From IMG/VR virus record IMGVR_UViG_3300042894_001153, positions 1 to 60,806 of that record: a stretch of DNA of 60,806 bases, one strand, 5' to 3'. Source of the stretch: a virus. Positions 1 through 60,806 of this stretch are shown here, piece after piece. Both the position numbers and the translations under genes were made by a program. The notes below the pieces were generated by a model that was given only the letters and a program-made list of their open reading frames with translations, was not told the origin of the DNA and did not search any database. The first letter of the stretch is position 1. Each line of letters starts with the position of its first letter.

Positions 1-557
1 GACAAACAAGCATTAGGGTCAATAACGGGGATGCCTGGCAATCCTGTTGTGTAATCCCTCCACCCCATTGTCCCACCTGACCCAACAGGTATCCAAGCCA
101 AAGGTTGAGCAATGGTTATACCAAAGTTGCCTGCAGTTCCCGTTGTCGCAGTTAATTGTATTTGCTCAATAGCTTGTATTCCCGAATCTCCTGCTGCTAA
201 AGGTATTCTTTGCATTCTTGTAACCTCACGGAAACCCGTTGCACCTATATTAATAGTTGATGTTCTACTTCCTGTACCTGCTTGGTTTGTATAGGTCATT
301 GTAAGGGTTGTAGATGCTGTTCCTATTATTGTATAAATCTCATAGAATGCAATATTCCCTGCGCCCCCTGTATTACGAGTAAGAGCAGGAGTTGGTGTTG
401 AGCCTTGAATAGTTTGAGCTGCGGTTGAAATTCCCGAAAGTCCGCCTATATGAAATAATCTATCGTATAATAAAAACACCCCTGAAGCATTCGGAGTAAT
501 AGATGCCCCAATTAAATGTTTATCTCTGCCACCACCTGCGGCAGTAAATGGGATTGC
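1..557. repeat. Terminal near-repeat, left copy
   Basis: Bases 1-557 align without gaps to 60250-60806. There are about 49 mismatches, all between positions 108 and 430. The first 107 bases and the last 127 bases (431-557) are identical. The overlap shows that the sequence closes on itself. The diverged middle means the ends carry two alleles of one tail gene, not one sequence read twice. Confidence 0.95.
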
Positions 558-779
558 CCCAATTGTTGTTTTATCTGGGATTACACCAATTGTCGGAACA
601 ATACCGCTTGCAGGCATACCATCATAAGTCCATAAAGAACATCCTCTACCTGATATTATAGCAGTTGCCGCAACACCTGCGACACGAGGGACTTTGTGAA
701 AAAAGATATTTTCAGGTGTACCACTATTGCCGCCTGATTGACGGTTAATTAAATCGGATAAGTCTGTTATTGCTGCCAT
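1..779 (-). CDS. Receptor-binding-type tail protein, allele A (3' end cut by window end)
   Basis: The frame opens with ATG at 779 (protein starts MAAITDLSDLINRQ) and is still open at base 1. On the circular molecule it would continue at about 60249 and stop at 60180, giving about 283 residues. The C-terminal part is a beta-type domain (YTIIGT, TMTYTN, FREV, IPLAAGDSGI, GTAGNFGI) shared with the next gene downstream (59377-60180), so the two are tandem paralogues. The start overlaps the end of the preceding gene (767-973). Its place after the long tail fibre suggests a fibre-tip or virion-surface protein. This is inferred from context; no named family was recognised. The right window end carries a second allele. 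Confidence 0.75.
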   Translation of the reverse strand, partial: MAAITDLSDLINRQSGGNSGTPENIFFHKVPRVAGVAATAIISGRGCSLWTYDGMPASGIVPTIGVIPDKTTIGAIPFTAAGGGRDKHLIGASITPNASGVFLLYDRLFHIGGLSGISTAAQTIQGSTPTPALTRNTGGAGNIAFYEIYTIIGTASTTLTMTYTNQAGTGSRTSTINIGATGFREVTRMQRIPLAAGDSGIQAIEQIQLTATTGTAGNFGITIAQPLAWIPVGSGGTMGWRDYTTGLPGIPVIDPNACL

Positions 780-973
780 ATTATTTCATTTTGAATTGCG
801 TGTTCTTTTGCCTCTATAATTAGGGTCGCTAAATTATCAAGGTTAGTACCTGATTGAAATATTAACTGACCTGTTTGTGGAAGGATTTCAAAACTTTCAT
901 TACTAATTTGTAATGCCCAATCTCCCCCATCTGATAGGTATAAGATTGATTCTGTTTTAATAATTGTTTTCAT
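767..973 (-). CDS. Small protein of the tail-fibre cluster (68 aa)
   Basis: This 68-residue acidic protein (MKTIIKTESILYLSDGG) lies between the long tail fibre and the receptor-binding-type gene, overlapping the latter by 13 bases. It has no signal peptide or membrane segment. Tight packing on both sides supports it as a real gene. It could be a fibre chaperone or a small virion component, but nothing in the sequence proves either. Confidence 0.65.
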   Translation of the reverse strand: MKTIIKTESILYLSDGGDWALQISNESFEILPQTGQLIFQSGTNLDNLATLIIEAKEHAIQNEIIWQQ

Positions 974-988
974 TTTTTTCTTAATATA

Positions 989-3900
989 TTATACATACTG
1001 TAAATAAATATCTCCGTCACTTCCGCCTGCAGGTGCTGCTGTTCCGCTTGTAATTGCTTTTTGTTTGTCATTAAATGTAGTCCAATCTGATGAATTTAAT
1101 GCTCCTCTATTAGCTGCTGATGCAGTTGGTACATTTAAAGTTATTACAGGCGTTGTGGTACTATTTGCAACCGTAGAACTTAAATCTGTACCCGTTGTAG
1201 CTAAAGTTAAAGCTGCAACCGAAGTAACCGTTCCACTACCACCACCACCACCTACTGCTACCCAAGCTGTGCCATTATACTGATAGAAAGATAAAAGGTC
1301 TGTATCATATACAATTAATCCTGTAGCAGGTGTAGCAATAGCATTTCTTTGAGTGGTAGTCATTCTTGGCAATAAAGCACCTTTAGTAGTGCTTACTACT
1401 TCAAGCATTGACGATGCATTTGGTGCTGTTGTTTGACCTATTGCCATTTGACCATTTGTCGCTAAATTTCCAGCATCATCAAAAGTGATTGATTTAGTAT
1501 TATCGCTATTTTCTACTTTAAAAGAATTAGTTGCTGATGTTGCACCACTACCCTTAATGTGAACGGTTGCAGTTGGTAGCGTTGCTCCAAGACCAAAACC
1601 ACTTAATGTAGTTGGTCTGATTAATAATCCATAATGAGTACCTGTTATTGATGTTAGTGTAGGTGTATATTCAATACCTACTACTCTACCTGTAGCTGTA
1701 CCTGTTTGTTGAATATCAGTATTAATCTGAATATGTGTTAACGTAGCAGTACCACTTGATGGGTTAAATGAATGTTGTGCGTTACTTTGATGATTGTTTA
1801 TAATCGAAAACAATCTATAATTACCACTTGTAGCATTAAGACTTTGAGTCCCCGCCCCGTTGATTATCTGAACTCCATCAAATCTTGTAGCATTTAAGTT
1901 CGAACTTATTTGAAGACCCCTTGTGATATATCTATCTGAAGCTAAACTTGCCCCCGCTATAAGTTCATAGAATGTGTCTCGCATTGACCATTTTGTAGCT
2001 CCCGCAGCCGCAAACGCAAAAGTTCCATCACCATAATGATTAAAACTTGCCGTACCGTCTGAATTTTCGGCCCTAAAATTTGTTGTTGCGGCAGTGTTTC
2101 CACTACCCTTAATGTGAACGGATGCAGTTGGTAATGTAGCACCAAGTCCAAAACCATTTAGTGTAGTTGGCTTAATTAATATTCCATAATGTGCGCCTAA
2201 AATAGATGTTAATGTAGGATTATATGTATAGCCTATTACATTAACAGTTCCACCTGTTTGGTTAATGGTAGGTCTTGATTCAAAAATATTAACAAAACTA
2301 TTACTTGAACCTGCAGTTATGCTAATATTATTATTTATTTTTAATATTGTGCTTTCCACTGGACTACCACCCGCAGAATGTACTATAACACCTAAATTAT
2401 TAAAAGCATAATAAGATGCTGCACTACCTATAGCCCCATTTAAACCAACTGTGGAAGCATTTAAAAAACTAATAGGTGTGGTTGTAGTATTAACACCTTG
2501 CAATACTACATTAGACGTTGATTTTAAAAAGAAATTTCCTGTTTTAGAAATTCCCTCTTCTCCACTAATACTGCCAAAAGTCATCCAAGAAGAACCACCT
2601 CTTTGCAATAATATTAAATCATAATTACTACCTCCACTTAATTGATTTGATGTTATAATACCACTGTCCCCAATTTTAAAGGATGCCGTATTTGTACTAT
2701 TTTCTGTAATAAATGAACTTGTTGCTGATGTAGCGCCTGAGCCTTTAGAATGCAGTGTTGCAGTCGGTACATTTATGCCTACACCTAATCTATTATTGGT
2801 ATCATCCCAAAATAAATTAGCTGCATCAGAACTAAATACACTTCCATTGCTAAATTGTACTGCACCTGCTACCCCACTTGGAGAAGCTGATATAGTAATA
2901 TCCCCACTACCTAAAAGCGTAGTTCCATTGATTGTTTTAATATTAGTGCCACTCACAAGAGTAGGCTGTATCCCTGCTCCTGATAAACTTACACTTGTCC
3001 ATAAGGTCGTAGCAGAATCATATTGAAGGATATCATTATCAACTGCACTATTTACAGATACATTATGCAACTCACCCAACTCATATCCATTATCTACCTT
3101 TACATATATCTGACCCTGCGTTGCGTGCGCCCTAATAACATATCCAATAATCACGGTATGAACAGGAGCAGTAGGCTTTATGTTTGTTATCCTTCCTGAT
3201 ACCGTTCCACTTAGGTATAACACATCTCCATCTGCCCAAGTTTCACCTTGAAGAGAACCCGTTGTATTTACATCTCTAATTAATCCATTTGATGTAATAA
3301 ATCCCTCTTGATTATTAAGAATTGTTTCTGTAACAAGTCCTAACGTCTCTGCGCTATTGGCATCACTATCAGCTAATGCTAAAGCAACTCTTATTCTATT
3401 TCCCTGCGCACCATTAATTCTTACTGCTTGATAATTGGCCTGTAAAAAATCTCCTCCACTCTTATTGACCACTCTTGTTACCTGCTCTTGTCCAACCTGA
3501 AGCGTGACATTGCCACCCTTTAGCACAAGGTCAACAGTTCCATCTGTATCATTCCATCTCATAACACCAACACCATTAGTGCCTGTAGGTGTTTGGTCAA
3601 ATTCAACCTGACCTGCCTTCAATTCAAATTCTCCTAAGTCAACGTTTGCTGTTGCACCTGTGTATGGAACTTTTGTATTTAATGCATTTTGTAAGTCAGT
3701 CTGTGTCGATAGAGTACCTGTTATACTTCCCCACGCTGCTGAGCCACTTATAGTAATATCTCCACTACCTAATAAAGTAACTCCATTAATTGTTTTAATA
3801 TTTGTACCTGATACTAATATAGGCTGAACAGCTAAATCTCCACTACCTAATATAGTAGTTGAGTTAATTGTTTTAATATTTGTACCTGATACAAGAGTTA

Positions 3901-4495
3901 CTTGCTTTGCGTTTAATGCGTTTTGTAAATCCGTTTGAGCAGATAGCGTTCCTGTAATTCCTCCCCAAGCTGCACCACTTGCTGAACCGTAGTCCAATAA
4001 TGCAATTAAGTAGTCCTCGTTAACCTCTAAGCTACCCGCAGAATCAATATGGGTTAGCCCAATGTGATAGAAGTTTGCATCAATCAAATCAACCGTAGAT
4101 GAGTCCCATCTAAAGATAGCCCAATTCGATGGATTCTCTGCGTGAGTAATTAAAATTGTTGAACCAACTAAAGGTGCGTCGTAGTATGTACGTACATCTT
4201 TAACTGTCTTTGAGAATGCACTTATAATCCACTCAGTTATCCCTGAGAATGGAACGCTATCCCCTATGGGAGTCGCAAATGATATAGTTGTTGCAAGTCT
4301 TACGGCATCGTTGTCAGCGTTCTGATATGTGTACCTAAGACTTTGAGCGTCTACTCCACCTGATTTATTGAGATATTCAAATACCTTATCAACGCTGAAG
4401 TTTTTTGTAGCGTTGGCATTATTTATAGAAGTTCCAATCCATTTATCGTTTCCTTGGATATCCGTATCTAATGGATATTGACTTATTCTTCCCAT
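989..4495 (-). CDS. Long tail fibre protein with internal repeats
   Basis: This 1168-residue protein is rich in Gly, Ser, Thr and Asn, with no enzymatic motif. A module containing VSGTNIKTIN followed by LLGSGD recurs about three times (roughly residues 200-250 and 515-540). A second module (FGLGATLPTA, HIKGSG, ENSD) recurs in the middle and C-terminal thirds. Near the C-terminus come a GALLPRMTTTQRNAI segment and a glycine run, then a GTVTSVAALT segment. Such modules are typical of trimeric phage and bacterial fibre proteins. The last 65 residues (ANRGALNSSDWTTFNDKQ) resemble a conserved fibre-end motif. It probably mediates host recognition. Its position with the other surface genes fits. 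Confidence 0.85.
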   Translation of the reverse strand: MGRISQYPLDTDIQGNDKWIGTSINNANATKNFSVDKVFEYLNKSGGVDAQSLRYTYQNADNDAVRLATTISFATPIGDSVPFSGITEWIISAFSKTVKDVRTYYDAPLVGSTILITHAENPSNWAIFRWDSSTVDLIDANFYHIGLTHIDSAGSLEVNEDYLIALLDYGSASGAAWGGITGTLSAQTDLQNALNAKQVTLVSGTNIKTINSTTILGSGDLAVQPILVSGTNIKTINGVTLLGSGDITISGSAAWGSITGTLSTQTDLQNALNTKVPYTGATANVDLGEFELKAGQVEFDQTPTGTNGVGVMRWNDTDGTVDLVLKGGNVTLQVGQEQVTRVVNKSGGDFLQANYQAVRINGAQGNRIRVALALADSDANSAETLGLVTETILNNQEGFITSNGLIRDVNTTGSLQGETWADGDVLYLSGTVSGRITNIKPTAPVHTVIIGYVIRAHATQGQIYVKVDNGYELGELHNVSVNSAVDNDILQYDSATTLWTSVSLSGAGIQPTLVSGTNIKTINGTTLLGSGDITISASPSGVAGAVQFSNGSVFSSDAANLFWDDTNNRLGVGINVPTATLHSKGSGATSATSSFITENSTNTASFKIGDSGIITSNQLSGGSNYDLILLQRGGSSWMTFGSISGEEGISKTGNFFLKSTSNVVLQGVNTTTTPISFLNASTVGLNGAIGSAASYYAFNNLGVIVHSAGGSPVESTILKINNNISITAGSSNSFVNIFESRPTINQTGGTVNVIGYTYNPTLTSILGAHYGILIKPTTLNGFGLGATLPTASVHIKGSGNTAATTNFRAENSDGTASFNHYGDGTFAFAAAGATKWSMRDTFYELIAGASLASDRYITRGLQISSNLNATRFDGVQIINGAGTQSLNATSGNYRLFSIINNHQSNAQHSFNPSSGTATLTHIQINTDIQQTGTATGRVVGIEYTPTLTSITGTHYGLLIRPTTLSGFGLGATLPTATVHIKGSGATSATNSFKVENSDNTKSITFDDAGNLATNGQMAIGQTTAPNASSMLEVVSTTKGALLPRMTTTQRNAIATPATGLIVYDTDLLSFYQYNGTAWVAVGGGGGSGTVTSVAALTLATTGTDLSSTVANSTTTPVITLNVPTASAANRGALNSSDWTTFNDKQKAITSGTAAPAGGSDGDIYLQYV

Positions 4496-4522
4496 AATGC
4501 AAAGATAAGAAAATAATAGATA

Positions 4523-4807
4523 TTAGATATTGCGCAATATAACAGAACCACTTGCTAAAGTAATTGATGTTAGAGATGAACCATCAACAACAGTTATTAC
4601 TGAGCCTGCAGATAGTGTTACACCTGCCAATCCAATATCAGTTAAAAAATTAACCACGTTGCCATTTTGGTCAAGTCCACTTAATGCAGACACAACGCAA
4701 GCTGCGTTTACAGAAAAACCTCTCCAATTACCTGTTGTAAGTACAGTATTAGCAACTACTTTGCATCCTGTGTACCCTGCTGTATAATTTTGTGCTGCGA
4801 TAGTCAT
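4523..4807 (-). CDS. Small tail-fibre-associated structural protein (94 aa)
   Basis: This 94-residue protein begins MTIAAQNYTAGYTGCKVV. It is rich in beta-forming and small residues, with alternating VTLSAGSVITV-type strands, like small phage head or tail decoration proteins. It immediately precedes the long tail fibre in the direction of transcription and has its own TATCTTTG promoter box. The family was not identified; a structural role is inferred from composition and neighbours. Confidence 0.6.
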   Translation of the reverse strand: MTIAAQNYTAGYTGCKVVANTVLTTGNWRGFSVNAACVVSALSGLDQNGNVVNFLTDIGLAGVTLSAGSVITVVDGSSLTSITLASGSVILRNI

Positions 4808-4830
4808 ATCTTTAAAAATTTATTTAATTG

Positions 4831-4838
4831 CAAAGATA
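4831..4838 (-). promoter_or_regulatory. Bacteroidota-type -7 box before the 94-aa gene
   Basis: On the minus strand this reads TATCTTTG, matching the TAnnTTTG -7 element of Bacteroidota. It lies 24 bases upstream of the ATG at 4807. No clear -33 TTTG was seen at the usual distance. Confidence 0.5.
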
Positions 4839-4844
4839 ATAAAA

Positions 4845-5243
4845 TTATATGAATCTATTTCTTATGCCCTCTAAGTGCTTCTTGTACATTGCCTGTCTCT
4901 CTTCGCTTATAGCGTTCCACCTTAGATGGTTTCCATCGTGCCTATCAATGTAGTCAGACAAATACACACAGAAGTCATACACGTTATTCCACTTAATGAA
5001 CGTACGCATTTGCTTCTCTCCCTTCAAGTGATTATCCTTCATCTGAAAGGTGGTGTACGAGTTCTTTGGCAAGTTCTTCCAAGACCCCTCCTCCATACCT
5101 GCAGAACCACTCATCTTATACTGCAATGAACGAAAATGCCTTGTCTCTAACCTTAGCATCTTTTCGATTAGCTTTGCCCTCTCAACACCCTTTATCTGTG
5201 CGAGCTTTAGTATCGCTTCCTTTGCGTTAGCTTCTGTAAACAT
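4845..5243 (-). CDS. Candidate endolysin (lysozyme-like)
   Basis: The ATG at 5243 (MFTEANAKEAILKLAQIKG) is preferred over an upstream start that would run far back into the holin-like gene; it gives 132 residues. The segment ERAKLIEKMLRLETRHF, then QYKMSGSAGME, resembles the catalytic part of small lysozyme-fold phage enzymes: a Glu in a helix before HFxSxQ and a Gly-Met-Glu turn. The Glu of RLETRHF is the likely catalytic acid. It directly follows a two-helix membrane protein, overlapping by 17 bases, which fits a holin-endolysin cassette. The enzymatic call is from motif memory and context, not a database match. Confidence 0.55.
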   Translation of the reverse strand: MFTEANAKEAILKLAQIKGVERAKLIEKMLRLETRHFRSLQYKMSGSAGMEEGSWKNLPKNSYTTFQMKDNHLKGEKQMRTFIKWNNVYDFCVYLSDYIDRHDGNHLRWNAISEERQAMYKKHLEGIRNRFI

Positions 5244-5469
5244 CTTCCTCCTCCTTTTTATATGTGAAATCACAAACAGCCTGTATAGCTGCAAGTAATG
5301 TTAGATAAGATTGTAATGCAAAGTCCTGTGTTTCCTTATTTGGAAATAATTTTGCAAATAGCATTACCAAGAATGTGCTACCACCAATGTATACCATTAC
5401 CCTACGAGTAATTCTTATCCAATTTGGTGCTTTCTGTTTTCTCTTTCTAATCATAAAATTATTTTCCAT
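5227..5469 (-). CDS. Candidate holin, 80 aa with two hydrophobic segments
   Basis: The N-terminus is strongly basic (MENNFMIRKRKQK). A membrane segment follows at about residues 25-42 (VMVYIGGSTFLVMLFAKLF), and a second hydrophobic stretch at about 50-68. The tail is charged (KKEEEDVYRS). Size and topology match small phage holins, which form the membrane lesion that releases endolysin. It overlaps the candidate endolysin downstream and a 51-aa gene upstream. The membrane protein at 58640-58822 is a second holin candidate. Confidence 0.5.
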   Translation of the reverse strand: MENNFMIRKRKQKAPNWIRITRRVMVYIGGSTFLVMLFAKLFPNKETQDFALQSYLTLLAAIQAVCDFTYKKEEEDVYRS

Positions 5470-5614
5470 ATGGCATCATTTTGTTTAATGCATTTTTTCT
5501 TGCAGTGCAGCCACAGTCTTTACCTGTTTTTTCGGCAACCTTGTCTACAATTCTTTTAATACCTGTGATTGTTGTAATTTTTTCAACTGTATCACCTAAG
5601 CCTTTTGATTTCAT
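5459..5614 (-). CDS. Small conserved-type phage protein (51 aa)
   Basis: Reverse-strand reading gives MKSKGLGDTVEKITTITGIK, then a basic stretch, a CGC cysteine pair and a C-terminus KNALNKMMPYGK. The start overlaps the previous gene's stop (ATGA) and the end overlaps the next gene's start, as in a translationally coupled string. Proteins with this GLGDTVEK...CGC...KLNKM pattern are frequent next to lysis genes in Bacteroidota phages. Function unknown; a zinc- or metal-binding role for the cysteines is possible. Confidence 0.65.
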   Translation of the reverse strand: MKSKGLGDTVEKITTITGIKRIVDKVAEKTGKDCGCTARKNALNKMMPYGK

Positions 5615-5769
5615 TTTGTGTTTTTCTTTCGTCCTTCGGCAGCCTTCTTGGCCATTCCTGCCTTGCCATACTTTTTAACGCCAATGCTATACGTGATAGC
5701 ATTGGCTGCTTCCTTACTCAGACCTTGTTTTTTCTGAATTTTAGTGCTTAAGGTTGCAAATTTTCCCAT
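5611..5769 (-). CDS. Small basic phage protein (52 aa)
   Basis: The frame reads MGKFATLSTKIQKKQGLSKE, continues through a YGKAGMAKKAAEGRK segment, and ends at a TGA overlapping the next ATG. It is very rich in Lys and Ala. The pattern of a Lys-rich N-half, a GLSKEAA helix, then KKYGK and AAxGRK is familiar from small phage proteins of unknown role. It may be a minor virion or nucleic-acid-binding protein. Confidence 0.65.
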   Translation of the reverse strand: MGKFATLSTKIQKKQGLSKEAANAITYSIGVKKYGKAGMAKKAAEGRKKNTK

Positions 5770-5770
5770 C

Positions 5771-5887
5771 TTAGCACATTTTTTTGCTCATAGAGCTTGA
5801 CTTTGCTTTAGCTTTAGGCGCAGTTTTTTTGCTTGCGATTTTCATCGGCATAGTCTTTGGCGATTTTTTTGTCATTGTACTTTTCAT
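5771..5887 (-). CDS. Very small basic protein (38 aa)
   Basis: The frame ATG 5887 to TAA 5771 encodes MKSTMTKKSPKTMPMKIASK and a C-terminus KSSSMSKKMC. It is almost entirely Lys, Ser, Met and Ala. It fits exactly in the gap between its neighbours and begins 5 bases after a -7 box, which supports expression. It resembles short Lys/Ala-rich, histone-tail-like peptides of phages. Function unknown. Confidence 0.5.
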   Translation of the reverse strand: MKSTMTKKSPKTMPMKIASKKTAPKAKAKSSSMSKKMC

Positions 5888-5891
5888 TTTG

Positions 5892-5899
5892 CAAATATA
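5892..5899 (-). promoter_or_regulatory. -7 box before the small lysis-cluster genes
   Basis: The minus strand reads TATATTTG here, 5 bases before the ATG at 5887. Any transcript from it would be almost leaderless. The match to TAnnTTTG is exact, but there is no clear upstream element. Confidence 0.35.
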
Positions 5900-5900
5900 A

Positions 5901-6338
5901 TTATTTTTTGAAATATCGAATAAATATTAAAAACACAGATGCCATCACAATAGCAAACCAAGTGTACTTACCCGATTGCATCCAAAACTCTTGCATACGA
6001 GTTAGCTTATGTGGTACTAATTTAGGGCAATCACTTATAAATATGGTCTCAACTACGGTATCTTTCTTCAATACCTCCTGAAAAACAGTTCTCGTGTTCC
6101 ATTTTATAATGGTCTTAACCTTAATTCCACCACTATCTACTAAAAGTGTGTCAATTTCCCTCTTCTCACTGTACTGAACAAAGGTATCTATCCTAAAACC
6201 CTTTACGGTTACATACTTTACGATAGTATCCCTGCTGATACAGCCTAATTTGGTAGCTTTTGCGTAAGCTTTGTCGCATTGTTTTTGTGCATTGCATCCT
6301 GTTAAAAGAATAAATGCGATTATAATTAAATTTCTCAT
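5901..6338 (-). CDS. Lipoprotein with C-terminal membrane segment, candidate u-spanin
   Basis: The start at 6338 (MRNLIIIAFILLTGCNAQKQ) is chosen because it sits 1 base past the upstream stop and gives a classic lipoprotein signal with lipobox LLTG|C. The 145-residue product has a long extended middle with beta-type repeats (YVTVKGFRIDTFVQY, KVKTIIKWNTRTVF) and a C-terminal membrane helix (YTWFAIVMASVFLIFIRYF). An outer-membrane lipid anchor plus an inner-membrane helix in one chain is the layout of unimolecular spanins, which fuse the two membranes at the end of lysis. It lies just upstream of the holin and endolysin candidates. The u-spanin call is inference from topology. Confidence 0.6.
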   Translation of the reverse strand: MRNLIIIAFILLTGCNAQKQCDKAYAKATKLGCISRDTIVKYVTVKGFRIDTFVQYSEKREIDTLLVDSGGIKVKTIIKWNTRTVFQEVLKKDTVVETIFISDCPKLVPHKLTRMQEFWMQSGKYTWFAIVMASVFLIFIRYFKK

Positions 6339-6339
6339 A

Positions 6340-6630
6340 TTAGTATTTACCCTGTCTGCTTTTTGGTGATGCAGTCTTCTCTTTCCCTGGGCCACCCCAA
6401 AGGTTCTTACAAGCCCAATGCCTTGCCGATAACTTATCGTTAGCCTCAGAGCATTTGTGCCTTGCCTTGAATGATTTTCTTGCTGCAGCCGAGTAGTTAT
6501 TCCCGTACCCCTCAGCACCAAAGTGGATTAGCTTCTCCTGTCCGTTAGAGCAAGCCTTAACCATCTTTTTTTTGCCCTCCCTATCACTCTTGACAGGGAC
6601 GTTGCACTTCATTTTACTTTTGTCTGCCAT
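6340..6630 (-). CDS. Small basic Cys-containing phage protein (96 aa)
   Basis: Starts MADKSKMKCNVPVKSDREGK and carries a conserved-looking core GQEKLIHFGAEGYGNNYSAA, then RKSFKARHKC and LSARHWACKNLWGG. I recognise this pattern as a family widespread in tailed phages of many hosts without a known function (DUF-type). The strong Lys/Arg content and paired cysteines suggest nucleic-acid or metal binding. Its stop and the ATG of the spanin candidate are separated by one base. Confidence 0.7.
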   Translation of the reverse strand: MADKSKMKCNVPVKSDREGKKKMVKACSNGQEKLIHFGAEGYGNNYSAAARKSFKARHKCSEANDKLSARHWACKNLWGGPGKEKTASPKSRQGKY

Positions 6631-6857
6631 TATTTTTTACTATATCTTGGTAGCTTTGTTTTATTCCCAAGCGTTGATAATCCACTTACGCTAACGGGTG
6701 TCTGTATTTGTCTTCCACCCGTTAACTCAGTCCACTTCATTACGTCCCTGTTCTTAAAGTTTATTGCATCGAAGTTAGGCACTGTACCCTTTAGTGCATC
6801 ACCTGATTGGTACTGCTCGTTCTCTTTTTTTTCAATTGGCTTTTTTTCTTTAGGCAT
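6630..6857 (-). CDS. Hypothetical protein (75 aa)
   Basis: A hydrophilic 75-residue protein starting MPKEKKPIEKKENEQYQSGD, with no recognisable domain. It is the first gene of the lysis-proximal string after the strand switch at 6.9 kb. It overlaps its downstream neighbour by one base and has a TAAATTTG box 38 bases before its start. Confidence 0.6.
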   Translation of the reverse strand: MPKEKKPIEKKENEQYQSGDALKGTVPNFDAINFKNRDVMKWTELTGGRQIQTPVSVSGLSTLGNKTKLPRYSKK

Positions 6858-6865
6858 AATAATGG

Positions 6866-6902
6866 TATTTTTGTATCTACAATTTAATAGACTACAAATT
6901 TA
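6866..6902. promoter_or_regulatory. Divergent promoter boxes between 6857 and 6914
   Basis: On the plus strand, TATTTTTG (6866-6873) lies 40 bases before the ATG at 6914. On the minus strand, TAAATTTG (6895-6902) lies 38 bases before the ATG at 6857. Both match TAnnTTTG. The two boxes face away across a 56-base gap, so the two genes may be controlled together. Confidence 0.4.
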
Positions 6903-6913
6903 ATCTTTTTTTT

Positions 6914-7372
6914 ATGACAAAATCAAAATACGTTTTTAAGCCATCAACAGACTACCTGAAATATTGGAGAGTGGTTAGGTACTACATCAGGGCAAAGTAT
7001 AAAATCAGCACAGCCGACTTAGATATCCTCCTGTTTTTATACTCAGAGGAATACTTTAGTAAGGATAAGTTTGATGAGTTCGACGAGATTATGTCTTGGG
7101 ACGTGAATAGATTTGATAGACTCCTTAGAGATAGTTGGATTGTTGTGTTCCGTAAAAGAGCCAAAGAAAAAGCGATGTACGAGATATCCTACAAATCTCG
7201 AAGAGTTATAGGATGGATGTATAAGTATCTTTCAGGTGAACCAATTTCCGAGAACAGAACAGTGAATCCACTATTCAAAAAGAATATATCGTATCAGGAT
7301 AAGGTCTATCGCAATATGATTATAGAGATGAATAAGTTTATAAGACAACAACGACATCTCTCTCGACAATAA
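6914..7372 (+). CDS. Possible winged-helix DNA-binding protein (152 aa), lone plus-strand gene
   Basis: A 152-residue basic protein. Its core STADLDILLFLYSEEYFSKD, a helical segment WDVNRFDRLLRDSW, and a following strand pair (IVVFRKR, MYEISYKSRRVI) are arranged like a MarR/PadR-type winged helix. It is the only gene on the plus strand within the 40-kb minus-strand block. Its last 35 bases overlap the end of groES on the other strand. A regulator of the early-to-late switch is plausible, but is inferred only from fold and position. Confidence 0.6.
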   Translation: MTKSKYVFKPSTDYLKYWRVVRYYIRAKYKISTADLDILLFLYSEEYFSKDKFDEFDEIMSWDVNRFDRLLRDSWIVVFRKRAKEKAMYEISYKSRRVIGWMYKYLSGEPISENRTVNPLFKKNISYQDKVYRNMIIEMNKFIRQQRHLSRQ

Positions 7373-7604
7373 TGGTATAGGTATCACCATTAATTACCAT
7401 AGTGTAGCCTGCTCTACTGTCGTAGTATATCTCATCGCCTTGGTTTATACCAACCACATCAGTGCCTGCCTTTACAATCTTACCTTTCTTGTACCTTAAC
7501 TGATTGGCATCCTCTGCCGATAGCAATAACCCTGAAGAGTGCTTTATCTCCTCCTCAATTGTTTTTATTAATATGTATTTGCCGATGGGTTGAAATTTAC
7601 TCAT
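7338..7604 (-). CDS. groES: GroES-like co-chaperonin
   Basis: This 88-residue protein matches 10-kDa chaperonins in length and layout. An N-terminal strand (PIGKYILIKTIEEE) is followed by a mobile-loop region with GLLL (residues about 24-28), a KKGKIVKAG strand, a GD turn (QGDEIYYDS) and a C-terminal strand (YTIIVERDVVVV). It should form the seven-subunit lid of the chaperonin encoded at 8806-10401. The mobile loop EEIKHSSGLLLS is shorter and more polar than host versions, which may tune it to the phage GroEL. The stop lies inside the end of the opposite-strand gene at 6914-7372. Confidence 0.85.
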   Translation of the reverse strand: MSKFQPIGKYILIKTIEEEIKHSSGLLLSAEDANQLRYKKGKIVKAGTDVVGINQGDEIYYDSRAGYTMVINGDTYTIIVERDVVVVL

Positions 7605-8275
7605 TTGTACTTAAATTTAATTTTTTTATTTAATGTTTTACTATTTACTTTATTAGTCTTTCCTTTTAAATTATTGGATATTGATGATTCCAAACAACCT
7701 AACTTATTAGAGGCCTCTCTTATAGAATAAAAACTTTCAATAAAATCACCTGTATAATAATCATAACATAGAACAGGAATAGCTGTTATTATTTTTGATT
7801 TATTAGATAGCCTCATTTTAGCTTTAACAGACTCAGGTGTTTTTTTTCCTATTCTTGATTTAGCTATGTTTTCTCTATGCTCTTTTGATTTTATTTTTCC
7901 CTTGTGAGCTAAAGATATTTTATTTTTCCATTCTTCAGTTCTTATCACAGCTTTTAAAGATTTAATTTTCTTTTTTAAAATATTACAAGAAAGTCCTTCA
8001 ACTGTAATCCCTCCTTTTGTTTGATTAATAAGTTGACCATTTTTTAAATCTATTCTTCCATATTTAGAGATAAGCTCTATTTCCAATTCAGAAGCTTGCT
8101 CCTTAGTAAGTCCATTTTTATATATTTCAACTATGCAACCATACTTATCTACTATTCTATTCCACCAAATAGACCTTTGCTTACAATACGCTCTTTTTAA
8201 GTCTCCCATCCCAATATAAAAAATAGAATTATCCGTTTCCTTTTTGTGAAGATATACAACTTTATTGTTTTCCAT
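7601..8275 (-). CDS. GIY-YIG homing endonuclease with NUMOD motifs
   Basis: A 224-residue free-standing endonuclease. The N-terminus has the GIY-YIG signature in the form VVYLHKK...IFYIGMG (residues about 7-24), followed by a family-like ASELEIELISKYG segment with a candidate catalytic Glu. Residues about 118-150 hold two NUMOD3-like helices (LAHKGKIKSKEHRENIAKS and RIGKKTPESVKAKM). Residues about 170-215 form a NUMOD1-like DNA-binding helix (SIREASNKLG...SSISNNLKGK). Such genes are selfish mobile elements that cut sites lacking them. It is more AT- and Lys-rich than its neighbours and interrupts the chaperonin operon, both signs of separate acquisition. It overlaps the groES start by 4 bases. 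Confidence 0.88.
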   Translation of the reverse strand: MENNKVVYLHKKETDNSIFYIGMGDLKRAYCKQRSIWWNRIVDKYGCIVEIYKNGLTKEQASELEIELISKYGRIDLKNGQLINQTKGGITVEGLSCNILKKKIKSLKAVIRTEEWKNKISLAHKGKIKSKEHRENIAKSRIGKKTPESVKAKMRLSNKSKIITAIPVLCYDYYTGDFIESFYSIREASNKLGCLESSISNNLKGKTNKVNSKTLNKKIKFKYK

Positions 8276-8279
8276 TTAG

Positions 8280-8287
8280 CAAAGATA
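8280..8287 (-). promoter_or_regulatory. -7 box directly before the homing endonuclease
   Basis: TATCTTTG on the minus strand ends 5 bases before the ATG at 8275. This suggests a separate, nearly leaderless transcript for the endonuclease and probably groES. Confidence 0.45.
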
Positions 8288-8321
8288 ACATTTTTGTTTG
8301 TATTTTCCTATTGGTTTCATA

Positions 8322-8558
8322 TTACCTAATTATATTAATTTCACCTTCTGTCTCGATTACCACTCGCGCGCCACAACTTAATAATGGCTTTGCATCCACT
8401 CCATCACCACCGTATATTATCCTACTCGGCCCTAATATCTCAACCTCGTTGCAGTAAGTATTCTTCTTGCCCTCCTTTATTGTTATCACAGGTAGGTCAG
8501 TCCCCTTTGATTTGTTGGAACGAATGTGGTGCTGATTTACGTGGATTGATTTTTTCAT
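8322..8558 (-). CDS. Small widespread-type phage protein (78 aa)
   Basis: Begins MKKSIHVNQHHIRSNKSKG and contains VEILGPSRIIYG, LSCGARVVIETEG and a C-terminal INIIR. This arrangement is familiar from small beta-rich phage proteins of unknown function in many tailed phages. It is translationally coupled to the upstream 84-aa gene (4-base overlap) and belongs to the groEL operon. Confidence 0.7.
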   Translation of the reverse strand: MKKSIHVNQHHIRSNKSKGTDLPVITIKEGKKNTYCNEVEILGPSRIIYGGDGVDAKPLLSCGARVVIETEGEINIIR

Positions 8559-8809
8559 AATTCATCGTCAACCCATATCGGGGTCTGTGGCCCAACGTAA
8601 GCATCAAAGATATTGAACTCAGCGTACTCGATAGCCTCGTACCTATTACCTGTCTCCTTTGTGAGTATCTTAATCACCTTCTTTCTTGAGTACACAATCC
8701 TAAAGGTGTCCTGCTCAATTCCTATTATAGCTAAATCCAATCCATCAGCGAATACTAATCCATCCTTAGCGTAATGCTCGTACGTATCGATTATGTTCTG
8801 CTTCTTCAT
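8555..8809 (-). CDS. Hypothetical protein of the groEL operon (84 aa)
   Basis: An acidic 84-residue protein (MKKQNIIDTYEHYAKDGLVF...) with alternating strands and no recognised domain. It overlaps the groEL stop and the following gene's start by 4 bases each, so the three are probably co-translated. A chaperonin-related role cannot be shown. Confidence 0.65.
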   Translation of the reverse strand: MKKQNIIDTYEHYAKDGLVFADGLDLAIIGIEQDTFRIVYSRKKVIKILTKETGNRYEAIEYAEFNIFDAYVGPQTPIWVDDEL

Positions 8810-10401
8810 TCTGCTGAGTAGGTTCTTGCCATTGTGATAATGGCGTTGGTTGATAATATCGTTACTGCCACAGATACTGCGTTCTGAAGCGCACTTTTAG
8901 TTACCTTTAACGGGTCTATTACACCAAGCTCATACATATCTCCCCACACGTTGTTCTTCACATCAAGACCGTAGCTGTAATTCATATTAGCCATAACGAT
9001 ATCCTTTAATCCTGCGTTTCTCAAGATTTGATTCATCGGTGATGCTAATGCCTCGGCAAGTATCTTATCTGCAATAGATTGCTCACTTGTGTTTTTAGAT
9101 AGTATCTTAATAGCTTCTTTAAACAATGCAACTCCACCACCTGGGAGTATACCCTCCTCAAGTGCAGACCTCACAGCACAAACTGCATCATCCACTCTAT
9201 CGTAAAGCTCCTTCTGCTCTAAGTCTGTATTTCCACCTACGTAGATTACACCTACTCCACCTGATAAAGATGCAATCCTTGACAAAATAAATTCCTTATC
9301 AGCTTTCTTCTTAGAAATCCTGTGTGCAGACCATAACTGATTTACACGCTCTGTAATGGCTTCATTATTCTTTATGGACTTATCCCTTACCACGATGGTA
9401 GAATCCTTCTCTACGATGACTTTCTGTGCGTGTCCGAGGTCGTCTACGGTCATTATGCTAAGGTCGTCTCCTGTCTTCTCTGAGAAGTAGGTTGCTCCAA
9501 CCGTTAGTGCAATGTCCTGCATCAGCTCGTGCTGCTTGTAACCGAAGTTCGGTGGCTGTATCGCACATATCTTCAATCCGTTCTTCATCACGTTGGCAGC
9601 CAACGTATTTATCACGTTCTGAGAACACGGTGCTATAATAAGCAACTTCTTACCCTCGTTTATAATTGGTTTAAGTACGTTCTCAATGGTAAGTAAATTA
9701 TTTATCTCTGCATCACTCACAAGTACGTACGTGTCTTCAAAGACACAATCGTCCTTCTCGTGGTCTGTGACAAACAGGTTTGACATATACCCTCTGTCTA
9801 TCTTTAATCCATTGGTGGTCTCGTAGTACGTCTCAGAGGTCTGTGAGTTCGCTATCGTTACAATACCGTTCTTGCCAACTTTCTTGTACACGTCACTTAT
9901 GGTCTTACCCAAAGCTACGTCGTTGTTCGCTGAGATAATCGCAACATTCGCTAAGGTCGCATTTGATACCTTCCTTGAGTTTGCCTTTAGGCTATCAACC
10001 ACACCATTAGTTACAGTTACCATATCCCTTAACACTTGAGTCTTGTTCACACCATCAACGATGTACTTAAAGCCTGCTTTTACCAAGGCCTCGGTCAATA
10101 CTATCGCAGTGGTCGTGCCATCGCCTGCCGATGTCGCAGTCCTGTCTGCTGCCTCCTTCATCATCCTTACAGCCAAGTTTTCAATTGGGTCTAATAACTC
10201 AATCGACCTCGCAACAGTTACACCATCCTTAGTAACAGTAATTCCGTGTGTGTGATGTGGTGACTCTATTAGCACGGTCTGTCCACTTGGGCCAAGAGTT
10301 GACTTTACAGCCTTTGAGATTGTCTCTATACCCTTGAATAACTTTTCTCTTCCTTCCTCATCGAACTTGATGTCCTTTGGTGAGTATCCTAAATTTGACA
10401 T
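8806..10401 (-). CDS. groEL: Phage-encoded GroEL chaperonin
   Basis: A 531-residue group I chaperonin that would fold phage proteins in an ATP-driven barrel with the GroES lid encoded downstream. The ATP site is intact: TLGPSGQ (residues 35-41), VTKDGVTVAR (56-65) and AGDGTTTA (92-99), with the essential Asp in each of the last two. A conserved RVDDAVCAVRSALEEG segment holding the Asp equivalent to the ATP-hydrolysing residue, then GGGVAL, lies at about 395-425. It lacks the Gly-Met-rich tail of host GroEL and is about 15 residues shorter. Divergence in the apical domain (about 190-370) may adapt it to virion substrates. It heads an operon ending in groES. One copy of the genome-wide palindrome lies within it (9731-9746). 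Confidence 0.95.
   Translation of the reverse strand: MSNLGYSPKDIKFDEEGREKLFKGIETISKAVKSTLGPSGQTVLIESPHHTHGITVTKDGVTVARSIELLDPIENLAVRMMKEAADRTATSAGDGTTTAIVLTEALVKAGFKYIVDGVNKTQVLRDMVTVTNGVVDSLKANSRKVSNATLANVAIISANNDVALGKTISDVYKKVGKNGIVTIANSQTSETYYETTNGLKIDRGYMSNLFVTDHEKDDCVFEDTYVLVSDAEINNLLTIENVLKPIINEGKKLLIIAPCSQNVINTLAANVMKNGLKICAIQPPNFGYKQHELMQDIALTVGATYFSEKTGDDLSIMTVDDLGHAQKVIVEKDSTIVVRDKSIKNNEAITERVNQLWSAHRISKKKADKEFILSRIASLSGGVGVIYVGGNTDLEQKELYDRVDDAVCAVRSALEEGILPGGGVALFKEAIKILSKNTSEQSIADKILAEALASPMNQILRNAGLKDIVMANMNYSYGLDVKNNVWGDMYELGVIDPLKVTKSALQNAVSVAVTILSTNAIITMARTYSAE
9731..9746. repeat. Dispersed palindrome, copy 1 (inside groEL)
   Basis: GTGTCTTCAAAGACAC. It is read on the minus strand in the frame giving CVFEDT. 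Confidence 0.85.
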
Positions 10402-10421
10402 ATGATTGAATTATAATTAGG

Positions 10422-10429
10422 CAAAGATA
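10422..10429 (-). promoter_or_regulatory. groEL promoter -7 box
   Basis: TATCTTTG on the minus strand, 20 bases before the groEL ATG at 10401. It is the probable start of the leftward chaperonin transcript. Confidence 0.5.
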
Positions 10430-10484
10430 CAAACCTTTTCATATTATAAAAAAGAAAAAAGCTAAATGTCAGAATGCAGTTTTG

Positions 10485-10600
10485 CACCTTTCCTATTCTC
10501 TCTATATTAAATTATCTATTTATATATTATTTTTTTGAATAGAATTTGACTTTAAAATCAACATTTTCAACACTACTATTAATAATCAATTAGTTAACTA
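10485..10600 (+). promoter_or_regulatory. Leader-like element, copy A
   Basis: The order of blocks is TTTTGCACC, a pyrimidine-rich stretch, a long AT run, AACATTTTCAACACTA (10560-10575) and an AATCAATTAGTTA segment. It recurs in the same order before the primase-helicase gene (22783-22905). Here no open frame follows on the plus strand before the hairpin at 10701. It could be the 5' part of a small RNA ending at that hairpin, or a protein-binding/origin element. Confidence 0.5.
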
Positions 10601-10700
10601 TATGGAATTAACATAAACAGGCCACGATTACTACACAAAAAGTGTCGAAAGTATATACAATTATACGAGAATGATACTGTTCAAAAAATGTACAATTTAA

Positions 10701-10725
10701 AAAGAGGGGTAATCAGCCCCTCTTT
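10701..10725. terminator. Strong hairpin terminator
   Basis: AAAGAGGGG (10701-10709) pairs perfectly with CCCCTCTTT (10717-10725) around a 7-base loop. On the minus strand the stem is followed by a T-run, so it should end the short transcript from 10944. It may also end a plus-strand RNA from 10.5 kb. The 10430-10760 stretch holds no gene that I can see. Confidence 0.8.
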
Positions 10726-10761
10726 AAGAAAACATAAAATATAACCCAATTCAAAAATCGT

Positions 10762-10944
10762 CTAATCTTCTAAGCCAAGTATCTTCATTTTTACCTCAGC
10801 TCGTACATAAGCTTCCTCCATCATAGAGATTTTTTTCTCTCTCTTAATCATCTGCTTTGCATCAATTGCTTGTTGTAATCCTGTTACACCCATAGGTCTA
10901 TTATCAGGCTTTCTTTCACTTGAACCCATTAATCCTTTTTTCAT
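10762..10944 (-). CDS. Hypothetical protein (60 aa)
   Basis: A basic, helical 60-residue protein starting MKKGLMGSSERKPDNRPMG, with a KQMIKREKKISMMEEAYVR helix. It has its own TACCTTTG box and a terminator directly downstream, so it is a single-gene unit at the start of the leftward block. No family recognised. Confidence 0.55.
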   Translation of the reverse strand: MKKGLMGSSERKPDNRPMGVTGLQQAIDAKQMIKREKKISMMEEAYVRAEVKMKILGLED

Positions 10945-10948
10945 TTAA

Positions 10949-10956
10949 CAAAGGTA
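10949..10956 (-). promoter_or_regulatory. -7 box of the 60-aa gene
   Basis: TACCTTTG on the minus strand, 4 bases upstream of the ATG at 10944. Confidence 0.4.
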
Positions 10957-11094
10957 ATACTTTTTTTCAGATAATCATAGTGTTTGGATACCCCATAGCG
11001 CTGTGGAAGCCGACCCGATTTGGAAAGTCATTTTATTTTTAGGGGTGGGGGTGCTGATTACCTTGCCCCTTGTCTGATTTTTTGGCTTTTTGCT

Positions 11095-11170
11095 ACACGT
11101 GTGCGTGTGTGTACGTGTGTGTGTACGTGTGTATGTGTGTGCGTTATGCGTGTGTGTGTGCGTGTGCGCA
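11095..11170. repeat. Alternating purine-pyrimidine (TG/CG) tract
   Basis: About 76 bases consist almost only of TG, CG and a few AC/AT steps. This can adopt Z-DNA and is very unusual in an AT-rich phage. It sits in the divergent non-coding region. Confidence 0.9.
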
Positions 11171-11346
11171 GTTCCTTTTGCTTGCTGTATGGTGTGTGTC
11201 CTTGTCTATTTACTGAGAGACAATATTTTTTATTCAATTGTATTGCATTCTATTTGTGCTGTAATTTTTACCTGATGCATTACCAGTATGCGCATATTTT
11301 CTTGTAACTGATTGATTCTCATTCAAAATGTCGGTTTTATTACCTA

Positions 11347-11399
11347 TTTGCGCTGTCTTAATTATTCGCTCACGTGTTTACTCACTTTGCGCTGTCTTA
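11347..11399. repeat. Two 14-base direct repeats
   Basis: TTTGCGCTGTCTTA occurs at 11347-11360 and 11386-11399, starts 39 bases apart, with CACGTG between. It is iteron-like in layout, but two copies only. Confidence 0.8.
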
Positions 11400-11473
11400 T
11401 TTGACATAATTTTTAATACTTTTTTCTCTCCTTTGCCGATTTTAAGAATATTTGCACCAAAAATTTATACTTT

Positions 11474-11489
11474 GTGTCCTTGAAGACAC
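11474..11489. repeat. Dispersed palindrome, copy 2 (non-coding)
   Basis: GTGTCCTTGAAGACAC. The flanks extend it by one further pair (T/A). Confidence 0.85.
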
Positions 11490-11676
11490 AGTCATATCAA
11501 CAGTCTTCACGTCTTGCACTATCCCTATCCCTTGCTATCACTACATAAACGAAAGATGGTGAACATCGAAATCACATAAAAACATTCTTTTTTAATTTTT
11601 TTTTAAAATCTTTCTCGCTCATTATCAGCAAGTTACAGCTGAAAATCACTTTTTTTTAAAAATATTTTTTTACCTA

Positions 11677-11707
11677 TTGTTTATGTCATATGAATACCCC
11701 ATCTTTG
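11677..11707 (+). promoter_or_regulatory. First rightward early promoter
   Basis: TTG at 11677-11679 and CATCTTTG at 11700-11707 are separated by 20 bases, the spacing seen at the promoters near 15.3 and 19.2 kb. The ATG of the first early gene is 83 bases further on. Confidence 0.6.
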
Positions 11708-11789
11708 TATTGTTGAATTAGACGAAAAATAAACGAGACATATACTACATATATACTACATATAACATAAACAATTAATAATCAATCAA

Positions 11790-12419
11790 ATGGAACAATT
11801 ACTAACAATCGAACAAAACTTTCTAAGTTTACCAACATCTAAGATGGGATTCAACCTTACTGAAGTTAACAAGGCAAAACGCCTAATTACAAATGCGCAA
11901 AAATCGAAGTTTGCACACACTATGCATTTAGCATCTTGCATCAAAACAGCTGTGGAGTATTTCGAGTCACCACAATGCCAAGCATTAATGCAGACTGAAG
12001 GTATATCTTGGAACAAGGAGGATTTAGGCATCAAGGTATTCGGATATCAAAAAAGCTATTTTCATAAATTGCTTAGGGCATCCAAGGTGAGTGAGCAAAT
12101 ATTGACTGCATACAACAGCAAATGTGACGAGATAGCAGATGCCGAGCGCAGTATTGCAGGACTGCTTGAATTTAGCAAGAACGTGAATGTAGAGGTGAGC
12201 GCAGATGCAACAGCAGAGGAGATTGAAGAAGCAACAGCAGAGGCAATTGAGAGTGCATCAATAGAGAGAACACCGACCATTTTCACAATGTCCTTTAAAA
12301 ATCCAAACGGATGCAATGTAGCTGTAAGGATTGATGCTGACGGCAAATTGAGTACTACCAACAGCACTGAGGATATTATGAACGCAATTGCTTTCCTACA
12401 AGCACAATTGACAGCCTAA
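11790..12419 (+). CDS. First early gene, unknown function (209 aa)
   Basis: A 209-residue, mostly helical protein. The N-terminal half (MEQLLTIEQNFLSLP..., with NAQKSKFAHTMHLASCIKTA) looks like a helical DNA-binding or regulatory domain, and YQKSYFHKLLRASKV resembles a helix-turn-helix. A run of Ala/Glu-rich sequence (about 135-155) then links to a beta-type C-terminal domain (TIFTMSFKNPNGCNVAVRID). It is the first gene behind the first rightward promoter, so it may be an early regulator or host-takeover protein. Not recognised as a named family. Confidence 0.65.
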   Translation: MEQLLTIEQNFLSLPTSKMGFNLTEVNKAKRLITNAQKSKFAHTMHLASCIKTAVEYFESPQCQALMQTEGISWNKEDLGIKVFGYQKSYFHKLLRASKVSEQILTAYNSKCDEIADAERSIAGLLEFSKNVNVEVSADATAEEIEEATAEAIESASIERTPTIFTMSFKNPNGCNVAVRIDADGKLSTTNSTEDIMNAIAFLQAQLTA

Positions 12420-12424
12420 AAATT

Positions 12425-12440
12425 GTGTCTTCAAGGACAC
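12425..12440. repeat. Dispersed palindrome, copy 3 (after a stop codon)
   Basis: GTGTCTTCAAGGACAC begins 6 bases after the stop of the first early gene. A GTG here could open the next frame, but the ATG at 12518 is the better start. Confidence 0.85.
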
Positions 12441-12517
12441 AAACCAAACAGCAGAGTATGGTATCCAAGGATGTTCGATTCGTCCTCTCTGCTCCACAAA
12501 AAATCAAAAAAAATCAT

Positions 12518-13417
12518 ATGGCAACAAAAACCAAAAAAATCGAAGAGTTAGTTTACACTACGGATGGCAATTCAGAAAGAGGCGAAGTACAGCACTATCA
12601 TCGTAAACCACACCCGAGGGAACTGCAAATTGGTGCAAAGCACACCGACATAGCACAGCTAAAGCCAAACCAAAAGCAAAACCTAATCAAGTTTGCCAAT
12701 GGGGACTACAGCTCAAAGTTCACCATCGGTTTTGAGGTCGAGAAAAACAGCCTATCAAGGGGCGCAGTCAAAGAGTATCCATTGTTTTGTGGATTCGAGC
12801 GTGATGGTAGCTGTGGTTACGAGGCAGTGACGAACATTTTGCCTTTGCTTCCATCGGGTAAATGGAGAAACAAAGTTTTCTCAATGATGGTAGATGCAAA
12901 GCGCATCATCGAAGACCAATACAGCCCATCTGATAGGAGATGTGGAGGTCATTGCACCATAGCTGTGGAGGGGATGGATGGTAGAGAGATAATGGAGATG
13001 GTAAGAAAGAATTGTGGTGTTATATGGGCAATGTTCAGAAATAGACTAAGCAATAGTTACTGCTCTCATAACCAAAGACTCATTACGGATTATGACCATA
13101 CACGTGATGGTAGCAGATACCATACAGCCTTAATCAAAGGCAATTGCTTAGAGTTTAGGCTTATTGCAAGGTTTCAATCGGTTAAACAAATGATGCGTAG
13201 GTATGAATTGTTTTATGAATTGGTAAACTTTAGTGTAAACAAGCCAAACGGAAAGTTCAAGGAGTTTTTGAAGATAGTAAAACCAATTGTACTATCTATG
13301 TATGAGGGTGATGTGGCAAAGACTGAAGAGATAATGACCTTATCGGTTAAGATGCAAGATTACATCAACGATGGTACTAACTGCGACGAAATCAGAGAGT
13401 TCGTGAGAGGTTGGTAG
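12518..13417 (+). CDS. Amidoligase (glutamine-synthetase-like fold)
   Basis: Starting at the ATG at 12518 it encodes 299 residues. Motifs typical of phage and bacterial amidoligases (Amidoligase_2-type, distant relatives of glutamine synthetase and glutamate-cysteine ligase) appear in order: GFEVE with two acidic metal ligands (71-75), RDGSCGYEAVT (95-105), CGGHCTIAV (142-150), an Arg-rich segment FRNRLSNSYC, and LEFRLIARFQS near residue 220 followed by a helix. Family members use ATP to form amide or peptide bonds. The substrate is unknown: a peptide tag, a nucleotide or the cell wall are possible. The GGHxH motif of relatives is GGHCT here. It shares the early block with a fused amidotransferase-cyclotransferase gene (15341-16426), a pairing reported for this family. 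The last base of the stop codon is the first base of a dispersed palindrome. Confidence 0.8.
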   Translation: MATKTKKIEELVYTTDGNSERGEVQHYHRKPHPRELQIGAKHTDIAQLKPNQKQNLIKFANGDYSSKFTIGFEVEKNSLSRGAVKEYPLFCGFERDGSCGYEAVTNILPLLPSGKWRNKVFSMMVDAKRIIEDQYSPSDRRCGGHCTIAVEGMDGREIMEMVRKNCGVIWAMFRNRLSNSYCSHNQRLITDYDHTRDGSRYHTALIKGNCLEFRLIARFQSVKQMMRRYELFYELVNFSVNKPNGKFKEFLKIVKPIVLSMYEGDVAKTEEIMTLSVKMQDYINDGTNCDEIREFVRGW

Positions 13418-13432
13418 TGTCTTCAAAGACAC
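13417..13432. repeat. Dispersed palindrome, copy 4 (on a stop codon)
   Basis: GTGTCTTCAAAGACAC. Its first G is the last base of the amidoligase TAG stop. Confidence 0.85.
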
Positions 13433-13433
13433 A

Positions 13434-13479
13434 AGCAAGGTTTGGAAGTTAATGTTGGGTTCGAGTCCCTTCCCTTGCT
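13434..13479 (+). other. Mini tRNA-like structure (acceptor stem plus T arm only)
   Basis: AGCAAGG (13434-13440) pairs with CCTTGCT (13473-13479) as a 7-bp acceptor-like stem. Between them is a T-loop-like GGGTTCGAGTCCC (13457-13469) with only 3 stem pairs. D and anticodon arms are missing; the whole is 46 nt. It may be a tRNA remnant, a recombination target or a tRNA mimic. It follows copy 4 of the palindrome and precedes a gene. Confidence 0.4.
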
Positions 13480-13497
13480 CTAATTTAATATAATAAA

Positions 13498-13815
13498 ATG
13501 GATACGTTAAACAAACAACAAATCGAAAATGTACTTAATGCCTACAAACAAATGGCTGAGAGTATAAGGTTATCAGACAATGAGACAGCACTTGCAATGT
13601 GCGATGCAAACTTTATGGATTTAGACATCGATAGGTATTGCAAAAAGGTTATGGGCTTGAACATAAACTTACTTGACATCGATGCAATCATCTTTGGTAG
13701 GGCTTATCACCTATATCCTACACCATACGGAATGGTTAATAGGTATAACAAGCATCCTTACGATGCATTGGTAGACAGAATCGTAATTTTAACAAAATAT
13801 TTAAACCAACAATAA
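13498..13815 (+). CDS. Hypothetical early protein (105 aa)
   Basis: A 105-residue helical protein (MDTLNKQQIENVLNAYKQMA...) with no known motif. It is followed one base later by a small membrane protein gene. The clean start, length and tight spacing support a real gene. Confidence 0.65.
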   Translation: MDTLNKQQIENVLNAYKQMAESIRLSDNETALAMCDANFMDLDIDRYCKKVMGLNINLLDIDAIIFGRAYHLYPTPYGMVNRYNKHPYDALVDRIVILTKYLNQQ

Positions 13816-13816
13816 T

Positions 13817-13969
13817 ATGAGAACTATCATCTTTACTTTAGCATCTTTCGTCGGTCTTTGGATGGTCTTCCAAGGCTTAGCGCATCAAAACGGACTAATG
13901 ATTATGGGCGCATTGCTTGTATTCTTTTCATCCTTACTTTTACTTTGGGCAGAAACAAAAAACAAATGA
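13817..13969 (+). CDS. Small two-helix membrane protein (50 aa)
   Basis: ATG 13817 to TGA 13969 encodes MRTIIFTLASFVGLWMVFQG and a second hydrophobic stretch (LMIMGALLVFFSSLLLLW) before a KNK tail. The stop overlaps the next ATG (ATGA). It is probably an inner-membrane protein. It could act in superinfection exclusion or host membrane modification; this is only inferred. Confidence 0.65.
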   Translation: MRTIIFTLASFVGLWMVFQGLAHQNGLMIMGALLVFFSSLLLLWAETKNK

Positions 13970-14340
13970 ACAATAAAAACATCAAGTTCTTTGAGATTGA
14001 GTACAATTACAAAGACAATCCGACAGCAGAAAAAAGGACAGCACTTGTAACCGATGCCGAGTACAGCAAGAAAGTATTTATGGACATCGATGATGAAATC
14101 TTCCACTACGATATGGACGAGGACTACCTGAAGGTATTGGTCGAGTTAGGTGGCAGTACGTTTAACGATTTCATAGTCTACAGCTACAAAGCAATCGAGA
14201 GTGTCCTTGAAGACACAAAGGAAGATAGAATGTACACCGAGATAGAGATGCGATTAGCATTTACGATGGGTAGTCTTCATCAAGTGACGGGAGTTAGTTC
14301 TATCGAGGAGGTATTAGAGAAATTAAATAAAAATATATGA
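13966..14340 (+). CDS. Hypothetical acidic protein (124 aa)
   Basis: The start at 13966 (MNNKNIKFFEIEYNYKDN) is chosen because it overlaps the upstream stop; the longer frame from 13858 runs through the membrane gene. The protein is acidic with a DIDDEIFHYDMDEDYL segment and no known domain. The palindrome copy at 14201 is read in frame as SVLEDTK. Confidence 0.65.
   Translation: MNNKNIKFFEIEYNYKDNPTAEKRTALVTDAEYSKKVFMDIDDEIFHYDMDEDYLKVLVELGGSTFNDFIVYSYKAIESVLEDTKEDRMYTEIEMRLAFTMGSLHQVTGVSSIEEVLEKLNKNI
14201..14216. repeat. Dispersed palindrome, copy 5 (in gene)
   Basis: GTGTCCTTGAAGACAC, translated as VLEDT. Confidence 0.85.
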
Positions 14341-14546
14341 ACAAAATAAATTTTGGCAAGGTTGTGACGATAGTTACAACAGCCGTAGCACTAATGATTT
14401 CAACAAGAGCAATCTTGAGCATCATCAAGGACATCGTATGCAATGAGCATTCATTCTTGGGCATTGCCCATAGGTTGACAATCATTTTCATCATCGCATC
14501 GTTAACATTTTTAGCAATTAAATTCCTAACCTATGAGGACAAGTAG
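14337..14546 (+). CDS. Small membrane protein (69 aa)
   Basis: Two hydrophobic segments (VVTIVTTAVALMIS at about 9-22; LTIIFIIASLTFLAIKFL at about 47-64) flank a short loop with a Cys. It overlaps the previous stop by 4 bases. Function unknown. Confidence 0.6.
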   Translation: MNKINFGKVVTIVTTAVALMISTRAILSIIKDIVCNEHSFLGIAHRLTIIFIIASLTFLAIKFLTYEDK

Positions 14547-14547
14547 T

Positions 14548-14952
14548 ATGATAACAATAGAAGATGTATCGAGTGTATGCAGTCAAATGGACTGCACACT
14601 CACACAAGAGCATATGCAATGGATAGTCGAAAACTATTCTCAATTCGAGATGGAAGACTCAACATCCAATTGGTCGGAGATAGTGGAGGATATTATTTAT
14701 AGAAATTTTAACGAACAAATCAAACATTATACGTTGTTAGATATAATGAATACAGAATTAAAAACATTATACGTTGTTAGATATAATGACGTATACGGAA
14801 ACGGAGACAAGCAAAAACTTGAGGTCATTGTTCAGGATAGGAATCAGTTCTTAGAATGGTTAGAAGAACACAATGAGTGCAGAGGTTCTGAGGACGAAGG
14901 CGAGGAAGAGTTCGATTTAATACCATTACCCCTATATAAACCAACAGTATGA
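14548..14952 (+). CDS. Hypothetical protein with a frame-shifted internal repeat (134 aa)
   Basis: The ATG at 14548 is one base after the previous stop; an ATG at 14533 is also possible. The protein is acidic, with an MITIEDVSSVCSQMD start and an EEHNECRGSEDEGEEEF segment near the end. The middle carries a 28-base DNA repeat read in two frames (HYTLLDIM, then TLYVVRYND). No family recognised. Confidence 0.6.
   Translation: MITIEDVSSVCSQMDCTLTQEHMQWIVENYSQFEMEDSTSNWSEIVEDIIYRNFNEQIKHYTLLDIMNTELKTLYVVRYNDVYGNGDKQKLEVIVQDRNQFLEWLEEHNECRGSEDEGEEEFDLIPLPLYKPTV
14722..14789. repeat. 28-base direct repeat inside a gene, shifted by one frame
   Basis: Exact 28-base copies at 14722-14749 and 14762-14789, starts 40 bases apart. 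Because 40 is not a multiple of 3, the copies encode different peptides. This points to a recent duplication. Confidence 0.9.
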
Positions 14953-15182
14953 GCGATGAACAATTGTACGACATAATGTGCATCGACGAGGATGGCTATG
15001 AAATAGCGCACCAAAGAGAGATGTCATACCTGAATGCCCACAAAGAAAAGAATCGCCTTGAGAGTCTGTATCCCAATATTGTATACTACCTATCGTTGTC
15101 AGTGTTAGAGGAAGAGGAGGAAGAGAGGCATTATAACGAACGTGCTGTAGATGGGTGGGAGGATATGTTCCCTGAGTATTAG
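14949..15182 (+). CDS. Hypothetical acidic protein (77 aa)
   Basis: MSDEQLYDIMCIDEDGYEIA..., with an EEEEEE run and a C-terminus EDMFPEY. It overlaps its upstream neighbour by 4 bases. The TAG stop donates its last base to palindrome copy 6. Function unknown. Confidence 0.65.
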   Translation: MSDEQLYDIMCIDEDGYEIAHQREMSYLNAHKEKNRLESLYPNIVYYLSLSVLEEEEEERHYNERAVDGWEDMFPEY

Positions 15183-15197
15183 TGTCTTTAAAGACAC
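15182..15197. repeat. Dispersed palindrome, copy 6 (on a stop codon)
   Basis: GTGTCTTTAAAGACAC, a perfect 16-base palindrome. Confidence 0.85.
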
Positions 15198-15212
15198 AAA
15201 ATTGTAGGATAG

Positions 15213-15251
15213 AGTATACATTAGGTGCAAAAATCAGGCTTAATGTATGCT
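15213..15251 (+). other. Hairpin between gene end and promoter
   Basis: AGTATACATTA (15213-15223) pairs with TAATGTATGCT (15241-15251) over 11 positions, with one G-T pair and a 17-base loop. There is no T-run behind it, so an intrinsic terminator is uncertain. An RNA stability or binding element is possible. Confidence 0.5.
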
Positions 15252-15284
15252 TTATCATACGTCAAAAAAATAAATAAAAATAAA

Positions 15285-15316
15285 TTTGGATAGTATATAT
15301 AATTGTACTATCTTTG
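15285..15316 (+). promoter_or_regulatory. Early promoter, cassette 1
   Basis: TTTG (15285-15288) and TATCTTTG (15309-15316), 20 bases apart, form an ideal Bacteroidota-type promoter 24 bases before the ATG at 15341. The surrounding bases (AATTTGGATAGT, then TACTATCTTTGTAC and TTAATTAAAC) recur at 19.15 kb. Confidence 0.8.
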
Positions 15317-15340
15317 TACCTTAATTAAACGAAATATAAT

Positions 15341-16426
15341 ATGTGCTTAATAATAATCAAACAAAAATCAAAAGAAGTATCAGCAGATGTACTAAAGTCT
15401 GCATCAAAAATCAACAGAGATGGGTTGGGTGTGGTGTGGTTGGATACCTACGAGGTAAGCTACCACAAGTCTAAGGAGTATGAGATTCTGAATACGGATA
15501 GACCATACATTGCACACTTCAGGTATGCGACGGTTGGTAAGGTCTGCATAGAAAATACTCATCCGTTTGTGTGTGGTAAGAACGAGAACGAATTGCTTAT
15601 GATGAACGGAACGATACGTGGCTTGGGTGATGCGAACAAGACAGACAGTAAGGTTCTTGCAGAGTCACTTGGAGATATCGATAGGGGAGCGTGGAGAGGT
15701 GAGTTAGCTAAGCATCCTTGTAGGTTCGTGACCATCAACAAAAAGACGAAGTCATTCGAGATATTCAATAAGCATCTATACACCCAAAAGAATGGTGTGT
15801 GGTACTCTAAAGACGAGGTGCTTGAGGATAACTATATGGCTGTGTACGGCACACTAAAGAAGGGTAACGGGAACTATTGGTCTTACTTGTATGGTTCAAC
15901 ACACGTTGGCAAGGGCAAGACAAAGGATTTGTATCCATTGCTAATCGAGGGGCTTCCGTATCTAATCAATGAGAAGGGAGTTGGTCATAACGTATCGGTA
16001 GATGTGTTCAAGGTGACTGACAGCGTACTAAAGAAAATAGATGCGTTAGAGGGGCATCCGAATTGGTATAGAAGGGAGCAGATACCAATTGTAGTTGGCA
16101 AGAAGGAGGTTATGTGTTGGGTATACTTTAACCCAAGGGAGTTGCGTTCTGATTCAGTTATGCATAAGTCATTCGAGTGGAGCGCACCACCAAAGAAGAT
16201 TGCGCATCAGCTACCATTGATACCAATTTCAAAGGATAAGAGTTTATTGGACGAGTGTACTCAGTACACGTATTGGGAGGACAAGTGGGATGATTTTGAC
16301 AGCATCAAGACACACAGTCCCGTATGCATTGGTTGTTACGGAGACGTGATAAACGATAACTTTGGTAACTACTACTGTAACAAGTGCGATAGTTGGTACT
16401 CAGAGAGCGAGGTGATTAAGTTTTAG
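15341..16426 (+). CDS. Class II glutamine amidotransferase + gamma-glutamylcyclotransferase + zinc ribbon
   Basis: A 361-residue three-part fusion. Residues 1 to about 155 are an Ntn-hydrolase amidotransferase domain: MC start with the nucleophile Cys2, RDGLGVVW, AHFRYATVG, THPF and MMNGTI. Residues about 163-265 are a GGCT/AIG2-like domain: AVYGTLKKGNGNY, the VDVFKVTD strand, and DALEGHPNWYRR with the catalytic-type Glu. A C-terminal CxxC...CxxC ribbon (about 333-352) may bind zinc. The first domain could release ammonia from glutamine or trim gamma-glutamyl groups, and the second could cleave gamma-glutamyl amides to pyroglutamate. Together with the amidoligase upstream this suggests making and breaking of a glutamyl-type amide on an unknown target. 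It has its own strong promoter and ends on palindrome copy 7. Confidence 0.82.
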   Translation: MCLIIIKQKSKEVSADVLKSASKINRDGLGVVWLDTYEVSYHKSKEYEILNTDRPYIAHFRYATVGKVCIENTHPFVCGKNENELLMMNGTIRGLGDANKTDSKVLAESLGDIDRGAWRGELAKHPCRFVTINKKTKSFEIFNKHLYTQKNGVWYSKDEVLEDNYMAVYGTLKKGNGNYWSYLYGSTHVGKGKTKDLYPLLIEGLPYLINEKGVGHNVSVDVFKVTDSVLKKIDALEGHPNWYRREQIPIVVGKKEVMCWVYFNPRELRSDSVMHKSFEWSAPPKKIAHQLPLIPISKDKSLLDECTQYTYWEDKWDDFDSIKTHSPVCIGCYGDVINDNFGNYYCNKCDSWYSESEVIKF

Positions 16427-16441
16427 TGTCTTTAAAGACAC
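16426..16441. repeat. Dispersed palindrome, copy 7 (on a stop codon)
   Basis: GTGTCTTTAAAGACAC, sharing its first base with the TAG stop. Confidence 0.85.
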
Positions 16442-16541
16442 AATCTTACTGACGCAGAGTAAATGCAATGTAAGTGAGATTACCAACAAAGGGGTGCAGT
16501 ATCCTATAAACTGCATTATAAAAAAATTAAATAAAATAAAA

Positions 16542-16919
16542 ATGAACAAACAATTTGTGCCTTACAAAGAGGCATCTGCCTTAAAAGAACTTGGATTCAA
16601 TGAAAAGTGTCTTGGATATTATGGTATCCAAAATGAATTGAAGATTGAGATTAGTTCTAATTTAGATACTAATTTAACAAGAAGAGATTTCTATGCTGCC
16701 CCAACCTATTCACAAGCCTTCAGATGGTTTAGAAAGAAGTGTAAATACCACCATTACATAGAGCCGATATATAGGGACGGAAAAGTTTATTATGAGTATT
16801 GCGTAGTTAATTACCTTGAAGACGAAAAGAACTTTAACGAAGAAAATATTGCTTCTACATACGAGGAGGCAGAACTTGAGTGCTTGAGAAAATTAATAGA
16901 AATAGTAAAAATTAAATAA
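16542..16919 (+). CDS. Hypothetical Bacteroidota-phage-type protein (125 aa)
   Basis: The ATG at 16542 (MNKQFVPYKEASALKELGF) is preferred over 16494. The pattern LKELGFNE.CLGYYG, then AAPTYSQAFRWFRKK and, at the end, YEEAELECLRKLIEIV, is one I associate with small phage and prophage proteins of Bacteroidota of unknown function. It has no catalytic motif. Confidence 0.7.
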   Translation: MNKQFVPYKEASALKELGFNEKCLGYYGIQNELKIEISSNLDTNLTRRDFYAAPTYSQAFRWFRKKCKYHHYIEPIYRDGKVYYEYCVVNYLEDEKNFNEENIASTYEEAELECLRKLIEIVKIK

Positions 16920-16925
16920 AATAAA

Positions 16926-17453
16926 ATGCTAACAGAATTAACTTGGAACAATATCTTTATAAAGGGTAGTAGTTCCGTATTAGATGGTATTGAAGAAAAG
17001 GTCTTTAGTCCAAATGCAGACGAGTACTTGTACAGTTTTCTTACACTAAATGAGTCGATGCCTAAAAAACTAAAGCTAACGTCATTGGTCTTGGAGAGGT
17101 TATCACCCACTGAGATGACGATTAACGTGGATTCAAATGGAGACCTAATGAATGAGTTCCTATTGAAGCTATCGAGCGTGTATAAGGTTCACATAACGTG
17201 CAAGTACGAGGATGATAGTATGGACATCGGAGGGACATTTGTCTGCAAAAATGGGACAACTTTAAAGGACTTGTCTTACAGCTATTTGGCGCATAGGTAC
17301 ATCGAGGATGGCATTGACGCAATTGCTTTAGACGTTGAGGAGTACATAAAGGAGGGAGAGACCTTTGAGGAGTTTATGTCAGAGCAAGGTCTGTGGACAA
17401 TAGTAACCAAGGATGATAGGGAATTAATTTACGATATGTTTAATCAAGAATAA
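16926..17453 (+). CDS. Hypothetical protein (175 aa)
   Basis: Starts MLTELTWNNIFIKGSSSVLD. It has alternating strands in the middle (MTINVDSNGDL, VHITCKYEDDSMDIGGTFVC) and an acidic helical end (YIKEGETFEEFMSEQ). It follows the previous gene by 6 bases and precedes the next by 2. Not recognised. Confidence 0.65.
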   Translation: MLTELTWNNIFIKGSSSVLDGIEEKVFSPNADEYLYSFLTLNESMPKKLKLTSLVLERLSPTEMTINVDSNGDLMNEFLLKLSSVYKVHITCKYEDDSMDIGGTFVCKNGTTLKDLSYSYLAHRYIEDGIDAIALDVEEYIKEGETFEEFMSEQGLWTIVTKDDRELIYDMFNQE

Positions 17454-17455
17454 TT

Positions 17456-17674
17456 ATGATAACACCAAAAGAAAAAGCTGAAGAGTTAGTCCTAAAGTTC
17501 AAGGAAGTCTCTATGGGATATGGATTCAATGATGCAATGTGGTATATACCATCAGATGTGGCAAGGCTATTAGCATTGCGTTGTGTTGATGAGATATTAG
17601 ATGCAGTTACTACCATCGCAGATAAACAGTACGATTATTGGCAAGAAGTAAAACAAGAAATAAAATTATTATGA
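17456..17674 (+). CDS. Small helical phage protein (72 aa)
   Basis: MITPKEKAEELVLKFKEVSM, then ARLLALRCVDEILDAV and a YDYWQEVKQEI end. This layout (TPKEKAxELVxKF...AKxxALxxVDEI) is common in small Bacteroidota phage proteins of unknown role. It overlaps the next gene by 4 bases. Confidence 0.7.
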   Translation: MITPKEKAEELVLKFKEVSMGYGFNDAMWYIPSDVARLLALRCVDEILDAVTTIADKQYDYWQEVKQEIKLL

Positions 17675-17901
17675 CAATAAAATTTATAATTTGCGTTCAG
17701 ATAGAGCGATTGCATCGGTACGTATTTGACAATGTATACGTATCAGACAATCGTAGTTGGGGCGCAAGGTATGTGCCAAGGAGATGGGATAAGACAGCAG
17801 TAAGATGCCTTTTTATATTGGCGAAGTTGTTCCCTGACTATAGGAGTTATTTAAGAAAGAATAGTACCAATCCAAAATATTTAAGATATACAATATTATG
17901 A
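17671..17901 (+). CDS. Hypothetical basic protein (76 aa)
   Basis: The start at 17671 (MTIKFIICVQIERLHRY) overlaps the previous stop. The protein is strongly basic and aromatic (SWGARYVPRRWDK, DYRSYLRKN). It overlaps the following gene by 4 bases. No family recognised. Confidence 0.6.
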   Translation: MTIKFIICVQIERLHRYVFDNVYVSDNRSWGARYVPRRWDKTAVRCLFILAKLFPDYRSYLRKNSTNPKYLRYTIL

Positions 17902-18065
17902 GCAGTAAAGACCATAACATAGAGTACATAAAGCTAAAGGAGAGGTACAGAACACTATCGGAGTTGGATGCATCTGCGAGTAGCGAACACAAAATGCATA
18001 TTAAGATAAACAAATTATTAAAAGAAACACTTAGACAAATTTTAAATTATGACTTCAAAAAATAA
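17898..18065 (+). CDS. Small helical protein (55 aa)
   Basis: ATG 17898 to TAA 18065 encodes MSSKDHNIEYIKLKERYRTL and a helical remainder (HKMHIKINKLLKETLRQIL). The ATGAG start overlaps the preceding stop and its end overlaps the next ATG, consistent with coupled translation. Function unknown. Confidence 0.55.
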   Translation: MSSKDHNIEYIKLKERYRTLSELDASASSEHKMHIKINKLLKETLRQILNYDFKK

Positions 18066-18345
18066 AAGTGTCCTTGAAGACACAAAGCAAACTGCACTAC
18101 AGCAATTGATAGAGAAGCTAAAGATGGACATCGATTACTACGATTCATTATTAAGCCAAGAGGACTACAAGGCTTACCACAAAGGTCTTATTGCTAAAAA
18201 AACACAAGCACATAGCACATTAGACGATGCAGAGAGTCTATTGGGAATAGAGAAAGAGCAGATAGAAAATGCTTATAGAGATGGTAGAATAGAAGCAAAT
18301 ATTCCCAAAGAATTTAATGTAAAAGGAGAACATTATCATAAATAA
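18049..18345 (+). CDS. Hypothetical helical protein (98 aa)
   Basis: MTSKNKSVLEDTKQTALQQL and long amphipathic helices (LIEKLKMDIDYYDSLLSQED, GIEKEQIENAYRDG), probably a coiled coil. The N-terminal VLEDT is encoded by palindrome copy 8, the same peptide as in the gene at 13966. Function unknown. Confidence 0.65.
   Translation: MTSKNKSVLEDTKQTALQQLIEKLKMDIDYYDSLLSQEDYKAYHKGLIAKKTQAHSTLDDAESLLGIEKEQIENAYRDGRIEANIPKEFNVKGEHYHK
18068..18083. repeat. Dispersed palindrome, copy 8 (in gene)
   Basis: GTGTCCTTGAAGACAC, translated as VLEDT. Confidence 0.85.
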
Positions 18346-18346
18346 A

Positions 18347-18598
18347 ATGAACAGCTTAAACAAATACCCTAACGGGTTCGACAAGTACCTTAACGCACTA
18401 ATGAAGTTGCTTAGGGTTGATTTTAAAAACGTGTCAGTTAACAGAGGCAGAGAGGCAGTGACCTTCTTTTACTCAGACACAGAGGGAGACCATCAAATGA
18501 GTATATACAACGGGTATATGCAAAAGTGTTTTGAGGGTTCAGTTATGCCAAGGGAGATAGAATACTTACTCATAGAAGGAGATGAGACTAAAGAGTAA
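18347..18598 (+). CDS. Hypothetical protein (83 aa)
   Basis: MNSLNKYPNGFDKYLNALMK, a mixed alpha/beta small protein with VTFFYSDTEGDHQMSIYNG. It starts 1 base after the previous stop. No known domain. Confidence 0.6.
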   Translation: MNSLNKYPNGFDKYLNALMKLLRVDFKNVSVNRGREAVTFFYSDTEGDHQMSIYNGYMQKCFEGSVMPREIEYLLIEGDETKE

Positions 18599-18599
18599 T

Positions 18600-18902
18600 A
18601 TGAGCTTCAATAAAGAGAACAGACGATGTCCTAAGTGCGATAGCGATTGGGATGGTGGTTCAATTGTAGAAACCTTCAAGGAGAAAAGAGACAATGGAGA
18701 GCAGTTCTATAAGTGTATGAGTGATGATGATATTGATAAGATGGTAGATGAGCTTTACAGACCACCATATAGATGGGGAAGGGAGATAGGCATTGAGTTG
18801 CCGTATGACCATCCAAATCACTACGATGGCATATCGTACATCAAGTGTCCTGACTGTGAGGCTATATTTGATAGATGGAGTGGAGAGGAAACAATATTAT
18901 GA
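18600..18902 (+). CDS. Zinc-ribbon-type protein (100 aa)
   Basis: The start at 18600 (MSFNKENRRCPKCDSDW) abuts the previous stop. It contains two CxxC pairs (RRCPKCDSDWDGG near the N-terminus; KCPDCEAIFDRW near the C-terminus) with a charged middle, so it probably folds around one zinc ion. Small zinc-ribbon proteins are common in phage early regions and may bind nucleic acid. It overlaps the next gene by 4 bases. Confidence 0.65.
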   Translation: MSFNKENRRCPKCDSDWDGGSIVETFKEKRDNGEQFYKCMSDDDIDKMVDELYRPPYRWGREIGIELPYDHPNHYDGISYIKCPDCEAIFDRWSGEETIL

Positions 18903-19060
18903 AAGGAGTAAAGCCAAGACCAAATGACATTCGGGAGAATGGTGCTGAGAAAAGAGAGAGAACTTTAAATGACTTAATAAAAAAAGCAAAGGAAAAAGGT
19001 TTAATACATTCAATAAAATATGAGCAAGCTAATAGCACGAACGATAGTTCCAAAGAATAG
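18899..19060 (+). CDS. Hypothetical basic protein (53 aa)
   Basis: ATG 18899 (MKGVKPRPNDIRENGAEKRE), overlapping the previous stop. It is highly charged and helical, and ends in STNDSSKE. The next small frame starts 41 bases before its end. Confidence 0.5.
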   Translation: MKGVKPRPNDIRENGAEKRERTLNDLIKKAKEKGLIHSIKYEQANSTNDSSKE

Positions 19061-19157
19061 ACCTACGTTCAACACTTGGATGAAGTATATCCATAACGAA
19101 ATAAATAAAGTGTCTTCGAAGACACAACAAAAAATACTTAAAAATAAATTTGGATAG
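19020..19157 (+). CDS. Very small protein containing the palindrome (45 aa)
   Basis: ATG 19020 to TAG 19157 encodes MSKLIARTIVPKNRPTFNTW and an end (KILKNKFG) that overlaps the -33 box of the next promoter. The palindrome copy is read as VSSKTQ. It is basic and possibly nucleic-acid binding. It could also be a non-coding leader. Confidence 0.4.
   Translation: MSKLIARTIVPKNRPTFNTWMKYIHNEINKVSSKTQQKILKNKFG
19110..19125. repeat. Dispersed palindrome, copy 9
   Basis: GTGTCTTCGAAGACAC, a perfect 16-base palindrome. Confidence 0.85.
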
Positions 19158-19180
19158 TTAATTCTATTATACTATCTTTG
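19149..19180 (+). promoter_or_regulatory. Early promoter, cassette 2
   Basis: TTTG (19149-19152) and TATCTTTG (19173-19180), 20 bases apart, 27 bases before the ATG at 19208. It shares its flanks with the promoter at 15.3 kb, including the downstream TTAATTAAAC block. Confidence 0.8.
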
Positions 19181-19207
19181 TACTTTAATTAAACAAAATA
19201 TAATCAA

Positions 19208-19435
19208 ATGAACATTTTCAGAATCAAAACAACATCGTGGCAGGAGGAAGACTTTATACTAATGACCACATTAACAGAGGAGCAGATAGACAAGGTGCTG
19301 TCTCCAATCGTAGACCAAGAGAGAGAAGGAAGCAGTGAGTACGACAATGACTCATTAGTAAAGGATTTAGAGGATGCGTATCCATTAGCTATAATCGAAC
19401 AGTACAGTACGGAATTAACAACCATAATAATCTAA
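19208..19435 (+). CDS. Hypothetical acidic protein (75 aa)
   Basis: MNIFRIKTTSWQEEDFILMT, beginning like small strand-helix phage proteins, with an acidic middle. It is the first gene behind promoter cassette 2. Function unknown. Confidence 0.65.
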   Translation: MNIFRIKTTSWQEEDFILMTTLTEEQIDKVLSPIVDQEREGSSEYDNDSLVKDLEDAYPLAIIEQYSTELTTIII

Positions 19436-19439
19436 GGAT

Positions 19440-19685
19440 ATGGCAAGATTAATCAAAGCAAACAATTTCATCACCAACGACGTAGATATATCAACGCTTG
19501 AGAGGATGCAGAAGCTTGTCGGTGGGTACATAGAGCTTGTGTACCGACACGCTGAGGGAAAGATACTAATATGTAACGAGGAAGGGTTACTATTAGACCT
19601 ACCCGAAAACGAGCAGATACTAAAGAAGTACGGCATCCATCTATGTGGAGACGTGATAGAGGCAACATCAGAAGAATTAAATTAA
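19440..19685 (+). CDS. Hypothetical protein (81 aa)
   Basis: MARLIKANNFITNDVDISTL, continuing MQKLVGGYIELVY..., then ILICNEEGLLLDLPEN and LCGDVIEA. The pattern LExMQKLVGGxIE...LxxNEEGxLxxLPxN resembles a small conserved family (DUF3846-like) seen in phages and mobile elements. The function is not known. It starts 4 bases after its neighbour. Confidence 0.65.
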   Translation: MARLIKANNFITNDVDISTLERMQKLVGGYIELVYRHAEGKILICNEEGLLLDLPENEQILKKYGIHLCGDVIEATSEELN

Positions 19686-19686
19686 A

Positions 19687-20031
19687 ATGAATCAAAAATT
19701 AAATGACCTAATTCTCAAGGAGAAAATGTCAACCAACCCGAACAAGAGCAAGATACTATTCTTGCAGAATGCGATGGACAAAGGTCTATCAATAGAAGGC
19801 TTTCGTAATTCAGGACGCATAGTAACCAAGGAGGACTTCCTTAAGCAGTTTGTTATACCACCACAGTTGGAGAAGAGTTCGACAGACGTGATGGAGTACT
19901 TTGATGGTAGCTATATTCAGATGTTCCCTGATGGACTGTATGGCATCTACGATGAGAGTGGCTTTATGTATATGTCTCACAAGCTAAATGATATTGAGGA
20001 GGTATTGTTCAAGAGATTTAATAATGAATAG
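19687..20031 (+). CDS. Hypothetical protein (114 aa)
   Basis: MNQKLNDLILKEKMSTNPNK..., with a mixed alpha/beta C-terminal half (YFDGSYIQMFPDGLYGIYDE). Overlaps the next gene by 8 bases. Not recognised. Confidence 0.6.
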   Translation: MNQKLNDLILKEKMSTNPNKSKILFLQNAMDKGLSIEGFRNSGRIVTKEDFLKQFVIPPQLEKSSTDVMEYFDGSYIQMFPDGLYGIYDESGFMYMSHKLNDIEEVLFKRFNNE

Positions 20032-20296
20032 TCAATTAGATATAGTCAACACAGTGGAGGAGATACGAGAGTTACTCCTTACAAAGAACAACGCATACGG
20101 AAATTCTGCACTTGAGCCAATCAATGTATTCAGCAAGGGCAACGCAGTCGAGTCATTGTGCGCACGCATCGATGATAAGTTGGCAAGGATAAAGAATAGT
20201 GGACTAAGCGACGTAACTGAGGACACGCTCCTGGATTTGAGTGGGTATATGGTTTTACTAATAATAGCAAAGAGAAATGAAAAAGGAAATTTTTAA
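20024..20296 (+). CDS. DUF1599-like (Nmad1-type) protein
   Basis: The start at 20024 (MNSQLDIVNTVEEIRELL) is preferred over 19988, which would run deep into the previous gene. The 90-residue helical protein has the signature LLTKNNAYGNSALEPINVFS, then ARIDDKLARI and EDTLLDLSGYMVLLI. This matches the phage family linked to nucleotide modification or MazG-like pyrophosphatase folds. The DDK and ED acidic residues would be the metal-binding set. It may act on nucleotides, but no base-modifying partner is visible. Confidence 0.7.
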   Translation: MNSQLDIVNTVEEIRELLLTKNNAYGNSALEPINVFSKGNAVESLCARIDDKLARIKNSGLSDVTEDTLLDLSGYMVLLIIAKRNEKGNF

Positions 20297-20579
20297 GGAG
20301 TACGCAGATAGGATATCCTCTGCGTTTGGAATAGAACAACAGATGCTATTCACAAAAACAAAAAAGAAGGAAGTGGTTGATGCGAGGTTCTTGCTGTACT
20401 ATATGTGCAAGGAGAGACCAATGAAGCTAATCTACATTCAGGACTATATGGGTTCTATGGGATATGACATCAAGCATCCGACAATACTTTACGGGATATC
20501 ACAGGTGGTTAAGAAGATGCAAACAGATTCTGACTACAGAAAAGTTGTTAAGACCATAAGTAAAAATGTTAACCCTTAG
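20277..20579 (+). CDS. DnaA C-terminal-domain-like protein
   Basis: 100 residues. After an N-terminal helix, FGIEQQMLFTKTKKKEVVDA, LLYYMCKERPM, IQDYMGSMGYDIKHPTILYG and VVKKM follow the layout of the DnaA domain IV helix-turn-helix: a basic loop, then a helix with H-x-T at the DNA-reading position. There is no ATPase part. It could mark a phage origin or compete with host DnaA. A second such protein lies at 27878-28288. Confidence 0.7.
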   Translation: MKKEIFKEYADRISSAFGIEQQMLFTKTKKKEVVDARFLLYYMCKERPMKLIYIQDYMGSMGYDIKHPTILYGISQVVKKMQTDSDYRKVVKTISKNVNP

Positions 20580-20970
20580 TCAGATATTCGATATTGCGAT
20601 ATCAGATAGCTATGCACTAACGCATAAAGGTAACGGATTCACAGAGGTGTCTCTGTACATCGTAAAGATAGTAAAGGACACAGAGAGTGGCGAGGTCTCA
20701 ATTTACTCAAGCGAGTTGTCAGATAATTGGTACACAGAACTTCAGGACAGAGAGCTAAATATTTTTAAAAATAATGGTTGGAGGTATGGAGTTTATGTAT
20801 TAACTTTGTCGAACTTTAGTCTAAAACACAGAAGGCTGTGTACGATGCTTGAGTTGTTGAAGTTGGGGAAAAAAAGAGGAAAGCATTCTATATCTTATTT
20901 AGAGAATGAGATTAGGATTGTAGAAGAAAAGCAAAAAGAGATTACATTAAAATTAAATAAAATCAAATGA
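20566..20970 (+). CDS. Hypothetical protein (134 aa)
   Basis: MLTLSQIFDIAISDSYALTH, a beta-rich N-terminal half (VSLYIVKIVKD, VSIYSSEL) and a C-terminal coiled coil (YLENEIRIVEEKQKEITLK). It lies just before the recombination genes and overlaps both neighbours. Function unknown. Confidence 0.6.
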   Translation: MLTLSQIFDIAISDSYALTHKGNGFTEVSLYIVKIVKDTESGEVSIYSSELSDNWYTELQDRELNIFKNNGWRYGVYVLTLSNFSLKHRRLCTMLELLKLGKKRGKHSISYLENEIRIVEEKQKEITLKLNKIK

Positions 20971-21614
20971 CGAAAGAAACAAAATCATTGTCCGTATTCG
21001 AGAGATTATCGGCAATCAACGTGAACGACAAGGTAGAAAAGAAGGATAACCTTACTTACTTGTCTTGGGCTTGGGCTTGGAGCGAGGTTAAGAAGGCTTG
21101 CCCTGATGCAATCTACAAGATTGGAGAGACTCAGTACACCGACAAGCTTGGCATTATGTGTCACACAGAGGTAACTATTGAAGGAGAGACTCTAACTATG
21201 TGGCTACCCGTGATGGACTCTAAAAACAAGGCTATGAAGACTGAGCCTTATACCTACGCAACAAAGTACGGAGAAAAAACAGTTGATGGGGCTACGATGT
21301 TTGACGTTAACAAGACCCTTATGAGATGCTTGGTTAAGAACTTAGCTATGTTTGGTTTGGGTATATACATATACGCAGGAGAGGACTTGCCTGAGACTGA
21401 GACAGTGGCACAAGCAATGTCTACAGCTACTCCTACAGTAAGCACCCCTGATAATAAGTTAGCCTTAGAGGTTGGTAGTACAAATTGGGATAGAGTTGTA
21501 AAGTATGCAACAGAGAACAAGGGTATTGGTGCTAAGAAGATTATAGAGTCCTTGTCCATTAAGTACAAGATTAGCCCATCTGTAAAGACTGAAATCACTA
21601 AAGTAGTTGCTTAA
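20967..21614 (+). CDS. Single-strand annealing protein, Sak/DUF1071 type
   Basis: 215 residues. The N-terminal core VFERLSAINV, LTYLSWAWAWSEVKKACPDA, TEVTIEGETLTMWLPVMDS, then MFDVNKTLMRCLVKNLAMFGLGIYIYAGEDLP is characteristic of Sak-like phage annealing proteins. They anneal single strands during recombination-dependent replication and repair. A low-complexity linker follows, and a C-terminal helical tail (about 160-215). The exonuclease follows 4 bases later, forming the usual two-gene recombination pair. Confidence 0.85.
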   Translation: MTKETKSLSVFERLSAINVNDKVEKKDNLTYLSWAWAWSEVKKACPDAIYKIGETQYTDKLGIMCHTEVTIEGETLTMWLPVMDSKNKAMKTEPYTYATKYGEKTVDGATMFDVNKTLMRCLVKNLAMFGLGIYIYAGEDLPETETVAQAMSTATPTVSTPDNKLALEVGSTNWDRVVKYATENKGIGAKKIIESLSIKYKISPSVKTEITKVVA

Positions 21615-21617
21615 GTT

Positions 21618-22355
21618 ATGTCAGTTGAGATACTTAATCGCTTGCGTGATGATGATGATTATTACGGAGCATTCGGAAAGCAGTTCCTTTCTAATTCAGA
21701 TATCGATGCGTTACTAAATAACCCAAAGGATTTTGGAAAGAAGGGTGGTGGCGACAATACAAACTACGCCAAGGGTAGATACTTCCATCAGTTAATACTT
21801 GAGCCTGAGAAGGCATCAGAGACAAAGTTTGTCGAGGCATCTACACGTACCACGAAAATCTACAAGGACTTCATCGAGCAGAATAAACTACCGTTTGCTT
21901 TGCTTAAGGCTGAGGGAGAGGAGATAAGAGGTTGCGTTCAGTCGATGATTCAGAACATAGCTTTCTTTGATGGTATCAGGCAGGATGGTAATCAGTACGA
22001 AGTCCCTGCTATTGCTGAGATTAAAGGACTTATATGGAAGGGCAAGGCAGATATCGTATGCACAGATAAGTTGATTGACCTAAAGACAACGAGTAACATC
22101 GCTGATTTTAAGTGGTCAGCAAGGAAGTATAACTACGATAGTCAGTGCTACATATACCAAAAACTATTCGGCAAGCCATTAGTCTTCTACGTGGTAGATA
22201 AGACAAGTGGTATGCTTGGTATATTCAGACCCACAGATGAGTTCGTTAGACGTGGCGAGGAGAAGGTTGAGAGGGCTGTCGAGGTATACCATAAGTTCTA
22301 CGGAGATAATCCAACAGAGAGCATAGAGTACTACTTTATAGATGAGATGCTATAA
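21618..22355 (+). CDS. PD-(D/E)XK exonuclease (DUF3799/RecE-like)
   Basis: 245 residues. FLSNSDIDALLNNPKDFGKK and YAKGRYFHQLILEPEKA are the N-terminal features of the family. The catalytic core is EIKGLIWKGKADIVC...LIDLKTTSNI, giving the D...(D)LK pattern, with a later YDSQCYIYQKLF helix. It would produce single-stranded 3' ends for the annealing protein encoded upstream. It ends in TAA followed in frame by a TAG that forms palindrome copy 10. Confidence 0.85.
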   Translation: MSVEILNRLRDDDDYYGAFGKQFLSNSDIDALLNNPKDFGKKGGGDNTNYAKGRYFHQLILEPEKASETKFVEASTRTTKIYKDFIEQNKLPFALLKAEGEEIRGCVQSMIQNIAFFDGIRQDGNQYEVPAIAEIKGLIWKGKADIVCTDKLIDLKTTSNIADFKWSARKYNYDSQCYIYQKLFGKPLVFYVVDKTSGMLGIFRPTDEFVRRGEEKVERAVEVYHKFYGDNPTESIEYYFIDEML

Positions 22356-22357
22356 TA

Positions 22358-22373
22358 GTGTCCTTAAAGACAC
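22358..22373. repeat. Dispersed palindrome, copy 10 (just after a stop)
   Basis: GTGTCCTTAAAGACAC. Its first base completes a second in-frame stop (TAATAG). Confidence 0.85.
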
Positions 22374-22430
22374 AAAGTAAACAAAGTTTCAGGAATAGTT
22401 TTTAAAACAAAAGTTAAATAAATAAAAAAA

Positions 22431-22715
22431 ATGTCAGAAGAGAAAATTTTCGCAGAAGGATTCAGTTTCAAGCGTAGAGAAAACGCACCTGAGTTCGTAG
22501 TGGGCAGACAGTCTATCAAGGTAGATGAAGCAGTTGCCTTCCTAAACAAACACGCTAAGAATGGTTGGGTTAACCTCGACATCAAGCAAGCCAAGAACGG
22601 TAACTACTACTGTGAACTTGACAATTGGGAGAAGGGTGAAAGCACCCCACAACCAAAGGTAGAAAAGAAGGTAGCACCTCAATCAAGTAAACCAATTGAT
22701 GAGCTTCCGTTCTAA
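22431..22715 (+). CDS. Small single-strand DNA-binding-like protein
   Basis: 94 residues. A compact beta-type core (GFSFKRRENAPEFVVGR..., ending in YYCELDNWEKG) is followed by a flexible Pro/Lys/Ser linker and the acidic-hydrophobic tip IDELPF. This resembles the DDIPF-type tail that bacterial SSBs use to recruit partners. It sits directly after the annealing protein and exonuclease. A role in coating ssDNA is inferred from the tail and context; no OB-fold signature is proven. Confidence 0.6.
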   Translation: MSEEKIFAEGFSFKRRENAPEFVVGRQSIKVDEAVAFLNKHAKNGWVNLDIKQAKNGNYYCELDNWEKGESTPQPKVEKKVAPQSSKPIDELPF

Positions 22716-22736
22716 AACCAAACAAGAAGAAAAGTT

Positions 22737-22758
22737 AAAGGGGAATTTATTCCCCTTT
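22737..22758 (+). terminator. Intrinsic terminator after the recombination genes
   Basis: AAAGGGGAAT (22737-22746) pairs with ATTCCCCTTT (22749-22758), followed by TTCTTT. A strong stem with a pyrimidine tail, 22 bases after the SSB-like gene. Confidence 0.8.
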
Positions 22759-22782
22759 TCTTTCCTCTTTTGTGTGTTAGTT

Positions 22783-22932
22783 ATTACATTTGCACCCCTT
22801 CTATATATATATTATTAATTTATATATATTTATTTTTTCTCTTATATACATAAAGAAAAATTAACATTTTCAACACTAATACTGAAAATCAAATAGTTAT
22901 AATCAAAAAACCAACATAAAATCAGCATAAAT
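22783..22932 (+). promoter_or_regulatory. Leader of the primase-helicase gene, element copy B
   Basis: This holds TACATTTG (22783-22790, a TAnnTTTG match), GCACCCC, an AT run, AACATTTTCAACACTA (22863-22878) and AATCAAATAGTTA. The order is the same as in 10485-10600. It directly precedes the ATG at 22933. It is probably a promoter with a structured leader or a protein-binding site. Confidence 0.55.
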
Positions 22933-25350
22933 ATGACATCAACAATCACAATATTCAAAAACATTAAAGAAACAGAGACTCCATTCTATAGAGATGTACA
23001 AGTTGTATTCAATAGAATCAAGGATGGTGCTACTAAGGACTTAGTAAAAAGGATTAGATTAGAGAAGAACAAGACAGAGCGCAACGAACTAAAGAAGATG
23101 CTACCTGCTATTTGTTTTAGTGGTACATTCAATAAGCGCAACGACAATTCACTCATCAAGCATAGTGGTCTTATCTGCTTGGACTTCGATGGATACGAAA
23201 AGACAAAGGAAATGCTTCAGGACAAGGAGAACTTAAGCAAGGACAAGTACGTTTACTCTGTATTTATTTCTCCATCGGGTAATGGCTTAAAGGTATTGGT
23301 TAAGATACCATCAGAATCAGAGAACCACATAAACTATTTTAACTCCCTTGAGAAGCACTTTAATTCAGGATACTTTGATAAGGTAGTCAAGAACATCTCA
23401 AGAGTCTGTTACGAGTCGTATGACCCCTTAATTCACGTAAACGAGCAGTCTTCTGTATGGGATAAGATTGAAGAGTCTGAGTACACAGAGATTAATAAGT
23501 TCAGGGACACACCAACGATACCAATCACAGATGAGAACAAGATTGTAGAGATACTTGTAAAGTGGTGGGTTAAGAAGTATCCAATGGTTGAAGGACAGAG
23601 AAACCAAAATATTTACATATTAGCGATGGCACTTAATGATTATGGTATCAATAAGTCATTGGCAGGATACATAATGTCTCAGTACGCTACCCAAGACTTT
23701 TCTTTGATTGAGATAAACAGAACGATTGATTCTGCGTATTCCCAAACGGGGAACTTTGGAACTAAGTACTACGAGGACGAGGAGAGGGTAAACCAAATAA
23801 AGGTAAAGCTAAGGAGAGGTGTATCAAAAAAGGAAATTCGGTATCAGTTAGAAGAGTCTCGTATTGATTCCGATGTTATTGATTCTGTTATTAGCAGAAT
23901 AGAAGAAGAGAACTCAAGCCAAACTTTTTGGGATAAGAACGAGAAGGGTGTTATAAAGATAGTTCACTTTATGTTCAAGGAATTTCTTGAGGATAATGGT
24001 TTCTACAAGTACTGTCCCGAAGGTAGCAAGAACTATGTGTTTGTTAAGGTTACAAATAATCTAATCGACCACACGTCTGAGAAAGAGATTAAGGATTTTT
24101 GCCTTGACTACCTACAGCAGATTGATGACCTGAGCATCTATAACTACTTCGCTGACCAAACAAGATTCTTTAAGGAAGATTTCCTTACGCTTCTTTCAAC
24201 GATTGACATTTACTTTATCGAGGATACAAACGATGCATCTTATCTGTACTATAGAAACTGTGCCGTTAAGATTACAGCAAACAACGTAGAGCCGATTGAC
24301 TACCTTGACCTTGGTGGATACGTTTGGAAGGAACACGTTATCGATAGAAAGTTTAAGATATGCCCGAACAATGAGTGCGATTATAAAACATTCGTAAGCA
24401 GAATATGTGGTAATAACTTAGCGAGACTTGATACAATGGAGTCTACGATTGGATTCCTAATGCACGGATACAAGAACCTATCTTACTGCCCTGCAGTTAT
24501 CTTAAACGATGAGGTTATAAGCGATAACCCTGAAGGTGGAACGGGAAAGGGATTATTTATGAATGCCCTAAACCAAATGAAAAAACTTGTGGTTATCGAT
24601 GGTAAGCAGTTTGCGTTTGAGCGTTCTTTCCCTTATCAGTTGGTGTCAGCAGACACGCAGATACTTTGCTTCGATGACGTAAAGAAGTACTTTGACTTTG
24701 AGAGATTGTTCTCAGTGGTTACAGAAGGTCTTACCCTTGAGAAGAAGAATAAGGATGCGATTAAGATACCATTTGCCAAGTCACCTAAGATTGCTATCAC
24801 AACGAACTACGCAATTAAGGGTAGTGGTAATTCATTCGCAAGACGTAAGTGGGAGGTTGAGTTGCATCAGCACTACAACAAGAACTACACGCCCCTTGAT
24901 GAGTTCGGTAAGCACTTCTTTGCAGATTGGGATGATGACGAGTGGTGTCAGTTTGATAACTATATGATTGCTTGTCTTCAGCTATACCTAAGAAGAGGAT
25001 TGATTAAGAGTGTGTTTGTAAACCTTGCCGTTAGACAGTTGTCAGCAGAAACGTCTCACGACTTTATCGAGTGGTGTGGTCTACTTATGGATGGACAGAC
25101 TAACCCACACTTGGCTATAGGTCAGAGGATTCATCAGCAGGACGTTTACTACGAGTTTATTCAGGAGTACCCTGACTACGCACCGAAGTCACGTATGAGC
25201 ATCAGCAGAATGAGATTCTACCAATGGCTTGTATCGTATGCACTATACACTACAGGCGTTCAACCACAAGAGGGCAGAGATGCACAGGGCAAGTGGATGA
25301 TGATTAGACCAAAGCCAACACCACCATCACAACAAATTGAATTAATATAA
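22933..25350 (+). CDS. Primase-helicase (BT4734/VirE-N-like domain + superfamily 3-type ATPase)
   Basis: 805 residues. Residues 1 to about 180 match the BT4734/VirE_N pattern: FSGTFNKR, SGLICLDFDGY, VFISPSGNGLKVLVKI and later SRVCYESYDP. The middle (about 200-330) is helical with an ERVNQIKVKLRRGVSKKEI stretch. The C-terminal part is a helicase ATPase: Walker A PEGGTGKG (about 532-539), Walker B ILCFDDV (about 577) and sensor AITTNYA (about 622), then an Arg-rich finger region. It would prime and unwind phage DNA. No phage DNA polymerase is present, so it likely recruits the host enzyme. Its leader matches the element in the divergence region. Confidence 0.85.
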   Translation: MTSTITIFKNIKETETPFYRDVQVVFNRIKDGATKDLVKRIRLEKNKTERNELKKMLPAICFSGTFNKRNDNSLIKHSGLICLDFDGYEKTKEMLQDKENLSKDKYVYSVFISPSGNGLKVLVKIPSESENHINYFNSLEKHFNSGYFDKVVKNISRVCYESYDPLIHVNEQSSVWDKIEESEYTEINKFRDTPTIPITDENKIVEILVKWWVKKYPMVEGQRNQNIYILAMALNDYGINKSLAGYIMSQYATQDFSLIEINRTIDSAYSQTGNFGTKYYEDEERVNQIKVKLRRGVSKKEIRYQLEESRIDSDVIDSVISRIEEENSSQTFWDKNEKGVIKIVHFMFKEFLEDNGFYKYCPEGSKNYVFVKVTNNLIDHTSEKEIKDFCLDYLQQIDDLSIYNYFADQTRFFKEDFLTLLSTIDIYFIEDTNDASYLYYRNCAVKITANNVEPIDYLDLGGYVWKEHVIDRKFKICPNNECDYKTFVSRICGNNLARLDTMESTIGFLMHGYKNLSYCPAVILNDEVISDNPEGGTGKGLFMNALNQMKKLVVIDGKQFAFERSFPYQLVSADTQILCFDDVKKYFDFERLFSVVTEGLTLEKKNKDAIKIPFAKSPKIAITTNYAIKGSGNSFARRKWEVELHQHYNKNYTPLDEFGKHFFADWDDDEWCQFDNYMIACLQLYLRRGLIKSVFVNLAVRQLSAETSHDFIEWCGLLMDGQTNPHLAIGQRIHQQDVYYEFIQEYPDYAPKSRMSISRMRFYQWLVSYALYTTGVQPQEGRDAQGKWMMIRPKPTPPSQQIELI

Positions 25351-25357
25351 AAACATT

Positions 25358-25618
25358 ATGAGCAATAAAAAACAAACCGCAGTCGAATGGTTATTTGATA
25401 AGATAACACAAAACCAAGATATTAGATGGAGAGGTACACAATATGAAGATTTATTTGAACAAGCCAAAGCAATGGAGAAAGAGCAGATTGTAGATGAATT
25501 AAAGTTTATAGGTAGTTATTTTGATGTCAGTAAGATGGACGTTTATGAGATAAGACATCATATTAGATTTACGAGCATAATACAAGATAGAATCAATCAC
25601 TATAAGATAAACTTATGA
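25358..25618 (+). CDS. Small conserved-type phage protein (86 aa)
   Basis: MSNKKQTAVEWLFDKITQNQ, then FEQAKAMEKEQIVDE. The motif TAVEWLxxKL...FEQAKEMEKxQI is very common in small Bacteroidota phage and plasmid proteins of unknown function. Helical and acidic, overlapping the helicase start by 4 bases. Confidence 0.75.
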   Translation: MSNKKQTAVEWLFDKITQNQDIRWRGTQYEDLFEQAKAMEKEQIVDELKFIGSYFDVSKMDVYEIRHHIRFTSIIQDRINHYKINL

Positions 25619-27072
25619 AAGATGTTATAGCACATAGATTCGGTTATACAAACAAGATGATGTACGAGCATTGTCTTGTTCTGTATAACGTACTAAACCA
25701 ATCAATGGAGATTAAGGAAGGTAGAGGCAAGGCAGTTATAACAAAGAGAAAGTTTAAGTACAATAATTCAGATGATGATAGAGAGTTAGTGGAGAACAGT
25801 TTAAGACATTATAAATACAAAATGGAAAACGAAAAAGTAGAGTTCAGAGGCTATCAAAAAGATATCATAGCTAAAGGAATTGAAAAGCTAAAGCAGTACG
25901 GCTTTCTGTACTTGGCTATGGAGGTAAGAACGGGTAAGACACTTACGAGTCTTGGCATTGCAGATGGTATGGGTTGCAGAAATGTTTTGTTCATAACAAA
26001 GAAAAAAGCAATCAGCAGCATCGAGTCTGACTACGATATGCTAAACCCTGCATTTAAAATAGTTGTAATAAACTATGAGTCACTGCATACAATAAAAGCC
26101 TTTGACTTTGATATGATAGTTTGCGATGAAGCCCATAGTATGGGAGCTTTCCCAAAGCCAAGCGAGAGAGCCAAGTTGGTGAAGGAGTTTATTGCTAAGA
26201 ATAAAAACCCTTATGTAATTCTCTTGTCGGGTACGCCAACACCTGAGTCCTACAGTCAGATGTACCATCAGGTCTATGGCATTAAGGGAAACCCATTCAG
26301 TCAGCACAAGAACTTCTATAGATTCTGTGACGAGTACGTTTCCATTAAAGAGCGAATGATTAATAGCTTACTGATTAAGGACTACTCAGGTGGTTCTCAG
26401 AAGATACTGAACGTGATGATGCCGTACACCATAAACTACACTCAGAAGGAGGCAGGCTTTAAGGTTGAGACAAGAGAGCATATCATCAAGGTTAAGATGT
26501 CTGATATGACCTATAGCTTGACCTCTAAACTTAAAAGAGACCTTGTAATCCAGGGAAAGGATGATGTAATACTTGCAGACACACCCGTTAAGCTTATGAT
26601 GAAACTGCATCAGCTGTACTCAGGGACTATAAAGTTTGAGTCAGGCAAGTCAATGATAATGGATTTATCAAAGGCAAAGGCCATATACGATAACTTCTGC
26701 GTGGCTAAGATTGGTATATTCTACAAGTTCAAGGAGGAGCTAAATGCATTGATGCAGGTCTATGGCCCTGAAAATCTAACCACTGACCTTGGTGTCTTTG
26801 AAGACACAGATAAGTCAATCGCTCTTCAGATTGTATCGGGTAGAGAAGGTATCTCGCTCAAGAAGGCTGAGGCGTTGGTGTACTACAACATAGACTTTAG
26901 TGCCACGTCCTATTGGCAGTCCAAGGATAGGATGACCACTAAGGATAGACTTGAGAACGATGTGTATTGGATATTTGCTGAGAATGGTATAGAGGAGAGC
27001 ATATACAAGGCTGTCTCGGATAAAAAAGATTATACCATAAACCATTTCAGAAAAGATTTACTAAATTCGTAG
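25615..27072 (+). CDS. SF2 DNA helicase (DEAH-box)
   Basis: 485 residues. Motif Q/I region: FRGYQKDIIAKGI and MEVRTGKTLTSLG (GxGKT replaced by VRTGKT, about 101-106). Motif II: VCDEAH (about 168-173). Motif III: LLSGTP. C-terminal motifs: VSGREGISLKKAEALVYY and QSKDRMTTKDR, the latter with the arginine of motif VI. The layout resembles phage SNF2/ERCC3-type translocases. It is likely a replication-fork or recombination helicase beside the primase-helicase. Palindrome copy 11 lies inside and is read as VFEDT. Confidence 0.87.
   Translation: MKDVIAHRFGYTNKMMYEHCLVLYNVLNQSMEIKEGRGKAVITKRKFKYNNSDDDRELVENSLRHYKYKMENEKVEFRGYQKDIIAKGIEKLKQYGFLYLAMEVRTGKTLTSLGIADGMGCRNVLFITKKKAISSIESDYDMLNPAFKIVVINYESLHTIKAFDFDMIVCDEAHSMGAFPKPSERAKLVKEFIAKNKNPYVILLSGTPTPESYSQMYHQVYGIKGNPFSQHKNFYRFCDEYVSIKERMINSLLIKDYSGGSQKILNVMMPYTINYTQKEAGFKVETREHIIKVKMSDMTYSLTSKLKRDLVIQGKDDVILADTPVKLMMKLHQLYSGTIKFESGKSMIMDLSKAKAIYDNFCVAKIGIFYKFKEELNALMQVYGPENLTTDLGVFEDTDKSIALQIVSGREGISLKKAEALVYYNIDFSATSYWQSKDRMTTKDRLENDVYWIFAENGIEESIYKAVSDKKDYTINHFRKDLLNS
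26792..26807. repeat. Dispersed palindrome, copy 11 (in helicase gene)
   Basis: GTGTCTTTGAAGACAC, translated as VFEDT. Confidence 0.85.
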
Positions 27073-27075
27073 TCT

Positions 27076-27363
27076 ATGAAAAGCAAGAGGAATACAAACG
27101 CAGGAAAGCATCCATCGTACGATAAACTTAATATGTCAGCTGAGCGCATCAAGAAGAAGAAGGAGTACGACGCAGAGTACAGTGCCACGCCTGAGCGTAA
27201 GAAGTACAGAGCAGAGCTTAACGCTGAGAATAAGAAACGAGGAACTTACGGCAATGGCGATGGAAAGGATATAAGCCACACCAAGAGTGGCAAGTTAGTG
27301 AGTGAGATTCAATCAAAGAATAGAGCAAGGAACGGACAAAACAAAAAATCAACAAAGAAATGA
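27076..27363 (+). CDS. Small basic phage protein (95 aa)
   Basis: Strongly basic (MKSKRNTNAGKHPSYDKLNM...), with ERKKYRAELNAENKKRGTYG, NGDGKDISHTKSGKLV and an end in KNRARNGQNKK. This pattern is familiar from small phage proteins, often beside HNH or VRR-NUC genes; some are virion components. Function unknown; nucleic-acid binding is likely from the charge. Confidence 0.7.
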   Translation: MKSKRNTNAGKHPSYDKLNMSAERIKKKKEYDAEYSATPERKKYRAELNAENKKRGTYGNGDGKDISHTKSGKLVSEIQSKNRARNGQNKKSTKK

Positions 27364-27602
27364 CAGAACAACAAATCCAATCAAAAAGAATCAAGGAACT
27401 TGAGGCTGAAGGCTACTACGTTATTAAGCTAATCAAAACCAACAAGAATGGCATTCCTGACCTAATAGCGATACCACCAAACACAAATGTCCTATTCAAT
27501 GAGGTAAAGACTCAAGCAGGAAAGGTGTCTGCCCTACAGCAGTATAGAATTGATGAACTAAACAAATTTGGATTTAACGCGTATGTCTACAGAGGAGAAT
27601 GA
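27360..27602 (+). CDS. VRR-NUC nuclease
   Basis: 80 residues with the VRR-NUC set: LEAEGYYVIKLIKTNKNGIPDLIAI (catalytic Asp in GIPD), FNEVKTQAGKVSALQQYRI (E-x-K), and FNAYVYRG. It is a minimal PD-(D/E)XK-type nuclease of about 80-100 residues, frequent in phages, and probably acts on replication or recombination intermediates. Confidence 0.85.
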   Translation: MTEQQIQSKRIKELEAEGYYVIKLIKTNKNGIPDLIAIPPNTNVLFNEVKTQAGKVSALQQYRIDELNKFGFNAYVYRGE

Positions 27603-27939
27603 ATTTTACGTAGACTATTGGTTTGACGTTGAGTTAAGCCGTTTAGATGGGGCTTTGGCTAAAGATATAATGAGACAGCTCGGAAAGATTATGAGGACTC
27701 TCCCTGAGAAGGAAGATGTTTCTCAGGTAATCGGAGGTGTTTCATTAATCGGTGAGCCTGTATACTTTATGGTCGAGTATTTAAACGAGCGCAACTACGA
27801 ACCTGTCTTAGAAAAGCTTTCAATCGTGGACGTAGACACGTATTTAGACCTAATGAACCTATCAAAAACAATCAAAAATGACCCACAAACAATTAAAAGA
27901 AGACGTAGAAATACAACTAAAGTCTATAATAAAGAATAG
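27583..27939 (+). CDS. Hypothetical protein (118 aa)
   Basis: The ATG at 27583 (MSTEENEFYVDYWFDVEL) fits the 20-base overlap with the nuclease. Acidic N-terminal half, basic tail (KRRRRNTTK). The C-terminal 60 bases overlap the next gene in another frame. Not recognised. Confidence 0.55.
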   Translation: MSTEENEFYVDYWFDVELSRLDGALAKDIMRQLGKIMRTLPEKEDVSQVIGGVSLIGEPVYFMVEYLNERNYEPVLEKLSIVDVDTYLDLMNLSKTIKNDPQTIKRRRRNTTKVYNKE

Positions 27940-28288
27940 GCTGCGAATAGATATCGACAAATCAACAAGAAAGACAGCTCCTGATGTAGAGGCTAAGATG
28001 ATATACACGAAAATACTAAGGGATGAGAGGTATACGTGGCAGTCAATAGCCAAGAGCATAAGCAGAGACCATTCTACATTAATGTATCAATATAAAACAT
28101 TAAATAATTTGATTAAATTTGACAAGAAATTAGAAAGAGATTACATTCAGGTAAAAGCTGATTTTTCATCAGGGGAGGAATATCTTGAAGGTCAAACCAC
28201 CACCGAATTGAAAAAAATAATTAATACTTTGTCAAGTGATAATAAAATTCTAATTTTGAGAATCAAAGAACTTGAAAATAAAAACTAA
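27878..28288 (+). CDS. Second DnaA domain IV-like protein
   Basis: 136 residues. The segment AKMIYTKILRDERYTWQSIAKSISRDHSTLMYQYKTLN follows the DnaA domain IV helix-turn-helix, including the RDHST signature at the DNA-reading helix. A coiled-coil tail follows (about 100-136, ILILRIKELENK). Its separate gene and the one at 20277 suggest use of DnaA-box-like sites in the phage genome. Confidence 0.7.
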   Translation: MTHKQLKEDVEIQLKSIIKNRLRIDIDKSTRKTAPDVEAKMIYTKILRDERYTWQSIAKSISRDHSTLMYQYKTLNNLIKFDKKLERDYIQVKADFSSGEEYLEGQTTTELKKIINTLSSDNKILILRIKELENKN

Positions 28289-28293
28289 ATAAT

Positions 28294-28482
28294 ATGTCAA
28301 AACCTTCGGCATTCGATAGGGAGAGATTGGTTCACATTAATCATTTAATGGACACTATCCACGACTCTTCGAATGAGATATACGAGTCCCTTGTTGATGG
28401 AGATATCAAAAAACTTAATGAAGATATAGCAAAGCTGATATTTATATTAAGGGAAATCAATCCATCTGAATTAGGTGATTAG
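28294..28482 (+). CDS. Hypothetical protein (62 aa)
   Basis: Acidic helical protein beginning MSKPSAFDRERLVHINHLMD, with DIKKLNEDIAKLIFILREI. It is coupled to the next gene by an 8-base overlap. Function unknown. Confidence 0.6.
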   Translation: MSKPSAFDRERLVHINHLMDTIHDSSNEIYESLVDGDIKKLNEDIAKLIFILREINPSELGD

Positions 28483-28897
28483 CAATATCCCCGATACGGA
28501 GTACAATTTATACCTATGGCTTAAGTTATATTTTATTCCTGACCTACAGCTATGCACGAATAAAAAGTCAAGATACGACTGCTACTCAGAGAGGTTTAAT
28601 ATAGATATCGAGCTTAAGTGCAGAAGAGTCCACTACGATAAACTTCTTATTGAAAAGTATAAGTACGATGCACTTATTAATCGCTCAAAGAAGGAAGGCA
28701 CTATACCACTTTACATAAACTCAACACCTAATGGTATCTATGCATTTTATCTGCAGTCGATACAGGTAGAGTGGGAGCTTAAGCTAATGCCAAAACAAAC
28801 ATTCTTCAAAGAAAAGCAGAGCATCTTAAAGGTTGTTGGGTATCTTGATATAGAAACATCTGTTGATTTAATTGACTTAAAAAATAAAATGAGTTAG
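28475..28897 (+). CDS. Candidate small nuclease (PD-(D/E)XK-like)
   Basis: 140 residues with a GTG start (28475) overlapping the previous stop. Core DCYSERFNIDIELKCRRVHY, then DKLLIEKYKYDAL: D...E-x-K with a following Tyr/Lys helix, as in small phage PD-(D/E)XK or resolvase-like nucleases. The later strands (GIYAFYLQSIQVEWELK) fit. It is the last gene of the rightward block. Moderately sure of the fold, not of the substrate. Confidence 0.55.
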   Translation: MISNIPDTEYNLYLWLKLYFIPDLQLCTNKKSRYDCYSERFNIDIELKCRRVHYDKLLIEKYKYDALINRSKKEGTIPLYINSTPNGIYAFYLQSIQVEWELKLMPKQTFFKEKQSILKVVGYLDIETSVDLIDLKNKMS

Positions 28898-28928
28898 CCT
28901 TCTAAATATTATTTCAAAAGGCAAAGAT

Positions 28929-29116
28929 AGTCAGGTGGCGAAATGGTAGACGCAAGTTTGTAGGTTTTATGTTGCGAGTTAAAAACAACCTTAAAAGTGA
29001 AGTTAACCATCACAAGTGCGTATATAGTACCTTATGTGTTCCAAACCTATATATGTTAGTGTGAATTAACACACAAGTTAAATAGCAACTTACAGGTTCG
29101 AATCCTGTCCTGACTG
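28929..29116 (+). tRNA. tRNA-like element with a long internal insertion
   Basis: AGTCAGG (28929-28935) pairs perfectly with CCTGACT (29109-29115). A class-II-type D arm follows (GCG-AAATGGTAGA-CGC, 28938-28953), and a perfect T arm (ACAGG-TTCGAAT-CCTGT, 29092-29108) ends it. The D arm strongly resembles tRNA-Leu. Between D and T arms lie about 138 nt instead of the usual 40-45, with several possible hairpins (GTGTG/CACAC; TATATAG/CTATATA; AAGTT/AACTT). No normal anticodon arm with T33 was found. CCA is not encoded. It may be a tRNA with an unusual insertion or intron, an expanded variable arm, or a tRNA mimic. Confidence 0.5.
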
Positions 29117-29117
29117 C

Positions 29118-29249
29118 AAACATAGTACAACGAAAAGGACGATGGCTGATTATTGGTCTAAGGGTGTCCAAAACTCTAAGATGCCAACAGAGGTAGAAAA
29201 GACTCCCGATGCAGTATCTGTTAACAATAGTCTGAGTTGTACTATGTTT
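29118..29249. repeat. 14-base inverted repeat around a short frame
   Basis: AAACATAGTACAAC (29118-29131) and GTTGTACTATGTTT (29236-29249) are exact inverted copies flanking 104 bases that include an ATG at 29142 (MADYWSKGVQNSKMPTEVEK). The frame runs on through the terminator to 29444, antisense to the next gene, so it is probably not a full gene. The paired RNA would start 2 bases after the tRNA-like element. The stretch 28898-29279 holds nothing else that I can see. Confidence 0.7.
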
Positions 29250-29251
29250 TA

Positions 29252-29279
29252 TGTCACAGTTTTTAAAATAATTGTGACA
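29252..29279. terminator. Candidate bidirectional terminator at the convergence point
   Basis: TGTCACA (29252-29258) and TGTGACA (29273-29279) pair around a loop holding TTTTTAAAA. It lies between the rightward and leftward blocks. The stem is only 7 bp, so efficiency is uncertain. Confidence 0.5.
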
Positions 29280-29438
29280 CTATCTTGTTCTCTTCGAATC
29301 CCAATATCCCTTTGGGGCTACTCGGTCAGGAAGAGATTCTTGGACTTTATCCCACTTCTCCTCCTGCTCGAATTTCCTCGCCACTTCAGGCTTATTCTCC
29401 ATAAGCCATTTTCTTTGTGCTTTACTCTTAAAAGGCAT
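29280..29438 (-). CDS. Small phage protein (52 aa)
   Basis: ATG 29438 to TAG 29280 encodes MPFKSKAQRKWLMENKPEVA, then a charged helix and RVAPKGYWDSKRTR. The MPFKSKAQRxWLxxNKPEVAxKF beginning is one of the commonest small phage protein patterns, of unknown function. It is the last gene of the leftward block. Confidence 0.7.
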   Translation of the reverse strand: MPFKSKAQRKWLMENKPEVARKFEQEEKWDKVQESLPDRVAPKGYWDSKRTR

Positions 29439-29440
29439 TG

Positions 29441-32400
29441 TTAAAATGAAGTTTCTCCAAATGTATTTTCAGATTTCTTTTTTCTTTTACTCTTCGGAGT
29501 GTAGTTATACATCTCGTCTTTTAGCTGCTGCTTAATTCTTCTTTTCTCTTTGTCTAAGTCTTTCTTAGCTTTTATTGCATCGTAGTCAGGAGAATTAGGC
29601 CCGTAAGTTCTTTCCCAAAGCTCACGGTCATACCTCTTCATATCGGTTTCACTTTCGTAGCCCTGAAGCATCTCTTCCTTTGCCTTCTTTTTATCCCCTG
29701 CCGTTCTCTCTGCTTTCTCTAAGTCCTTATAGATATTCTGTAGTACAACCTTTCTAATATCTTTATACATTGGAATGAAACCAAGATTACCCAATACCTC
29801 TAATGGTATCCTAACGTACTTTTCATCTTCTTGTCTCTGTCTCGCTTCAGCTGTTTTCTTCTCAGGCTCAGTTGCTTTTCTTACGATTAAGTCTGCAGTC
29901 TTTAAAATAGGGCCATAAGCAGCTGTAAATTTCATCAGAAAGTCTGATATACCTGTCGGTCTTCCTGGTTTTTCAGTAGGCATAATTGTATACTGAATGG
30001 CATCCTTATACGGGTCATAGTCTCCCTCCCTTAAAAAATCTAACTGTTCTTTATTGAACTCCTCAACACCAAAATTAATAATACCCTTTGTAGCGTTACC
30101 AAAATCTCTTCCAAATAATAACGATGTAAATGCAGACGCAAACGCTTGACCTAACTTTTTGTCAATTGATTTGTTCTTAGGTTCAGCTCCATCTAATTCA
30201 TCCTCTTCGTCATCTCCATCAAACATTCCCGTTAGAGACTCTGCCAACATCTGACCGATTAGAGTATATAAAATCATACGAGTCATAACAGCTGCAACAA
30301 CTGCAGCTCCTTGCCTTTGCGACATCTCACCTCTTCCAACCATAGCCATAACACCTGTTCTTGTAGTAGTGTATTCATTAATCAAGAAATTTGACATAAA
30401 GTTATTGAATGCGTTAAATGCTTTTTTGTATATGCTTTGGTTTGGTTTACTTGTCCCTTTAAGCATACCCATAAATGCATTATCGGTAGAACCTGCCATT
30501 ACAGCCCTTTTATCAGCCAACTCTCTTGCTTGCTTTAATGCATCCTGATTCTCATTCATATAAGCCTCATCATTAGCTGCTATTTTAGTAAAGTCAGGAG
30601 ACTTGCCTGTAAGTTCTTTGAATCTATTCTCGAATGCACCAAACCACATTGGCCTCATAATTAATTTGTCGGGAGTAGATATCAATGCATCGGCAGTTAA
30701 CTCAACACCATTAACCCATTTTTGAGCTGTGCTATTCCATAGTTTTGATATAGTATTTGAAAAATTACTTTTTGCTCTACTTCCCTTAGTTCCTTTTGCC
30801 TCATTCAATACACTTGTGTCAACGAATTTACCTGACAGAGAATTAGTTGGGAATATTCTATTGGTCTCAGTACTATTCAAATTATTCATAGCCTGCAACG
30901 CTTCGGGAGATGTGATAAATTTAAACAACTTAGCACCTGCCATAAAACCTTTCGGGTCTACTATAAGTGCGAAACTTGCATTTGATGTTAATTCACCAAC
31001 AAACCTAACGGGACTTGCAAGAATCGCTCTGTATCCTTGCTTCTTAATAAAATTAAATACTTCATCTCCAAACGATGTTTCTGTATATGAGTTCTCTAAT
31101 AAGTTTGATGTAGCCTCATTGAATGCTTCTTTGATTGCATTGAATATAGGTCTGATATTAGAATCCATTCTGTCGTTTTCAGTAAGAGATTTTTCAGTTA
31201 GGTTTAGTGTTCTCCTAGCTGTTCTTATTGGCTCAGTTAAGTGGTAGTCCATCAAAACAAACTTGGCACTTTTTTGAACTGATGAGTAAACATCAAAATT
31301 CAACGCAGATATTTTCCCTGTTCTTTCTACTAATGACTTTGCTTTTGTAGAAGGGTTAAATCTATTTTCTACATTAGCTATAAAAGATGCCGTAGCCATT
31401 ACATCATCTCTGCTTGTGTCAGGTATAACATTTAAGTGGACATAGTTCTCTAATGGCTTAATCTTGTCTCCTCTTATAATTGCTGCTGTATAAACTGCCT
31501 TTGGGCCAAGCTCTAAGTTTATATTTTGAAGAGTATCTATTGACCTTTTCTCAGCATCATTGAACGAGTTATATAGTGCCTCATTGTCAAACACATCACC
31601 GTTAGAGAAATTTTTCAGGATACTTTGAAGCATATCAGCGTCTCCCTTCTTGAAAGAGGTGGTCTCTGTATCTATTCTTTTTATTGTCTCTTTCAAAAAT
31701 CCAATAACATTATTTACTTGTTTGTTATTTGGGTTAGATAAGAACTCCTCTTGAATCATATAAGCCATCTGCTTATACTTAGAGAGTACAAAACTATTAT
31801 GGTCATTACCGAATGAATTAATAACGTCTTGTTCAGCTTTTGAGATTTTATCTTGAACAGTTTTTAACTCGCTTCTAAATTTAGATGATGCTTGAGATGC
31901 CATACCAAGTAAAGAATCGAATATATTTTTTGTCTCATAATTCCCGAAAAGTTGGTCAATGTAAAACAGTGGGTTTCTTCTTACCATCTCCTCGATTGCT
32001 CCCTTCTTGGTTACAATGGATTTTATCCTTGAATATATCGCTGTAATTGGCAATGTCTTAGCTATTTTAATAGAACTCGATAATTGCTTATTGTTATTTT
32101 GAGCATTAATCTGCTCTACAGCTAATTGAGCGTAAGTTGGTAGGTATCCGTTATTGATATTATCCAATACCTTTAAAATATTCTGAAGTTCATTTATAGA
32201 AAGAGACTTCAATCCATCTGTTTTTAATAACCTCTCAAGCCTTCCTGCAAGATTCCTTTCATCTCTACTTGGCAAAGAAGATATTTGCATTACATCAGAG
32301 TTGTTAATTTCTTTTATAAGCTCTTTTTTTATCTCCTCTTTTTCAGCTTCTGTTAATTCTACTGCTGCTTTCTTTGGAAGTATCTTTGACTTATACTTCT

Positions 32401-35400
32401 TCATTAACTCAAGCTCATCCTCAGTAATGTCTTCCTTTATTAGCATCTCTTTTAATGTATCAGCATAATTCAGGCTTCCATCGTCGTTATAGACTTTGTT
32501 CTTTGTTGCGTTAAACCTATCTGCTAATTCCATTGCTGCAGACTCCTCATCTCTTATCGCATTCAATACATCATCTGACATATTAATCATATCAGATAAA
32601 GGTGGCAATGATAAAACTGCTTTCCTTTGGCTAAAAGTATTTACTAACGATATATACTTATCTAACACACTCATTGGTATTAGAGATGGATTGATTGAGA
32701 ATAATTTTTGAAGTTTTGGTGCAAGGATATCAGATATGCCAATCTTAGTACCTACGTTTGCTAAAGCATTTTTCCTTTTTGTATTTGCATTAGCCATCTT
32801 ATTAGCGTAATCAGCATCGTTAAACACCTTAGACATATAGTCAATGAACCTCTCCACGCTCGCAGGGTTGAACATATTAACCTTACTAAACTTAGATAGT
32901 ACATCTGACATCTGAGATGCAGTAATCTTACCTTTCTTTTCTAATTCGCTTACCTCTTCTGCTAATTGCTTGCTCGCATTAGCCCAAGCCTGCTTAGCTG
33001 TCTTAGCACCCTCTTCAAAATCCTTAAGCCTCTTGTATAAAAGCTCCTTCTCAGACATTGTAATGTTTTTGATATCCTTTATGATACCAATTAACCTACC
33101 TGCAGATGGTGCTGACTTCTCTTTCAGACCCATCATCTTACGGGCATCACGCACTAACTTCTCTCTCTGTACATCTGTAGCGTTCTCGTACGCCTTAGAA
33201 CCCATAATGTACTCAATTACATTCTTAGCTATTTGCTCATCTGTTCTGCCTCTTCCCTTTGACTTCTTGATGATACCATCAACCTCAGTCATTAATCTAT
33301 CGTATCCATCAAGCAATGTCTCTGAAATCTCTGTTCTAACCGATGCTTTACCTTTTGCTTTTTCAAGACCACTTACTATATCTTCATTAGATACGCCACC
33401 TCTTCTTAATGTTATTTTTATCGCAGCCTCAGAGATGCCCTGCGCCCTTGCATCCTTTATAAATTTAACTACGTTGCTGTCTTCTGCTAATTGGGCTTTA
33501 GATTTTACTTCAGAACCAAGTTTTCTTATGATACCTGTTTCTGCAGCAATAATTTTAATTTTCTGAGCAGCACTTAATTTGCCTCTTGTTTTTTCTTTGC
33601 CTGTTTTTGCATCAATGAATTTATACCCTTCTTTGTATTTTTCTTTTACAGAGTTAGGCATAATCTCCCAAGAATCCACTTTCTTATCAGGGACTCCTAT
33701 AACTTCACCCCCAATAGCAAATTCATATGTAGAGTGATTTGCCTTTCCTGCTAATCCTGTTGGCTTACCAACGAGCATAATGTCATTCTGAGAAAAATTA
33801 TTCTCTTTATAGAAACCATCCCTTAGTTCATTGTAATCGATAAACGCATTAAACGACTCCAATAGTTCTTTTAATGAACCTTTTAGAGTTGTTTTTAAAT
33901 CTCCAATATTACTTATTGCCAATAAGAATGGCTTTCTGCTTGAACTGTCTGCAAGCTCCTTGAATGAGTTTACTTTATTTAGAGCTTCTTTTAGTGTTTT
34001 TAATTCTACGGTTTCTTTAGGGAAATTATTTATAGCCTCTTTAAATGAATTAAAATCAGATGTTTTATTGATTCTTTCTTCTAATAAATTTATAACTCTT
34101 TTATTAAATAGCTTCGCTTTATCAGGAGAACCACTAATGAAGAATATATAATCTGATTCATTGATGTTATTGGCTAAAGTTTTTTCGGCCAATCCACTTG
34201 CCCATAGAATTTTTTTACTTCTATTTTCAGGGTCTAACGCAAAACTTGGCCCTGCATCTAAGTAATGCTCTCCTTGAATAACTTCATCGTAATAGCTTCC
34301 TCTTCCTAATTGGTCTGCCATCCAAAACCATACTTTTTGTTTTTTTGCAATGATATCATCGATTAATGCTTCGATGTCAATCTTGTCTGCATTTGTAACA
34401 AATGATAATGGTAATGGTTCTTCAGGGAAACTTAGCTTACTATACTTCTGAGCTTTATTTGTAACAACCGTAGGACTTCCAATAGGAACTGATAATCCTT
34501 GCTGTATTGCCTCAATATCTGCAGGATTAACGGCTTCTCCTTTTCTAATTGAAGAAGAGATATTACTAAAGAACTCAATCGCTTGCTTTGTGTCTTTAGT
34601 ATTTTGGAAAGGTTTAAACTTACCATTTGTGACATTGGACACAAATTCGTTAATAATAGATGCTATTTTCTGAATAGTGGATGGAGATAAACTTCCTTCT
34701 TGCTGTTCTAACGCAGCCGTTAGCTCTGCAAGATACTCCTCGTATGAATCAATCTCGGAATATTTATTAGCAAAATCCATTAGTTTCTGATTTGAGCTAT
34801 CAGATAAGACAGATGAAAGCCTATTCCTGAATGTCTTGAAGGTCTCAGGATTTTCGCCAAATGTCTTTAGCATAATACCGTGAGCAACCTCGTGAGCTAC
34901 TGTCCTATTATTTGCTTTATTTAGATTGATGTCAATTCTTCCAACATATGACCCATCCTCATTTTTGCTATATGAGAAATTACCGACTGACTCAGCGTTT
35001 CCATCTATACCACTCATAGCAGCGCCATAGCTATCGTCACTATCGTGTACTATAATATCGAAATTCGGTAAAACTGATTTTAATGTTGTTAGAACTTTTT
35101 GAGCAGAATCTATAATAGATAGTTTTTGCTTATCCCCTATAGTTTCCCTAACTTGGTCTAATGCAGATTTATTTGTTACAGATGTCCCTGTCTGTGTCTT
35201 TGAAGACACAGTTTCTTGTGTACTCTCTTCTGTTTGAACTTGCTCCTGAGTCTCAGTAGGGAATGTCCCTTGCCATATATCTTGCGCTTTCTTATTATCT
35301 TCAGCAAATAGATTAATGGCAGACTGCCTGTCTCCATTAGCCTGCTCTAAGAATGATAGTTGGTCTTCTTCGTCTAATTGGTCAAACTCTTCTTCTGTAG

Positions 35401-37063
35401 TCGCTTCAGGAACTGCTTCAGTTACCTCTTCAGCTTGAGCCACCTCTTGTATAACCTCCTCTTCCAACGGAGCTTCTTGAAGTGCTTTTATCTTTTCCTT
35501 TAACTCGCTTGCTTTAGTTTTAGCGACCTCGGTTTTATTGCCTTCTAACTTATTTAGCTCCAACTGTAATTTAGCCATCTCGTTTAGAGTTGGTTCATTA
35601 ATCTCAGGGTTGGCCTCTTGTATTTGTTTTTTGGTTGAAAGCTCTTCTACTCTATTCTGCAACTTACCTGCTCTTCCATCGTAGTCATTGTCGATTTGTA
35701 TTTTTGCTGCTTGTAGCTGCTCTAACGTCATTGTCTCAATCAAGTTGTCCAATGTCTCGGCAGGAACTTTTTCTCCGTTTACCTTATAGGTTGGCTTAGC
35801 GTATCTTGCAGCAATCATATCCTTTACAGAACCTGGGACTTCAGCAATACCTTCTAAAGCTATCTCTGATATATCCATCTCTTGACCTGCAGCCAATCTA
35901 CCTCCTACCTCACCAATAGAGCCACCTACGGCTTCTACGCCACCTGCAGCAGCAATAGATGCTGCCTTCCTTCCTTTGCTCGCTACATCGGCAGCTATAT
36001 CTCCACCTTTGGTTAATACTTTAGAGCCAATCTTACCACCTAACTTACCCGTAAAGGCATCGATAGCTCCAATTGCAATACCCCTTGCAACTGCTTTATT
36101 TCTTATATCGGTATATACTTCGGGGTTATTTAATAACTCTTGAATTACCTCTTTTGTTAATTCTCTTCCACCTGCTTTCTCTTGAAGCAATTCAGCGAAT
36201 GTACTTCCCATCTCTAATACTGTTCCTGCTGCTGCAAATGCATATGGCAAAGAAGCCAATCCACCTGCTATTGCTCCTGCTCCTAATCCTACCACTGTTC
36301 CTGCAGGCCCTACAACTGTACCTGCTGCTCCTGCAGCTGATGCACCTACTCCTGCCCCTGTTCCAATTACACCACTTGCAGCTAACCAAGCATCTGAGTT
36401 ATTGGCCATAGCTGACATTGAGCTAAGTGTTAGTTCAGCGATAACGCTTGGATTTTTAACTAATCCTAAAACAACACCCATAAAACCTTTTCCATTCTCT
36501 TCGTAGATTCTTTGGTAATCTTGCATCTCTTGAGATGACCCAATTTCAGCTGCGCTTTTTTGAGCATCGATGAAACTTTGGATATCCTCTAAGTTTGCAT
36601 AAGAACCTTTTAGTAGTAAATCAGATGCATTTTCTGCAGCTATACCTTGTCTTCTACCTTGTGCGATACTACGAGCCATATCATCGATAAAGTCTCCCAT
36701 ACCGAGGCCTGTGCCTGCATCGACTGCATTCAATAATTTACCAAATGTTCCTGTAAAATAATCTTCCTCAGTAATTGGAGATACCGATGAACCAACTTCC
36801 AAAGATGAACCCGTATCTCCTTTTTTTTTTAGAGTTCCATTGGATACCAATTCATTGAATCTATCTCCATATTTATTGATTAATTCTTGTTCAGAATACA
36901 CGTTTCCAACAGGTGTAACATATTCCAATGAACTACCCTGAGCCTCTTCTGTTGCAGGGGTCAATATCCCTTGTGATACCAAATCATCAAATCTATCTTC
37001 GTATTTAACTCTTAACTCTTCTTCAGAGTAGATGTTTCCTTTTGGAGTTTTATAATTGCTCAT
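29441..37063 (-). CDS. Giant internal virion protein with zinc-metalloprotease motif
   Basis: 2540 residues, the largest gene. The N-terminus has two similar copies of a short module (TPKGNIYSEEEL.VKYEDRFDDLVS; TPVGNVYSEQELINKYGDRFNELVS). A Gly/Ala-rich hydrophobic stretch (about 215-275) could insert in a membrane. After a long acidic linker (about 480-620) comes HEVAHG (about 722-727), the HExxH zinc site, in a metalloprotease-like segment. The remainder is mostly helical and coiled coil, with hydrophobic patches in the last third and a very basic C-terminus. It is the 3'-most large gene of the virion block, next to two other internal-protein genes, as in podoviruses whose internal proteins are ejected to build a channel. 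Whether the protease is active is unknown. One palindrome copy lies within. Confidence 0.75.
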   Translation of the reverse strand: MSNYKTPKGNIYSEEELRVKYEDRFDDLVSQGILTPATEEAQGSSLEYVTPVGNVYSEQELINKYGDRFNELVSNGTLKKKGDTGSSLEVGSSVSPITEEDYFTGTFGKLLNAVDAGTGLGMGDFIDDMARSIAQGRRQGIAAENASDLLLKGSYANLEDIQSFIDAQKSAAEIGSSQEMQDYQRIYEENGKGFMGVVLGLVKNPSVIAELTLSSMSAMANNSDAWLAASGVIGTGAGVGASAAGAAGTVVGPAGTVVGLGAGAIAGGLASLPYAFAAAGTVLEMGSTFAELLQEKAGGRELTKEVIQELLNNPEVYTDIRNKAVARGIAIGAIDAFTGKLGGKIGSKVLTKGGDIAADVASKGRKAASIAAAGGVEAVGGSIGEVGGRLAAGQEMDISEIALEGIAEVPGSVKDMIAARYAKPTYKVNGEKVPAETLDNLIETMTLEQLQAAKIQIDNDYDGRAGKLQNRVEELSTKKQIQEANPEINEPTLNEMAKLQLELNKLEGNKTEVAKTKASELKEKIKALQEAPLEEEVIQEVAQAEEVTEAVPEATTEEEFDQLDEEDQLSFLEQANGDRQSAINLFAEDNKKAQDIWQGTFPTETQEQVQTEESTQETVSSKTQTGTSVTNKSALDQVRETIGDKQKLSIIDSAQKVLTTLKSVLPNFDIIVHDSDDSYGAAMSGIDGNAESVGNFSYSKNEDGSYVGRIDINLNKANNRTVAHEVAHGIMLKTFGENPETFKTFRNRLSSVLSDSSNQKLMDFANKYSEIDSYEEYLAELTAALEQQEGSLSPSTIQKIASIINEFVSNVTNGKFKPFQNTKDTKQAIEFFSNISSSIRKGEAVNPADIEAIQQGLSVPIGSPTVVTNKAQKYSKLSFPEEPLPLSFVTNADKIDIEALIDDIIAKKQKVWFWMADQLGRGSYYDEVIQGEHYLDAGPSFALDPENRSKKILWASGLAEKTLANNINESDYIFFISGSPDKAKLFNKRVINLLEERINKTSDFNSFKEAINNFPKETVELKTLKEALNKVNSFKELADSSSRKPFLLAISNIGDLKTTLKGSLKELLESFNAFIDYNELRDGFYKENNFSQNDIMLVGKPTGLAGKANHSTYEFAIGGEVIGVPDKKVDSWEIMPNSVKEKYKEGYKFIDAKTGKEKTRGKLSAAQKIKIIAAETGIIRKLGSEVKSKAQLAEDSNVVKFIKDARAQGISEAAIKITLRRGGVSNEDIVSGLEKAKGKASVRTEISETLLDGYDRLMTEVDGIIKKSKGRGRTDEQIAKNVIEYIMGSKAYENATDVQREKLVRDARKMMGLKEKSAPSAGRLIGIIKDIKNITMSEKELLYKRLKDFEEGAKTAKQAWANASKQLAEEVSELEKKGKITASQMSDVLSKFSKVNMFNPASVERFIDYMSKVFNDADYANKMANANTKRKNALANVGTKIGISDILAPKLQKLFSINPSLIPMSVLDKYISLVNTFSQRKAVLSLPPLSDMINMSDDVLNAIRDEESAAMELADRFNATKNKVYNDDGSLNYADTLKEMLIKEDITEDELELMKKYKSKILPKKAAVELTEAEKEEIKKELIKEINNSDVMQISSLPSRDERNLAGRLERLLKTDGLKSLSINELQNILKVLDNINNGYLPTYAQLAVEQINAQNNNKQLSSSIKIAKTLPITAIYSRIKSIVTKKGAIEEMVRRNPLFYIDQLFGNYETKNIFDSLLGMASQASSKFRSELKTVQDKISKAEQDVINSFGNDHNSFVLSKYKQMAYMIQEEFLSNPNNKQVNNVIGFLKETIKRIDTETTSFKKGDADMLQSILKNFSNGDVFDNEALYNSFNDAEKRSIDTLQNINLELGPKAVYTAAIIRGDKIKPLENYVHLNVIPDTSRDDVMATASFIANVENRFNPSTKAKSLVERTGKISALNFDVYSSVQKSAKFVLMDYHLTEPIRTARRTLNLTEKSLTENDRMDSNIRPIFNAIKEAFNEATSNLLENSYTETSFGDEVFNFIKKQGYRAILASPVRFVGELTSNASFALIVDPKGFMAGAKLFKFITSPEALQAMNNLNSTETNRIFPTNSLSGKFVDTSVLNEAKGTKGSRAKSNFSNTISKLWNSTAQKWVNGVELTADALISTPDKLIMRPMWFGAFENRFKELTGKSPDFTKIAANDEAYMNENQDALKQARELADKRAVMAGSTDNAFMGMLKGTSKPNQSIYKKAFNAFNNFMSNFLINEYTTTRTGVMAMVGRGEMSQRQGAAVVAAVMTRMILYTLIGQMLAESLTGMFDGDDEEDELDGAEPKNKSIDKKLGQAFASAFTSLLFGRDFGNATKGIINFGVEEFNKEQLDFLREGDYDPYKDAIQYTIMPTEKPGRPTGISDFLMKFTAAYGPILKTADLIVRKATEPEKKTAEARQRQEDEKYVRIPLEVLGNLGFIPMYKDIRKVVLQNIYKDLEKAERTAGDKKKAKEEMLQGYESETDMKRYDRELWERTYGPNSPDYDAIKAKKDLDKEKRRIKQQLKDEMYNYTPKSKRKKKSENTFGETSF
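35194..35209. repeat. Dispersed palindrome, copy 12 (in giant gene)
   Basis: GTGTCTTTGAAGACAC; on the minus strand it is read as VSSKTQ, a different frame from the VFEDT copies. Confidence 0.85.
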
Positions 37064-37072
37064 ATATTATTT

Positions 37073-38950
37073 TTATTTAATTGGTACTCCTTCTGCGTCA
37101 ACTTGAACACCTGAAGTTACTGCTGCTGCAGCTCCTTTTGGGTTTAATACATCTGATAAGAAATTTGACAGGTCTACCTGTGCATCTTTTTCTCCTCCTG
37201 ATGTCCAATTGTTAGCGTCTAAAACAAGTTTTTTATTTCCTACTGTTAAGGTTAATTCATTGCCGTATGTTCCACCTGTAGTCTCAATTACTAAGTCAGG
37301 TATGCTTTGTATCACGTCCATCTTCTCAAGCTCTGCCTTAAGGTCGTCTTCTTCTAAATTAAAATTTAATTTTCCAACCTTTTCTCTGATGTACGCATCT
37401 TTATTTGCTGCATTTGTTAAGCCAACTGACGCTGATGAGGTAGTCCCCGAAGTGGTTGTAGCTTTAAATAACTCATCAAAATTTGAAAATTCTGCATCTT
37501 TAATGTATCCACCTTTTATTAAAGCAGTTGATATATCCTTTTGACCTGTTAACAATGGAGCTGCTGCCTTTATAAAATCTTCTTGACTTAACAAAGAACC
37601 CATTGCACTGTAAAAAGGGATTTTTTTTTGCTCTATTTGTCCATTTTCTTTTGTGTAAACAATAGTTATTCCTTTATTATCCCTTGTTACATCTTTTATT
37701 CCTGGCCTAAAATCTCTAAAATAGTTAACAGCGCTTTCTATATCAGCACTATATCCACCCCAAAGATTACCTATTTGAGATATAGCATCTTTTGTTTCTT
37801 TTTTGGCTTGATTAGCTTGGTACATATACTCAGGTTGATACGTCGGAGCTGTATAATCAGATACCTCTTGCACCTTTTCAGTATGGTCTATTGCACCTCT
37901 TAAAACTGTACGTAAACCATCTTTCGCAATCTCTCTTTGCTTCTTACCAATCTCGCTCTCAAAGTCAGGAACAACATTCCCATCAACCTGTTTCAATAGA
38001 ATGGTATTCTCATTCTGCTCTTCAGCGTTAAATGTAAAGTTGAATTTCTGACCACCAATATTTCTTAGGTTATCAGTAAGTAATGATGTGGTATTGTACA
38101 TAGACAATTGTCCTTCCAACCAAGAATCTTCTACTTTGTCAAATGTAGCCATCTGCGCTGCATCTTCTTGTGTTATCCATCCTTTTTTAAGCCACTCATT
38201 AATCTTTGATTGATTCCTGAACATTGGGTCTGATATAGTTGTAATTGTACCCTTAGCTAATCGACTACCAACTTTTCTTGCAATTGTCTCAAACTTACCA
38301 AAGGATTGCTTTCCTTGAGCAACAGCTGCATCCATATTATACTTATCAAACTTCGCAGTTGTTCTGTTCCTTAAGTTATTTACACCAACTAATTTATTTG
38401 GGTCTGAATCTAATTGTCCTTTTTCATTCTTAAAGCCAACCATAACATTACCTGTCAACGGGTCAATTACAAGCTGCGAGTTATTAAAGTTACCAAATCC
38501 CTCAACAGACTGCATTAGATATACCTCTAACTCTTGAGATGATGCATTCGGGTCGTTTGACTTAAGCCTTGCCATCTTGTTAGCGTATTCATTTTGATAA
38601 TCCTGAAGGACAGAAAAAGTTTGGTCTGTACCATCAGCTAAGTTCTGCCTTGCGATTGTATAGTCCTTTGGTTTTAACTGACCACTCTTAAGCGCAGCAT
38701 TTAACATTAATAAATAACTTTGAGCATCAGCTCCAAATCTTAATCCATATTCACGGACATTCTTAGAATCACCCATAGGAGTGTTCTGAAGAACCTTTAT
38801 TTGCTCACGGGTAGCTCTATCTATCTCAGCCTTCTTCTCTTCTCTTACACGAGCTTCCTCGCTTAGCATTCCTGAAAAGTTCGCCCCTACCTCTGCCCAA
38901 TTTATCTGAGCTGTAGGTGGCTGACTTACGTATCCTATTTTAGTTGCCAT
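37073..38950 (-). CDS. Internal virion protein (625 aa)
   Basis: 625 residues, largely helical and polar (MATKIGYVSQPPTAQINWAE, then helical stretches), without signal peptide or enzyme motif. It lies between the T7-gp14-like gene and the giant protein, the place of the middle internal core protein in podoviruses. The C-terminal 60 residues are small-residue rich. A role in the ejected core is inferred from position. Confidence 0.65.
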   Translation of the reverse strand: MATKIGYVSQPPTAQINWAEVGANFSGMLSEEARVREEKKAEIDRATREQIKVLQNTPMGDSKNVREYGLRFGADAQSYLLMLNAALKSGQLKPKDYTIARQNLADGTDQTFSVLQDYQNEYANKMARLKSNDPNASSQELEVYLMQSVEGFGNFNNSQLVIDPLTGNVMVGFKNEKGQLDSDPNKLVGVNNLRNRTTAKFDKYNMDAAVAQGKQSFGKFETIARKVGSRLAKGTITTISDPMFRNQSKINEWLKKGWITQEDAAQMATFDKVEDSWLEGQLSMYNTTSLLTDNLRNIGGQKFNFTFNAEEQNENTILLKQVDGNVVPDFESEIGKKQREIAKDGLRTVLRGAIDHTEKVQEVSDYTAPTYQPEYMYQANQAKKETKDAISQIGNLWGGYSADIESAVNYFRDFRPGIKDVTRDNKGITIVYTKENGQIEQKKIPFYSAMGSLLSQEDFIKAAAPLLTGQKDISTALIKGGYIKDAEFSNFDELFKATTTSGTTSSASVGLTNAANKDAYIREKVGKLNFNLEEDDLKAELEKMDVIQSIPDLVIETTGGTYGNELTLTVGNKKLVLDANNWTSGGEKDAQVDLSNFLSDVLNPKGAAAAVTSGVQVDAEGVPIK

Positions 38951-38955
38951 AATTA

Positions 38956-39828
38956 TTATTGAAATATTCCTTTAGGTACAAATGGTTGATTCATTGCTTT
39001 CCCTTTATCGGTTAATACATAGTTTGTATCTATTTTTTCCCATTTATTTGTTGTACTGTTCCATACATATCCTTTTCTACTCCAAGCCTTTGTGTCGGGG
39101 TCAAATGTAAATTCATCGTCAGGATTTTGAGGAGCTGGAGGCCCAACAAGTCCTGCGCCAAATGGATTTGTAATAGCATCAACAGGAGGTTTATTTGGGT
39201 CTATCATAGATGGAGCGATTGGAGCATTTTCAGTTTTAGGGCCTTGCGTTAATGTGCCTGCTGCATTGCCCATTGATTGAGGCGTAAATAATGGTATCAT
39301 CTGCAATCCTTGTTGAGCAAAGTTTGCAATACCTTGTATCCCTTGTTGTTTAGCCATCTGAGATGCCAATCTTGCATCAGCAGCTGCCTGTTGATTTCCT
39401 GCAAGTTCTTGAACATCTAACCCAACATTAACATCTCTTAGTCTTGATTCCTCTTCCAAGATAGCGTTCTGAATGTTTTGCATATCCACGCCCTGTCTAT
39501 TGGATATATCCTGTTGCCCTGCTTGCTGAGATGCCAATAACTGACCTGCAACTGCACCTGCGCCTCTCTTACTCTCAGCAGCCGCCTGAGCTATCTGCGC
39601 GCCTGCACTTAGCATCGCTAACCTCTCTTGGTTATACGGTTCTTTATTCACAGACATAGCCTCTGCATAATTTACCTGCAATCTTTGACGAGCTTCGGCC
39701 AATGCCTTTGCCGCATCAGCCTCAAAATCTTGCTGTTTTCTTTTTTGGTTTCCTGCTTGGATAAACGATGCAGCTGTTGTGCCTGCTGTTATTCCTAACC
39801 CAACGATACCTGTTACTAATCCTGCCAT
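38956..39828 (-). CDS. Internal virion protein, gp14-like
   Basis: 290 residues. An N-terminal hydrophobic helix (GLVTGIVGLGITAGTTAASF) is followed by a long Ala/Gln-rich helical region (AAKALAEARQRL, AQIAQAAAESKRGAGAVAGQ) and a Pro/Asn-rich tail. This is the layout of T7 gp14-type internal core proteins, which form the outer-membrane part of the ejection channel. It overlaps the previous gene by 13 bases. Confidence 0.65.
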   Translation of the reverse strand: MAGLVTGIVGLGITAGTTAASFIQAGNQKRKQQDFEADAAKALAEARQRLQVNYAEAMSVNKEPYNQERLAMLSAGAQIAQAAAESKRGAGAVAGQLLASQQAGQQDISNRQGVDMQNIQNAILEEESRLRDVNVGLDVQELAGNQQAAADARLASQMAKQQGIQGIANFAQQGLQMIPLFTPQSMGNAAGTLTQGPKTENAPIAPSMIDPNKPPVDAITNPFGAGLVGPPAPQNPDDEFTFDPDTKAWSRKGYVWNSTTNKWEKIDTNYVLTDKGKAMNQPFVPKGIFQ

Positions 39829-40340
39829 AATAATTTTTTATTTAATATAATGTATTCAGGAAGTTCTAGGTAATTCTCTGTATAAATTTCCTTTTCTGCT
39901 TCCTGTACTGTTTTTTTATCTGTTCTATATACGCAAACCCATCTGCAATCCTCGTGCATATAAGCCACTCTTTGAGTTCCAATCTCTGTCATTATCTTCA
40001 TCGGAGCTTTAATTCTTTTAACCTCTCCGTTGTCCATAAGAATAGACATCTCGCCCGACAGAAAAAATGATGGGTGGTTTGTTAGATGGATAAAGCTTAC
40101 CACAAGAGAACCCTTTGGCATAAAGACCTCCCTTGTGTATAGACCATCTTGTATATGGTGTATCAAAGGGAACGCCTCCTGCATCTCAGCTGTGTTATGG
40201 ACTACTGACCCATCTATGCCAATTAAAGTACGCTTAAACTCATCTATAGCCTCCCAAAGAATACCTCTGTTTAAATCAATAAACTTTAATAAATCTTCGG
40301 GTCTATCTTTCTTCTGTTTAAACAAACTTAATATACCCAT
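39816..40340 (-). CDS. Hypothetical virion-module protein (174 aa)
   Basis: 174 residues with a cupin- or beta-type core (GSLVVSFIHLTNHPSFFLSG..., MEDNGEVKRIKAPMK-like turn). It has a TATCTTTG box 9 bases upstream. Found among internal and tail genes; role unknown. Confidence 0.55.
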   Translation of the reverse strand: MGILSLFKQKKDRPEDLLKFIDLNRGILWEAIDEFKRTLIGIDGSVVHNTAEMQEAFPLIHHIQDGLYTREVFMPKGSLVVSFIHLTNHPSFFLSGEMSILMDNGEVKRIKAPMKIMTEIGTQRVAYMHEDCRWVCVYRTDKKTVQEAEKEIYTENYLELPEYIILNKKLLWQD

Positions 40341-40349
40341 ATCTTTTCA

Positions 40350-40357
40350 CAAAGATA
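40350..40357 (-). promoter_or_regulatory. -7 box before the 174-aa gene
   Basis: TATCTTTG on the minus strand, 9 bases before the ATG at 40340. Confidence 0.4.
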
Positions 40358-40363
40358 ATATTT

Positions 40364-41161
40364 TTAAGGGAAAGATTTCATTACTTCTGATTCGACAGAA
40401 AATAATTCAACTTTAGTGGTGCTATTGTTCTCAATATCGAATACGCAGTAGTGTCCAAGAACACCCTGAGACTCAGCTATAGAGTTTTTAATAAATAGAA
40501 AGTATGATGTTTGGCCTACTATTGGAGTAGTTCCTACTGCTGTTGTATTTATTATTACGTTATTGATGCCTGCCCTAATATTTATATTTACCTGAGTAAC
40601 CTGTCCCGCCCAAAGAGGACTGATTGTAGTTGTCCCTGTAGAAAAATACAGCATATCACCAACGCTAATAATATTACCAATCTCCATCGTTAACGGAAAA
40701 TCTACCTGAGCTATTCCTGCGCCTATTGCTACAGCAGAGCTTCTTCCGATACCGTCCAATGACCTTAGAGCATACTCAGATGGAGTGGCGGGTGTTGTGC
40801 CTAAATTACGAACAAATCCATACCAAGTCTGCTCCTTCTTCTCAAGCCAATCCCTATCGATGAAGCCTGAGTCTTGGATATCCGTAATTAAGTATGACTC
40901 CCAATTGTTGTCTCCCTCGAATGCTAAGGTCTTAAATAGCTTATTGTCAAGTGGGGCATCGTTTAGCACACTCTTTAGTGTAGATGTATACTGAGTTCCA
41001 TAGAAGTTATTCCTTACCTCATTGACATTATGTCTGTACAGGTTTCCTTGATAGAAGGTGTAGAAATAGTTATTCATCCCAATCATCCAATCAGGATAAT
41101 ATGAGTAAAAGGATGGAAACCCCTTAACCTCTTCGCTGTATGTTAATGTATAGTTTGACAT
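40364..41161 (-). CDS. Tail structural protein (265 aa)
   Basis: Starts MSNYTLTYSEEVKGFPSFYS and runs through GMNNYFYTFYQGNLYRHNVNE, NFYGTQYTSTLKSVLND and WYGFVRN. Aromatic-rich beta protein of the kind adjoining the nozzle gene in Bacteroidota podophages, possibly extending the nozzle. Family name not known. Confidence 0.65.
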   Translation of the reverse strand: MSNYTLTYSEEVKGFPSFYSYYPDWMIGMNNYFYTFYQGNLYRHNVNEVRNNFYGTQYTSTLKSVLNDAPLDNKLFKTLAFEGDNNWESYLITDIQDSGFIDRDWLEKKEQTWYGFVRNLGTTPATPSEYALRSLDGIGRSSAVAIGAGIAQVDFPLTMEIGNIISVGDMLYFSTGTTTISPLWAGQVTQVNINIRAGINNVIINTTAVGTTPIVGQTSYFLFIKNSIAESQGVLGHYCVFDIENNSTTKVELFSVESEVMKSFP

Positions 41162-41170
41162 ATTATATTA

Positions 41171-42085
41171 TTATGGGCATAATCCTTTTAAAATTACAAT
41201 TCCGTCTTGAACTTGCATCCACGCCCCCAATATAGCATAGTATCCGTTAGGTAGTATAAACTGTCCATTTGGGTCAGAGAATACCCAATCAAAATAATTA
41301 GGATTACCTGCTGTCCCTGTAACAGGCACATTATAATACGTCTGAGTTATTGACAATGGGCAAGCCAAAGCAGAACTCGCTTGCCCTATAGATGACGAGT
41401 ATCCCGTAAGTATTGTTGGACAAGACACCTCTAATACAGAACCGAGTAAATCTGTGCAAGGACTTGTTGTTGTTATATTTATAGTGGATGGAGATGCGTT
41501 TATTTTTGGTACAACCATAACACAAAATCCTGGGTTTGTACTTACGCTCAATGAAACATCTCCTGCATTTACGGTAACGGGTACAACGCTTCCTGAAGAT
41601 ACATAAGCCCCATTTGTATAAACATACTCAGGGAGCAAATATGAGCTTCCTGATATACCACAATCATAAACTGTATTACCAATAAAGGTTAACCTTGTAG
41701 GGTCTGTTGATTTGTGTAATCCATCTACGGGTGAGCTTAATTTATTGTAGGTAAGACCATCGTATGTCGCAGCAATTCCATCAGGAATGTTATTTGGATT
41801 AAACCTTATTATTATCGCACCCGTAGAGGCAGTTCCTACATTAACCTGTGTTTGGAAAAACGCAGGGCCAACCAATGAGCTTATAGATACATCACAGGTA
41901 ACAGCACAGGAAGGACATACCTGAGCAGGCAATAGAATACATCCTACCAACTCTCTCGATATTATACCATCTGAATAAAATCCATCCGCAGCACAAACTG
42001 TTAGTGCCGCATCGGTGTATACTGATGTTGAATTTGAAAATGAAGCTCCGTCTATATAAAAATTAGGCATATTATTTAAGGGCAA
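41171..42085 (-). CDS. Cysteine-containing tail structural protein (304 aa)
   Basis: MPNFYIDGASFSNSTSVYTD, then ALTVCAADGFYSDGIISREL with several later Cys (CPSCAVTC). Ig-like repeated strands follow. The FYIDG...ATSVY(T)D...CAADGFYS pattern is typical of a structural protein placed after the nozzle in Bacteroidota phages. It overlaps the nozzle stop by 10 bases. Confidence 0.65.
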   Translation of the reverse strand: MPLNNMPNFYIDGASFSNSTSVYTDAALTVCAADGFYSDGIISRELVGCILLPAQVCPSCAVTCDVSISSLVGPAFFQTQVNVGTASTGAIIIRFNPNNIPDGIAATYDGLTYNKLSSPVDGLHKSTDPTRLTFIGNTVYDCGISGSSYLLPEYVYTNGAYVSSGSVVPVTVNAGDVSLSVSTNPGFCVMVVPKINASPSTINITTTSPCTDLLGSVLEVSCPTILTGYSSSIGQASSALACPLSITQTYYNVPVTGTAGNPNYFDWVFSDPNGQFILPNGYYAILGAWMQVQDGIVILKGLCP

Positions 42086-45000
42086 TTAATTGGGTCGTTA
42101 CAGGCAAAGGTAAATGGATTCAATATCAATGAGTCAGGAACTAATAAACCTGTGTTTACAATTGTTCCACAGAAGAATGGGCCACCTACAATCAACTCTA
42201 TCTGCACCGTATCTCCTATAGCAAATCCATAGGTGTCAACAGGAGCTACATAGGTCAAACCATCGCTACACCCAACAAGAACATACGATTGAACAGGCTC
42301 TTGGTTAATGCATCCACAACAAGAATCAACAAGGTCAGTGCCAAAGCATAAGTCTATAGGTGTGCTATTTCTATAATCCCAAACCATATACAGATAATTA
42401 CCACTAACGGGCATTGCAAATTGTCCATCGTAAGTTGTGTTCCCCAATGTTGGAGGGTTTATAGGAGTTATAGTAGTAGCCACTGCAAGTAATGCTTGAA
42501 TATCTACAGGAGTATTTGCATAAAGCGTACTTGTTCTGTGGTATCTAAAGTTATTGACAAATTCATTAAATGTAAAATCATCAGGAACAATGGTATTGTT
42601 GAACATAGTAACCGTAGCTCCATCTGTTGGTATTACTCCACCACCCTGACCTCCTGTTATTAGTGAATACTGCGATACTATAGGGTTAAAGTTAGATAAT
42701 GAAAATTGTATATTCTGAGTATGCAACGGTGAGACAAATGTTCCACTTGACCACCTATACTGATTTGTTGTAAATAATCCTGCCTCAGAGTTACTCGTTA
42801 CGGTAACCAATACAATAGTTATCTGTTGCACTATAGGACACTTTAAAGTCAACTGAATAGTTACGCTTCCTGTAGACGTAATATCTAACAGCATCGTTGT
42901 CACGTTAACTATATCCTTAGTAAAGTTTAATATTCCACTTGTTGAAGCATTAATAACTGAATATGTATTTCCGTTATAGTTTGCATTAATTGTAAATGTG
43001 CCTACCACAGATGATACAGAGTACTCAATATCTGTGCTACCAACTAACTCACCAAGGTCTATGCAGGTATTAAATGGATTGGTATTGGTAACTGTTATCG
43101 CTATGGTTTTGCCACACTCATCACATATTTCCTCTAAGGGCAACTGAATATCGTTATTTGTTATAACGTACTCATTCATATATGGGTCGTAGCCACCTAA
43201 CTTCTGAGTATTAAATGAATCTATAAATAAATCCCTAAACCAAGTCCTCATACCAAGCTGAGATATCACTGTCAATTGGTCACTGTTGTACGCTGTACCC
43301 GTTAACTGTATTACAGAACCTCTCTTAGCGTCCGTAAAGAATTTATCCGAACCCCACTGAGCAAAGCTCTCAGGATTATTAGATATGCCAAACTCTTCAA
43401 TCCTTGCAATCTGAGTTCCAAGAACTTCAGGTATTGATGTCAATGCGCTTCCGCCTGCTGCATCTGATAGTAAATTCTTTCCTGCAAGTACGTATGATAT
43501 CTTATCCTCCTGTAGAGTCAGAACATCTGTCTCCCTTCCAAATAATTTATTGATAGGGCCAAACGACGTTTCTAATGGCTTATAGTTTAATAGACCAAGA
43601 TTAAATTCGTTTAGCTTGTTTATGTTTGACTCAGGATTAAAGATACCGCTATAGGTTATATCAGCGAATCTCCTTGATTCCTTATACTCAATAGTTGTGG
43701 TTATGTATGCTCTATTGCCTAATGTTAATTGTTTGCCATTTATAGCGTCCTGTATCTTATAGCTCTCTACTCCGTTACCAAAAGCGTAGCAATTGTAAAA
43801 ATCAGTAAGAACAATAGCAGGTGTATTAGGAAATTGTTGATTTTGAATATTCCCATTATGTTCTCCATTTGTAGTGTCAATGTCAAATACCTCACTTGAT
43901 TCATACCATAAATTAGGAGCAGCATCTAACGGTTGGGTTTCAAATACAATAATATTAGATGTTCTTATTACCTCTATTTTAATTTTATTGTTAGTCTCTG
44001 TTTTTTTTGTTGTAAATCCTATAATACCACTAAAAACAAGATACATTGGCGCACCTACACCTGCTTGCTCAAACTGAAGGTTAACGTCATCGGAACAGGT
44101 ATTTGCTCCACCGCCTGATAGGTTAATGTCATAAATTGCAATTGGTTCAGTTTTATTACAGGTTGCACTTCTTTGAGAGCTTGGGCCATTTAAAGTTGCT
44201 GCAACATTATCACCGTCCCACCAAGCTTTGAAACTTATATAATCCTGTGAAGCTGTAAAACTGCCTTCATATATATATTTTCTTCCCTCTATACCATAGT
44301 TACAGTCCTTGCCAATTCTTATGCTTTCAATATTTATATTTATTTTTGAGCCTGCAGGAATTGGTATATCTACAAAAGCGGGTGAAGGCCCTGCAGGATT
44401 TGGGTAATTTACTGTAAGATTAATTTGACCACAAGGGTTTTGTCTCGTTGTTGTGCTTGATATTTCACCCCAAGTAAAAACACTTGGCAATCCATCTGAT
44501 GTGTCCAATGATGCGCTAAAGTTATTTGCTCTTAACTTCATATATACTCCCTGCGGGACAGGTATAGTTGCACCTGCTCCATCTGTAGGTGGAGGGTTTA
44601 AAAAATCTGCTTGCTGTGCCTGTTTCTCTAATACAGTTGTATAGGCACAGGTATTTAAAGCTCCTGATGTATCTTTTTTTACTATAAGCTCATCTCCAAC
44701 CTCAACCTTCTGAGAGTTCTGTCCCTCAAGTAAAAAGTAATCAGCTCCTGATGTGGGGTCTCTAAAAAAGAACTGAGAGTAAATTGTCTCGTACGTATCT
44801 CTATCTGCCTTTATAACAAACTTATACCTTTTGGCCCAATACGGAGCTACCTGTCCAATTGGTATATTTATTTTTATTTGGTTTTGAAACTCAGATGCCG
44901 AGCAAGGTATGTGTATCGCATTGTTAGGGCCTACTAAAGCAGTAGACGACCTATTAAACTCATCCATATAGACAATACCGACCTCATAGCCTCTGTTACT

Positions 45001-46731
45001 ATGCAAACTTGTAGGATTCCCTATCTCTACATACGTAGCCGCTGCAAACTCTATATCATAGTAAGAATATACATTTTTTGTAATCGTTACAAATGTTGGG
45101 TCATCAACATACCTCATAACAGGCAATTGAAGCCCTATTAAAGAAGATGATGATGGGGTTGAAAATATTGCAATCGGCTGACCTGCTGCAGATATACCAC
45201 TTTCATATTTATAAAAATCTGTAGCCCCTGAAAGAACTTGCTCAACTGAACAGTTAAATACATCTGTAAAGGTTGAACCAAAACAAGAATTAGCTACAGT
45301 TGCTATAGTTGAAACTGTGCCTATCTTTTCTATAAAATCAGAATCTTGAGAAAGCGCATAAGCACTTGCAAAATCCTGCTGCAATATATATGCAAATGAT
45401 ATCGTAGTTGATGGCTGAATCTCTGTTGGTGGTGGAATATAACCTGTATATGAATTATGGTTGTACCTTATGTCGAATTCTATAACAGCTCCTTTAATTA
45501 AATCAATTCCATTAAAATCAAAGTATACAACAGAGTTGGATATAGTTTGGATTCCTCCAAATGTATAGTTACCATTTGATAAGGTATATGATATATCAGA
45601 AGCTCCTATCTCAGTTTGAAACAAAGTTGAAAAATATTCCAATCTAAGTGGCGTACCAACTAAATCAACTAAATCATATCCCTCGATATAGTTGCCATAC
45701 ATAATTCTATTACCCATCATAGTCTGAGCCTTTGATAGCCTTGGCACGTTATCGTACAGTCTTAGTATCTCTGAATCGGGAAGTATGGTAAATATCTTGC
45801 TATTTTGGAATTGGAATGTATACGGTGTATTGTCAGCCAATCCATTTGTATCTTTATTAATTTTTTCAATAATCCTTATTATAGGAGAGTTCATCTCCTT
45901 GAATAATAAATCTATTCCAACCACAAGTGGCCCACCTGATTCATATGTAACCACAGCCATATTAGTCGTGCCTACCATACCACTATTTAGTGCAGTTGAT
46001 ATATTATAATTAAATGCATTAGGCAAGAACGCAGGCTTGCTCCACTGAGATGTTGCTGAGTACTGATTATCATCGTATCTATACCTATACGCAAAGCATA
46101 TAAATCTTTCCTCTAAAAAGTTATCCTGAGTTTGTGTTAGTGTCGGTGCTACTGCAGGAGCAGCTAAAGGTGGTTGCTTTATAACAAGTATCGCCTCCTC
46201 TAAAAATGAATCAATTCCCGCAATTGGATTACCGTAGGTTCTGTTTACATTTATCTGTCTTGGCTGATTATAGTCATCCGTCCAAAACAATAAGTCCTCA
46301 ATCTTATTTACACCTGTAATTAGATAGCTTTTATTAAAGTTTAAAGTGGTATTATTAGTTGCGCCATCCCTTATGCTTATAATATGATATGTCAGTATAT
46401 CTAATTTAACATCATACGATACTATCAAATCAATTTTATTAATAGGCCCTGATAAAAAATCATCATCAGTAACAAACCAATATATAGTCTCATTAGCTCC
46501 ATCCTCATAAGCTCCAATGCACTTAGCACTGCTGCTTAGTGATGCACCCTCAAAAGATAAAGACGTAAGCTCTATGTTCCCCATTGAGTTTTCTATAACA
46601 CCAATCTCAGACTGCTCCGTAGAACCCATTCTGATATTCAATGCATCAATATACTCACCATTAGGCACAAGTCGTTCATCAACGACCTTATTCATCCTAC
46701 CTAACGTAAAATTCCTTGTTAGTTTTGCCAT
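42076..46731 (-). CDS. Tail nozzle / tail tubular protein B-like (1551 aa)
   Basis: The N-terminus MAKLTRNFTLGRMNKVVDERL, then PNGEYIDALNIRMGS and IENSMGN, is the signature of gp12-like nozzle proteins of podoviruses, with repeated WFVTDDD-type beta-propeller strands. The long C-terminal region (about 1150-1551) adds several Ig/fibronectin-like domains with Cys pairs (CDECGK, CCGCIN), more than T7 gp12 (about 800 residues) carries. This may be a second adhesion region. It is preceded by two connector-type genes. Confidence 0.8.
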   Translation of the reverse strand: MAKLTRNFTLGRMNKVVDERLVPNGEYIDALNIRMGSTEQSEIGVIENSMGNIELTSLSFEGASLSSSAKCIGAYEDGANETIYWFVTDDDFLSGPINKIDLIVSYDVKLDILTYHIISIRDGATNNTTLNFNKSYLITGVNKIEDLLFWTDDYNQPRQINVNRTYGNPIAGIDSFLEEAILVIKQPPLAAPAVAPTLTQTQDNFLEERFICFAYRYRYDDNQYSATSQWSKPAFLPNAFNYNISTALNSGMVGTTNMAVVTYESGGPLVVGIDLLFKEMNSPIIRIIEKINKDTNGLADNTPYTFQFQNSKIFTILPDSEILRLYDNVPRLSKAQTMMGNRIMYGNYIEGYDLVDLVGTPLRLEYFSTLFQTEIGASDISYTLSNGNYTFGGIQTISNSVVYFDFNGIDLIKGAVIEFDIRYNHNSYTGYIPPPTEIQPSTTISFAYILQQDFASAYALSQDSDFIEKIGTVSTIATVANSCFGSTFTDVFNCSVEQVLSGATDFYKYESGISAAGQPIAIFSTPSSSSLIGLQLPVMRYVDDPTFVTITKNVYSYYDIEFAAATYVEIGNPTSLHSNRGYEVGIVYMDEFNRSSTALVGPNNAIHIPCSASEFQNQIKINIPIGQVAPYWAKRYKFVIKADRDTYETIYSQFFFRDPTSGADYFLLEGQNSQKVEVGDELIVKKDTSGALNTCAYTTVLEKQAQQADFLNPPPTDGAGATIPVPQGVYMKLRANNFSASLDTSDGLPSVFTWGEISSTTTRQNPCGQINLTVNYPNPAGPSPAFVDIPIPAGSKININIESIRIGKDCNYGIEGRKYIYEGSFTASQDYISFKAWWDGDNVAATLNGPSSQRSATCNKTEPIAIYDINLSGGGANTCSDDVNLQFEQAGVGAPMYLVFSGIIGFTTKKTETNNKIKIEVIRTSNIIVFETQPLDAAPNLWYESSEVFDIDTTNGEHNGNIQNQQFPNTPAIVLTDFYNCYAFGNGVESYKIQDAINGKQLTLGNRAYITTTIEYKESRRFADITYSGIFNPESNINKLNEFNLGLLNYKPLETSFGPINKLFGRETDVLTLQEDKISYVLAGKNLLSDAAGGSALTSIPEVLGTQIARIEEFGISNNPESFAQWGSDKFFTDAKRGSVIQLTGTAYNSDQLTVISQLGMRTWFRDLFIDSFNTQKLGGYDPYMNEYVITNNDIQLPLEEICDECGKTIAITVTNTNPFNTCIDLGELVGSTDIEYSVSSVVGTFTINANYNGNTYSVINASTSGILNFTKDIVNVTTMLLDITSTGSVTIQLTLKCPIVQQITIVLVTVTSNSEAGLFTTNQYRWSSGTFVSPLHTQNIQFSLSNFNPIVSQYSLITGGQGGGVIPTDGATVTMFNNTIVPDDFTFNEFVNNFRYHRTSTLYANTPVDIQALLAVATTITPINPPTLGNTTYDGQFAMPVSGNYLYMVWDYRNSTPIDLCFGTDLVDSCCGCINQEPVQSYVLVGCSDGLTYVAPVDTYGFAIGDTVQIELIVGGPFFCGTIVNTGLLVPDSLILNPFTFACNDPINCP

Positions 46732-46732
46732 A

Positions 46733-47656
46733 TTATTTTAACCACTTATCTTGTCCTCTAAGATTCATCAACAATCGACCTGGGTGTATGTTGCTTATTC
46801 TAATCTTTGCGTTTCTCAATAGTGCAGTCTTTCTCTTTCTTGACCTGCTTACAATGTACTCCTGAACACCAACCTTTGAGTTTAGTATAGCAAACTCTAT
46901 AGCTGCGTACACATACTCCTCGAATAACTTATTCACGCTTACGCTTGCATCGTTGCCGTTCTCCATACCGTCTGATATGTATTCAAGTACCACTAACTCA
47001 CCCTGTATGCCTGAGCTAAAGTTTATTACACCTGCTTTTTTGTTAATACTAAATGTAGCATTAGCATTTGCAGTCTCAGTATTTAATCCAAATCTTGCAC
47101 CTACCCCTCTTCCAAAGTACCAATCTCCATTATAGTTATAGCCTAAAGAACCATTATAAGGTGATGCATTATTTAGATATATGCTTAGGCCCATTCCAAA
47201 TATCCTCTCATAATCTAAGTCAGAGAACGCAGGAGAAAGTATATTTCCATTTATATCAAATAGTATCTTACCTGTGTTATCCTGAAGATATGCATTTGAC
47301 CAATTTGTCTGAATGTTTTCGCTTAGTGGATGAAGTATTCCGTTTCTTTCAATTGATATCCTAACCCAATTTACAAAATCACTTGGCAATACATACCTTA
47401 ATTGGTCATCTACGCTTAACTCTAAGACCTTAATCTCTTTGAAAGCGTCGTAGTTTAGCTCTTGTATCGCTCTTTTTGCGTGAAATAAAATCTTAAATCT
47501 CTCCTCATTGTTAACCAAGCTATGGTTTCCTGAGTAGATGAGCATAAAGTTATTTACGATATCATATAGTGATACGTATTGATACGAACCCCAATTAGCA
47601 TCTATTGGAGAAGCTCCTGCATTTTCGTAGTATTGGTACTGTGATATATATGACAT
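46733..47656 (-). CDS. Head-tail adaptor/tube protein (307 aa)
   Basis: MSYISQYQYYENAGASPIDA, then EERFKILFHAKRAIQELNYDAFKEI and YVLPSDFVNWVRISI, followed by a beta-rich middle and a helical end (RSRKRKTALLRNAKIRISNI). Helical-beta layout resembles tail-tube A-type adaptors of podoviruses. Tight spacing (1-2 bases) to both neighbours. Confidence 0.65.
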   Translation of the reverse strand: MSYISQYQYYENAGASPIDANWGSYQYVSLYDIVNNFMLIYSGNHSLVNNEERFKILFHAKRAIQELNYDAFKEIKVLELSVDDQLRYVLPSDFVNWVRISIERNGILHPLSENIQTNWSNAYLQDNTGKILFDINGNILSPAFSDLDYERIFGMGLSIYLNNASPYNGSLGYNYNGDWYFGRGVGARFGLNTETANANATFSINKKAGVINFSSGIQGELVVLEYISDGMENGNDASVSVNKLFEEYVYAAIEFAILNSKVGVQEYIVSRSRKRKTALLRNAKIRISNIHPGRLLMNLRGQDKWLK

Positions 47657-47658
47657 AA

Positions 47659-48645
47659 TTATTGTTGTTGTTGTGCGTTAGCTTGCTCTTGAGCTTGCCC
47701 AAACTGAACTGCAGCAATCTCTCTGATAGACATACCCGCAAGTTGTAATATTTTATTTATCAATGTAGGCTCTTCCTCAAGTCCTAATTCAAAATCTTGG
47801 TAGTCAGGTTGAGATTGGTCAAACGCAGGCTCTCCATTTACCAATGTAATAAATGTCCACTTAGGGTCTTTTGGATACCTTATGTACTGACAAAGAACTT
47901 GACCTATATGGTTAATTGTTGCAGGGTAAGGTGTCATTATAAACTCCTCCTCTGTATACGCAGGATAGGTTAATGTTGGTTTTGCTATTAGCGAGTTATT
48001 CAAGATAGTAATCTTATTTAAAGAAACTTTCTCTGCCTCCTGTAATGAAGGGCTATAGATACTATAGTTAATACCCGTTGCTGTCCAAGGAGCTGCAAGC
48101 GGCAAGTAACTACTTGCTGTTGTTGTTATATCTATTGAGCTATTTACGCTTACCACAGTTGCATACTGAGTTACTCCACCCTTTATAAATGCAACCACAT
48201 CACCTGCCGCAACACCATTTGCTATAAATGCTCCTAAAGAGTCAATTAAAATAAATGTATTTACGTCTACAGCTGTATTTGTTCCGTTTCTCTTATTTGT
48301 TGAGTAAATCAACATCTTACCAATTGTATAGTACTCAGTACCCGTAGTTGATGTGGATGGCATAAAGTATGAATTACTTGCCAATGGACTATTTACATTA
48401 AGAACTAATGCATCTGATATAGAGAAGAACTCAATCTCCTCCATAGTTTTCTTAATATCAGAGTAACCTGTTCCTTGAAGTCTTGAGTTTTCTTTATTTA
48501 TTTGGTAATTATACCTTGGAAAGTATCCTATAAATATATCTAACTGAGCTTGCTTCGCAAACAAATTGAAATCTGATGGAGAAATATACCCATAGTTATT
48601 TTTATTTAATATAGATAATACTGTTGCTCTGACTGAATTTATCAT
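47659..48645 (-). CDS. Connector / stopper-type protein (328 aa)
   Basis: MINSVRATVLSILNKNNYGY, then ISPSDFNLFAKQAQLDIFIGYF, a long beta-rich middle and a Gln-rich end (QAQEQANAQQQQ). The FNxFAxQAQLDIF segment and a later YRxPKxPxW-type strand (CQYIRYPKDPKW) are common in connector proteins of Bacteroidota phages. It has its own promoter box and a terminator upstream. Confidence 0.6.
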   Translation of the reverse strand: MINSVRATVLSILNKNNYGYISPSDFNLFAKQAQLDIFIGYFPRYNYQINKENSRLQGTGYSDIKKTMEEIEFFSISDALVLNVNSPLASNSYFMPSTSTTGTEYYTIGKMLIYSTNKRNGTNTAVDVNTFILIDSLGAFIANGVAAGDVVAFIKGGVTQYATVVSVNSSIDITTTASSYLPLAAPWTATGINYSIYSPSLQEAEKVSLNKITILNNSLIAKPTLTYPAYTEEEFIMTPYPATINHIGQVLCQYIRYPKDPKWTFITLVNGEPAFDQSQPDYQDFELGLEEEPTLINKILQLAGMSIREIAAVQFGQAQEQANAQQQQ

Positions 48646-48660
48646 TTGTAAACCTTTCTA

Positions 48661-48668
48661 CAAAGATA
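48661..48668 (-). promoter_or_regulatory. -7 box before the connector genes
   Basis: TATCTTTG on the minus strand, 15 bases before the ATG at 48645 and just past the T-run of the terminator, so transcription may restart here. Confidence 0.5.
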
Positions 48669-48678
48669 ATAAAAAAAA

Positions 48679-48708
48679 AGAACCCCTTATAACTAAATAA
48701 GAGGCTCT
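48679..48708 (-). terminator. Terminator after the 247-aa capsid-module gene
   Basis: A hairpin with 12 paired positions and two mismatches (48679-48690 with 48697-48708), followed on the minus strand by eight T. It separates the capsid genes from the tail genes. Confidence 0.65.
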
Positions 48709-48724
48709 AAATTTAATGTTTATA

Positions 48725-49468
48725 TTACAATAACTTTTCGAGTATTTTATAGCTCTCTAAGCCATCATCTGATTGGAAGAATGATGCTACAATTGAGTAT
48801 GCATCCTCTCCAAATGGAATGTTCAATAATTTTGTTTTATTGGTGTTAGTGTTAAACCAAACTTCTTTTTGGCTCTTTCTAAATGTCAATAACCCCTTAT
48901 CAAAGAATAATGTCACGGTTGACTGAAGCTTTAAGCTTGGGTCGTTAACGATATCCAAGAATTGATGTGGGCTATTCTTAGCGTATACCAAGATATCTCT
49001 TTTTAACTCAGCCGTTGTAACCTTGGTCACGTCTCTGTTAAATAAAACCCTTGACACCATCTCAACCTGTTCGATATTCATCTCCCTTGCAGCGATAAGT
49101 GCATCAACCTCGTGGTTTAATCTTTCTACCTCTATTGCTGCATCCTTCTCGTTATCAACCTCAACGAATTTTATTCCGTTTAGTGGGTGGTAATACAAGA
49201 ACTGTTGCAGTATAGGGTTTGTACGAGGAACTGATAAGAAACCATCCTCAAAGATAATTGGCTCTAAGATAACATTACCATCCTGCTCCTCCTCAAAAGG
49301 TGACTTTTGATTTCTTGCGTAACGTAATGTTCTGTTTGTGTTTGTCTCTTCATCGAAATACAACAAAGGGAACTGTGCTGTGTGCCTTGTAGGTATCATA
49401 AAAGATAGTGGGGCTTCAGACTTTGTTAATTTGTAGACCTTGTCTACGCTTACTGTTTGTTTTTTCAT
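48725..49468 (-). CDS. Capsid-module protein (247 aa)
   Basis: MKKQTVSVDKVYKLTKSEAP, then PTRHTAQFPLLYFDEE and RTLRYARNQKSPF, with an LKRDILVYAKNSP segment. It follows the major capsid protein and precedes a terminator. It resembles a conserved structural or assembly protein in this position in Bacteroidota phages. A head-completion or decoration role is inferred. Confidence 0.6.
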   Translation of the reverse strand: MKKQTVSVDKVYKLTKSEAPLSFMIPTRHTAQFPLLYFDEETNTNRTLRYARNQKSPFEEEQDGNVILEPIIFEDGFLSVPRTNPILQQFLYYHPLNGIKFVEVDNEKDAAIEVERLNHEVDALIAAREMNIEQVEMVSRVLFNRDVTKVTTAELKRDILVYAKNSPHQFLDIVNDPSLKLQSTVTLFFDKGLLTFRKSQKEVWFNTNTNKTKLLNIPFGEDAYSIVASFFQSDDGLESYKILEKLL

Positions 49469-49499
49469 TTGATATGATTTGAATTTTAAAAAAGGAAGT

Positions 49500-49515
49500 G
49501 TGTCTTCAAAGACAC
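49500..49515. repeat. Dispersed palindrome, copy 13 (after the capsid gene)
   Basis: GTGTCTTCAAAGACAC. The flanks extend the symmetry to 20 bases (49498-49517). Confidence 0.85.
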
Positions 49516-49532
49516 ACCTCCAATTAAGAATA

Positions 49533-50978
49533 TTAGCTTTGGAACAAGAAGAAGTTATTAGCTCCTAATGTACAAACTGCTCTTTCTGACAAGAAGTTTA
49601 CCTCCATTGCATCAAGGTCACTTGTTTCAGCACCACCTGCAGAACCTGTAATCCAAGTCTTGTAGCGTCTGTTTTCAGTTTCTGATGCACGGTATCTAAC
49701 GTGTAAGAATGGTCTCTTAGCGTTTTTACCTAAGATTTGGTCGTATACGGTTGTAGAACCTGCAGGAACTAACAAACCACTAACCTTACCTGAACCTGCA
49801 GAGGTTGGAAGACCACCACGCATTGTTGGGTCGTTTAGGTATTTCCAATCAGACTTGTAGAAATCGTAACCTCTACGGAATCCTGAGAAACCTAAGTTCA
49901 AGGCCATATCTCTATCGTTCTCGAACAAACCAAATGATGCTGAACTTGCAACACCTGCACCATTATAACCATTTAATGTGGCTAACATATCATCGATACC
50001 AAAGCTAAACGCTCTGTCTACGAAGATTACGTTCTCCTCAATTGCACCTTGCTTATCAAGACGAGAAACAATGGTATCAAAATCAGGTAAAGATACAGGG
50101 AAACCTGCACCCCACACGTTACCTCTTTCGTTAACTGTGTAGAAGATACCTTTAGAACCTTTGTTTCCTACATCACCTGTAGTAGCAGCAGCTCCTGAAA
50201 GAGCTTCAGCAGGAACAGCTTCAATCATTGCGGTCTCTAAGTAGTCATCAAAACGCAAACGAGTTTCGTGTTCAGACTTCAAGTACCACAAGAATCCTGT
50301 AGCACCGTTCTCAGTTGTTACTTCAACCCAACCAATTTGAGCCATATCAGAACCTGATACTGAATACTTGTCTTTGATGATGATTGGAGAGTTATCAAAA
50401 ATCTCATCGTCAGCCTCTAAAGAACCAACCATTCCGTTAGTACCTTTCTTGAACTCAGAACCATAAATGAATACGGTGTAGATGTTACCTGCAGAACCGT
50501 TGGTGATACCTGCTGCGTTGTAGAACGCTACAGTGAAAGTTCTTGCAGTAGTGTCTACAGCTGTAACAATTGCTTTGTAGTTAGAACCACCTGCGTTTGC
50601 TGTAAGCATAACAGTTTGTCCTATTCTAATAGCGATTGAACCACTCGCAGCACTAACAAATGCAGGAACTAAGGTATCGTTAACTGTGAACACAGCAGTG
50701 TCAGCAGTTGTTAATACGGTAGTTGTACAGTTGGTGTACTTAACGTGTAGACGACCTTGTTCTGCCCATTTGATTAGGTCAGAGTTAGAGGGCATTTCAG
50801 CTCCCACCATACGGAGGAAAGAAGAAATTGTTCTATTACCATATCTTTCAAATTCTTTTTCGTAGGTATCAGGAAGATACTGACTCAAGAAGTCGAAGTT
50901 GGTAATGTAGTTTGTTTTTAGTGGGACTTGTTGCGCACTCGGCTGCAACGCAAATCCAGGTACTGATTGTACGGCCAT
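49533..50978 (-). CDS. Major capsid protein
   Basis: 481 residues, between the scaffold gene and the capsid-module gene. N-terminus MAVQSVPGFALQPSAQQVPL, then ISSFLRMVGAEMPSNSD and WAEQGRLHVKY. A Gly/Ala-rich extended domain (about 85-155) carries VTAVDTTARTFTVAFYNAAG strands. Later segments such as GFLWYLKSEHETRLRFDDYLETAMIEA and RGYDFYKSDWKYLNDPTMRGGL fit an HK97-type capsid with an insertion. The call rests on order (portal, scaffold, capsid) and size; a fold search would confirm it. Confidence 0.8.
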   Translation of the reverse strand: MAVQSVPGFALQPSAQQVPLKTNYITNFDFLSQYLPDTYEKEFERYGNRTISSFLRMVGAEMPSNSDLIKWAEQGRLHVKYTNCTTTVLTTADTAVFTVNDTLVPAFVSAASGSIAIRIGQTVMLTANAGGSNYKAIVTAVDTTARTFTVAFYNAAGITNGSAGNIYTVFIYGSEFKKGTNGMVGSLEADDEIFDNSPIIIKDKYSVSGSDMAQIGWVEVTTENGATGFLWYLKSEHETRLRFDDYLETAMIEAVPAEALSGAAATTGDVGNKGSKGIFYTVNERGNVWGAGFPVSLPDFDTIVSRLDKQGAIEENVIFVDRAFSFGIDDMLATLNGYNGAGVASSASFGLFENDRDMALNLGFSGFRRGYDFYKSDWKYLNDPTMRGGLPTSAGSGKVSGLLVPAGSTTVYDQILGKNAKRPFLHVRYRASETENRRYKTWITGSAGGAETSDLDAMEVNFLSERAVCTLGANNFFLFQS

Positions 50979-50990
50979 TTTTTTGTTTTT

Positions 50991-52073
50991 TTAATTTTTA
51001 CTTTTGCTTTTAATTCGTAGACTACGACCTGAGTCTTGGTCTACAGCTCTTATCTGCGTTCCTCCAACCGAAGTGCTTTGTGGTGCTTGACGTGTAGACA
51101 TATTTACATTTTTAGTCTTGCGCATCACATCATCAACCGCCTCTGATTTGCCTTGCTCGTAAAAGAACTTAGCAAACTTTTCAGGATTCATCGCTACCGC
51201 CAATGCCTTGTGATATCCAACAGGGTCTTTTAACAGACCATCCTCGCCAATAAACTTCTTACTGAAGTTTGATGGGTCGCTGTGGATTTTTTTAAGTTCC
51301 GCTGCATCTGCAGGCACATAAACAAGTTTGTTATCCTCAAGACTAAATTCAAAACCTTTGAACTCACTCCCAAAAACCTCGCTTGTCTTTTGCTGATACC
51401 ATTGCTCTCTGCGTTGGTTTTGCTCACTTAAAGACACTGACTCCTGAATGTATTGCCTATACTCCTCCAACTGTTTTGCATCTTCATTTGAAATTGACTT
51501 ACCCACTGACTCAGCAGGTATTTTGTACTTTTCCTTTTCAGATTCAAAAAACTCTTTGGCCTTGGCAACCATTTTCTTTTTTTCTAATTTGACTTTCTTG
51601 ATTGTCTGCTCATCATCAAGGTCTTCATCGAATGAGTACCCATCCATTATAGATTCGATATCATCGTTGTCCAACCCCTTTTCAGTAGCCACAAGATAGT
51701 CTCTTAGTATCTTATCGGGTGTTACGTCATCAAGGTTTCTGTTTAACTTAACAAAGTCCTCGATTCCTCTACCCGTTTCTTTTTTATACTTAAAGTAAGC
51801 AGCGACATCTTCAGGAAGGGCCTCAGCCTCTTCTCTTTCCCTTGTCAACTCCTCTATAGAGCTAATCTGCTTACCATATCTCTTTTCAATATATGAAAGA
51901 ACTTCTTCCTCCTTCAACTCATTTGGTGTAACAACAACCTCAGTATTTATTACTGTTTCAGGCACAATAGGAGCAGTTGTGGTTTGCTCTTCGTGTTTGT
52001 TAAGCAACTCTTGCTCTATTTCCTGTGATGATTTCTCAACTGCTGTTCCAACCGATTTTACTGTAAAACTCAT
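50991..52073 (-). CDS. Scaffolding protein
   Basis: 360 residues, acidic and almost wholly helical and coiled coil (EEREEAEALPEDVAAYFKYKK-type stretches; EDLDDEQTIKKVKLEKKKMVA), with a basic Ser/Arg tail (SGRSLRIKSKSKN) that could bind the capsid. It lies between portal and capsid genes, the standard scaffold position, and has a promoter box (TAACTTTG) upstream. Confidence 0.75.
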   Translation of the reverse strand: MSFTVKSVGTAVEKSSQEIEQELLNKHEEQTTTAPIVPETVINTEVVVTPNELKEEEVLSYIEKRYGKQISSIEELTREREEAEALPEDVAAYFKYKKETGRGIEDFVKLNRNLDDVTPDKILRDYLVATEKGLDNDDIESIMDGYSFDEDLDDEQTIKKVKLEKKKMVAKAKEFFESEKEKYKIPAESVGKSISNEDAKQLEEYRQYIQESVSLSEQNQRREQWYQQKTSEVFGSEFKGFEFSLEDNKLVYVPADAAELKKIHSDPSNFSKKFIGEDGLLKDPVGYHKALAVAMNPEKFAKFFYEQGKSEAVDDVMRKTKNVNMSTRQAPQSTSVGGTQIRAVDQDSGRSLRIKSKSKN

Positions 52074-52091
52074 ATTAAATTAAATTATTTG

Positions 52092-52099
52092 CAAAGTTA
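52092..52099 (-). promoter_or_regulatory. -7 box before the scaffold/capsid genes
   Basis: TAACTTTG on the minus strand, 18 bases before the ATG at 52073. It is probably a strong late promoter for capsid production. Confidence 0.5.
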
Positions 52100-52128
52100 G
52101 TGAAAAAATATTAATATATTTTTCAAGC

Positions 52129-54564
52129 CTATCTTGGGTTAAATTGTGCTAAGTCAAATCCATCTAAGCTATCTTCATTAGACTCAAATGTCATCGGTGG
52201 TAAATTATTCTTTCTTTGGTTTATCAACTTTGACTGCTGAGTGTTCTGAAGTGCTATTCTTTCTGACTTGGCTTTTTCTTTTTCTGTCTCTCTTGCCTGA
52301 AGCGAGGTCACGTCCATACCCTTGATTTGCATATTAAGATTAAACTCTTGCTGCATCAATTGAGACTTCAACTGAGCCTCTATCTTCATCTTCTCTATCT
52401 CGAATGAAATCTCAGCCTGCTTTAATTGCATCTTGCCCTGTATCTCTGCCTGCTGCTTTTGCATAGACATCTCAGCGGCCATCTGTTGTGACTGCATTTG
52501 AGTCTGAGATTGCATAGCCTGTGATTGCATTGCCATCTTTTCTTCTCTGTCCTGCTTAGACTTCCGCTTAAGCTTTAGTAACTGATTCGCTACCTTTATG
52601 TTCTTAATCTCTCTAATGTCTATTGCGTCCTCAAGATTAATATCCCCCTTAGATAAAGCCACTTGAATATTCTGCTCAAGCTGTGCCTTTTGCTCCTCGT
52701 CAGGTGATACCTCAATAAAGATACCAAAGTCATATATGTAAAGGTCTTTAATGCTGTTCAGTATATTTACGTTGTACTTGCCAATTTGGTTTGTAAACTC
52801 ATCTTTAAAGTCAGCGTACTCAAGTATATCAGATACCCTATAGGTTAAAGCCTCTGCCAATGTTCTGTATATGTACAAGCTACTCTCAAGGATATGCCTT
52901 GTAGCTGTATTTGAATTTAATGCGGCTAACTTCTGTACACCAACCAATGCATTAGGGTCAGGCATACTTCCGTCCCTTGCCTCATTCAATCCTGTAACCT
53001 GCCTAATCTGACTTAGGTAGTGGTTATAATTTGACAGTAGCATCTGTGTCTTTGACGCTCCTGAGTTTGATGTTAACTGCGTGATTGGAACTCTTGCATT
53101 ATTAAAGTCTCCATCCTGAGTGAAGCTTCTTCCAATAACACTACCCGTTTGGAAGTATAGTCTTAACGCATCTTCAGGGTTGTACGCTGCACCTGTTCCC
53201 AAGTCAACCTCGTTCAATCCATCGGCATCTATAAATACACCGTCAGGGACTACCTTAGATATTACCTGCTGTAACTTTAGGTGGGTTATTTGAATCAAGT
53301 CAGCAAAAGGAATCATCCTTCTTGTTAGTGACTCAATAACTCCCTTGTACATTCTTGGCGCACAGGCTACGTAGTTTGGCATTGCGTGCTGAGTAGCTGA
53401 CTTTGGTCTAACCATATTCTCAGCAAGTTCCCACTTGATTATGAAATTTGTTCCCATAACCATAACACCCTCATACCATACATCGATAGTTTTTGATACC
53501 TTCTCAAAGTTTCCTTCATCCATCATCTCTTGAGGTGGGTTGAACGTATCATCCTTCTCAATCATCTTAATGTTCCCTGTGTCTGATGTCTTCTTTTTGT
53601 AAACTATATCCTTTGTTGTCTTATAATTAAAGTACAATAAAGTGGTGGTATCCTTAAAAAATATGTCATTACTATAAAACTGTGCTACGTTGTAGTAGTC
53701 CCACCAACTCTGACTGTAATTTGAAATCTCTTCCAAGTCAGCATTAGTTAATGTTGGGTCAATCTTTTTTAGTTCAATAATTGGAACGGTCTTTATCTCA
53801 CCCCAATAGAAGCAATCCTTAAAGAATGGGTCTTCTGTATAGCTATAAATAACATTTGCAGGGTCTACATAAGATATCCTAACTCCATCTCCCTTTAGGA
53901 ACTCGTGTTTTGCAATACCTATTCCTATAACCGTTTGGTCATAATCAACTCTTTTACGAATGTCATCGTAGTGGTTTGCCTCAAATATTGTATTAATAGC
54001 TGTCTCCTCTGCTATCTCAATAGCAGGCTTATAGTTAAGTTGCATATATAAAGACAATTCCTCATCTGTATTTGGCAACTCTTCAGGGTCTGTAACAAAT
54101 GGATTAGCACCTGTCTTATCCATAATTGTTTGAAGGATTGGCTTTGCCACCATCTGCCCCTCAATCATATCTTGGTAAGCACTTCTATGCTCCTGAGACA
54201 TCGCATCCTGTGCGTACGCTTTAACCTTAAATAGTCTATCAGACATACCGTTAACAACGATATCGATAAACTTAGGTATAATTGGAACAGGTGTCCAATC
54301 TAAATTTAGGTAAGATAAGTCACCATCTATAGACAGCTCGTTCTTATACTTTGCAACGGACTGCTCGCCTCTTGCATACAATCGTAATCTATTAAAATCT
54401 TTCCATTGACTGTAAAATCTGCAACCACTACTATCCTTCTTGAACCACTCGTACTGAATGGCTTGGCCTATTTGTAGTCCGAATTCCTCCGAAGCCTTTT
54501 CATTGTCAGAGACAAATTGACTTGGGAATCCTGCAGACGTGATATTTATTTTTACATCTTTCAT
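52129..54564 (-). CDS. Portal protein
   Basis: 811 residues, large for a portal. The N-terminal half has DFNRLRLYARGEQSVAKYKN, DWTPVPIIPKFIDIVVNGMSDR, and a DPANVIYSYTEDPFFKDCFYW beta region. The centre has the long portal helix (RRMIPFADLIQITHLKLQQV). The last 170 residues are Gln/Met/Lys-rich coiled coil (AMQSQAMQSQTQ, EISFEIEKMKIEAQLK), perhaps the barrel. It overlaps the terminase stop by 4 bases. Confidence 0.8.
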   Translation of the reverse strand: MKDVKINITSAGFPSQFVSDNEKASEEFGLQIGQAIQYEWFKKDSSGCRFYSQWKDFNRLRLYARGEQSVAKYKNELSIDGDLSYLNLDWTPVPIIPKFIDIVVNGMSDRLFKVKAYAQDAMSQEHRSAYQDMIEGQMVAKPILQTIMDKTGANPFVTDPEELPNTDEELSLYMQLNYKPAIEIAEETAINTIFEANHYDDIRKRVDYDQTVIGIGIAKHEFLKGDGVRISYVDPANVIYSYTEDPFFKDCFYWGEIKTVPIIELKKIDPTLTNADLEEISNYSQSWWDYYNVAQFYSNDIFFKDTTTLLYFNYKTTKDIVYKKKTSDTGNIKMIEKDDTFNPPQEMMDEGNFEKVSKTIDVWYEGVMVMGTNFIIKWELAENMVRPKSATQHAMPNYVACAPRMYKGVIESLTRRMIPFADLIQITHLKLQQVISKVVPDGVFIDADGLNEVDLGTGAAYNPEDALRLYFQTGSVIGRSFTQDGDFNNARVPITQLTSNSGASKTQMLLSNYNHYLSQIRQVTGLNEARDGSMPDPNALVGVQKLAALNSNTATRHILESSLYIYRTLAEALTYRVSDILEYADFKDEFTNQIGKYNVNILNSIKDLYIYDFGIFIEVSPDEEQKAQLEQNIQVALSKGDINLEDAIDIREIKNIKVANQLLKLKRKSKQDREEKMAMQSQAMQSQTQMQSQQMAAEMSMQKQQAEIQGKMQLKQAEISFEIEKMKIEAQLKSQLMQQEFNLNMQIKGMDVTSLQARETEKEKAKSERIALQNTQQSKLINQRKNNLPPMTFESNEDSLDGFDLAQFNPR

Positions 54565-56837
54565 CTAATTATTTCACTTATTGTACCTGTATTACTGTAT
54601 TTTGCAAAGTTAATCTTTATTTTCGATTCTTTTTTTTCAGCTAAGTACAGATGTTTTTGAGTCGCCATAATAGCAAGCCCTGAGCTTATCGAGGCATCGT
54701 GCTTTGTTCTATCCGAAATATCAAACTTAGCCCAATCCTCTAACGTCCTTATAAAAATCATATCACCCATATCACCTGCCTCCCTATAACTTCCATCCAT
54801 ATCCATCCCAACGTACTTCTCTATGTAAGACTCAATAGCAGAGGCGTGAGCTTGCTTAATATCTTCACTTGAGTTAGGTATGCCACCAAGCTCTCTTTCG
54901 GTCTTAGAGAGGTTCGTATAGGTCTTGTCAGGCCTATTCATACAGAACCCCCTGTACCCTCTATTCTTGAAGTGGTATAATAACCTTGGTTTGTTGTTCT
55001 CTATTAGGATTGGCATACCGTAAAATACGCAGGCCATTAGAACCTCCTCGTAGAATATCTCTGCTGTCTGTGGTCTTGCTATGTACTCCAAAAAAAATGT
55101 ATTCACAGGTGCTTCATCCATATGGTATCCTGTTAGACCGTGCAGTGAACCATTAGAACCACCACCACCAACTACGCCCGATATGTCATAGCTATCGCAA
55201 CCAAACGCCCCTAAGTGGTCATTAAGTGGATACTTAACTCCGTTCTTTATCATAAACCTATTCTGCATCTGTGGTCTTGGATTCCACGAGATTAAAAATC
55301 TTCCATTATTATTCGGTGAGAACACAACCGTTGTGTCCTTTATCCCATCCTTCCAAGAGAACGAACCCCTTGTCATATGATGCTCCTTTATTAAAGTATC
55401 GTTGTAATCAATCTGCTGATATATCTTAGTCAGGTTAAACAAAGACATCTTGCTCTCATCCCTGAATGCGTGCGACTCCGTTCTTGGGTACTGCCTGTAA
55501 AACTCATTCAATGCATCTGCATCGTTCTTTAGAGCCTCTACCTCATTATCCCAATAAGTTATCGCCCCCTGGGATATCATCTCTCCATTAATACCTTCAA
55601 TCGGTTCTTCAGGTGCATAGAATACAGGCATACCATACCTATCAATGAAGCCCTCCATATTATGCTCCATTGGTATAAACAAAGAGTACATACCACTCTT
55701 GGTCTGACCGTTTGCACTTCTTTTATTTATATCAGAGTCCTCGTATAGCTTCTTAAAGTTATCTCCACCCTTGGCCAATGCATTTGAGGTTGAACCCATC
55801 ATACACTTTCCAATAACCCTACTACCCAATCTTAAGCAGGTCTTTGTTACCCTCCAATTATTTAAAATATTATTTGGCTTAATCCATTTGCCCGATTCGT
55901 CGTGAACCAATAGCCTTAGCTTCTCTCCATCGTAGGAGTTATCGTCCGTATTCTTCCAATCTATGCTCGTATCCAATCCATCGATATCATCGTTGGATAT
56001 GTTATACATATTTTTCTTTGTAATCTTTGCAGCAGGAACTCTAAATGCCAATTCAGTCTTAGGCTTATCCATACCATCCTGTACGGGCTTGAAGAAAAAT
56101 GGAAGCCTGTTATAGATTGGAACAACCTTGTCGGTGAACATCTTCTTGGCATCAGCACCTGTCTTGGATAGTATTCCAATCCTTGCATCCTTTGCTAACG
56201 TGCCAATATTATTGCACTCCGATGAGGACATATACGAAAATCCCGACCTCCTTATCTTGAGGTACGTCATTCCAAATGACCTTGGGTCAGCCTTGCAAGC
56301 CTCCCAAAAAATGTATAGTACTCTATTCGCTTCCCTAAAGTCAGGGTATCCTATGTCAATCGATGACCACTGAAGGTACATATAGTGTGAACCCGTAACG
56401 TACGTTGGTACTCCATTGTTCATAAACCAACACCCATTCTCCCTGTAATCAAACTCAGCCTCTATGTAGTCAACCCACAAGTCCTTAAACTCAGTTGGCA
56501 TATCGTTCCACTGAAATATGGTCTGTATCTTTTCTAATGGCTTTGGTATATCTGCTCTCTCCCAATACTGTTGCTTAGGATTTTTGTGTCTTTGAAGACA
56601 CTCTTTTGGAGCTAATGGCAAGGCTATTTTTAATCCTTGTATAGATATAACATCTCCAATCTCTCCTGTCTTTGATATAACTATGATATCATACTTTTGG
56701 TCGTACCCGTACGCCCACGTCTTAGCCTTATTCTTTACCAACATAGCGTTGGCAGGAATTAAATCTGTTACTACTGAGTATAAGCTATTTTGACCTTCTT
56801 TCTGCAAATCCTTGTTTTGTTTCTGTTTTACTTGCAC
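54561..56837 (-). CDS. terL: Terminase large subunit
   Basis: 758 residues. The ATPase part has a degenerate Walker A in LKIRRSGFSYMSS (about 196-205; Arg-rich, no classic GxGKS), Walker B LLVHDESGKW (about 307-316) with the catalytic Glu, and a C-motif MMGSTSN (about 346-352). The nuclease part has an acidic residue in GAFGCDSYD (about 549), GDMIF (about 692) and HDASISSG (about 714-721). This DESG form is typical of Bacteroidota podophage and crAss-like terminases. It packages DNA into heads with the small subunit upstream, which it overlaps by 53 bases. Palindrome copy 14 lies near its N-terminus. Confidence 0.85.
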   Translation of the reverse strand: MQVKQKQNKDLQKEGQNSLYSVVTDLIPANAMLVKNKAKTWAYGYDQKYDIIVISKTGEIGDVISIQGLKIALPLAPKECLQRHKNPKQQYWERADIPKPLEKIQTIFQWNDMPTEFKDLWVDYIEAEFDYRENGCWFMNNGVPTYVTGSHYMYLQWSSIDIGYPDFREANRVLYIFWEACKADPRSFGMTYLKIRRSGFSYMSSSECNNIGTLAKDARIGILSKTGADAKKMFTDKVVPIYNRLPFFFKPVQDGMDKPKTELAFRVPAAKITKKNMYNISNDDIDGLDTSIDWKNTDDNSYDGEKLRLLVHDESGKWIKPNNILNNWRVTKTCLRLGSRVIGKCMMGSTSNALAKGGDNFKKLYEDSDINKRSANGQTKSGMYSLFIPMEHNMEGFIDRYGMPVFYAPEEPIEGINGEMISQGAITYWDNEVEALKNDADALNEFYRQYPRTESHAFRDESKMSLFNLTKIYQQIDYNDTLIKEHHMTRGSFSWKDGIKDTTVVFSPNNNGRFLISWNPRPQMQNRFMIKNGVKYPLNDHLGAFGCDSYDISGVVGGGGSNGSLHGLTGYHMDEAPVNTFFLEYIARPQTAEIFYEEVLMACVFYGMPILIENNKPRLLYHFKNRGYRGFCMNRPDKTYTNLSKTERELGGIPNSSEDIKQAHASAIESYIEKYVGMDMDGSYREAGDMGDMIFIRTLEDWAKFDISDRTKHDASISSGLAIMATQKHLYLAEKKESKIKINFAKYSNTGTISEIIR
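56586..56601. repeat. Dispersed palindrome, copy 14 (in terL)
   Basis: GTGTCTTTGAAGACAC; read on the minus strand as CLQRH, the third reading frame among the copies. Confidence 0.85.
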
Positions 56838-57066
56838 CTTTCTCGATTGACTCTAACTGCAACTGCTCTGCCTCTATCCTGCTTAGAATCTCAAACGCAT
56901 CAAATATAGCTAACTTTTTTGTCATCGCTGCGTTCTTAAGCCTATCAGCAGATAGCTCATCCTCTGAGTCAAGCTTTATAATATCTTGTTTTGCAACCTT
57001 TATTAGTTGCTCTACTGCTATGTGACCTGCAGCTATTATCTTCTCTTTGATTTCTTTTGATGTCAT
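56785..57066 (-). CDS. Terminase small subunit-like protein
   Basis: The ATG at 57066 (MTSKEIKEKIIAAGHIAVEQ) is preferred because it starts 1 base past the previous stop; 57126 would read into that gene. The product is a 93-residue helical protein with a coiled coil (FEILSRIEAEQLQLESIEKG) directly before terL. Size, helices and position suggest the DNA-recognition subunit, without a clear helix-turn-helix. Confidence 0.55.
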   Translation of the reverse strand: MTSKEIKEKIIAAGHIAVEQLIKVAKQDIIKLDSEDELSADRLKNAAMTKKLAIFDAFEILSRIEAEQLQLESIEKGASKTETKQGFAERRSK

Positions 57067-57067
57067 A

Positions 57068-57631
57068 CTAAATAACCATACTAATGTGATGGTCAAACAT
57101 TCTATATAGTTTTTCGCCATCAACATTAAATTCGTATTCCGTATCAGGCAGATATGTAACTAAATCACCTTCCTTAACCCCTTGACTCTTTAGATAGTCA
57201 TTTGCTATAAACATCTTGCCAATTAATGGCTCTTCGCTAAATGGTTTGAATATATACGAGTCCACCGTTGGAATTGGCTTTACAAAGCAGTACCTATCGT
57301 ATGCGTTCCAATCCTTTCCATCGTAGTACATAAAGAACTGCTCTGCGTCCACAAAGAACAAATCATCCTTAAAGTAGCTCCTGCCACTTCGTTGCATACC
57401 CCTCATATCGTTGTAGTACTTGAACACGTTGTGATGCACAAGAAGCACATCGCCAACCTTTATATTGCCTGAGTAGTTTACAGGTGTTCCAACCACCTCA
57501 GCGTATCTATTTGAGAAGTTAAAGTCCTCCTCAGATGTGCTGACAATAAAGTCAGTGCCTCCAATTTTTTTTACGTTGTTGTACCTCTTGCCATCCAATG
57601 GCCTTACAATAAAATCAAATAGTGATTTCAT
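57068..57631 (-). CDS. GroES-fold-like protein (187 aa)
   Basis: 187 residues, beta-rich. The segment IKVGDVLLVHHNVF (about 57-70) and the C-terminal GVKEGDLVTYLPDTEYEFNV, followed by GEKLYRM, repeat the GD-turn layout of co-chaperonins. The C-terminal piece resembles the phage GroES GDEIYYDSRAGYTMVINGD segment. Similar proteins are common beside terminase genes in Bacteroidota phages. It could be a second lid or a structural beta-barrel. The relation is inferred from pattern similarity only. Confidence 0.6.
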   Translation of the reverse strand: MKSLFDFIVRPLDGKRYNNVKKIGGTDFIVSTSEEDFNFSNRYAEVVGTPVNYSGNIKVGDVLLVHHNVFKYYNDMRGMQRSGRSYFKDDLFFVDAEQFFMYYDGKDWNAYDRYCFVKPIPTVDSYIFKPFSEEPLIGKMFIANDYLKSQGVKEGDLVTYLPDTEYEFNVDGEKLYRMFDHHISMVI

Positions 57632-57633
57632 TA

Positions 57634-57861
57634 CTAAAAATTTATGTTGAACTCGATAGAGATTGGCATAGAGTGGTTAAACTCCTTCCAAAGAAGAATC
57701 TCTTTCTTTGGTGACTCAATCCAAACTTTAATGGAATGGACATCAGAATCATATTTTATAAGGTGAATCTTGTACGCACCATTAAGCACGTCTTGTCCTA
57801 CAATGTAATGCATTGCACTTGACTTGTAGTCAGGCCCTATAGATATCTTTCTGATGTCCAT
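57634..57861 (-). CDS. Small conserved-type phage protein (75 aa)
   Basis: MDIRKISIGPDYKSSAMHYI, VGQDVLNGAYKIHLIKYD and a WKEFNHSMPISIEFNINF end. This pattern is a frequent small beta-type protein of unknown role in Bacteroidota phages. It is spaced 2 bases from the next gene. Confidence 0.7.
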   Translation of the reverse strand: MDIRKISIGPDYKSSAMHYIVGQDVLNGAYKIHLIKYDSDVHSIKVWIESPKKEILLWKEFNHSMPISIEFNINF

Positions 57862-57870
57862 TGGGTACGA

Positions 57871-58134
57871 TTACTTAATTACCTCCATAGATGGAATAGA
57901 GGTCTCTTCTTCTTTTTCTGTAATCTCCCCTGTGTCAATGTTGATGGATGCATTCTTGCCGTACACATCAATTAAAGATGCCTCCATTTGAATGTAAGAC
58001 TGTTTTACCTCTTCAATTTTTTTAGCAATTGCGCCCTGATGCATTACCGTGTCTGCAAGCTGAATCTTTAGTGAGTTAAACTCCTGTACCAAGCCTCTAA
58101 TAGTGGCTAATTCGGTTTCTGTTAAATGTGCCAT
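57871..58134 (-). CDS. Small coiled-coil protein (87 aa)
   Basis: MAHLTETELATIRGLVQEFN, then LKIQLADTVMHQGAIAKKIEEVKQ, a coiled coil, and a short strand (SINIDTGEITEKEEE). It is a common small coiled-coil phage protein pattern of unknown function, before the terminase genes. It has a TATATTTG box 26 bases upstream. Confidence 0.7.
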   Translation of the reverse strand: MAHLTETELATIRGLVQEFNSLKIQLADTVMHQGAIAKKIEEVKQSYIQMEASLIDVYGKNASINIDTGEITEKEEETSIPSMEVIK

Positions 58135-58160
58135 TTTATTTAATTTATTTAAGTTAAGTG

Positions 58161-58168
58161 CAAATATA
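58161..58168 (-). promoter_or_regulatory. -7 box before the packaging operon
   Basis: TATATTTG on the minus strand, 26 bases before the ATG at 58134. It probably starts the packaging transcript. Confidence 0.45.
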
Positions 58169-58525
58169 TTATTTTTCTATCGATTTTATGCTATGGTCTT
58201 CCTCAATTTTACCCAAGACCCAATTCAAAGCTCTTCCAAGGATAGATAATGTATTAGTTAATTGGTTCTTTCCAAGGACACTACTTATAGTCTCATCAGA
58301 GTTTCCAAACCTATGCCCACCCACCTTTATCAAAAAGTCATTGAACAATTTAGATAGGTATGTATTAGCTCTTTGGTCTTCTGCCACAGCACACTTAAAT
58401 AGGTAGCCGTCTACCTCCTTGTACCCACTCTTAAATAAAGTGAGTAGTATGGAGTATGTAAATCCAATTGGATATATAAAGTACGTTAGTACCCTTGCGG
58501 TTATAAATAGTATTAATCCTTTCAT
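58169..58525 (-). CDS. Membrane-associated protein (118 aa)
   Basis: An N-terminal hydrophobic segment (MKGLILFITARVLTYFIYPI and GFTYSILLTLF) is followed by a hydrophilic C-terminal part with CAVAEDQRANTYLSKLFNDF and LGRALNWVLGKIEE. Such proteins appear near packaging genes in Bacteroidota phages. Function unknown. It overlaps the upstream gene by 4 bases (ATGA). Confidence 0.65.
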   Translation of the reverse strand: MKGLILFITARVLTYFIYPIGFTYSILLTLFKSGYKEVDGYLFKCAVAEDQRANTYLSKLFNDFLIKVGGHRFGNSDETISSVLGKNQLTNTLSILGRALNWVLGKIEEDHSIKSIEK

Positions 58526-58647
58526 CGTCTTTTGCCTTGTCCTCTGTACTTTTTTTCAGGTGGATTGTTTTTTGAATGCACCCCCTTATTACTTTTCTTT
58601 GCCTTTACCTTTAACGGGCTTGTTGCATTGGTTTTTATCTTAACCAT
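58522..58647 (-). CDS. Small basic protein (41 aa)
   Basis: ATG 58647 to TGA 58522 encodes MVKIKTNATSPLKVKAKKSN and ends KKYRGQGKRR. Almost a quarter of the residues are Lys. It overlaps both neighbours, as in a coupled operon. A nucleic-acid-binding role is plausible only from charge. Confidence 0.5.
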   Translation of the reverse strand: MVKIKTNATSPLKVKAKKSNKGVHSKNNPPEKKYRGQGKRR

Positions 58648-58822
58648 TGCCCTTTGCCTTAATATAGTAATATCTTATTGCAAATAATCCACTCGCAATA
58701 GCAATTAACCCTGCCAATAAACTTACGATAGGTTGTAGCTGTGTGCTAAAATGAGCAATTGTACTTACAACACTTGTAGTAAACAATGCATCTGCGGTAG
58801 AGTCACTTAAATTTGCCTTCAT
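58640..58822 (-). CDS. Small membrane protein, alternative holin candidate (60 aa)
   Basis: MKANLSDSTADALFTTSVVS with one strong membrane helix (PIVSLLAGLIAIASGLFAIRYYY, about 31-53) and a basic tail (KAKGNG). Size and topology match small type-II/III holins of podoviruses. It sits between tail and packaging genes, away from the endolysin candidate. Confidence 0.5.
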   Translation of the reverse strand: MKANLSDSTADALFTTSVVSTIAHFSTQLQPIVSLLAGLIAIASGLFAIRYYYIKAKGNG

Positions 58823-58823
58823 C

Positions 58824-59171
58824 TTATGTCAATGCTACAACCTCTACGTTTGCCTCTCCGTAAATCAATACTAAGTCATCGTACACTGCAGTTATCAAAA
58901 GAGTTTCAGCAGGTACTGTTTCAAATGCCTCTACAGGTAACTTTGCGTACGAGAAGGTGGTGTTAAAATCTGCAATACCCTGAAGAGGTTGCTTGCCATC
59001 GACCATTGATTGAATGCTTGCGTACACAAATGTTCCAATCTGTGCAGGTATTAATCCCTCTACTTGGCTTTTTACATCTGCATAGCCCTCTGCGATAATT
59101 ACCGCTGACCCACTTGGAATTTCTACTCCTGAAGTCAAATTTACTGTTGTTTTTATTTTTATATATTTCAT
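58824..59171 (-). CDS. Hypothetical protein of the tail-surface cluster (115 aa)
   Basis: MKYIKIKTTVNLTSGVEIPS, a beta-rich protein (GSAVIIAEGYADV, LLITAVYDDLVLIYG) similar in style to small head or tail proteins. Position after the fibre genes suggests a virion role. Not recognised. Confidence 0.6.
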   Translation of the reverse strand: MKYIKIKTTVNLTSGVEIPSGSAVIIAEGYADVKSQVEGLIPAQIGTFVYASIQSMVDGKQPLQGIADFNTTFSYAKLPVEAFETVPAETLLITAVYDDLVLIYGEANVEVVALT

Positions 59172-59180
59172 ATTCTTTAT

Positions 59181-59375
59181 TTATTTCCAAACTCCCGAAA
59201 CTTTTATATTTGGTGTTGCAGTTTTCCATACTCCTGATACCTTTATATAAGCAGTAGCTTGTTTCCATACTCCTGCAACTTTTAACCAAAATATTGAGGA
59301 TACACTTGATGTTCCTACTATTGGTAGTATGTCTAATTCAATCTGCGCCCCATCATATAATCTTCTTGTTGCCAT
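59181..59375 (-). CDS. Short protein with three GVWK repeats (64 aa)
   Basis: MATRRLYDGAQIELDILPIV, then WLKVAGVWKQAT, YIKVSGVWKTAT and NIKVSGVWK. The 12-residue unit occurs three times, and the protein ends on the last one. Such repeats occur in phage tail proteins that pack in beta layers. The repeat may expand or contract between strains. Confidence 0.6.
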   Translation of the reverse strand: MATRRLYDGAQIELDILPIVGTSSVSSIFWLKVAGVWKQATAYIKVSGVWKTATPNIKVSGVWK

Positions 59376-59376
59376 T

Positions 59377-60180
59377 TTATGCTTCTGCTAATATTAATGC
59401 ACCAATAATTGAAAAGTTTACTGCCGTAACAGCACTAAAGGTTAAACAAGCATCAGGATGAATTTCACAAAGTGAACCAATTATGCATCCTGTACTAACT
59501 GAATCTAAAGGCATTGTACCTGTTGCACTTTCAAGTGAAATCATTGATAGTGGTTTAAATAAACAAACCCCAAAGTTTCCTGCTGAACCTGTTGTGGCAG
59601 CAAGAGTTACTGACTCAATACTTCTTATGCCCGTATCCCCTGCTTGTAATGGAATAGGAATTAAAACACCTACTTCTCTATAAAAACCTCCACCGAGTGT
59701 TGTGGCAGTAGATGTTCTACTACTCACTCCCGATGAATTTGTGTAGCTTATTGTGACTGTTGTTCCTGTTGTACCAATAATGCTATAAACTACAATTCCT
59801 GCCATAACACCTTCACCCGATGTATATCTTGTAAGTGCTGCGGTTGGCAAGTTTGTTGTTTGAGGTGTTGTTAAAGTAGCATTCAGCCCTCCGCTAACAT
59901 TTAACAAATCAACCACCATCATTGATGCTGCACTAAGAGTTGAAGTACTAACCCTTGCCCCTAACATTGTCAATCTACCTGTTGAAACTGCAGGTATATT
60001 ACTTATTGATTGTAGAGAATTTTTGTCTAATGCAACGCTTGTCGTTGGTGTAGCAGGGGCAGGATTAAAAGATTGCCAACTTGCATTCGGTCTCAATATT
60101 CTTATTGTGCTGGTGATAAAATCCGCGACACGATTTTCTTTTAGCTTGTCTAAGTATTCGTTAAAATTTGTTAGTGCCAT
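59377..60180 (-). CDS. Receptor-binding-type tail protein, paralogue (267 aa)
   Basis: 267 residues. The C-terminal domain (YSIIGTTGTTVTISYTN, FYREVGV, IPLQAGDTGIRS, GSAGNFGVCLFKPLSMI) aligns with the gene split over the sequence ends, so the two arose by duplication. The N-terminal 90 residues differ (MALTNFNEYLDKLKENRVAD), so attachment may differ while the tip fold is shared. It is adjacent (1-base overlap) to its paralogue. Confidence 0.75.
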   Translation of the reverse strand: MALTNFNEYLDKLKENRVADFITSTIRILRPNASWQSFNPAPATPTTSVALDKNSLQSISNIPAVSTGRLTMLGARVSTSTLSAASMMVVDLLNVSGGLNATLTTPQTTNLPTAALTRYTSGEGVMAGIVVYSIIGTTGTTVTISYTNSSGVSSRTSTATTLGGGFYREVGVLIPIPLQAGDTGIRSIESVTLAATTGSAGNFGVCLFKPLSMISLESATGTMPLDSVSTGCIIGSLCEIHPDACLTFSAVTAVNFSIIGALILAEA

Positions 60181-60806
60181 TACTTTTCTATTGTTGCTAA
60201 TGAACCGAATATTTCAAGTGCAGTTCCACTATTAGGAATAAACATTAAAGACAAACAAGCATTAGGGTCAATAACGGGGATGCCTGGCAATCCTGTTGTG
60301 TAATCCCTCCACCCCATTGTCCCACCTGACCCAACAGGTATCCAAGCCAAAGGTTGTGCAATGGTTATACCAAAGTTTCCTGCCGTTCCCGTTGTAGCGG
60401 TTAATTGTATTTGCTCAATAGCTTGTATTCCACTATCTCCTGCGGCTAAAGGTATTCTCTGCATTCTTGATACTTCTCTAAAACCCGTATTACCTATGTT
60501 GATTGTTGATGTTCTACTTCCTGTCCCTGCTTGATTGGTATAGGTCATTGTAAGGGTAGTTCCTGTTGTTCCTATAATAGTGTAAATCTCATAAAATGCT
60601 ATATTACCTGCGCCTCCCGTATTTCTTGTTAAAGCAGGACTTGGTGTTGAGCCTTGTACGGTTTGTGCTGCGGTTGAAGTTCCCGAAAGTCCGCCTATAT
60701 GAAATAATCTATCGTATAATAAAAACACCCCTGAAGCATTCGGAGTAATAGATGCCCCAATTAAATGTTTATCTCTGCCACCACCTGCGGCAGTAAATGG
60801 GATTGC
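60180..60806 (-). CDS. Receptor-binding-type tail protein, allele B (5' end cut by window end)
   Basis: The frame is open from base 60806 and stops at 60180. It is the counterpart of the gene at 1-779 and would share its N-terminus after circular closure. Compared with allele A there are about 49 base changes in the 557-bp overlap but only about 7 amino-acid changes (for example TIIGTAS versus TIIGTTG), which shows selection to keep the protein. It continues past base 60249 to LFIPNSGTALEIFGSLATIEK-type C-terminal residues. Confidence 0.75.
   Translation of the reverse strand, partial: AIPFTAAGGGRDKHLIGASITPNASGVFLLYDRLFHIGGLSGTSTAAQTVQGSTPSPALTRNTGGAGNIAFYEIYTIIGTTGTTLTMTYTNQAGTGSRTSTINIGNTGFREVSRMQRIPLAAGDSGIQAIEQIQLTATTGTAGNFGITIAQPLAWIPVGSGGTMGWRDYTTGLPGIPVIDPNACLSLMFIPNSGTALEIFGSLATIEK
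60250..60806. repeat. Terminal near-repeat, right copy
   Basis: Counterpart of 1-557. It ends exactly 127 bases after the last mismatch (60679). That length is a standard assembler word size, so the window end is where an assembly graph rejoined itself. Confidence 0.9.

Follow-up and report, generated by a model that had tools for sequence, protein, structure and literature searches.

We identified a two-gene cassette in the early region of a podovirus of Bacteroidota that, judged from its sequence, represents a reduced version, with two enzymes fused, of the "peptidoglycan modification" cassette found in phages of the phiEco32, RIO-1 and LUZ24 groups. The window (the whole stretch of DNA analysed, 60,806 nucleotides) carries an amidoligase gene and, 1.9 kb away, a gene in which a class-II glutamine amidotransferase (GAT-II) domain is fused to a gamma-glutamylamine cyclotransferase (GGACT) domain, so that amidoligase, GAT and gamma-glutamylcyclotransferase (GGCT) functions are linked in the early region. 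The ORFs of both proteins were confirmed to be real. The initial annotation had described an amidoligase with GFEVE, DGSCGYE, GGH and EFR motifs, followed about 2 kb downstream by a protein combining a Cys2 amidotransferase, a GGCT domain and a CxxC ribbon; these descriptions were correct, with every motif and domain found, and the locus matches the amidoligase-type system known from comparative genomics to which it had pointed. Terminase relatives of the virus come from Flavobacterium and Cellulophaga phages, consistent with the only two loci found by genome search, which lie in Cytophagales and Flavobacteriales MAGs.

The first gene (12518 to 13417, + strand) encodes a 299-aa protein that we assign to the carboxylate-amine ligases of glutamine-synthetase fold, as a predicted divergent relative of Amidoligase_2 (PF12224) beyond Pfam detection. 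An in-frame GTG 93 bp upstream would lengthen the ORF, but relatives start near 12518. The motifs lie at residues 71-75 (GFEVE), 96-102 (DGSCGYE), 142-145 (CGGH) and 211-214 (LEFR), and even a divergent set keeps G71, E73, E75, D96, E102, G143, H145, R176, N185, E212 and R214 without exception. A Pfam scan of the protein and its IMG/VR relatives gave no direct PF12224 match over the cut-off, whereas profile alignment (hhalign) with eight phage PF12224 proteins gave 95.1% (E 3e-8; control 1.7%). The PF12224 motif set (GxExE, DxS..E, GxH(xH) within CGxH, C..N within YC..N, and ExR) aligned apart from the second His of HxH, which is not conserved. Compared with PF12224, this amidoligase also has a long insert and a C-terminal helical tail. 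The AF2 model, which is of medium confidence (pLDDT 74), matched amidoligases in BFVD by Foldseek (E<=1e-4). The top PDB matches were PafA, GmaS, GS and YbdK, all of one superfamily and all weak (E 0.013-0.2, TM ~0.3), and no direct sequence relatives of the amidoligase were found in the PDB. The ligand residues of the expected ATP/metal site are conserved, but the medium-confidence model and the weak GS-fold match make this only a weak check of the site. The amidoligase family is wider than Pfam detects.

The second gene (15341 to 16426, + strand) encodes a 361-aa protein that starts with MC and carries HFRYATVG...NTHPF and MNGTI motifs. Its class-II amidotransferase domain (Ntn type, Cys2; 15341 to 15790) is recognized from invariant residues, sub-threshold Pfam scores and Foldseek. 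C2, H59, R61, T64, G66, H74, N89 and G90 do not vary across seven diverse phage GATs, and Cys2, HxRxATxG and the NG oxyanion pair are invariant in the 20 closest relatives of the fused protein. Pfam scores stayed below threshold (PF13230, 19.5 vs 23 bits; PF13522, 17.7 vs 27 bits), and Foldseek matched GFAT/GlmS at E 6.5e-6 to 1e-4 (GFAT 6.5e-6, GlmS 4e-5). The GGACT/AIG2 domain (15839 to 16177) matched PF06094 at residues 167-279 (E 1.7e-20, 74.2 bits vs a cut-off of 22.8), and human and mouse GGACT (3juc, 1vkb) were matched both by sequence and by Foldseek structure (E 4e-8 to 6e-8). YGTL at residues 169-172 and E237 align with GGACT Y7-L10 and E82, so that the YGTL loop and the catalytic Glu are kept; unlike in the mammalian enzymes, the domain sits behind a GAT-II domain and is followed by a zinc ribbon. 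This CxxC-CxxC ribbon (16325 to 16387) has C329, C332, C346 and C349 invariant in the 20 relatives, in which the GGACT domain is likewise fused and invariant. Both predicted pockets, Ntn and GGCT, thus have their active-site residues, with the corresponding GFAT/GlmS and GGACT folds. The fusion argues that the amidotransferase and the cyclotransferase act in the same pathway.

Both genes keep the same order and strand in about 80 relatives at 50-65% identity on IMG/VR contigs. Counting only those of the ~80 contigs that extend far enough to show the partner, it was present on the same strand in 75/75 and 67/67 cases, as the co-occurrence expected from the initial annotation. Among 20 contigs sampled through their terminase, nine had both genes, 11 had neither and none had a single gene; one TerL relative (G011) has intact flanks without either gene. 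These counts are far beyond chance and rule out chance adjacency, and the two genes form one obligately paired unit. An alignment-based IMG/VR scan found 190 relatives of the fused protein, and a single-sequence scan, whose patterns were too specific, found none. Mirror-tree correlations were high (r 0.73-0.85), but they are uncorrected for phage phylogeny and so carry little weight.

The initial annotation had proposed that partners or targets are encoded in the interval, by small genes for membrane and acidic proteins. Small ORFs do exist there, two of them hydrophobic by eye, but they have relatives in only 0-6 of the 80 syntenic loci and are therefore unlikely to play either role; we rejected this proposal. 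Immediately upstream of the amidoligase gene, the rightward early block begins with a gene for a 209-aa protein (11790 to 12419, + strand), conserved as relatives in 67/80 and 72/76 loci and located 6-683 bp upstream in most loci (median 80 bp). It had no credible domain match in Pfam or PHROG, and its central part looks HTH-like by eye. A conserved 16-bp palindrome, GTGTCYTYRARGACAC, occurs between this gene and the amidoligase gene (12425 to 12440), at the amidoligase stop codon (13417 to 13432), upstream of the fused gene (15182 to 15197) and at its stop codon (16426 to 16441). The palindrome is dispersed, brackets many early genes and is not specific to the cassette.

The sequences themselves show which families the proteins belong to, that their active-site residues are intact and that the two genes are obligately paired, while the chemistry is modelled on that of the families. 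The amidoligase would use ATP to activate a carboxylate, with a glutamate gamma-carboxylate or one on a peptide as the likeliest choices, and join it to an amine. Through Cys2, the GAT-II half would hydrolyse glutamine or a gamma-glutamyl amide and could supply the ligase with ammonia, and the GGACT half would remove or trim gamma-glutamyl groups as 5-oxoproline. The substrate might be a cytosolic peptide, most likely a Bacteroidota peptidoglycan precursor, whose alteration early in infection might block competing phages or ready the cell for lysis. We give this joint explanation, a reduced fused amidoligase/GAT-II/GGCT cassette with family chemistry and possibly a peptidoglycan-precursor substrate, a probability of about 0.5. 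The lack of an ATP-grasp enzyme and a second ligase, the quality of the amidoligase model and its weak PDB matches count against it, as does the absence of peptidoglycan enzyme genes from the cassette. A further objection is that GGACT chemistry requires a gamma-L-glutamyl group with a free alpha-amino group; since the stem peptide contains D-glutamate in N-acylated form, it is hard to see how the enzyme would act directly on normal peptidoglycan.

Small-molecule chemistry is fairly unlikely. Here the ligase would act like GmaS or PuuA and produce a gamma-glutamyl amine from methylamine, polyamines or another amine of the host, with recycling by GGACT and GAT-II; the aim would be to supply metabolites or to remove a signal carried by an amine, and not the cell wall. 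Gamma-glutamylmethylamide synthetase and YbdK are among the top PDB folds, the closest cyclotransferase is a gamma-glutamylamine enzyme, and both halves of the fused protein belong to families that recognize free gamma-glutamyl groups. However, those fold matches are weak (E 0.01-0.2), no amine-handling gene is nearby, and the ATP-grasp peptide ligases encoded in many unfused phage cassettes favour peptide products.

Simple glutamine-dependent amidation seems to us unlikely. GAT-II would provide the ammonia with which the ligase turns a peptide or a surface precursor into a primary carboxamide, with GGACT only clearing gamma-glutamyl by-products. In its residues the GAT-II domain agrees with enzymes that produce ammonia, and other phages commonly have a ligase with GAT-II but no GGCT (Arthrobacter Salgado and Ottawa, Acinetobacter 313 and MEP402). 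However, GGCT can hardly be a mere accessory, since GGACT is fused and invariant here and ligase plus GGCT occurs without GAT in Bacillus 035JT001 and Geobacillus GR1.

The initial annotation had favoured a reversible glutamyl-type tag on a component of the host or phage. Such a tag on a protein we regard as quite unlikely: a PafA-like ligase would attach a glutamyl-type group or a peptide to a protein of either partner, and the fused protein would trim it. The combination of ligase and cyclotransferase fits such a write/trim pair, but fits peptidoglycan-precursor or small-amine chemistry too. The PafA-Pup ligase is the top PDB match (E 0.013), and a target could be brought in through the zinc ribbon; the PafA match, however, is weak and of a kind common to all glutamine-synthetase folds, and no small carrier or target gene is conserved. 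To our knowledge, GGACT acts on free gamma-glutamyl amines and not on intact proteins, which also speaks against tagging. Equally doubtful, or slightly more so, is a minimal gamma-glutamyl system whose mark, written by the ligase, would act on a host protein or signal and not on peptidoglycan, the zinc-ribbon-guided fused enzyme supplying ammonia or hydrolysing, and cyclising the mark. Hypermodification of phage DNA through amide chemistry is highly improbable: bases carrying amino-acid-like groups are known from phage DNA, but no base-modification genes were detected among the Pfam-scanned ORFs of the window, a set without the small ORFs at 17456-20031 and most structural ORFs.

Amidoligase cassettes are widespread in phages, and peptidoglycan modification has been put forward as their function (PMC5498523, PMC6256558, PMC11945000); a homologous cassette is expressed immediately in HP1-infected cells (PMC7082346). 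Our literature search found no experiments on any cassette member or on a peptidoglycan change, and a prior report of the fusion could have been missed.

The "peptidoglycan modification" label is a proposal that dates from 2009, and the cassette of the phiEco32, RIO-1 and LUZ24 groups is reportedly attributed to Iyer in 2009 and Hardies in 2013. Like that cassette, the present locus has amidoligase, GAT-II and GGACT within one early block. The enzyme set is unfused in phiEco32 (gp77, gp83, gp84) and in Vibrio 1.293.O, and phiEco32 gp83 also has cysteine pairs behind its GAT domain. Here, in contrast, GAT-II and GGACT are fused, the amidoligase is beyond the reach of Pfam and the virus is a Bacteroidota podovirus. 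The ATP-grasp enzyme and the PF14395 second ligase had no match in the ORFs scanned, a set without most structural ORFs; early-region ORFs above 200 aa have other functions or are the 209-aa protein. A two-gene cassette in which one protein combines two of the three activities is the simplest form for expression and assay.

Ergothioneine metabolism offers a parallel, in which EgtA, a ligase of the glutamine-synthetase superfamily, adds a gamma-glutamyl group and EgtC, an Ntn Cys2 amidohydrolase, removes it. EgtA and EgtC belong to subfamilies other than those of the phage pair, and no ergothioneine genes were seen among the genes identified. Phage C75C1 has a canonical PF12224 ligase (3.5e-30), only 21% identical to the amidoligase described here, and its fused protein is without the zinc ribbon, but it shares the same fusion (41% identical) and the same gene order.

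The amidoligase gene (12518-13417) and the gene encoding the fused GAT-II/GGACT/zinc ribbon protein (15341-16426) form a unit. Among 80 IMG/VR contigs carrying the fused gene, 75 had a ligase gene upstream on the same strand and the remaining five ended too early; among 77 contigs retrieved with the ligase, the fused gene lay downstream in 67 and the other 10 ended too early. No contig with room for the partner lacked it. We also examined 20 contigs picked by terminase, a sample independent of the cassette: both genes were found in nine and neither in 11 (mostly fragments), and none had a single gene. One cassette-negative contig, G011, retained the flanking Sak and GroEL genes with only small ORFs between them, indicating that the cassette is not essential and is acquired or lost as one piece.

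Both genes lie in the early block of this 60.8-kb IMG/VR virus record, which is transcribed rightward from near 11.8 kb to about 28.9 kb. The gene opening the block (11790-12419) encodes a 209-aa protein, has relatives in 67/80 and 72/76 loci, and is located directly upstream of the amidoligase gene in the window and in nearly all relatives; its product is possibly a regulator. The genes between the ligase and fused genes in the window had relatives in 0-6 of 80 loci. A GT/TGTGCG-rich repeat tract (11099-11166) occupies the divergent non-coding region separating the leftward and rightward blocks. In the chaperonin region (7338-10401), a NUMOD1-containing homing-endonuclease-like gene (7601-8275) separates the phage-encoded Cpn10 (7338-7604) and GroEL-like (8806-10401) genes.

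The amidoligase alone had no Pfam, PHROG or PDB match by sequence. A profile of 20 relatives matched eight phage PF12224 amidoligases with 95.1% probability (E 3e-8) and aligned with the family's five motifs, while the fused protein, used as a control, reached 1.7% against the same PF12224 profile. The second His of the family's HxH motif is not conserved. The best PDB matches of the amidoligase's AlphaFold2 model (pLDDT 74, pTM 0.79) were weak (E 0.013-0.2, TM about 0.3) but belonged to a single superfamily, namely PafA, gamma-glutamylmethylamide synthetase, glutamine synthetase and YbdK. Against predicted viral proteins, the model retrieved amidoligases, among them the enzymes of Aeromonas LAh_9, Vibrio Vp_R1, Pseudomonas tf and crAss-like phages.

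In the fused protein, PF06094 covered residues 167-279 (1.7e-20), the N-terminus gave sub-threshold GATase matches, and the C-terminus contained two CxxC pairs. Class-II glutaminase features were kept (Cys2, HxRxATxG, the NTHPF segment and an NG pair); C2, H59, R61, T64, G66, H74, N89 and G90 were shared with seven diverse phage GATs, and N72, H74, P75, F76 and the zinc ribbon were invariant among the 20 closest relatives. Structure searches retrieved GGACT (3juc and 1vkb, E 4e-8 to 6e-8; also the E82Q mutant 3jud) and the glutaminase domain of GFAT/GlmS. In the GGACT alignment, the YGTL loop corresponded to the GGACT loop and E237 to the catalytic E82. A fused-gene relative on contig G009 (G009:C1:45484-46590) is intact except for a single in-frame TAG, a possible case of TAG recoding or sequencing error.

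The protein families, active-site residues and linkage are the observed part of the mechanism. The amidoligase would catalyse ATP-dependent amide formation, the GAT-II half would use Cys2 to hydrolyse glutamine or gamma-glutamyl, and the GGACT half would release 5-oxoproline. A free gamma-glutamyl group is the common denominator of the two halves of the fused protein.

A 16-bp palindrome, GTGTCYTYRARGACAC (GTGTCN6GACAC), occurs in 14 dispersed copies in the window, at 9731, 11474, 12425, 13417, 14201, 15182, 16426, 18068, 19110, 22358, 26792, 35194, 49500 and 56586 (chance expectation 0.06, computed for an 18-mer with three mismatches). Copies are densest in the rightward early block, and their start frequently coincides with a stop codon. 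The palindrome was kept in 142/158 loci of relatives, at about 0.46 per kb. In palindrome-bearing relatives, it lay just upstream of the ligase in 41/61 and of the fused gene in 49/67 loci, and just downstream in 34/61 and 48/67, respectively, with about 6% expected at these flanks from its density. It is strongly enriched beside gene ends and almost never occurs within the two genes. Since it is present in contigs without a detected cassette and absent from the cassette-bearing contig G009, it is ruled out as a cassette component. It is a candidate operator, RNA hairpin or processing site, or exchange point.

The terminase relatives of the virus are Flavobacterium elemo and Cellulophaga phages, and cassette matches in bacterial genome bins were found only in Cytophagales and Flavobacteriales MAGs. 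The host is therefore very probably a Bacteroidota bacterium. Neither the amidoligase nor the fused protein had a match in the cultured terminase relatives.

Related gene sets in phages are annotated as a "peptidoglycan modification cassette", with a proposed role in preventing superinfection or preparing lysis (PMC5498523, PMC6256558, PMC11945000), and cassette genes of phage HP1 are expressed immediately (PMC7082346). No biochemical test of the cassette was found in the literature searched. In phage phiEco32 (L034), a single block combines GGACT, an ATP-grasp enzyme and a GAT with two ligases, a PF12224 amidoligase and one of PF14395; other phages have ligase plus GAT, ligase plus GGCT or the longer set. 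The window's cassette is reduced to a pair of genes, one of which joins GAT to GGACT. The C-terminal portion of gp83, a long GAT-II protein of phiEco32, includes several cysteine pairs, a parallel to the zinc ribbon of the window's fused protein. Phage C75C1 encodes the same fusion, although without the zinc ribbon, adjoining a canonical PF12224 ligase that shares only 21% identity with the window's amidoligase, which suggests that the fused protein is able to work with different ligases.
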